A DNA stretch of 22,744 bases from a virus. Of this stretch, positions 1 to 22,744 are shown one piece after another; position 1 is the stretch's first letter, and every line of letters starts with the position of its first letter. A model generated the notes under the pieces. That model was not told the DNA's origin, made no database searches, and saw nothing but the letters and a program-made list of their open reading frames with translations. Made by a program: the position numbers and the translations under genes. Where the stretch lies: positions 1 to 22,744 of IMG/VR virus record IMGVR_UViG_3300022562_000988; one strand, given 5' to 3'.

Positions 1-207
1 GCGGTCGCACCCGAAACGCCGAAGCCCACCGCTTCGCCGACGCCGGGGCCCGCCAAGACCCCGTGGAATACCCCGAAACCCGCCCCGTCCGGCGCGGTGG
101 CAACGCCCGACGCGTCGACGAAGGGCGAAGGGTCGCCCGACGCGTCGACGAAGGTCACCACGAGTGGCACGGGCAAAAAGAAGGGTTCTTCACCGAAAGG
201 CGAGTAA
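1..207 (+). CDS. 3' end of an unidentified phage protein (partial)
   Basis: The first frame is open from base 1 to a TAA at 205-207, giving 68 residues of a C-terminus whose start lies outside the window. The visible part is low complexity, rich in Pro, Thr, Ser, Ala and Lys, and contains PDASTK twice from a 30-base direct repeat. It ends in a basic, Gly/Ser/Lys-rich tail. It stops six bases before the portal start, so it belongs to the same operon. In many phages the gene before the portal is the large terminase, but nothing in this disordered tail shows terminase chemistry, so the identity stays open. The call rests on the open frame and codon-like composition only. Confidence 0.6.
   Translation, partial: AVAPETPKPTASPTPGPAKTPWNTPKPAPSGAVATPDASTKGEGSPDASTKVTTSGTGKKKGSSPKGE
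106..154 (+). repeat. 19-base direct repeat, 30-base period
   Basis: CCCGACGCGTCGACGAAGG occurs at 106-124 and identically at 136-154. Both copies lie in the same frame of the partial first gene and encode PDASTK. Each copy also contains the palindrome CGACGCGTCG. This looks like a recent in-frame duplication within a disordered C-terminal tail. Confidence 0.85.
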
Positions 208-213
208 AGACCA

Positions 214-1605
214 ATGCGCTTTCTAGGGCTAGACATTTCCTTGGCCCGGACGAAGGCTACCGCCCCGCTGCCGGTAGACACTCGTGAGAGCGCCTGGCGC
301 AGCATGGTAGCGGAGCCTTACGCCGGGGCCTGGCAGCGTAACGACGAACTCACGCGCGACGATATCACAGCGCAGTCCGCGGTATACGCCTGCGTGTCGC
401 TCATTGCGCGCGACATCGGGAAACTGCGCTTCAAGCTGACGAAGTTGACCGAGGACGGTATCTGGGTCGAGACGACCAGCCCGGCCTACAGCCCGGTACT
501 GCGGCGGCCAAACCACTACCAGAACCACATCCAGTTCAAGGCCTGGTGGATCACCTGCTTGCTCCTGCGCGGGAACTGCTATGTCCTGAAGGAGCGCGAC
601 CAGCGAGGTGTGGTCATCGGGCTATACATCCTGCACCCGGATCGCGTGACGCCGCTGGTCGCCGGGAACGGCGAGGTCTACTACCGCCTCCAGCGTGACG
701 ACTTGTCGCTCCAGCCGAAGTACGAGACCGTAATCCCGGCGACTGAGATTATTCACGCTCGCGAGAATTGCCTGTATCACCCGCTGGTCGGCACCAGTGC
801 GCTTCTCGCGTGCGGCATCCAGGCCGGGGCCGCCTTGCGCATCCAGCAGGATTCGTCGCTCTTCTTCGAGAACGGAGCTCGCCCGGGCGGCATCCTCACG
901 GCGCCTGGCGCCATCTCGAACGAGACCGCCGCGCGTCTGAAGGCTCGGTGGGAAGCGGCCTACGGCGGAGAGAATTCCGGTAAGATCGCGGTACTCGGGG
1001 ACGGCCTCACCTTCGAGCCGCTTCGCATGACCGCGGTCGACTCCCAGCTGATCGAGCAGCTTCGCTGGTCGGCGGAAGTCGTGTGCTCGGTGTTTCACGT
1101 GCCGAAGTATAAAATCGGCCTGGCGGAACCGGCGTACGGCAACCTGGAGGAGATGAACACCGACTACTATGCGACCTGCCTCCAGGCACCCATTGAGGGA
1201 ATGGAGGTCGGCCTGGACGAGGGTCTGCGTGTCGGGGAGTCCTACGGCGTAGAGCTGGATATCGACGGGTTGATGCGTATGAATCCGAGTGCCTTGGTGA
1301 AGGTCGCCGCGGATGGCGTGAAGGGCTCGGTCATGACCCCGGACGAGAGTCGTCGGCGTCTAAACTTGCCACGCGTTGAAGGCGGCGATACGATCTACAT
1401 GCAGCAGCAGAACTACAGCCTGGCCGCGTTGGCTAAGCGTGATGCGCAGGAAGATCCGTTCGGTTCTGCGACCGCCGCGCCGATTCCGGCAACCACGGTT
1501 GATGACCCCGTCGAAGATGCGGAGTTTACGGACGAGGATGTGGAACAGGCGCTGGCGAACCTTTTTGACACCAGTCTCGGGGCCCTGACGCATGAAACCA
1601 CTTGA
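214..1605 (+). CDS. Phage portal protein, HK97 type
   Basis: This 463-residue protein forms the dodecameric ring at the capsid vertex through which DNA is packaged and ejected, and to which the terminase and connector attach. Length and sequence fit the HK97-type portal family (Phage_portal). Family-like stretches include AVYACVSLIARDIGKL near residue 55, LHPDRVTPL near residue 140, the region around ALRIQQDSSLFFENGARPGG near residue 210, and RWSAEVVCSVFHVPKYKIG near residue 290. The C-terminus is acidic and probably flexible. The ATG at 214 has only a weak upstream purine stretch, so a slightly later start is possible. The next gene begins inside its last codons (14-base overlap), indicating coupled translation. 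No prohead protease or capsid gene follows it, contrary to the usual HK97-like order. Confidence 0.95.
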   Translation: MRFLGLDISLARTKATAPLPVDTRESAWRSMVAEPYAGAWQRNDELTRDDITAQSAVYACVSLIARDIGKLRFKLTKLTEDGIWVETTSPAYSPVLRRPNHYQNHIQFKAWWITCLLLRGNCYVLKERDQRGVVIGLYILHPDRVTPLVAGNGEVYYRLQRDDLSLQPKYETVIPATEIIHARENCLYHPLVGTSALLACGIQAGAALRIQQDSSLFFENGARPGGILTAPGAISNETAARLKARWEAAYGGENSGKIAVLGDGLTFEPLRMTAVDSQLIEQLRWSAEVVCSVFHVPKYKIGLAEPAYGNLEEMNTDYYATCLQAPIEGMEVGLDEGLRVGESYGVELDIDGLMRMNPSALVKVAADGVKGSVMTPDESRRRLNLPRVEGGDTIYMQQQNYSLAALAKRDAQEDPFGSATAAPIPATTVDDPVEDAEFTDEDVEQALANLFDTSLGALTHETT

Positions 1606-3226
1606 AAAGCTCGTTCTGGGCGTTCGGAAGTATCTGGACGAGCAGTTGACCCCGGTTACGCAGCGCGTCGAGGCCCTTGAACGTCGTCCGTCGAAGGGAG
1701 ACAAAGGTGACAAGGGCGATAAGGGCGACTCCGTCACGTTAGCGTCCATAGTCTCCGCCATCGAGCTCGCTTCGATCACCTTGGTCGACAAGAAGCTTAG
1801 CGAGTGGGAAGATCCGTTCCGCTCTCTTCAGGAAGCGGAGAAGCTCCTGGTCGAGATGCGCACGGCGCTCGAAAAGGCGGCGAAAACGACCGAAGAGCAT
1901 ATCGCCTCTCTCGACACCATGGTCAAGGTCGAGGACGCCAAGAAGCTCACCGAGATCATCACAAAGACTCTCGGCGCCCTCGCCAGCGCTCGGGAAGAGT
2001 TCAGCCAGACCGCGATCGAGGTGCGCTCCAACCTGGAGGCGATGCCGGTTACCGTTCGGGGCCTGGTGACCGAGTATATCGGCCAGGTCGCTCTGCCAGC
2101 GGGCGATAAGGGCGACAAGGGTGATAAGGGCGATAAGGGCGATACCCCGGATCTGACCGAGCTGGCGGACGAGCTTCGTGGCCAGGTCGAGAAAGTTATC
2201 ACCGAACGCCTGGACGCGGCACAGGAGAGCCTCAACACCCTCGTCAAGGCTACCGGCGACTCCCTAGCGGAGCTCTCCAGTAGCCTTGACGAGAAGGTCT
2301 CCCAACTCGTGCCTCCGAAAGGCGATAAGGGTGACAAGGGTGACAAGGGCGATAGCTTTGACCCGCAGGTTCTGCTGAAGTGCGTCAGTGAAGTCCACGA
2401 CGAGCTGCGCACCGAGGTCGAGGCGACGCGTGCCCGCGTGGACGTGTTCTTGGAGACGTGCCAGGAACACGTCAAGAACATGGTTCCGGAGCGCGGCGAC
2501 AAAGGCGACAAAGGAGATAAAGGAGACAAAGGAGATGACGGCGCGTCGGTTGACGTCGAGGCGATCACCAACAAGGCGATCGCGGACGTTGAGGCTCGCT
2601 TGAATCTTACCGTCGCCAACCTGGCCAAAAGCCTGGACGATCGGGTCGCCGCCGCTCTTGCTTCGACCGCGGAAGCGGCAGCGGCAGTCCCTTCGGCCGA
2701 GGCCATCGCCGCCATGGTGACTTCCGCGGTCAAGAATACGCCGCCGGCCGCCCCCGGTCGCGATGCGTTGGAGATCCAGATCCTTCCGGGGATCAACGAG
2801 GACCGATCCTACGCGCCTGGGGTCTACGCGCGCCACAAAGGCGGCCTGTGGCTATCGCGTATGCAAACCGCGGGGCTTGACGGGTGGGAGTGCGTAATCA
2901 ATGGAATCGACGCTGTCAATCTTCACCTGGGTGAAGACGGGAGAACCGTAGTCCTTAACACGCGGCTGTCGGATGGCACGGAGACGGACCAAACCGTCCA
3001 GGTTCCGACGGTGATCGATCGCGGCCCGTACAAAGAAGGTCTCAAGTTTACGGCTGGCGACGGCGTGACGCACAGCGGCTCGTACTGGATCGCTCAAAAG
3101 GATACCGAGGCGCGTCCTGGCACCAGCCTCGACTGGCGTCTGGCTGTTCGCAAGGGGCGCGATGCTCCGGTGAAGAACGACGTGCGTCATCTCACGGCAT
3201 CTCGCGTATCCCTGTCCGAGGACTAA
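1592..3226 (+). CDS. Collagen-like/coiled-coil fibre protein with sugar-binding-like C-terminus
   Basis: A 544-residue protein of striking modular build. Four Gly-Asp-Lys triplet runs (residues 35-46, 171-184, 243-254 and 302-316) are collagen-like Gly-X-Y segments. They separate long charged helical stretches with heptad-like spacing, as in a trimeric rod. The C-terminal part (about 393-524) has two related pieces: YAPGVYARHKGGLWLSR and RGPYKEGLKFTAGDGVTHSG, the latter followed by YWIAQKDT and WRLAV. This Tyr/Trp pattern resembles small chitin/cellulose-binding modules (CBM5/12-like), though that assignment is from memory. It overlaps the portal gene and sits just before the connector. I infer a fibre or whisker at the head-tail neck or capsid surface that touches glycans. 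A purely assembly-related role is also possible. Cys265, Cys290 and Cys434 are the only cysteines. Confidence 0.85.
   Translation: MKPLEKLVLGVRKYLDEQLTPVTQRVEALERRPSKGDKGDKGDKGDSVTLASIVSAIELASITLVDKKLSEWEDPFRSLQEAEKLLVEMRTALEKAAKTTEEHIASLDTMVKVEDAKKLTEIITKTLGALASAREEFSQTAIEVRSNLEAMPVTVRGLVTEYIGQVALPAGDKGDKGDKGDKGDTPDLTELADELRGQVEKVITERLDAAQESLNTLVKATGDSLAELSSSLDEKVSQLVPPKGDKGDKGDKGDSFDPQVLLKCVSEVHDELRTEVEATRARVDVFLETCQEHVKNMVPERGDKGDKGDKGDKGDDGASVDVEAITNKAIADVEARLNLTVANLAKSLDDRVAAALASTAEAAAAVPSAEAIAAMVTSAVKNTPPAAPGRDALEIQILPGINEDRSYAPGVYARHKGGLWLSRMQTAGLDGWECVINGIDAVNLHLGEDGRTVVLNTRLSDGTETDQTVQVPTVIDRGPYKEGLKFTAGDGVTHSGSYWIAQKDTEARPGTSLDWRLAVRKGRDAPVKNDVRHLTASRVSLSED
1694..2539 (+). repeat. 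Four in-frame Gly-Asp-Lys (9-base) repeat clusters
   Basis: Tandem 9-base units encoding Gly-Asp-Lys occur at about 1694-1729, 2102-2143, 2318-2353 and 2495-2539 within the fibre gene. Codons vary (ggc/ggt/gga, gat/gac, aag/aaa), so the protein repeat is better conserved than the DNA repeat. This points to selection on the collagen-like peptide rather than very recent slippage. The last cluster uses mostly AAA lysine and GGA glycine codons, unlike the first three. Confidence 0.85.
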
Positions 3227-3229
3227 GGT

Positions 3230-3559
3230 GTGGCACAAGAAGCCCTGCTGGTAACGTTGGACGAAGTCAAACTGGCTCTGACCTATGACGGGATGTTCAA
3301 TGACGGCCAGATCGATTTCTGGATCTCTCAGGCGACCGGGATCATCTACGATTACCTGAAGCTCGGCGAGGCGGAAGAACCTGGTTGGCCGGTCGATTGG
3401 TTCGACTCGTCGCTGACGCCGACCGCGGAATACCCGCGTGCCGTGAAGCAGGCGGCCATCCTGGTCGTGTCTATGCTGGCTGAGAAGCCGATGGAAAATC
3501 CAATCACCGCCGGGGTTGAATCGCTGCTTCGGCGTCAACGTGACCCGGCGATGGAATGA
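3230..3559 (+). CDS. Head-tail connector, gp6-like
   Basis: A 109-residue, mostly helical protein starting at GTG 3230, four bases after the previous stop. It opens with VTLDEVKLALTYDG and NDGQIDFWISQATGIIYDYL and has a second helical part, YPRAVKQAAILVVSMLAEKP. This is the pattern of HK97 gp6-like connectors (Phage_gp6 / Gp15-type adaptors), which form a ring under the portal and create the docking site for the head closure protein. Length is typical for the family. Its stop overlaps the next ATG (ATGA at 3556-3559). Position directly after the portal and fibre genes supports the call. Confidence 0.85.
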   Translation: MAQEALLVTLDEVKLALTYDGMFNDGQIDFWISQATGIIYDYLKLGEAEEPGWPVDWFDSSLTPTAEYPRAVKQAAILVVSMLAEKPMENPITAGVESLLRRQRDPAME

Positions 3560-4182
3560 AAGAGCTAAACGCGGAGACCGTGGTATGCATCGGGGCCGGC
3601 CCGTCGCTGACCCTGGAAGACCTGAATCTGGTGCGTAGGGCGAAGGTCCCGACCATCGCCATCAACAATGTCATGTTCTCCGCTACCTGGGCGACTGTCG
3701 GCTACGCCTGCGATGATGTTTGGTGGCGCGTCTACCACCAGAGTATACAGCGCATGTTCCGCGGTATACTCTGTACCCGGTCCGAGAATACCGCCGCTCG
3801 CTACGGGCTTGAGTACGTCAAGTCGCGTGCTGGAAGCGGCCTCCCCGAAAACGGCGTGATCTACCACGGCCTTGACGGTGGATTCCAAGCGATCCAGCTC
3901 GCGCTGCTTCATGGGGCCCAGCGTGTCGTGCTTCTCGGCTACGACCAGAAGAACGGTTCGGACGGTAAGACCCATTATCACGGTGACCACCAGCTACCGT
4001 TGTTCAACGCCCACCCTCGCCGCTACCTCGAAAGGGAACGCGCATACACCACCCTCGCACGAGTCATGGCCTCTGATCCGCGTAAGATAATCAACTGCAC
4101 CCGCGACACCGCGATGCGCATGTTCCCTCGCGAGAAGCTGGAAGAAGTCCTCGGCCAGAAGAGCAATTCGGAGGCCGCGTGA
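3556..4182 (+). CDS. DUF115/GT42-like sugar-transfer protein
   Basis: A 208-residue protein with a Rossmann-like start, VVCIGAGPSLTLEDLNLVRR (residues about 9-28). GxGPSL is the nucleotide-binding signature seen in the DUF115 (MptE-like) and GT42 sialyltransferase-like families. The middle part, FQAIQLALLHGAQRVVLLGYD, parallels the central helix-strand-Asp of those families and is followed by a His-rich loop, HYHGDHQ, where GT42 enzymes have their catalytic His. A nucleotide-sugar-dependent glycosyltransferase is therefore likely, but the substrate is unknown. It is coupled to the connector gene before it and to the second sugar-related gene after it (GTGA overlap), so both are expressed with neck proteins. 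Possible targets are virion proteins, such as the collagen-like fibre, or host surface glycan. Family comparison is from memory. Confidence 0.7.
   Translation: MKELNAETVVCIGAGPSLTLEDLNLVRRAKVPTIAINNVMFSATWATVGYACDDVWWRVYHQSIQRMFRGILCTRSENTAARYGLEYVKSRAGSGLPENGVIYHGLDGGFQAIQLALLHGAQRVVLLGYDQKNGSDGKTHYHGDHQLPLFNAHPRRYLERERAYTTLARVMASDPRKIINCTRDTAMRMFPREKLEEVLGQKSNSEAA
3739..3773. repeat. Perfect 10-base inverted repeat inside a coding region
   Basis: CAGAGTATAC at 3739-3748 is perfectly complementary to GTATACTCTG at 3764-3773, with a 15-base spacer that can add a CGC/GCG pairing. Each arm contains the palindrome GTATAC. It lies within the GT42-like gene. It could form an mRNA hairpin or be a dyad operator; there is no T tract downstream to make it a standard terminator. 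Confidence 0.75.
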
Positions 4183-4994
4183 GAGTTCGCGTTGGCGTAT
4201 ACCACGGTACGAGCAGCCACCAGCAACAGGGAGCCGAGCTGGTCGCCAGCGGCGTCCGGCGCAATGGGGATGTGGTCATCGATTTCAAGGGTAGCGAGGC
4301 GATCCCGGACGCGGATGTCCTGGTCTTCTGGGGTCATCGCAATACGCGCCTGATCAACCACCAGAAAGAGCTTGGACGTGATTACCTGGTTATGGAGCGT
4401 GCCTACCTCGGCGATCGCTTCAACTGGATGTCGCTAGGTTTCAACGGGTTAAACGGGCGTGCGGACTTCGTAAACGAGGCCGCACCCTCGGACCGCGGCG
4501 ACGAGTGGCGCGGCATGCTGAAGCCGTGGACGGACGATGGCCACAAGATCGTTGTCTGCGGCCAGGTCTACACGGACGCGGCTATCCTCGGCCTCGTGAA
4601 TATGCCGACCTGGATTGCTCACATGAAGAACCAGTGTGAGGCGATCTACGGCTTGCCGGTCGAGATTCGGGCGCATCCGAAGTACGCGGCGGCCCAGCCG
4701 CCTCTTGAGCAGCAGTTGATCGGTGCGAAGGCGTGTATTACCTTTAGCAGCAATAGCGGCGTTCTGGCCGTGATGCAAGGCATCCCGACCGTGACCATGG
4801 ACATCGGGGCGATGGCGTATGAGGTAACCAGCCACGATCCCGGAACCCTAGTTCGTCCGGATCGTACTGGGTGGCTCGACCGTCTGGCGTACTGCCAATG
4901 GAAGCCGCAGGAAATTCAGCAGGGAGATGCGTGGGCGCATCTTCGGAGACGTTATGCGCATCAGCGACTATCAGCCGGGGCTGCTGTTTCATAG
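4179..4994 (+). CDS. Glycosyltransferase-like protein (GT-B/capsule-synthesis type)
   Basis: A 271-residue protein starting at GTG 4179, which overlaps the previous stop. The N-terminal half looks like a nucleotide-fold domain (VRVGVYHGTSSHQQQGAEL, then DADVLVFWGHRN). The C-terminal half carries IGAKACITFSSNSGVLAVM followed by GIPTVTMDIGAMAYEV. That Ser-Ser-x-Ser-Gly plus Gly-x-Pro-x-Val pattern is typical of the donor-binding half of capsule-polysaccharide and CDP-glycerol-type GT-B enzymes. The end, TGWLDRLAYCQWKPQEI, is also phage-family-like. With the preceding gene it makes a two-gene sugar-modification cassette inside the neck operon. Donor and acceptor are unknown. Its 3' end overlaps the next gene by 41 bases, so the cassette is embedded in the operon. 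Confidence 0.7.
   Translation: MRVRVGVYHGTSSHQQQGAELVASGVRRNGDVVIDFKGSEAIPDADVLVFWGHRNTRLINHQKELGRDYLVMERAYLGDRFNWMSLGFNGLNGRADFVNEAAPSDRGDEWRGMLKPWTDDGHKIVVCGQVYTDAAILGLVNMPTWIAHMKNQCEAIYGLPVEIRAHPKYAAAQPPLEQQLIGAKACITFSSNSGVLAVMQGIPTVTMDIGAMAYEVTSHDPGTLVRPDRTGWLDRLAYCQWKPQEIQQGDAWAHLRRRYAHQRLSAGAAVS
4945..4948 (+). promoter_or_regulatory. Shine-Dalgarno that decides the head-closure start
   Basis: GGAG at 4945-4948 lies five bases before ATG 4954. The alternative ATG at 4927 has its AGGGAG directly adjacent (no spacing), which is poor for initiation. The 4954 start also gives the N-terminus expected for a head-closure protein (MRISDYQPGLLFHSVGIYRD). Confidence 0.6.
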
Positions 4995-5307
4995 TGTCGG
5001 AATCTACCGCGACGACGGCACCGCCGACGACGGTGGCGGCGGCTTTGAGCCGTCCTGGGTTCTCGTAGCTACCAAGGCGGCGAACGTGAGCGGCGCGATG
5101 ACCGCTCGCGAAGTTCTTTTTGCCCAGCAGCTGAGGACAGAAATAACGCAGCGTGTCGTGCTGCGTTATTTTCCGGACGTTGACTTTAACAACGGCACGT
5201 TTAAGATCGTGTTCCGTTCGCGCGAGTTCCTGGTCCAGGGCGCCGCCAACGTGGAGGAGCGGAACCGCTGGCTAGTCCTATTCTGCACGGAAGGGGTCAT
5301 CACGTGA
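4954..5307 (+). CDS. Head closure (head-tail joining) protein
   Basis: A 117-residue protein if started at 4954; an in-frame ATG at 4927 would add nine residues. GLLFHSVGIYRDD near the N-terminus, and a C-terminus with FRSREFLVQGAANVEERN followed by RWLVLFCTEG, match the SPP1 gp16 / lambda gpFII-type joining family (Phage_H_T_join). These proteins form a small beta-barrel ring that closes the connector after packaging and receives the tail. The middle, SGAMTAREVLFAQQLRTEIT, fits the family helix-strand pattern. It begins inside the glycosyltransferase gene and its stop overlaps the next GTG (GTGA at 5304-5307). A strong hairpin lies in its coding region at 5141-5171. Confidence 0.75.
   Translation: MRISDYQPGLLFHSVGIYRDDGTADDGGGGFEPSWVLVATKAANVSGAMTAREVLFAQQLRTEITQRVVLRYFPDVDFNNGTFKIVFRSREFLVQGAANVEERNRWLVLFCTEGVIT
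5141..5171. repeat. Perfect 12-base inverted repeat with 7-base loop inside a coding region
   Basis: AAATAACGCAGC at 5141-5152 pairs perfectly with GCTGCGTTATTT at 5160-5171, with loop GTGTCGT. On the + strand the 3' arm ends in TTTT (5169-5172), giving a terminator-like appearance, although only one T lies beyond the stem. It sits in the middle of the head-closure gene. It may attenuate the operon, protect mRNA ends or bind a protein. Confidence 0.8.
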
Positions 5308-5744
5308 GCTCGATCAACGCCAAGGTAGACGCTCGGCGTATGCTGGCGCGCTTCAAGGCGCTTCCAGCTCGCCTGCAGCGGCCGGTGATCGCCGAGGTCG
5401 CGGCGCTGGCGAATATGGCCGAGGTCGAGGTTCGTGCCAAATACTCGAAGCCGGTCGGCCGCCGCGGACAGCGTGTGGTTAAGCGCAGTCGTCCTGGCCA
5501 ACCGGGGCGCATGGACGTGGGCACCATGCGTGCGGGCGTCAGCCAACGCATGAAGACTCCGCTGATTCGCTACGTGACCGTGGATGCCGAGGCGGTCAGC
5601 GACGGCGCGCGGTACCCGTGGATGCTGGAGAGCGGTACTCGAAAGATGAAGAAGCGCCCGGCGATCAAACCGGTGCAGCGAAAGATGTCCCGTCTGGTAA
5701 GTCGCCGCATTACCGCCGCGATCAAGCGAGCATTGAAAGAATGA
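5304..5744 (+). CDS. HK97 gp10-like neck/tail completion protein
   Basis: A 146-residue, strongly basic protein starting at GTG 5304, overlapping the head-closure stop. The order (helix with MLARFKALPARLQRPVIAEV, basic linker KPVGRRGQRVVKRSRPG, then a beta part with YPWMLESGTRKMKKRPAIKP and a basic C-terminal helix) is characteristic of HK97-gp10_like proteins. The phrase E-x-G-T-x-K/R...RP-x-x-x-P is the family hallmark. They act at the head-tail interface. Position between head closure and the DUF3168 protein is the usual order. The stop overlaps the next ATG (ATGA at 5741-5744). Confidence 0.85.
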   Translation: MSSINAKVDARRMLARFKALPARLQRPVIAEVAALANMAEVEVRAKYSKPVGRRGQRVVKRSRPGQPGRMDVGTMRAGVSQRMKTPLIRYVTVDAEAVSDGARYPWMLESGTRKMKKRPAIKPVQRKMSRLVSRRITAAIKRALKE

Positions 5745-6139
5745 GCAAGGCCGCGTTTGAACTCCAAAAGGCGATCTACTCCCATCTTACGGCCTCGATG
5801 TCTGGGGTCGAGATCCTGGACTACGCCAAAGAGGTCGCCACGAAGCCGTTCATCGTTGTGGGCGACGACGAAGTCTCCGAGTGGGGGACCAGCGACGACG
5901 ATGGCGAAGAGATTCGAGTGAAGATCAGCGCGTTTAGCAGTGACTACCGCGGAAAACGGGTAGTGAAGGAGCTTCTCGCCCAAGTTTACGATATATTGCA
6001 CCATACGACGGCCCTGGCTGTCGTTGGGTTTGACGTCGTGCTCATTCACTTCACGGATAGCGACGTGACTTTGCTGAACGACGGGAAGACGCATCAAGGT
6101 GAAGCCCGGTATCGGGCGCTTCTCGACAAGGTCTCATAA
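5741..6139 (+). CDS. Tail terminator/completion protein, DUF3168 type
   Basis: A 132-residue protein. The frame is open upstream to an ATG at 5618, but that start would lie deep in the gp10-like gene. ATG 5741, which overlaps its stop, gives the expected N-terminus, SKAAFELQKAIYSHLTAS. The pattern of N-terminal helix, IVVGDDEVSEW, then a long helix GKRVVKELLAQVYDILHH and the C-terminal GEARYRALLDKVS matches DUF3168 / gp17-like proteins. These form the ring capping the head-proximal end of the tail tube and stop tail growth. Placement just before the tube gene is the standard order. Confidence 0.8.
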   Translation: MSKAAFELQKAIYSHLTASMSGVEILDYAKEVATKPFIVVGDDEVSEWGTSDDDGEEIRVKISAFSSDYRGKRVVKELLAQVYDILHHTTALAVVGFDVVLIHFTDSDVTLLNDGKTHQGEARYRALLDKVS

Positions 6140-6193
6140 CCGCCCGTTCCGGGTATATCAGATCCCGTTATAGGCACGGGGATGGAGTGACAG
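6140..6193 (+). promoter_or_regulatory. Intergenic gap with two small hairpins before the tube gene
   Basis: This 54-base gap is the longest in the head-tail part of the window. It holds CCCG-TTC-CGGG (6143-6153) and a second stem, ATCCCGT (6162-6168) with ACGGG plus AT after a one-base bulge (6176-6183), followed closely by GGAG at 6184-6187 and ATG 6194. TATATC and TTATAG occur but no convincing -35 partner is visible. It may tune translation or mRNA processing for the highly expressed tube gene. Confidence 0.35.
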
Positions 6194-6622
6194 ATGTCCA
6201 AGTTTGCCGGCAAAGACATGCTGATTTACATCAGCGACGAAGCTTCCCCGGAGACGTTCAACCTGATTGCTGGCCTACGTAGCAAGTCCTTCTCGATCAA
6301 CAACGAACAGATCGACGTCACGGACTCGGACGGCTCGCGCTGGCGGAAATTGTTGGAGGGCGGCGTCAAGTCGTGCTCCTTGTCGGGGGCCGGAATTCTC
6401 CAGGACAACGCGGTTCATCAGGAACTACTGAATCGCATCACCGGCAGTAATGGTCTGTCGACCATCGCCAATTTTCGGATCGTCTTTGCCAAGGCCGGTA
6501 CCAGCCTGACTGGCCCGTTCCAGCTGACGTCCTTTGAAGGTTCCGGCGAATACACCGACTCCCAGCAGTACACGGTGAGCATGGAATCCGCCGACGACGT
6601 CACCCTGGCGTTCGTCCTGTGA
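6194..6622 (+). CDS. Major tail tube protein, TP901-1 type
   Basis: A 142-residue protein whose sequence fits TP901-1-type major tail proteins (Phage_tail_2). The GKDMLIYISDE start, LIAGLRSKSFSINNEQIDVT, DSDGSRWRKLLEGGVKSCSL and SGAGILQDN are characteristic. It polymerises as stacked hexameric rings to make the tail tube around the tape measure. GGAG at 6184-6187 is a good ribosome site six bases upstream of ATG 6194. The C-terminal part, SFEGSGEYTDSQQYTVSMES, is the strand pair shared with tube proteins. A diverged paralogue of the whole domain is encoded at 10004. The stop overlaps the chaperone GTG start. Confidence 0.9.
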   Translation: MSKFAGKDMLIYISDEASPETFNLIAGLRSKSFSINNEQIDVTDSDGSRWRKLLEGGVKSCSLSGAGILQDNAVHQELLNRITGSNGLSTIANFRIVFAKAGTSLTGPFQLTSFEGSGEYTDSQQYTVSMESADDVTLAFVL

Positions 6623-7029
6623 GCTCCTCGAATCCGCTCGGCAAGGTCAAGCTCATCGTTTGCGATGAAGAGCTGGTCCTCACGCCGACCTACCGCGCCA
6701 TCGACAACATCACGATGCGCCTGGACCGGGGTACGCCAGCTTTGCTGAACCGAGTGGCCGGCGGAGATCCTCGTCACAAGGACTTCGTCGTCATCGTTGA
6801 GGAGGGCTTGCGCGGTTCTGGGATCGGCGGCCAGGACGGGCGGGCCGGGCGCTTCACGACCGAGCAGATCGGTGAGGACGTGCGCCGCAACTTCTACCGC
6901 TACCTGCCGGCGATCATCGCGTTCCTGATCAACTGCAACGGCGGCCCGGCGGACGAGTCAAAAAAAGACGAGCCTCCGGTCGGACCGACGACCGAGCCGG
7001 AGGCGACGGGGAGTCAGCTGAGCCACTGA
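6619..7029 (+). CDS. Tail assembly chaperone, short (0-frame) form
   Basis: A 136-residue protein starting at GTG 6619, overlapping the tube-protein stop. It resembles the gene-transfer-agent gp11 / Phage_TAC_11 chaperone family: a beta start (GKVKLIVCDEELVLTPTYRA), VEEGLRGSGIGG, then a helical part ending NFYRYLPAIIAFLINCNGG. The last 25 or so residues are a charged, Pro/Glu-rich tail translated after the slippery site. Together with the frameshifted long form it would coat the tape measure and recruit tube subunits, as lambda gpG and gpGT do. Position between tube and tape measure genes is diagnostic. Confidence 0.85.
   Translation: MSSSNPLGKVKLIVCDEELVLTPTYRAIDNITMRLDRGTPALLNRVAGGDPRHKDFVVIVEEGLRGSGIGGQDGRAGRFTTEQIGEDVRRNFYRYLPAIIAFLINCNGGPADESKKDEPPVGPTTEPEATGSQLSH
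6960..7004 (+). promoter_or_regulatory. Programmed -1 ribosomal frameshift signal
   Basis: The slippery heptamer A-AAA-AAA lies at 6960-6966 in correct phase (codons TCA AAA AAA GAC). After a 5-base spacer (6967-6971) a stem forms: GCCTCCGG at 6972-6979 pairs perfectly with CCGGAGGC at 6997-7004. It extends inward by TCGG (6980-6983) with CCGA (6992-6995) across a single bulged G, leaving an 8-base loop. Slippery site, spacer and stem are all canonical for -1 frameshifting, and the new frame encodes the expected chaperone C-terminus. Confidence 0.88.
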
Positions 7030-7241
7030 CCCTGGCTGGGCACTACGGGCTCGCGGTTACCTACCTTGGGTTGCGTCCTCCGGAGTTTTGGGACATGACC
7101 CCTATGGAGTTTGACTTATTCTGCCGTAGTTATTTAGAGAATAATCCGAACTATGTGGAGCCGATGAGTCGCGAGCAGTTCGACACGTTGGCGAGCCAAT
7201 TCCCGAAAAAGGTAGACAAACATGGCAGGGCAGTACGATGA
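6966..7241 (+). CDS. Chaperone -1 frameshift extension (gpGT-like long form)
   Basis: The -1 frame is open through the slippery site and continues to a TGA at 7239-7241, adding 91 residues. Joined as 6619..6966 plus 6966..7241 it would give a 207-residue long chaperone. The extension contains GLAVTYLGLRPPEFWDMTPM and EFDLFCRSYLE. This is the Gly-Leu-x-Pro-x-x-Phe-Trp-x-x-Thr-Pro motif common in the C-terminal part of phage and GTA tail assembly chaperones. It overlaps the tape measure start by 20 bases, as expected when the long form delivers tube subunits to the tape measure. No good independent start with a ribosome site was seen, so frameshifting is favoured over a separate gene. Confidence 0.85.
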   Translation, partial: RRASGRTDDRAGGDGESAEPLTLAGHYGLAVTYLGLRPPEFWDMTPMEFDLFCRSYLENNPNYVEPMSREQFDTLASQFPKKVDKHGRAVR

Positions 7242-9240
7242 TTTGATGGTCCGCGTTGGCGCGGATATCAAAGCCCTCCAGAAGGAGCTACGCCGCGCGC
7301 AGCGAGAAGCCGATATCTCCAGCCGCGGAATCAAGGACGCCGTTGAAAAGAGCGGGGCGAAGTCGGCCCTAGACGAGCTGGACGCCGCAGCTGGTCGCGC
7401 TAAGAAGGGTATGATGGGTATGGGCGCGGCGGTGCTCGGTGGCCTCGGCCTTTTCGAGCTAAGTCGGCACATCATCAGTACGGCTAGCGAATTCGAGCAG
7501 CTTCGCGCCCGCCTGGAGACAGTCACCGGTAGCAGCGCCAACGCCGCAAAGGCCATGGAAATGATCATGGACGTCGCCAAGACGACGCCATATCAGGTTC
7601 AGGACGTTACCGACGCCTTTATCCGCCTCAAGGCTTACGGCCTGGACGCCGGGGCTGATTCCCTTCGCGCCTACGGCAACATTGCGGCCGCGATGGGCAA
7701 AACCCTCGAACAGACCATTGAAGCGGCCGCTGACGCCTCTCGCGGCGAGTTCGAGCGCCTGAAAGAGTTCGGCATCCAGGCCAGTAAGCAGGGGGATCAG
7801 GTCTCCTTCATGTTCCAGGGCGTGCGCACGACGGTGAAGAACACGTCTGGCGATATCACAAAATACCTGAAGAGCATCGGGGAGGTCAACTTCGCCGGGG
7901 CGATGGAACGCCAGAGCAAGACGTTCGGCGGTGCGATATCCAATATGCAGGATACCATTGACAGCCTGGCCAACGCCTTCGGCGGCGAGAGCGGGCTGAC
8001 CAGTATCATCGCTGAGGCGATCCGAGACCTAAGCGGCGCGGCCGGCGATTCGACGGAGGAAGCTGCGGCGTTCGGCGCGGCGTTCGCAGAAGTCATCGCG
8101 ACGATGCTGGACGCGACGGTCACCGGGACCGCCACGATCAAGACGCTGTTTGTATCCCTTGGTGACGGGCTCGGTGGATACGCCGCGGCGATCAAGGCGC
8201 TGTTTACGGACGGTGTCGGGGCCTACAACGCCGTCGTGGCGGACATCGAGTCCCGCCAGAAAGACATGTGGTCAAACCTGGTCGAGAACACCGATGCGGA
8301 CAAGTATCGCCAGAAGCTCCACGAGATCCAGGACAACCTCCTGGCGATCAAAGCCGCGAGCTCGGAGGGCGACGGGGACGTCGGCGGTAACCCGAACGCC
8401 GGCGGTGGCGGTAACGCCGCGGAGAAAGTTAAGAAAGCGGTAGTCGATCCATGGGCCGAGGCCAAGGCCGAAACATGGAAGATGCAGCAGGATATCCTGG
8501 CCTCAACGGCCACGTTCCTGGAACAGCAGAGCACCCTGACGGCCGATGCGCTTCAGGCCGACCTTGCGGCCCGTCAGAGCGCCTTTGCCACGCTCCAGGA
8601 ATTGGTCCTCGGGGAGTCCGGCTGGCGACTCAAGCAGGCGGAAGAAGACTTCGCCGCGCGAATGGAGCAGCTGGACGCGCTCTCGACGGCCGAGCAGGAT
8701 ATGCTGGGCGGGCAGGCGGCTATTCGTGAAGCGGCCGAGCGCGAGCACCGCGAGAAGATCTTAGCGATCCAGAAGCAGGCGCTGCAGAGCGGTTACGACT
8801 TCTTGACGATGATCAAGGATGACGAGACCCGCGCGATCGCCGATGGGTGGCTGTCTGCCCTGCGTACTGGCGCCACCTACAGCAAGAAGCTGTTTGAGGC
8901 GAACAAGATTTTCGCCATTGGCGACGCCACGATCAAGGCCTATCAGGCGGCTCAGAACGCGTTCGCCGCGGCGCCGTGGCCGGCCAACTTCGCCGCGGCC
9001 GCAGCAGCGTTGGCGCAGGGCTTCATGAACGTCAAGGCGATCCAAGCGACCAAGTTCGGTGGTGGTGGCGCGGCCTCATCCGTACCTGGCGCGGCCAATG
9101 GGAATAACACCACCCCGGCGAGCGGCGGGTCCAGCTCGCCGTTGGTCAGCGTAACGCTCAACGGGTCGTCGTTCTCCGACCAGCAGGTCCGCGATCTGGT
9201 CGACAAGATTAATGAGGCTTACGCCGACGGAGCAGGGTAA
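7222..9240 (+). CDS. Tail tape measure protein
   Basis: A 672-residue protein, mainly helical. Residues 10-45 are a charged coiled-coil-like start. Residues 62-80 (KKGMMGMGAAVLGGLGLFEL) form a hydrophobic Gly-rich segment. Residues about 85-275 match the conserved tape-measure N-terminal domain (SEFEQLRARLETVTGSSANA, TPYQVQDVTDAFIRLKAYGL, ASRGEFERLKEFGIQ). A Gly/Asn-rich linker near residue 395 precedes a long coiled coil. The C-terminal region near residues 545-610 is Ala-rich (KIFAIGDATIKAYQAAQNAF). It sets tail length and is thought to help DNA entry. At roughly 1.5 Angstrom per residue the predicted tail is about 100 nm (inference). The gene begins inside the chaperone extension; AAAAAGG at 7206-7212 is the likely ribosome site. 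Confidence 0.93.
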   Translation: MAGQYDDLMVRVGADIKALQKELRRAQREADISSRGIKDAVEKSGAKSALDELDAAAGRAKKGMMGMGAAVLGGLGLFELSRHIISTASEFEQLRARLETVTGSSANAAKAMEMIMDVAKTTPYQVQDVTDAFIRLKAYGLDAGADSLRAYGNIAAAMGKTLEQTIEAAADASRGEFERLKEFGIQASKQGDQVSFMFQGVRTTVKNTSGDITKYLKSIGEVNFAGAMERQSKTFGGAISNMQDTIDSLANAFGGESGLTSIIAEAIRDLSGAAGDSTEEAAAFGAAFAEVIATMLDATVTGTATIKTLFVSLGDGLGGYAAAIKALFTDGVGAYNAVVADIESRQKDMWSNLVENTDADKYRQKLHEIQDNLLAIKAASSEGDGDVGGNPNAGGGGNAAEKVKKAVVDPWAEAKAETWKMQQDILASTATFLEQQSTLTADALQADLAARQSAFATLQELVLGESGWRLKQAEEDFAARMEQLDALSTAEQDMLGGQAAIREAAEREHREKILAIQKQALQSGYDFLTMIKDDETRAIADGWLSALRTGATYSKKLFEANKIFAIGDATIKAYQAAQNAFAAAPWPANFAAAAAALAQGFMNVKAIQATKFGGGGAASSVPGAANGNNTTPASGGSSSPLVSVTLNGSSFSDQQVRDLVDKINEAYADGAG

Positions 9241-10007
9241 TGAGCTTCATCCCGTATTCGCAGCAGTATCTCGTCGCCTGGGATGACATCCTGTATTCTG
9301 GGACGCTTTCGGCCAGCACGGAAGCAGATGACGGCCCGGTCGAGAACGTTGCGGACGGCTTCACCTCTGACTACTGGCAGGCGACCGAAGCGGACGGGTC
9401 CCCGTATATCCAGGTCGACACCGGGACGGCGGCGACGGCGGACTACTTCGCGATCCATGGCCACAACGTGTTCAGCATCGGGGGCTCCGTCACGCTCCAA
9501 GGTAGCGACAACGCGTCTAGCTGGACCACCGTATCTGGCCCGCATGTACCGAGCAGCGACGGGGCCAACCTGTGGACATTCGATGCGGTATCCTATCGGT
9601 ACTATCGCTTGGCGTTCACCGGAACCGCCCCGTTCGTGTCCGTCGCTCAGATCGGTGAGCGGATGGTTCTTCCGCAGGGCGTATTTGTCGGGTACGAACC
9701 GGAACCGTACAACAAGAAGAACGAGATCCAGAACCAGAAGTCCGAGAACGGCCAACTGCTCGGGCGTTCGCTCATTCGGACTGGGATCGAAGGCGAGATC
9801 CGTCAGGCCTACGTCACCCAAAGTTGGGTGCGTAACGTCTGGCAACCGTTCGCCGACTACGCGATGCTGCGCCCGTTCTTCGTGGCCTGGCGGTATATCG
9901 ATTACCCAGAAGAAGTTGCCTACTGCTGGGCCGTGAGCGACCCTGTCGTGAAGCAGGGCGCCAACCTGTATATGGCGGTAAGCCTTAAGTTCTCGGGGCA
10001 GCTGTGA
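9240..10007 (+). CDS. Distal tail-type protein with discoidin (F5/8 C) domain
   Basis: A 255-residue protein whose ATG overlaps the tape measure stop (TAATG). Residues about 25-140 look like an F5/8 type C (discoidin-like) jelly-roll: SDYWQATEADGSPYIQVDTG, YFAIHGHNVFSIGGSVTLQG, then YRYYRLAFTGTAPFVSVAQI. This fold often binds carbohydrate. The C-terminal part (residues 150-255) is an all-beta phage-specific domain ending in NLYMAVSLKFSGQL, probably the ring-forming part docking to the tube. Location directly after the tape measure is that of distal tail proteins, hence the call. The exact family is not certain. Its stop overlaps the next gene start (GTGA). Confidence 0.7.
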   Translation: MSFIPYSQQYLVAWDDILYSGTLSASTEADDGPVENVADGFTSDYWQATEADGSPYIQVDTGTAATADYFAIHGHNVFSIGGSVTLQGSDNASSWTTVSGPHVPSSDGANLWTFDAVSYRYYRLAFTGTAPFVSVAQIGERMVLPQGVFVGYEPEPYNKKNEIQNQKSENGQLLGRSLIRTGIEGEIRQAYVTQSWVRNVWQPFADYAMLRPFFVAWRYIDYPEEVAYCWAVSDPVVKQGANLYMAVSLKFSGQL

Positions 10008-10783
10008 AATATGCCGGCTGGCTCGTCGGGCTGTACCTCCCGGACGGCCCAGACTATCGCCTGATCACGGCGCTGGTCACCAAGGGGTTCGAGGTCAACG
10101 GGGGGACGGTCGACGTCACGGACTCGGATGGCGGCTGGTGGCGTGAGCTTCTGGACGACCCCGTCGCGTTTGAGGTCAAGTTCTCGGCCAGCGGTATCAT
10201 TGAGAATAGCTGGGCAGTCGCCACGCTGGCCAACCTCGCGTACACCGGCACCAAGACCCCGGTGCTCCTCACCTTCGCAGACGACCAGTCAATCGAGATG
10301 GTCGGTATCGTCGAGACGTTTGAGGCGAACGGCGAGTATAACGGAGCCCAGCTGTACGACGTGGTTATCGTTGGTACGCCTGGAGAGGCGATCGAGACTG
10401 AGACGATCATCTTAACCAGCAAACCTTACGGCGTGCTGGTCGTTGAATCGATGGCCACTGACGTCAACGTCAGGACGTTCGACACACGCGGGATACCCAT
10501 CGACAACTTTACGACCGCGGTCAACGTCGTGTCGTTTAACCTACGCGAGCCGCTGCTTACCTACACTATTCCGCCCGAAAATATACAGACGGAAATTGCC
10601 GTGGTCAGCTTTAGCTTACGTGTGGCGTTGCTAGAATATACCGTACCGCCTGAGAATATCCAAACTAGTGTCAACGTAGTCTCGTTCCGACTGCGGACGT
10701 ATCTCATTCAATACACCAACTGGACGCCGGAGAACATTAAGACCGACGTCAACGTTGTTTCGTTTAACCTGGAGACACCCTGA
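10004..10783 (+). CDS. Tail-tube-domain paralogue with C-terminal beta-repeats
   Basis: A 259-residue protein starting at GTG 10004. Residues 1-125 are clearly related to the tube protein at 6194: LITALVTKGFEVNGGTVDVT against LIAGLRSKSFSINNEQIDVT, then DSDGGWWRELL against DSDGSRWRKLL, and FEANGEYNGAQLYDV against FEGSGEYTDSQQYTV. Residues 152-259 are repeats of about 25 residues with consensus T-x-V-N-V-V-S-F-x-L-R...Y-T-x-P-P-E-N-I-Q. Copies start at residues 152 (degenerate), 171, 196, 221 and 247 (truncated). It sits among tail-tip genes, so I infer a tip ring made by a duplicated tube domain, with the repeats as an appendage or decoration. The repeat part is visibly richer in A and T than the tube-like part. 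Confidence 0.8.
   Translation: MKYAGWLVGLYLPDGPDYRLITALVTKGFEVNGGTVDVTDSDGGWWRELLDDPVAFEVKFSASGIIENSWAVATLANLAYTGTKTPVLLTFADDQSIEMVGIVETFEANGEYNGAQLYDVVIVGTPGEAIETETIILTSKPYGVLVVESMATDVNVRTFDTRGIPIDNFTTAVNVVSFNLREPLLTYTIPPENIQTEIAVVSFSLRVALLEYTVPPENIQTSVNVVSFRLRTYLIQYTNWTPENIKTDVNVVSFNLETP
10457..10780 (+). repeat. Coding repeats of about 75 bases (VNVVSF...PPENIQ units)
   Basis: Protein repeats begin at residues 152, 171, 196, 221 and 247 of the tube-paralogue protein. The clearest units are 25, 25 and 26 residues. DNA copies have drifted at synonymous sites (for example gtcaacgtcgtgtcgttt against gtcaacgtagtctcgttc), so the duplication is not very recent. The last copy is cut off by the stop codon. 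Confidence 0.8.
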
Positions 10784-11709
10784 TGCCAGACGGATCGCTA
10801 CCGGTATTGAAGACTGAGCATCTTCTCGCCGGGTATTACAAGGTACAGGTATTCGGCCGCGACGGTGACCTGCGACGGGAGCTGGACTGGTTTCCTAACC
10901 TGATTACCGATAACGGGTTGGAGCTTTACGCCAACCAGAGTTCGTTGATCACGTTCTGCAGTGTCGGAACTGGTAACACCGCTCCAGCCGTAACTGATAC
11001 GTCTTTACAGACCTGGGTGGCTGGCACCCAGACCTCGGCTGGATCCAGTAACGGCAATAGCGGCTCAGCCCCGTATTACGGCTACTACCGCCGAACCTAT
11101 CGGTTCGCCGAAGGCGCTGCGGCAGGTAATCTTGCTGAGGTGGGCATTGGCCCTCTCACCAATGGGACCAATCTTTTCTCGCGCGCGTTGTTACTGGATG
11201 GTGGCGGTAGCCCGACCACGATCACGGTAGCGGCTGACGAGATCCTGGAGGTCACTTACGAGCTTCGTAACTACGTCCCGACCGGGACGACTACGCCGTC
11301 TGTTACGGACCTCACGACTGGTGTTAACCACTCGCTCACGGTCAGAGCGGCCGCCGCTGCGGGTAGCTCGACTTGGATACCACTCATTGGAACGTTTACG
11401 CCGGGTACGACCTCTGCGGTGGCGTATAACGGCTCAATCGGGGCCACCATTACAGACAGCCCGTCTGGGACGGCCGATAGCAGCTCGAGTTCGGTTGTCT
11501 CAACCTACGCGGCGCTCTCGCACAAGCGCGTTGTAACATCGACGTGGGATCTGGACGACGGCAACTTCACCATCACCGCGCTGCTGCTGCGCCCCACCAA
11601 TTCGGCCGGTGGCTCGTTTCAGGTCGGTATATCGCCGGGGGTCGCAAAGACCTCCGTTAAGAAGTTCACCGTGGTTTGGGAATTCAGCTGGGCGAGGTAT
11701 ACCCCGTAA
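10783..11709 (+). CDS. Tail tip/fibre-type structural protein
   Basis: A 308-residue protein whose ATG overlaps the previous stop (TGATG). The N-terminal part (DLRRELDWFPNLITDNGLEL, then CSVGTGNTAPAVTDTSL and YRRTYRFAEGAAAGNLAEVG, and LFSRALLLDG) follows a pattern I recognise from phage tail-associated proteins of no assigned function. The second half is Ser/Thr/Gly-rich and beta-strand-like, ending VKKFTVVWEFSWARYTP. Its place between the tube paralogue and another tip protein suggests a tail-tip or fibre-base component. No catalytic motif is visible. Stop overlaps the next ATG (TAATG). Confidence 0.65.
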   Translation: MPDGSLPVLKTEHLLAGYYKVQVFGRDGDLRRELDWFPNLITDNGLELYANQSSLITFCSVGTGNTAPAVTDTSLQTWVAGTQTSAGSSNGNSGSAPYYGYYRRTYRFAEGAAAGNLAEVGIGPLTNGTNLFSRALLLDGGGSPTTITVAADEILEVTYELRNYVPTGTTTPSVTDLTTGVNHSLTVRAAAAAGSSTWIPLIGTFTPGTTSAVAYNGSIGATITDSPSGTADSSSSSVVSTYAALSHKRVVTSTWDLDDGNFTITALLLRPTNSAGGSFQVGISPGVAKTSVKKFTVVWEFSWARYTP

Positions 11710-12296
11710 TGCTTCCAGGTGACGGCCAACTCTCGACGGTAGCGGTGCCGGGGAACTTCCTATCCCCGGATTCTTTGAACGTGACCGCAGAAGTGGATTA
11801 TGAGCGCGGAGGGCTCGCCCTGAACGATCCCAGTCTCGGAATTGCCTATCAGGACTGGCGTGCGAATCTTGATATAGATACCGGGGCGGTCACCGCGACC
11901 CCGCTCACGACCGGATCTCCGTCGGTGATTTTAACCGTCCCTGGCATGATCGGGATGTCCTTCGCCTTCGATCGGAACATGCGACCGTCCGTCGCATACC
12001 AGACGGAGACGGGGTCTTTTCTCTGGTTCTATAACAGCCTTACCGAAGCTACAGATACAATATCGCTTGGCCAGGTCGGTATCCCGCGTCTGACACACGA
12101 CGATAAGCGCTACTTCACGGACTCTACCTCAGACGTGATCTGTGCTTATGTCGGCGCTGGCGCCTTAATATATCGGCAGCAGCGGGACCGGTTCCTGGTC
12201 GAATATACCTTGCGCACCGGGCTCCCGTCGTCAGCGCGGTTGGTGAATATCGGAATGAACGACAACAACCGTCTACAGTTCGAGCTGGAGGCCTGA
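11709..12296 (+). CDS. Tail tip protein of unknown function
   Basis: A 195-residue protein. A TTG 33 bases upstream would extend it, but ATG 11709 overlaps the previous stop as at the neighbouring junctions, so it is preferred. The sequence is beta-rich with bladed-sheet-like phrases: MIGMSFAFDRNMRPSVAYQT, FLWFYNSLTEA, DKRYFTDSTSDVICAYVGAG, RFLVEYTL. It has no cysteine cluster, signal peptide or enzyme motif. The neighbours indicate a tail-tip component assembled with the hub that follows four bases downstream. I recognise the general pattern from tail operons but cannot give a biochemical role. Confidence 0.65.
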   Translation: MLPGDGQLSTVAVPGNFLSPDSLNVTAEVDYERGGLALNDPSLGIAYQDWRANLDIDTGAVTATPLTTGSPSVILTVPGMIGMSFAFDRNMRPSVAYQTETGSFLWFYNSLTEATDTISLGQVGIPRLTHDDKRYFTDSTSDVICAYVGAGALIYRQQRDRFLVEYTLRTGLPSSARLVNIGMNDNNRLQFELEA

Positions 12297-12299
12297 TCC

Positions 12300-14687
12300 G
12301 TGGGGTACACCGAAGCCGCGAAAACCTCCGGTCGCCGGCCGATTACTCTGGTCGAACTGCTACTGGATCGCTGCACCCAGGAGTACGGCGTCTCCCCGTG
12401 CCAGGCCGCGATTGGCGTTACCGGGGAGACGTACTGCTTCAAGACCTTCGGCACCTGCCAGTACAAATCAGCGTACACGGCCGAACCTTACGCATACCGG
12501 TATATAGAGCCGCGTTCTGACGCTCCTCCCAGCCTGCGTGCGATCTCGTCCGTGAAGGCCGTGAACCTGGCCCCGACGAAGATGGAAGTCGCTGGCGGCC
12601 TCGGAGCACGCGCCAGCGTCCAGGTCACCTTCCAAGACCACAAGCACCACGACCGCGACCTGGACCCATACTGGCGTGAACGCTACTCAGGTGCGGCCGG
12701 CACCGACGCCCTGACGCTGGCATCATCCGCTACTGACACCCTTGTGGTCAATGGGTCCGGGGATCATCTGGTCGTCAATCGGCCTACCTCCGCGTTGGCC
12801 GGTATGGTCGTTTCGCCGGACGGTACGGGGCTTCCTGGAACGTACTGGGGTCGCCTGCGCGCGCGTAATCCGCATTACGTCGGACGCGTTTGCCTCATCA
12901 AGACCGGGTACCTTGATCTTGACGAAGCGGATTGGAGCGTGCGCACGTACCTCCTGGAGAGCATGATTGGCCCGGACTCGAACGGGATGGTCGCTATCAA
13001 GGCCAAGGACCCGTTGAAGCTCGCGGACAACGAACGTGCGCAGGCCCCGCGTCCTGGCACCGGGGCGCTCACGCTCGCCATCAACCGCGACGAGACCACC
13101 ATCAGCGTCACCCCGGAGGCGGCGCTGGACGAATTCGACGACTCCGGTTATCTTCGCATCGGCGAAGAGATCATGATTTACACGAAGGTCGGCGTGAACC
13201 TGGAAGTCCTGCGCGGGCAGTTCGGGACGGACGCAGAAGAGCATGACTCGAACGATACCGTTCAGCCGTGCCTGCGCATCGCCGGGCAGACGGTCTCCCA
13301 GATCCTAGAGCTACTATTCGGGACGTACGCCGAAATCCCGGCCGAGTATATGCCCATCGCTCAATGGGAGGCCGAGCAGGACCAGTATCTCCCGAACGTC
13401 TACTCAACGCTTATCGCCGAGCCGACCTCGGTCGCCACGCTTGTCAAAGAGCTTTGTCAGTCTGGTCCATTCTCGGTCTGGTGGGACGAGCGTGAGGCGC
13501 TTATCAAGATTCGCGCCCTACGCCAGCCGCAGTCCTCGGATATCCTGGACGAAGAAGAAGACCTCATCGCGGACTCCGTAACGGTCACGGATAAGCCGGA
13601 CATGCGCGTGTCCCAGCAGTGGGTGTTCCTCAACCAGCGCAACCCGACCGAGCAACTGGAAAAGGCCTCGAACTGGAAGCAGCTGATTGTCAACGCCGAT
13701 CTCGACGCCGAGACGGACAACGCCTTCGGCACCGCGGCCATCAGTAAACTTTATTCTCGCTGGATCAATACGAGGTCGGTCGGCGTCAACCTCGCCGCCA
13801 TTACGGTTCAGCGTTTTGGCGACGTGCCGCGTGAGGTTAAGTTCGCTCTGGACGCCGTCCGTGCGCAAGATTATTGGACCGGCGATATCGCCCGGATCAG
13901 TACTCGCCAGATTCAGACAGACCTCGGCGAGAACGCCGTTATCGCGGTCCAGATTACGCAGGCGAACGAAACGCAGCCAGGGCAGCGCGTAGACTATACC
14001 GCGATGGCGTTCTCCGCGGTTGCGTATACGCCGAGCGACGATATCATCGTGATTAGTGAATCGACCTTCGACGTAGACCTGTATGACCTATACGTCGAGA
14101 GGCGCGGCACGGCGCCCACGGGGTCCACCGACATCACCTTCGTTGTTGAGACTAACGTGACCATCGGGCAGATCGACGGCGAGGGTGCGGTAGAGACGGG
14201 CCTGTGGCCATCAGGTGCTAAGATCCTGCTAGAGAATAACGGCCGCATCCAAGGCTACGGCGGGCACGGCGGAGACGACCGTAAAGAGTTCGGGGCGAAC
14301 GGCCAGGACGGCGGCAACGCCTTGGTCTGCCAGGATAACATCCGGGTCGCCAACTATGGCGAAATCTGGGGTGGCGGTGGCGGTGGCGGCGCCTGCGGCG
14401 TCCAAGGTACGCTAGTTGCGGGCGGCGGTGGCGCGGGCTCCCCGCCTGGACTCGGAGGGCTCGGGGAGAAGAACTTCCACGGCGAGGACGGCACCACGAC
14501 CGAGGGCGGTGACGGCGGCGATCCGGAGAAGCGCCAGACCGACGGCGGCGATCCAGGACAGCCCGGCGAGAAGAATAACCAGAGTAACGTGCGCAACTAC
14601 GAAAACGGAGAGGCTGGTTACTACGTCGTGAACAACGACTTGGTCACCTGGCTCGTTGTCGGTGACGTACGCGGGCGTTCGATTTAA
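12300..14687 (+). CDS. Tail hub/tip protein with Cys4 motif and Gly-rich C-terminus
   Basis: A 795-residue protein starting at GTG 12300, with TGGAGG at 12286-12291. Near the N-terminus, Cys25, Cys34, Cys46 and Cys53 occur in DRCTQEYGVSPCQA and YCFKTFGTCQ. This resembles the four-cysteine segment of lambda gpL-type tip proteins that hold an iron-sulfur cluster. Residues about 75-640 are mixed hub-like domains (VKELCQSGPFSVWWDEREAL, then TDKPDMRVSQQWVFLNQRNP). From about residue 648 the protein is Gly-rich (GYGGHGG, WGGGGGGGAC, GGGGAGSPPGLGGLG), as in gpJ-type and gp38-type adhesin tips. I infer a baseplate hub with gpL-like and receptor-contact parts fused in one chain. Cluster binding and receptor are untested. 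Confidence 0.75.
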   Translation: MGYTEAAKTSGRRPITLVELLLDRCTQEYGVSPCQAAIGVTGETYCFKTFGTCQYKSAYTAEPYAYRYIEPRSDAPPSLRAISSVKAVNLAPTKMEVAGGLGARASVQVTFQDHKHHDRDLDPYWRERYSGAAGTDALTLASSATDTLVVNGSGDHLVVNRPTSALAGMVVSPDGTGLPGTYWGRLRARNPHYVGRVCLIKTGYLDLDEADWSVRTYLLESMIGPDSNGMVAIKAKDPLKLADNERAQAPRPGTGALTLAINRDETTISVTPEAALDEFDDSGYLRIGEEIMIYTKVGVNLEVLRGQFGTDAEEHDSNDTVQPCLRIAGQTVSQILELLFGTYAEIPAEYMPIAQWEAEQDQYLPNVYSTLIAEPTSVATLVKELCQSGPFSVWWDEREALIKIRALRQPQSSDILDEEEDLIADSVTVTDKPDMRVSQQWVFLNQRNPTEQLEKASNWKQLIVNADLDAETDNAFGTAAISKLYSRWINTRSVGVNLAAITVQRFGDVPREVKFALDAVRAQDYWTGDIARISTRQIQTDLGENAVIAVQITQANETQPGQRVDYTAMAFSAVAYTPSDDIIVISESTFDVDLYDLYVERRGTAPTGSTDITFVVETNVTIGQIDGEGAVETGLWPSGAKILLENNGRIQGYGGHGGDDRKEFGANGQDGGNALVCQDNIRVANYGEIWGGGGGGGACGVQGTLVAGGGGAGSPPGLGGLGEKNFHGEDGTTTEGGDGGDPEKRQTDGGDPGQPGEKNNQSNVRNYENGEAGYYVVNNDLVTWLVVGDVRGRSI

Positions 14688-14701
14688 TCGGGTAAGAGAC
14701 T

Positions 14702-15592
14702 ATGGCCGACCAGCAGGTAAATGCGCTTCCTACTATCTCCGGGCTTCTGGACGGGGACTTTATCCTTCTTTCTCGCGATGGGGTTGTTATCGGGAAGCAG
14801 ACGGTAGCCGCATTCTTCAGCGGGCTATCTACCGACAACATCCCGGACGGGAGTGGTGTCTCGGAGAACACGTCTGGGACCTTGACTGGGGCGCTGCTGG
14901 CCCTCGACCAGCGTCTGGACGACTTCACGGGGACGGACGGGGTTACGAACCAGTCCAGCGTAGCCGGTACGACGCTGACGGACGCCCTCGACGACCTACA
15001 GGACCAGATCGACGGGATCACCGGGGCCGCCGCGGAGGACGTCGCCTACACCCCGGCCGACGCCGGGGACTGGGGCTCGACGGTCCCGGACAACGTCGGC
15101 GACGCCCTGGATTTCGCGGTGGCACGCCTTTCGGCGATGGAAACGACGTACGGGACGGGCGACGTAACGGGGCCCGTTACGTCGACGGCCACCGCGTTGG
15201 CGCGTTACTCCGGAACGACCGGAAAAGTCCTGGCGAATTCGCCGGTCTTGGTCGGAGATAACGGAGAGCTGACCGGGTTTCGCGTATCCCCGAAAGTGAT
15301 CACAGCGACGTCCTATACCCTGCTGCCGGAAGATACCGGACGCCCGCTGGAATTTTCCAACGCTTCCACGATCTCGGTTACGGTGCCGGGGTCTCTCCCG
15401 AAAGGCTGGACGGCTCCGATTTCCGCGGTCGGGGCCGGGGAAGTCCAATTGGTAACGGCTGGCGCTACGATCCGCAACCGATCAGGACATACCAAACTCG
15501 CCGGGCAATGGGGCATGGGCGCCATATACGTCCGTGAGAACTCCGGCGGCAGCGCGGCCGAAGTCCTGTTCGGCGGGGACACCGTGGCATGA
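14702..15592 (+). CDS. Tail fibre protein, short
   Basis: A 296-residue protein starting at ATG 14702 after a weak TAAGAG site. The N-terminal MADQQVNALPTISGLLDGDF is like that of fibre proteins that dock to the hub. Three short ALxxL segments at residues about 63-70, 92-103 and 133-140 look like trimer-forming helices; the last lies in a module (AEDVAYTPADAGDWGSTVPD) shared with two genes downstream. GTGDVTGPVTSTATALARYS near residue 151 is a fibre motif common in phages. The C-terminus (LEFSNASTISVTVPGSLPKG, then GAGEVQLVTAGATIRNRSGH) is a beta-rich head domain seen in fibre tips. A longer overlapping frame from 14656 is a shadow. Confidence 0.75.
   Translation: MADQQVNALPTISGLLDGDFILLSRDGVVIGKQTVAAFFSGLSTDNIPDGSGVSENTSGTLTGALLALDQRLDDFTGTDGVTNQSSVAGTTLTDALDDLQDQIDGITGAAAEDVAYTPADAGDWGSTVPDNVGDALDFAVARLSAMETTYGTGDVTGPVTSTATALARYSGTTGKVLANSPVLVGDNGELTGFRVSPKVITATSYTLLPEDTGRPLEFSNASTISVTVPGSLPKGWTAPISAVGAGEVQLVTAGATIRNRSGHTKLAGQWGMGAIYVRENSGGSAAEVLFGGDTVA
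15160..15184. repeat. 25-base near-perfect palindrome inside a fibre gene
   Basis: CGACGTAACGGG at 15160-15171 and CCCGTTACGTCG at 15173-15184 are perfectly complementary, with a single G between them. It falls on the fibre motif Gly-Asp-Val-Thr-Gly-Pro-Val-Thr-Ser. The spacer is too short for an unstrained hairpin, so it is better viewed as a dyad-symmetric DNA site or a stem with a few central pairs opened. Confidence 0.75.
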
Positions 15593-16152
15593 TCCCCGTT
15601 GTCGGCCTAGGGCTGCTTAAACCGCTGACCGATCCTGGCCCTGGTCCGGACCCGGAGGGTATTGATGCGGCCGACGTTACTTATACCCCGGCCGAACCTG
15701 CGGACTGGGGCGTAAGTCCACCGCCTGACGACGTAGCCGAGGCCCTCGATCTCCTGGCGGCTCGTGAGGAAGGTAGTGGCGGCGGGGGTAATTTTACGTT
15801 CCCGCTGGTCGTCGGAAGCGATTTGGCGGCCGGAGACTTTGTCGCGCTGGATCCAATCACGCTGGAGGCCGTTAAATCAGACGCTTCCGATTCCGAGCTT
15901 TGGGCTATCGGTTTTGTGACTGAGGCGTATCTGACCGGGGCGACGGCGACGATCAACGAGTCCGGAGTAAACACCGCTCTCACCGGTCTCGTTCCTGGAA
16001 CGATCTACGTTATTGACCACACGACGCCGGGCAGCGTAATTCCCTACGCTGATGCGCCAGCGACGATCGGTTATGTTCTACAGATTGTCGGCTACGCGCT
16101 GACTTCAACAACCATGTTCGTCAAGCGCGAGCTGGCGATCTTAAGAGGATAA
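15589..16152 (+). CDS. Small fibre-associated protein with shared DWG module
   Basis: A 187-residue protein whose ATG overlaps the previous stop (ATGA). Residues 26-60 carry DAADVTYTPAEPADWGVSPP followed by DDVAEALDLLAARE. This is nearly the same module as in the fibre gene before it and the long fibre after it. A Gly/Ser linker follows. The C-terminal domain (FPLVVGSDLAAGDFVALDPI, ALTGLVPGTIYVIDHTTPGS, YVLQIVGYALTSTTMFVKRE) resembles the small beta domains at fibre tips that phages describe as tail fibre adapters, though I cannot name a family. Function is probably fibre assembly or host contact. Confidence 0.65.
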   Translation: MIPVVGLGLLKPLTDPGPGPDPEGIDAADVTYTPAEPADWGVSPPPDDVAEALDLLAAREEGSGGGGNFTFPLVVGSDLAAGDFVALDPITLEAVKSDASDSELWAIGFVTEAYLTGATATINESGVNTALTGLVPGTIYVIDHTTPGSVIPYADAPATIGYVLQIVGYALTSTTMFVKRELAILRG

Positions 16153-16156
16153 TTCC

Positions 16157-17155
16157 ATGGCCGAAGGCGCTATGTGGTTAACGAGCGAGGATGTCGGCGC
16201 GCCGGCCGTCAACAACACCGCCGGTTCGCTTTGTAGCGTTCTTGACTGGGCGCTAGTGACCAAGCACGGCGGTTGGGCGATCGAATACACCGGAACGAAT
16301 AAGCGCATTTACCGCGCTGCGGTCGGCAATCGGTTTCGCTTGCGCGTCTGCCATGACTCGGCGGAGTCTGGGCTAAGTAATTTCGCAGCCGTGCGCGCCG
16401 CCGAAGGCGCGAGCGGCATTGATACATTGGTCGATCCATTCCCGCAGGTCGCACAGGAGGCAAGCAACGGCGGCGCCCGTTGGCCGACGGCCTATGGGAC
16501 GAACAGCGGATACACCTGCCGCTACAAAATCTTGGTGATGAATCGCCGATTTTATTTATGGGTGGGTCTTGGCACTACTACCAGCGGTCCCTCAAGCACC
16601 TATTACTGGCACTTCCACTATTTCGGTGATTTTCCACCCACCAATTCAGCGGACGTATGGAGCACAGGAATAAGCTCGCGCGGCAGCACAAGCACGTCGA
16701 CAACGTCGGCTTCCATGACTTCATATTACGACGTCGCCAACATCCCGTCGCTGGCGGGCGTTTCTTATTGGGCAAGGTCCATCGACGGCACGATTAAATC
16801 CACAAAATGCAATTGGTACGCCGTTGGGGCAACTTATCTCGGCCTTATCTCCGGCTTGCCGACTGCGCGCGGCGGCTGGGGGAATGGAATCAATATCGAG
16901 AAAGTAGCCATGAACTGCGCCGGAGTTCAATCAGGCTCATTCGGCATAACTACACTCATGAAGCGTGCGTGGGCGCCTAACCTTTGGAACCCCCTGCACA
17001 GCGGCTTAAACTCAACGGTCGGCCCAGACGACACTTTTACGGTTCCCGGATATACCGGCGGCGTTTTTGTTCCAATTTCATTCAATAAAGACGGGACATC
17101 CAACGATTTGTGCGGGGTGGTCGTAGAAACGACCGATACTTGGGAGCAGCCATAA
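16157..17155 (+). CDS. Tail-associated protein of unknown function, low-GC gene
   Basis: A 332-residue protein with a strong ribosome site (AAGAGGA at 16143-16149). The N-terminal half follows a recognisable phage pattern: WLTSEDVGAP, VLDWALVTKHGGWAIEYTGT, NKRIYRAAVGNRFRLRVCHD, then SGIDTLVDPFPQ. The C-terminal part is beta-rich (VFVPISFNKDGTSNDLCGVV). No enzyme motif is seen. It lies in the fibre cluster and is likely a virion or fibre-associated component. The base composition differs from its surroundings: 48% G+C at 16541-16640 by hand count, against 76% at 15001-15100 and 66% at 12601-12700. This suggests acquisition from another source. Confidence 0.7.
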   Translation: MAEGAMWLTSEDVGAPAVNNTAGSLCSVLDWALVTKHGGWAIEYTGTNKRIYRAAVGNRFRLRVCHDSAESGLSNFAAVRAAEGASGIDTLVDPFPQVAQEASNGGARWPTAYGTNSGYTCRYKILVMNRRFYLWVGLGTTTSGPSSTYYWHFHYFGDFPPTNSADVWSTGISSRGSTSTSTTSASMTSYYDVANIPSLAGVSYWARSIDGTIKSTKCNWYAVGATYLGLISGLPTARGGWGNGINIEKVAMNCAGVQSGSFGITTLMKRAWAPNLWNPLHSGLNSTVGPDDTFTVPGYTGGVFVPISFNKDGTSNDLCGVVVETTDTWEQP

Positions 17156-17418
17156 TGGCCGACTTGGGCGCGGTTGGTATTTCGTTTGGGGTCGGTGAAG
17201 TTCTTACCTCCTTCTGGGTGACGCCGATAACGTTCGGCATCATGTACGCCATCGAAGGCCAGTCGTCACTGGATTCCGGAGGATCGACCAGCGGAGGATC
17301 GACCAGCGGAGGATCGACCAGCGGCGGATCGACCAGCGGCGGCGGGGGTTACGTTCCAGACTTCGGAGACGGAGAGCTGGTCTGCCTTAACGGCGAAGCG
17401 ATCGTACTCGGAACGTAG
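17155..17418 (+). CDS. Small protein with GGSTS repeat linker
   Basis: An 87-residue protein; ATG 17155 overlaps the previous stop (TAATG) and is preferred over a longer in-frame start at 17110. Residues 1-37 are hydrophobic (GVGEVLTSFWVTPITFGIMY), followed by a flexible linker of four Gly-Gly-Ser-Thr-Ser repeats and a short acidic C-terminus, VPDFGDGELVCLNGEAIVLG. I recognise similar small proteins next to phage fibre genes but know no function. The linker suggests a bridge between a membrane- or core-associated end and an exposed end. Confidence 0.6.
   Translation: MADLGAVGISFGVGEVLTSFWVTPITFGIMYAIEGQSSLDSGGSTSGGSTSGGSTSGGSTSGGGGYVPDFGDGELVCLNGEAIVLGT
17281..17340 (+). repeat. Four tandem 15-base repeats encoding GGSTS
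   Basis: GGATCGACCAGCGG(A/C) is repeated four times without gap, at 17281-17295, 17296-17310, 17311-17325 and 17326-17340. The only difference is the last base (A, A, C, C). Because the unit is a multiple of three, copy-number change would alter linker length without breaking the frame. Near-identity indicates recent duplication. Confidence 0.9.
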
Positions 17419-17421
17419 ACC

Positions 17422-20292
17422 ATGGAAGCACCATACGCGACAAAGCGGTTTCGTACCACTTCGACTGGCTCCGGTTCTGCCGGTACGCTGCCTCAGGCCG
17501 GGGCGGACGGGAAGCTGCACGCGTCCTGGCTTCCGGATTCATATAGTCCGGCGCCGGGCGGGGCCTACACCGTAAGCTACGAGGTCGCCAACGCGGCGGA
17601 CTGGAATAGCCCAGTTCCGGAGACGGTCGGGGACGCCCTGGACGAGCTGGCGGCGCGCGAAGGCGGTGGTGGCGCGACGACCGCCGACGCGGTATCGGCT
17701 GACTCGACGGGGTTCGCGGTAGCGACTGGTTCTACCGTCCAGGCCGTTCTGGCGTCCGTCGACAGCGCGCTTCTGCGTGCTCGATCGACTGGCGTGCGCA
17801 CGGGTGGTCTGCTCTCTGGGGTGGGTACGACGACAATCAGCATCACGGCTGGTGTCGGCGGTATCCTGGATAACACGGACCCGTCAGCGCCGACGTTCAC
17901 GCTAGTCGAGTGGGCGGCCCAAACGATTACCGGTATCACGGCGAACCGGAACTGGGTCTATATCGACTCGGCCGGTATTGCGCATTCGCAGACGACCGAG
18001 CCGACGCCAAGCGAGTTTCGTACGCAGATCCAGCTCGGACGCGCCTCGACGAACGGCGGCGTGATTTCCGGCATCGACTTGACGCGCTTGTTGCTCCAGC
18101 AGTACAGCGCGCAAATCTACGATGTCTTCCGCGCTATCGGCCTGGTCAAGACTGGCATGGCGGTCGGAGCGTCCGGCGCCAACCTGAATGTGGTTATCGG
18201 GGCCGGTTCGATCTTTTCGCCGGGCGCCAACGTCGCTACGTCCTGGACCAACCCGAACGAGATCACTTTCCCGGGTTTTGACACGGCGGGCTCCGATCGT
18301 TTTCGCATGTTCACCCAGACGGGGCAGGTCGTTGCGGACGTCGCCACGCTACCGGTCGGGTACTACGCCCCGGCCGGTACGGTGACGGCGATCCCAGGTA
18401 GCAGCGGGCGTGCGACCATCTTTACCGTGTTTCGGTTCGCGAACGGTAACGTGCGCATCCTTTACGGGAAGGAGTATTACTCGTCGTCCTCGGTCGCGCT
18501 CACGGCGTTGGCGTCGTATGTGCCGGCGCGTCCGCAGGGCCTGGCCGACGCGATCATTGTTGGATACATTATCGCGTCGAAAGGCACCACGTCTCTCCAG
18601 GACGCGTCCACGGTCTACTTCGTCACGACCAACCAGTTCGGCGGCAAAGAGGGCGGCGTTGCTACTTCGGGTAGCCTTCCGGCGACCTCGATTACCTATG
18701 ACGGAACGTCGTCCGGGTCGTCGGCGACAACGGTGCAAGGGGCCATTGACGACCTCTACGCGTCCAAGGCACCAAAGGCGAGTCCGACGTTCACGGGGAC
18801 TGTCAACGGTGCCAACTTCTACGGCGACGTGTTCCGGGTGCTGGATTCCGCCGACGCCGCGCTTGCCCAGTTCTACGCGATCTCCGATACTTACCTTTAC
18901 CTTACGGCCTATGCGAGCGGTGGCGCGGCGTCTAACGTCTTCAACGTTGCGCGGGCAACCGGGGTGTTCACCTTCTCCCAGGCGCCGATGTATGGGGCGT
19001 ATCCGCTCATCCACACGAATTCCACAGGGGCGGTCACGAGCGCGATGCTGCGCAACTCGGCGGCTTACAGCGTAATCGGACGCGCTACCGGATCGATCGG
19101 GGCGCCAGCCGATATCGCCGCTGGAGTCCGGGGCCGGGTGCTCGGTCTACGCCAGACCGGCGACCTGGCCTTCGTGCAGGTTGAGCACGAGATGCTGCTA
19201 GATGATATCGTCGACAACGATATCCTGGCCAACATGCCGGCGTACACCGTCAAGCTGAACCCAAACGGTACGGCTGGCGGCCCGCAGGACTTCGCCCTCG
19301 GCACGAATGGTGTGCTCGGGCGCCTGGCCGGGGCTGTCCAGGCGGTTCCGATCGGCACGAGCGGGGAGGTGCTCCCTCTACTCAACGCTAACAACGTGTA
19401 TAGTGGAAGCGCCCTGTTCTCCGGTAACGGCGCCACCACCATTCCGAGCGTCTGCGGCACCGCCGCCAACATGGCCCTAGTCGGCACCGGCGGATCGACG
19501 ACGCAGTTCAGCCTGGTTCGTTATGGGACCGGAACGAACGCCTGCCCGACTGTCGCTTTGGGCAAAGTTAATAACGCAGCCGTCGCGTCGCACGGGGCCG
19601 TTGTCGACGGTATGCGCCTTGGTCAGATACTACTCGGCGGCGACGATGGGACCGCCGATCAGACCTCGGTCAGAATTTCCGCGGAGGTCTCAGGCACCGT
19701 GGCCTCTGCCAAAGTGCCCGGTAAGTTCAAGGTCGAGACCGCCGACGCGAACGGGGCGCTAACAGAAGGCCTCGCGATCGGGCCGAAGCAGCGCTTGAAG
19801 GTCCGGAACTTGGTCGGGGTCGGCGGGCTCCTGGCGCGGCCAGCTGGATACGCGGCCGCGAGCGGGACTGTGGACACCACCGTCTACACCGCCCCGGCGA
19901 ATCTTCTGCAAGAGGACGGGGATGGCCTGTACATCCGTATTCCGATCTACTTCGCGAACAACGCAAACGCAAAACGCGTGCGCGTCGGTGTTGACGGTAT
20001 TGGCGGGACCAACGCGATCGGTGATACTGGGTCCGAGTCTTTCGGGAGCTCGGCGGCGGTCAGTGGGACCATCGAGATATGGGTGGTACGGACCAGCTCG
20101 ACGACCGTCGACGCCTCGATGCGCACGACCATCCATGGCCGAACTACTGGGCCCATCGAAGACTTCTACTCCGGAACGACCTGGGATGCTACCGGCGCCC
20201 GGGCGATCGTTGTTCGTACCGTGTCAGTGGCCGCAAACGATATCACTGTGCGGGGCACCGGCGGTGTTACCCTCGAAGTAAAACCAACCTGA
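17422..20292 (+). CDS. Long tail fibre protein
   Basis: A 956-residue fibre, the longest protein in the window. The N-terminus (residues 1-45) contains TLPQAGADGKLHASWLPDSY, a tail-attachment-like start. Residues 48-80 carry the shared module (YTVSYEVANAADWNSPVPET and DALDELAARE). A second, similar helical module is SITYDGTSSGSSATTVQGAI followed by DDLYASKAP (around residues 425-453), which precedes SPTFTGTVNG, a widespread fibre repeat. The central part has an aromatic beta domain (residues about 220-400). The C-terminal 140 residues (YAAASGTVDTTVYTAPANLL onward) look like a globular tip. The fibre is presumably trimeric and determines host binding; no catalytic residues are apparent. Confidence 0.8.
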   Translation: MEAPYATKRFRTTSTGSGSAGTLPQAGADGKLHASWLPDSYSPAPGGAYTVSYEVANAADWNSPVPETVGDALDELAAREGGGGATTADAVSADSTGFAVATGSTVQAVLASVDSALLRARSTGVRTGGLLSGVGTTTISITAGVGGILDNTDPSAPTFTLVEWAAQTITGITANRNWVYIDSAGIAHSQTTEPTPSEFRTQIQLGRASTNGGVISGIDLTRLLLQQYSAQIYDVFRAIGLVKTGMAVGASGANLNVVIGAGSIFSPGANVATSWTNPNEITFPGFDTAGSDRFRMFTQTGQVVADVATLPVGYYAPAGTVTAIPGSSGRATIFTVFRFANGNVRILYGKEYYSSSSVALTALASYVPARPQGLADAIIVGYIIASKGTTSLQDASTVYFVTTNQFGGKEGGVATSGSLPATSITYDGTSSGSSATTVQGAIDDLYASKAPKASPTFTGTVNGANFYGDVFRVLDSADAALAQFYAISDTYLYLTAYASGGAASNVFNVARATGVFTFSQAPMYGAYPLIHTNSTGAVTSAMLRNSAAYSVIGRATGSIGAPADIAAGVRGRVLGLRQTGDLAFVQVEHEMLLDDIVDNDILANMPAYTVKLNPNGTAGGPQDFALGTNGVLGRLAGAVQAVPIGTSGEVLPLLNANNVYSGSALFSGNGATTIPSVCGTAANMALVGTGGSTTQFSLVRYGTGTNACPTVALGKVNNAAVASHGAVVDGMRLGQILLGGDDGTADQTSVRISAEVSGTVASAKVPGKFKVETADANGALTEGLAIGPKQRLKVRNLVGVGGLLARPAGYAAASGTVDTTVYTAPANLLQEDGDGLYIRIPIYFANNANAKRVRVGVDGIGGTNAIGDTGSESFGSSAAVSGTIEIWVVRTSSTTVDASMRTTIHGRTTGPIEDFYSGTTWDATGARAIVVRTVSVAANDITVRGTGGVTLEVKPT
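19204..19224. repeat. 8-base inverted repeat with 5-base spacer
   Basis: GATATCGT (19204-19211) pairs with ACGATATC (19217-19224). It lies in the long fibre gene and encodes part of DDIVDNDI, whose repeated Asp/Ile codons may account for the symmetry. A weak case for function. Confidence 0.5.
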
Positions 20293-20302
20293 GGTTCTTT
20301 AG

Positions 20303-21784
20303 ATGTCTCTCGATCCAAATCTGCAGAACGCCCTGGAAGCGACGCTGACGCAGGCCGAATCCGCCACCACCCAGACCGAAAACGCCGACACGGCCGCCGG
20401 CAACGCCGTTACCGCCGCGGAGGCCGCAGCAAAGGCCTATCCCGCAGACACGCGAGTGATCAACTCGCGCGATCGTATCGTCACCGCGGATACGCGCATC
20501 GGTTCGGCGCTCACGTCGATCACCGGCGTGCGGAATAAGCTCCGCGATATCCTGGACCTCTACGGGAACGATCCCGTTGACCCAGTCGATCCCGTCGACC
20601 CGGTCGATCCCGTTGACCCAGTCGACCCCGTTGACCCGACTGGCCGCATCACGATTAAGGGCAACAAGCTCTATGATGCGGACGGTACCCACCTCACGGT
20701 GTTCGGGGATAACTGGCACGGCTGGGACGGCTGGTGGGGGTCGAACGGGCAACCGTCGTACAACGGCGAAGGCCTCGGCTCGAAGTATACGGTCGTGTCC
20801 CTCGCGACCCGCCTGGTCAAGGAGCGTGGGTATAACACCATCCGCGTCCCTCTCTGCATGAAGGCGCTGTACGATAATCCGCTCTGCAACGCGGACGATA
20901 TGATCAGCGACGCCAACATGAAGTACCGCGGCCTTCGCTACGTCAACGCCGTCGGTCTCTTCCTGGCCGACCTCGCGTCGGTCGGGCTGCGCGTCTTGCC
21001 GGAACTGCATACGACGACCAGTGCGATGAACGCCGGCTCGCCGAAAGACTACGGCTTCGACTCCGCGTACCACCAGCGATGCGCGACGGTGGTTTGCGAT
21101 ATGCTCGACAAAAGCAAGCTCTTCTCGGTCGTCGTCGGCGTCGGCTTTTTCAATGAACCCTATGGCACCGCCGTGCACGGGGCGCCCGGGAAGCAGGACG
21201 CTAACCAGTGGGATATGGCCGCCGAAGGATACAAGGTCGGCAAGATCATCATCGATCGCGGCTACCTGTTCGCCATGGACGGTTGCAGCGATATGTGGCC
21301 ACGCGACGAGCAGGGTAAGTCAGACCCGAACAGCCCGAACGGGAATCAGGGCTGGGGCGAAAACTGCTATGGTATCGCCCGTTACTGGATGGGCCTCCCG
21401 TCTGGCGAAACCCTGCCGACCGACAAGGTCATCGTCATGCCGCACTTCTACTTTGAATCCAACCTTGGCGTGACCGCAACCTCCATCGATCACTGGCGCG
21501 CGTGCATGGGGTCCAAGACGCCGCTTGGTATCCTGATGGCCCGCGTGCCCTGCATCGTCGGGGAATGGTCCAGCAGCCCGAGCGGTGGAGACGCGCCCGA
21601 TTCCGTCGACAAGTTCATCAGCTTCGTGACGGACCCGGCCGCTCCGTTCGCTGGGGTACTACGCTGGGGCGTCAGCCCGAATCAGGGCGACCAGAACCAT
21701 CGGCTGTTCGACCTGGATTGGAGTACGCTCAACCCGATCGCGGTCGAGTCTTCCGATAAGATGCGCGCCGCCCTCGGCGTCTAA
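20303..21784 (+). CDS. Virion-associated glycoside hydrolase, GH5-like depolymerase
   Basis: A 493-residue protein. Residues 1-88 are a helical, Ala/Thr-rich coiled-coil-like stalk; residues 90-113 are a (Asp-Pro-Val)7-Asp-Pro-Thr linker. From residue 115 the sequence follows the GH5 (clan GH-A) pattern: IKGNKLYDADGTHLTVFGDN with WHGWDGWWG, GYNTIRVPL (Arg181), FFNEPYG (Glu285, the expected acid/base in Asn-Glu-Pro), MPHFYF (His381, Tyr383) and CIVGEWSS (Glu421, the expected nucleophile). Family members hydrolyse beta-linked glucans or related polysaccharides. There is no signal peptide, and the gene sits at the end of the fibre cluster, so I infer a tail-borne enzyme that clears host exopolysaccharide. 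GAGG at 20291-20294 precedes ATG 20303. Substrate is unknown. Confidence 0.82.
   Translation: MSLDPNLQNALEATLTQAESATTQTENADTAAGNAVTAAEAAAKAYPADTRVINSRDRIVTADTRIGSALTSITGVRNKLRDILDLYGNDPVDPVDPVDPVDPVDPVDPVDPTGRITIKGNKLYDADGTHLTVFGDNWHGWDGWWGSNGQPSYNGEGLGSKYTVVSLATRLVKERGYNTIRVPLCMKALYDNPLCNADDMISDANMKYRGLRYVNAVGLFLADLASVGLRVLPELHTTTSAMNAGSPKDYGFDSAYHQRCATVVCDMLDKSKLFSVVVGVGFFNEPYGTAVHGAPGKQDANQWDMAAEGYKVGKIIIDRGYLFAMDGCSDMWPRDEQGKSDPNSPNGNQGWGENCYGIARYWMGLPSGETLPTDKVIVMPHFYFESNLGVTATSIDHWRACMGSKTPLGILMARVPCIVGEWSSSPSGGDAPDSVDKFISFVTDPAAPFAGVLRWGVSPNQGDQNHRLFDLDWSTLNPIAVESSDKMRAALGV
20570..20641 (+). repeat. Tandem 9-base repeats encoding Asp-Pro-Val
   Basis: Seven units encoding Asp-Pro-Val (20570-20632) are followed by one Asp-Pro-Thr unit (20633-20641). 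Codons alternate between GATCCCGT(T/C) and GACCC(A/G)GTC, which suggests duplication of an 18-base pair of units. They form an extended, rigid hinge between stalk and enzyme. Confidence 0.9.
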
Positions 21785-21791
21785 CTCAACG

Positions 21792-21816
21792 GGGCCGGGG
21801 GAGACCTCGGCCCTTT
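21792..21816 (+). terminator. Terminator-like hairpin after the GH5 gene
   Basis: GGGCCG (21792-21797) pairs with CGGCCC (21808-21813). The stem extends by one G-T and two G-C pairs around a GAGA tetraloop (21801-21804), giving nine pairs followed by TTT. The T tract is short, so termination may be partial. It separates the fibre cluster from the methyltransferase-like gene. It is the clearest intergenic terminator candidate in the window. Confidence 0.6.
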
Positions 21817-21819
21817 ACC

Positions 21820-21824
21820 AAGGA
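21820..21824 (+). promoter_or_regulatory. Shine-Dalgarno for the methyltransferase-like gene
   Basis: AAGGA lies five bases before ATG 21830. It is one of the few clear independent ribosome sites in the window and fits a gene translated on its own after the hairpin rather than by coupling. Confidence 0.6.
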
Positions 21825-21829
21825 TCCAC

Positions 21830-22414
21830 ATGCGCACGTTATCTGGGCGTCCGGCGAGCCAGCGAGAATTCGAGCTTAGCGCCTACACCAACCTGATGAA
21901 GTACCACGGCGTGACCTCCTACTGCGAGGTCGGCGCGCGTCACGGCGATACTTTCTACCACGTCATGAAGACTCTCCCGAAAGGTTCGCGCGGCCTGGCG
22001 ATCGACCTTCCGGGCGCCCTCTGGGGAACGAAAAGCGGCGGCCATCTTCGCCGGGCGGTGGAGCGGTTGCGCCAGGAAGGGTACCGCGTAGAGATGTGCC
22101 TGGCGTCGTCGCAGAGCAAAGACGCCCTGGCCGCCGCGGCGCACGGTTGGGACTCGATCCTGGTCGACGCTGACCACACGTACTCGGCCGCTCGCGCTGA
22201 TTTCCTGGCCTACTTGCCTCTGGCGTTCAAGATGATCGCGCTCCACGATATCGACGGCGAAGGGATGAAGGAGAAAGTCCACGGGACCGCGGTCGAAGTC
22301 CCGCGCCTCTGGAAAGAGATATCCCCGCAGGCCGGACAGCAGAAGCTGGAATTGATCGACTACGATAACCGCGGTATGGGCATCGGAGTCCTGACCCTCG
22401 GGGGCGGAACGTGA
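21830..22414 (+). CDS. SAM-dependent methyltransferase-like protein
   Basis: A 194-residue protein with class I methyltransferase features. SYCEVGARHGDTFYHVM (residues 30-46) is like motif I (Glu-x-Gly-x-x-x-Gly). GLAIDLP (residues 55-61) ends in the expected acidic residue after strand 2. WDSILVDADHTYSAARADF (residues 107-125) with LHDI at 138-141 resembles the Methyltransf_24 / cephalosporin-hydroxylase-like group, where the family has Asp-x-x-His. The acceptor is unknown; relatives act on sugars or small molecules, which would match the sugar theme of the window, but DNA or protein modification cannot be excluded. It has its own ribosome site and follows a hairpin. Its stop overlaps the next gene start. 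Confidence 0.65.
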   Translation: MRTLSGRPASQREFELSAYTNLMKYHGVTSYCEVGARHGDTFYHVMKTLPKGSRGLAIDLPGALWGTKSGGHLRRAVERLRQEGYRVEMCLASSQSKDALAAAAHGWDSILVDADHTYSAARADFLAYLPLAFKMIALHDIDGEGMKEKVHGTAVEVPRLWKEISPQAGQQKLELIDYDNRGMGIGVLTLGGGT

Positions 22415-22614
22415 TCCGCGGTCTCCTGGTGCTGGTCGGCCTGCTGATGTGCGCGGGGGCGTTCGCCGGGATGAACGAGCTGCACCACCAGCGCCTGACC
22501 TCGAACACCGGACGCCGCTGGCACCGTGCAAAAGCAAACGCCCTCGGCGCCATTGGAGGCGTCGGGGCGCTGCTTGTGGTTATCGTGATCCTATCGCTCG
22601 CCGCCGAGGTGTAG
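22411..22614 (+). CDS. Small two-helix membrane protein, possible holin
   Basis: A 67-residue protein starting at GTG 22411 (GTGA overlap). Residues 4-20 (GLLVLVGLLMCAGAFAG) and 45-64 (LGAIGGVGALLVVIVILSLA) are membrane helices, joined by a short, strongly basic segment with HHQR and RRWHRAK. Size, two helices and position at the end of the structural operon fit a phage holin or other lysis-related membrane protein. However, the basic loop would be cytoplasmic by the positive-inside rule, opposite to common two-helix holins. No endolysin or spanin is seen next to it within the window. Function unproven. Confidence 0.5.
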   Translation: MIRGLLVLVGLLMCAGAFAGMNELHHQRLTSNTGRRWHRAKANALGAIGGVGALLVVIVILSLAAEV

Positions 22615-22744
22615 GTCGGCGACCGAGACGTATGTCGCCTGAGCGCGGAACTGGGCGTCACGCGCGAAGCTGAGAAGCTGCTCGCGGCCGCCCGGGAGCA
22701 GGTCCGAGCGGTCCGCCAGGGCGAGGTAGGCGCGGGCGGTGGCG
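22591..22744 (-). CDS. Possible 3' end of a minus-strand gene (partial)
   Basis: On the minus strand a frame is open from the window edge to a TAG at 22593-22591, giving 50 residues (AYLALADRSDLLPGGREQLL, then FARDAQFRAQATYVSVADLH). Third codon positions are almost all G or C (39 of the 43 codons beyond base 22615), as expected of real genes in this DNA. The + strand frame there is also open but lacks an ATG, GTG or TTG start and has more A/T at third positions. The stop overlaps the end of the small membrane protein gene, so the two genes would converge. I do not recognise the product. Short open frames are common in GC-rich DNA, so this is tentative. Confidence 0.35.
   Translation of the reverse strand, partial: ATARAYLALADRSDLLPGGREQLLSFARDAQFRAQATYVSVADLHLGGER

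Follow-up and report, generated by a model that had tools for sequence, protein, structure and literature searches.

Between the connector and head-closure genes of a virus genome lie two overlapping genes, here called A and B, that are predicted to encode transferases of CMP-activated ulosonic acids. The window analyzed here is a stretch of 22,744 nucleotides, positions 1 to 22,744 of IMG/VR record IMGVR_UViG_3300022562_000988. Together with a methyltransferase encoded elsewhere in the window, A and B are read here, with a slight leaning in favor, as a CMP-ulosonate based cassette for the glycosylation of virion proteins, for which we infer both the acceptor and the sugar.

Gene Order and Translational Coupling in the Head-Neck Operon

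The genes from the portal to the gp10-like protein, and the methyltransferase gene at 21830-22414, lie on the plus strand. The portal gene (214-1605; Phage_portal, E = 2.7e-81) supplies the genomic context and is followed by a post-portal protein with collagen-like GDK repeats (1592-3226) and an Ad1-type head-tail connector (3230-3559; phrog_40 'head-tail adaptor Ad1', E = 5e-5). Then come gene A (3556-4182, 208 aa), gene B (4179-4994, 271 aa), the head-closure protein Hc1 (4954-5307; Phage_HCP, E = 2.5e-14; phrog_25, E = 4e-13), and, as the next gene of the operon, an HK97 gp10-like neck/tail completion protein (5304-5744; phrog_5, E = 8.6e-6). Tail terminator, tail tube, and tape measure genes also surround the cassette. 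Translational coupling is read directly off the sequence: the ATG of A (3556-3558) overlaps the TGA stop of the connector gene (3557-3559) as ATGA, and B starts at a GTG that overlaps the TGA of A (GTGA) and is preceded by a Shine-Dalgarno-like GGAGG stretch. Hc1 in turn begins inside B, at ATG 4954 (or 4927).

The first-pass annotation of this DNA had described a two-gene cassette at 3556-4994, inserted between connector and head closure with overlapping starts and stops. The range proved exact, both reading frames are as it gave them, and the flanking assignments are borne out by the phrog_40 match upstream and the Phage_HCP and phrog_25 matches downstream. A and B are genuine conserved genes and not chance open reading frames, given the family match for A and the homologues of B described below. 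Position within a late structural operon is consistent with enzymes that act on virion proteins.

Immediately after the tape measure gene, a protein with an F5/8 type C (galactose-binding-like) domain is encoded at 9240-10007, followed at 10004-10783 by a second protein in which short repeats (VVSF.LR) follow a tail-tube-like N-terminal domain; this protein and the tail tube (6194-6622) have a DVTDSDG motif in common. A large tail protein (12300-14687) has a C-terminus that matches the Gp38 tail-fiber adhesin (PF05268, E = 3.4e-15) and is apparently fused to a tail tip protein. The tail-region protein at 20303-21784 combines a (VDP)n linker with a GH5 cellulase-like domain (PF00150, E = 2e-5) and is a possible polysaccharide depolymerase.

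Gene A Resembles GT42 and Maf Enzymes

Gene A matches the PHROGs family phrog_4603 'alpha-2,3-sialyltransferase' (E = 1.5e-38), which takes in P1 pmgO, D3 orf7, PAJU2 gp10, and CcrColossus gp126. Comparison with the PDB required profiles, since sequence searches with the single A or B protein gave noise only; single-protein back-translation searches with A or B gave no match. A 70-member profile of A (A6) finds the Campylobacter sialyltransferase CstII (GT42) at E = 2e-4, far ahead of an MptE structure at E = 1.4. The Pfam family MptE-like/DUF115 (PF01973) is matched by 54 of the 70 relatives at E < 0.01; the A of the window scores 15.2 bits, below the gathering score of 34.6. The earlier description of A as DUF115/GT42-like is thus upheld by family and profile. 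The structure comparison that had been proposed as a check gave a more divided answer: the AlphaFold (AF2) model of A (pLDDT 94.7) has a sialyltransferase as its best Foldseek match, the GT29 enzyme ST6GalNAc2 with CMP, but the match is weak (E = 1.5e-3, TM 0.43) and CstII is not among the 50 matches listed.

Across the 70 relatives, G15-P16-S17, D53, G128, and D130 are invariant, and N37, W56, W57, G109, H140, and H145 nearly so. The first-pass annotation had made its reading depend on nucleotide-sugar binding residues, and the donor-site residues are indeed conserved in both A and B. The A of the window carries D107-G108 where its relatives have N107-S108. This A forms a long branch to which the tree gives no firm placement. 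In the alignment, the His cluster of A presumably matches the part of CstII that holds the catalytic His, a correspondence that we treat as a lead only. On these profile and residue patterns, A is predicted to be a CMP-ulosonate transferase of the GT42/Maf-like kind. Two homologues, PAJU2 ORF010 (L161:2492-3061) and Eowyn gp005 (L162:2504-3076), are called 'structural protein' by their depositors on an unstated basis; if these names go back to an analysis of virions, A would itself be a component of the particle.

Gene B Resembles the Beta-Kdo Transferase KpsC

Gene B alone has no match in Pfam or PHROGs. Its homologues, at identities of 42% or less, occur in Caulobacter jumbo phages (as paired genes), in the Pelagibacter phage Mosig, and in IMG/VR contigs; none was found in the plasmid collection. 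The AF2 model of B (pLDDT 93.7) has the modified GT-B fold of the KpsC/WbbB type, and all of its Foldseek matches in the PDB from rank 1 to rank 27 are KpsC, KrkA, or WbbB (E from 1.3e-8 to 1.6e-4), so that the structure comparison bears out the earlier view of B as a capsule-type, GT-B-like protein. The profiles point the same way: one of 46 members (A7) finds KpsC at E = 6.6e-6 and WbbB at 0.004, and a further profile (A8) aligns with KpsC at E = 0.0056, while pairwise sequence searching finds no match of B to GT107.

In KpsC, a QXXXD motif holds the nucleophile, with Glu66 as general base and Arg45 as a further active-site residue (PMC10148158), and HP is a CMP-binding motif (PMC12887879). 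The QXXXD of B reads Q129-V-Y-T-D133 and aligns with the QTFND of KpsC; in the profile alignment Asp160, Glu66, Arg45, and the HP motif of KpsC correspond to D133, E73, R54, and H166-P167 of B. All of these residues, and Q129, are invariant in the 13-member subclade to which the B of the window belongs. More distant copies, including those of the Caulobacter phages, are without the Asp, so the transferase assignment is limited to this subclade. Within it, B is predicted from model and alignment to be a CMP-ulosonate transferase of the retaining beta-Kdo type, and it would seem to represent a new family in the clan of beta-Kdo transferases (GT99/GT107/GT140).

A Methyltransferase as the Probable Third Member

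A methyltransferase gene (21830-22414; Methyltransf_24, E = 1.1e-7) lies 17 kb from A and B in the window, after the gene of the GH5-like tail protein. Among the loci compared, its close relatives occur only in contigs L100, L101, L105, and L106 (phmmer E from 6e-39 to 2e-46), where these orthologues are flanked by A and B in an overlapping arrangement; the gene order in L100 and L106 is Ad1-A-methyltransferase-B-Hc1. Because of this position in the related contigs, the cassette probably comprises A, the methyltransferase, and B, and the methyltransferase of the window would be a displaced member of it, a link based on four contigs.

Glycosylation Genes Recur Between Capsid and Neck Genes

The capsid-to-neck interval is a recurrent site of glycosylation genes and not an oddity of this phage. 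A scan of IMG/VR gave 532 relatives of A, of which the best 80 were kept and A was scored in 73. At nearly all of these 73 loci, A lies between terminase, portal, capsid, or connector genes and neck or tail genes, a share that may be overestimated, as the search patterns (A3) are motif-based and favor A of the D3/Psp6 type. Neighbors include GT8 genes at 35 of the 73 loci, a TV45/Ccr-type methyltransferase at 25, GT2 genes at 20, and B at 14. The same head-neck picture is found at 37 loci from bacterial genomes, in prophages; the hosts are Pseudomonadota in 35 cases and metagenome-assembled genomes of Spirochaetales and Lentisphaerae in the other two, and none is Gram-positive. As a general claim, the first-pass statement that sugar enzymes are not part of the usual neck gene set does not survive this survey.

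Among named phages, D3, PAJU2, and Psp6 carry A with a transferase-like gene of about 275 aa and a methyltransferase among their capsid and neck genes; in Tetraselmis virus S20, the interval from capsid to Hc1 contains several glycosyltransferase and methyltransferase genes. The adjacency of A and B recurs beside tail genes in Caulobacter jumbo phages, and between Ad1 or portal and Hc1 in contigs L100, L104, and L106. A is found away from neck genes in P1, Eowyn, and Citrobacter phage phiNP, and the Caulobacter phages are also listed as exceptions. In P1 (L002:5941-8499), the products of pmgO, pmgP, and pmgQ look like glycosyltransferases (GT42-like, distantly GT42-like, and GT8-like, respectively), with a phosphatase gene among them, and the three may form a glycan pathway.

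Apparent -1 Frameshifting in Related Loci

The A of the window has its own ATG, and the architecture described in this section is absent there. At 64 distinct capsid-adjacent loci, no ATG, GTG, or TTG occurs in the 60 codons before the conserved GPS motif of A, and at 41 loci of the first set the whole open frame of A before GPS is free of start codons. At all 64, a small upstream open reading frame, which directly follows the capsid gene and is related to phrog_2616/7993, overlaps A in the -1 configuration. The motifs scored as slippery were X_XXY_YYZ (Y = A or T) and C_CCY. Such a motif is found in phase at 60 of the 64 loci (11 and 9 for the two remaining phases), a count that is partly post hoc because the C_CCY class was added after the prophage set had been inspected; heptamers alone are in phase at 35 of the 64, against 5 and 2. 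At 70 loci where A has a start codon, the counts by phase are 15, 4, and 11.

In E. coli, C_CC.U and C_CC.C are prone to shift and C_CCA and C_CCG barely so (PMC4066793). In the subgroup ending in P-x-x-G-R-W, the A-frame proline codon is CCC in 20 of 20 cases, against 164 of 735 (22%) elsewhere in A, and the following base is always a pyrimidine, though the next residue is of eight kinds. RNA structure 3' of the slip site is moderately enriched. The frameshift class is clustered on the tree of A, yet scattered over several branches. A canonical heptamer at every site was considered and dropped, the prophage set having the C_CCY tetramer instead, and starts at CTG, ATT, ATC, or ATA were rejected as an explanation for the capsid-adjacent loci, some of which have none of these (e.g., L035). 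Taken together, the sequence patterns indicate that a programmed -1 frameshift probably produces a fusion of the small post-capsid protein with A in many relatives. No paper describing this architecture was found in the literature searched, and it looks new.

Startless copies of A are found, for example, at L009:6708-7561, L010:5754-6922, L123:3924-4738, and L082:5438-6180. In D3 (L001:5691-6409), Psp6 (L009), and S20 (L010), public annotation starts A after the conserved GPSL motif, and in D3 the only start codon upstream of that motif is a GTG; A appears to be annotated too late in these phages because there is probably no start codon at the proper place. Weak homologues of the small reading frame stand alone just before the portal gene at L132:3215-3451, L153:3904-4197, and L071:572-787, where A has its own start, so the small protein appears to have a function independent of A.

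The Collagen-Like Protein Marks One Architecture

The collagen-like fiber next to the cassette had been put forward as its target, with a survey for co-occurrence of pair and fiber as a check. Of the 59 loci with a start codon for A, 24 have a homologue of the fiber; the 64 capsid-adjacent loci all carry A and have none. The fiber as universal acceptor is rejected by these counts, and given the same distribution it marks one genome architecture and is not a required acceptor. The C-terminal domain of the collagen-like protein is also found in PAJU2 gp07, which is likewise post-portal, and at the C-terminus of phrog_2271 portals. The 'portal' match to phrog_2271 suggests that in some phages the fiber is fused to the portal, as a portal-anchored neck fiber.

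Proposed Function and Rival Explanations

Gram-negative hosts make CMP-Kdo for their LPS. E. coli K-12 supports the growth of P1, which has a homologue of A; this host makes CMP-Kdo and is not known to make sialic acid. On these grounds, and because the hosts that were found are Gram-negative, the simplest donor to propose is CMP-Kdo. Maf is the nearest relative in kind that modifies protein; in E. coli it attaches Kdo and Neu5Ac to flagellin at Ser/Thr (PMC11339370), which is why O-glycosylation of virion proteins, the role with the best support, is proposed here. In such a scheme, the late head-neck operon would express a small cytoplasmic glycan-building cassette, presumably at a low level. 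A and B would be expected to use CMP-activated ulosonic acids, with CMP-Kdo the likeliest donor. Acting on a freshly synthesized virion protein much as Maf acts on flagellin, A would prime a Ser/Thr, B would add beta-Kdo through a covalent intermediate at Asp133, and the methyltransferase would cap the sugar before assembly. The acceptor would be a virion protein such as the capsid, connector, or tail tube rather than the collagen-like fiber only. P1 pmgO is dispensable for lytic growth in the laboratory (PMC10695390); the modification is therefore not essential, as fits a decoration.

The strongest rival to this scheme is that, in lysogens or at a late stage of infection, the cassette alters glycans of the host envelope, such as the Kdo region of LPS or its outer core, so as to block superinfection or keep progeny off debris. 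Kdo is after all an LPS sugar, the KpsC/WbbB relatives of B act on capsule and O-antigen, many of the loci bearing such islands are prophages, and a host-surface role has been proposed for glycosyltransferase and kinase genes in late operons of gut phages (PMC8008677). We nevertheless think it unlikely, if far from negligible: the genes belong to the late structural operon, coupled to connector genes and not in a separate conversion locus, the capsid-neck site recurs across many lineages, and no membrane segment, flippase, or polyprenyl-phosphate enzyme is seen among the genes nearby. An assembly factor or minor virion component, in which the fold of A serves a chaperone-like or structural use and not catalysis, is a less probable reading still. 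It would account for the name 'structural protein' given to PAJU2 ORF010 and Eowyn gp005, for that of P1 pmgO ('putative morphogenetic function'), and for the apparent fusion of A to the small post-capsid protein in many relatives, yet the residues of active-site type are nearly invariant in 70 relatives, A keeps company with other glycosyltransferases and methyltransferases, and P1 pmgO is non-essential (PMC10695390).

A further reading comes from the Pfam MptE-like matches in 54 of 70 relatives: A would act on small molecules, as a pyrophosphokinase of the MptE-like kind or otherwise, and a soluble metabolite or nucleotide would be the product or substrate of the pair, e.g., in counter-defence. 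The clear Kdo-transferase fold of the partner model B, the frequent GT8 and GT2 neighbors, and the order of matches to profile A6 (sialyltransferases at E = 2e-4, MptE at 1.4) make this very improbable. Glycosylation of phage DNA is the least credible of these readings and is scarcely to be expected: DNA-modifying phage glycosyltransferases exist (reference 46 of PMC12619734), but the families of A and B are not those of DNA glycosyltransferases, every lineage with context shows linkage to structural genes, and no modified-base biosynthesis gene was seen in the window, which covers the structural half of the genome only.

Glycosylation of virion proteins by A, B, and the methyltransferase, if correct, turns genes annotated as 'morphogenetic' or 'hypothetical', namely P1 pmgO, D3 orf7, and PAJU2 gp10, into concrete enzymatic predictions, and places Kdo, a sugar known from LPS, on phage particles, where it would be relevant to the charge of the particle as well as to its adsorption and immune recognition. 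The cassette would also supply small cytosolic enzymes for Kdo transfer, and the frameshift architecture explains why annotators cut the first motif of A in D3, Psp6, and S20. A wider and distinctly tentative proposal is that Kdo glycosylation of virion proteins might be widespread, though so far unrecognized, in phages of Gram-negative bacteria and encoded among head-neck genes by a GT42/Maf-like primer, a new beta-Kdo transferase family, and a methyltransferase; in many of them the primer would be made solely by -1 frameshifting, as an extension at the C-terminus of the small post-capsid protein, which would link the enzyme to the head during its assembly in a low and constant ratio.

Comparison with Known Systems

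The A family has the GPSL loop, the following Asn, the (N/T)SG motif, the G-x-D strand, and the His cluster in common with CstII (GT42) and Maf/DUF115 proteins, whereas A has no lid insertion separating the G-x-D strand from the His cluster and falls below the Pfam cut-off. B likewise has the modified GT-B fold, QXXXD, HP, and the KpsC-type Glu and Arg in common with GT107 (KpsC), GT99 (WbbB), and GT140 (KrkA); it differs from them as a single module of 271 aa, borne by a phage without capsule genes and with undetectable pairwise similarity. Freeman et al. are said to have described, in 2023, the glycosylation of mycobacteriophage virions (as cited in PMC12619734 and PMC13313380), with glycans on capsid and tail tube (as cited in PMC12619734). 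There, as predicted for the window, phage-encoded transferases are thought to act on virion proteins; that system belongs to actinobacteriophages, whereas the glycan of the window is a prediction.

In Caulobacter jumbo phages (CcrColossus, CcrSC), a cluster of the gp126-131 type has two paralogues of B straight after A, then GT8, a methyltransferase, and a GT9-like gene, beside tail genes; their copies of B have QR.. or QS.. in place of QXXXD, and catalysis may differ from that of the B of the window. The pmgO-pmgP-ppp-pmgQ genes of P1 and the modules of the Detrevirus phages D3, PAJU2, and Psp6 (PHROG 4603) have a homologue of A, as does the window. D3, PAJU2, and Psp6 also resemble the window in having A among capsid and neck genes with a transferase-like protein of about 275 aa and a methyltransferase. 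The second gene of P1, D3, PAJU2, and Psp6 is GT9-like or GT8-like, whereas that of the window is B; the A of Psp6 is without a start codon, whereas that of the window has an ATG; and P1 pmgO lies outside the neck operon and is dispensable (PMC10695390), whereas the A of the window lies inside it.
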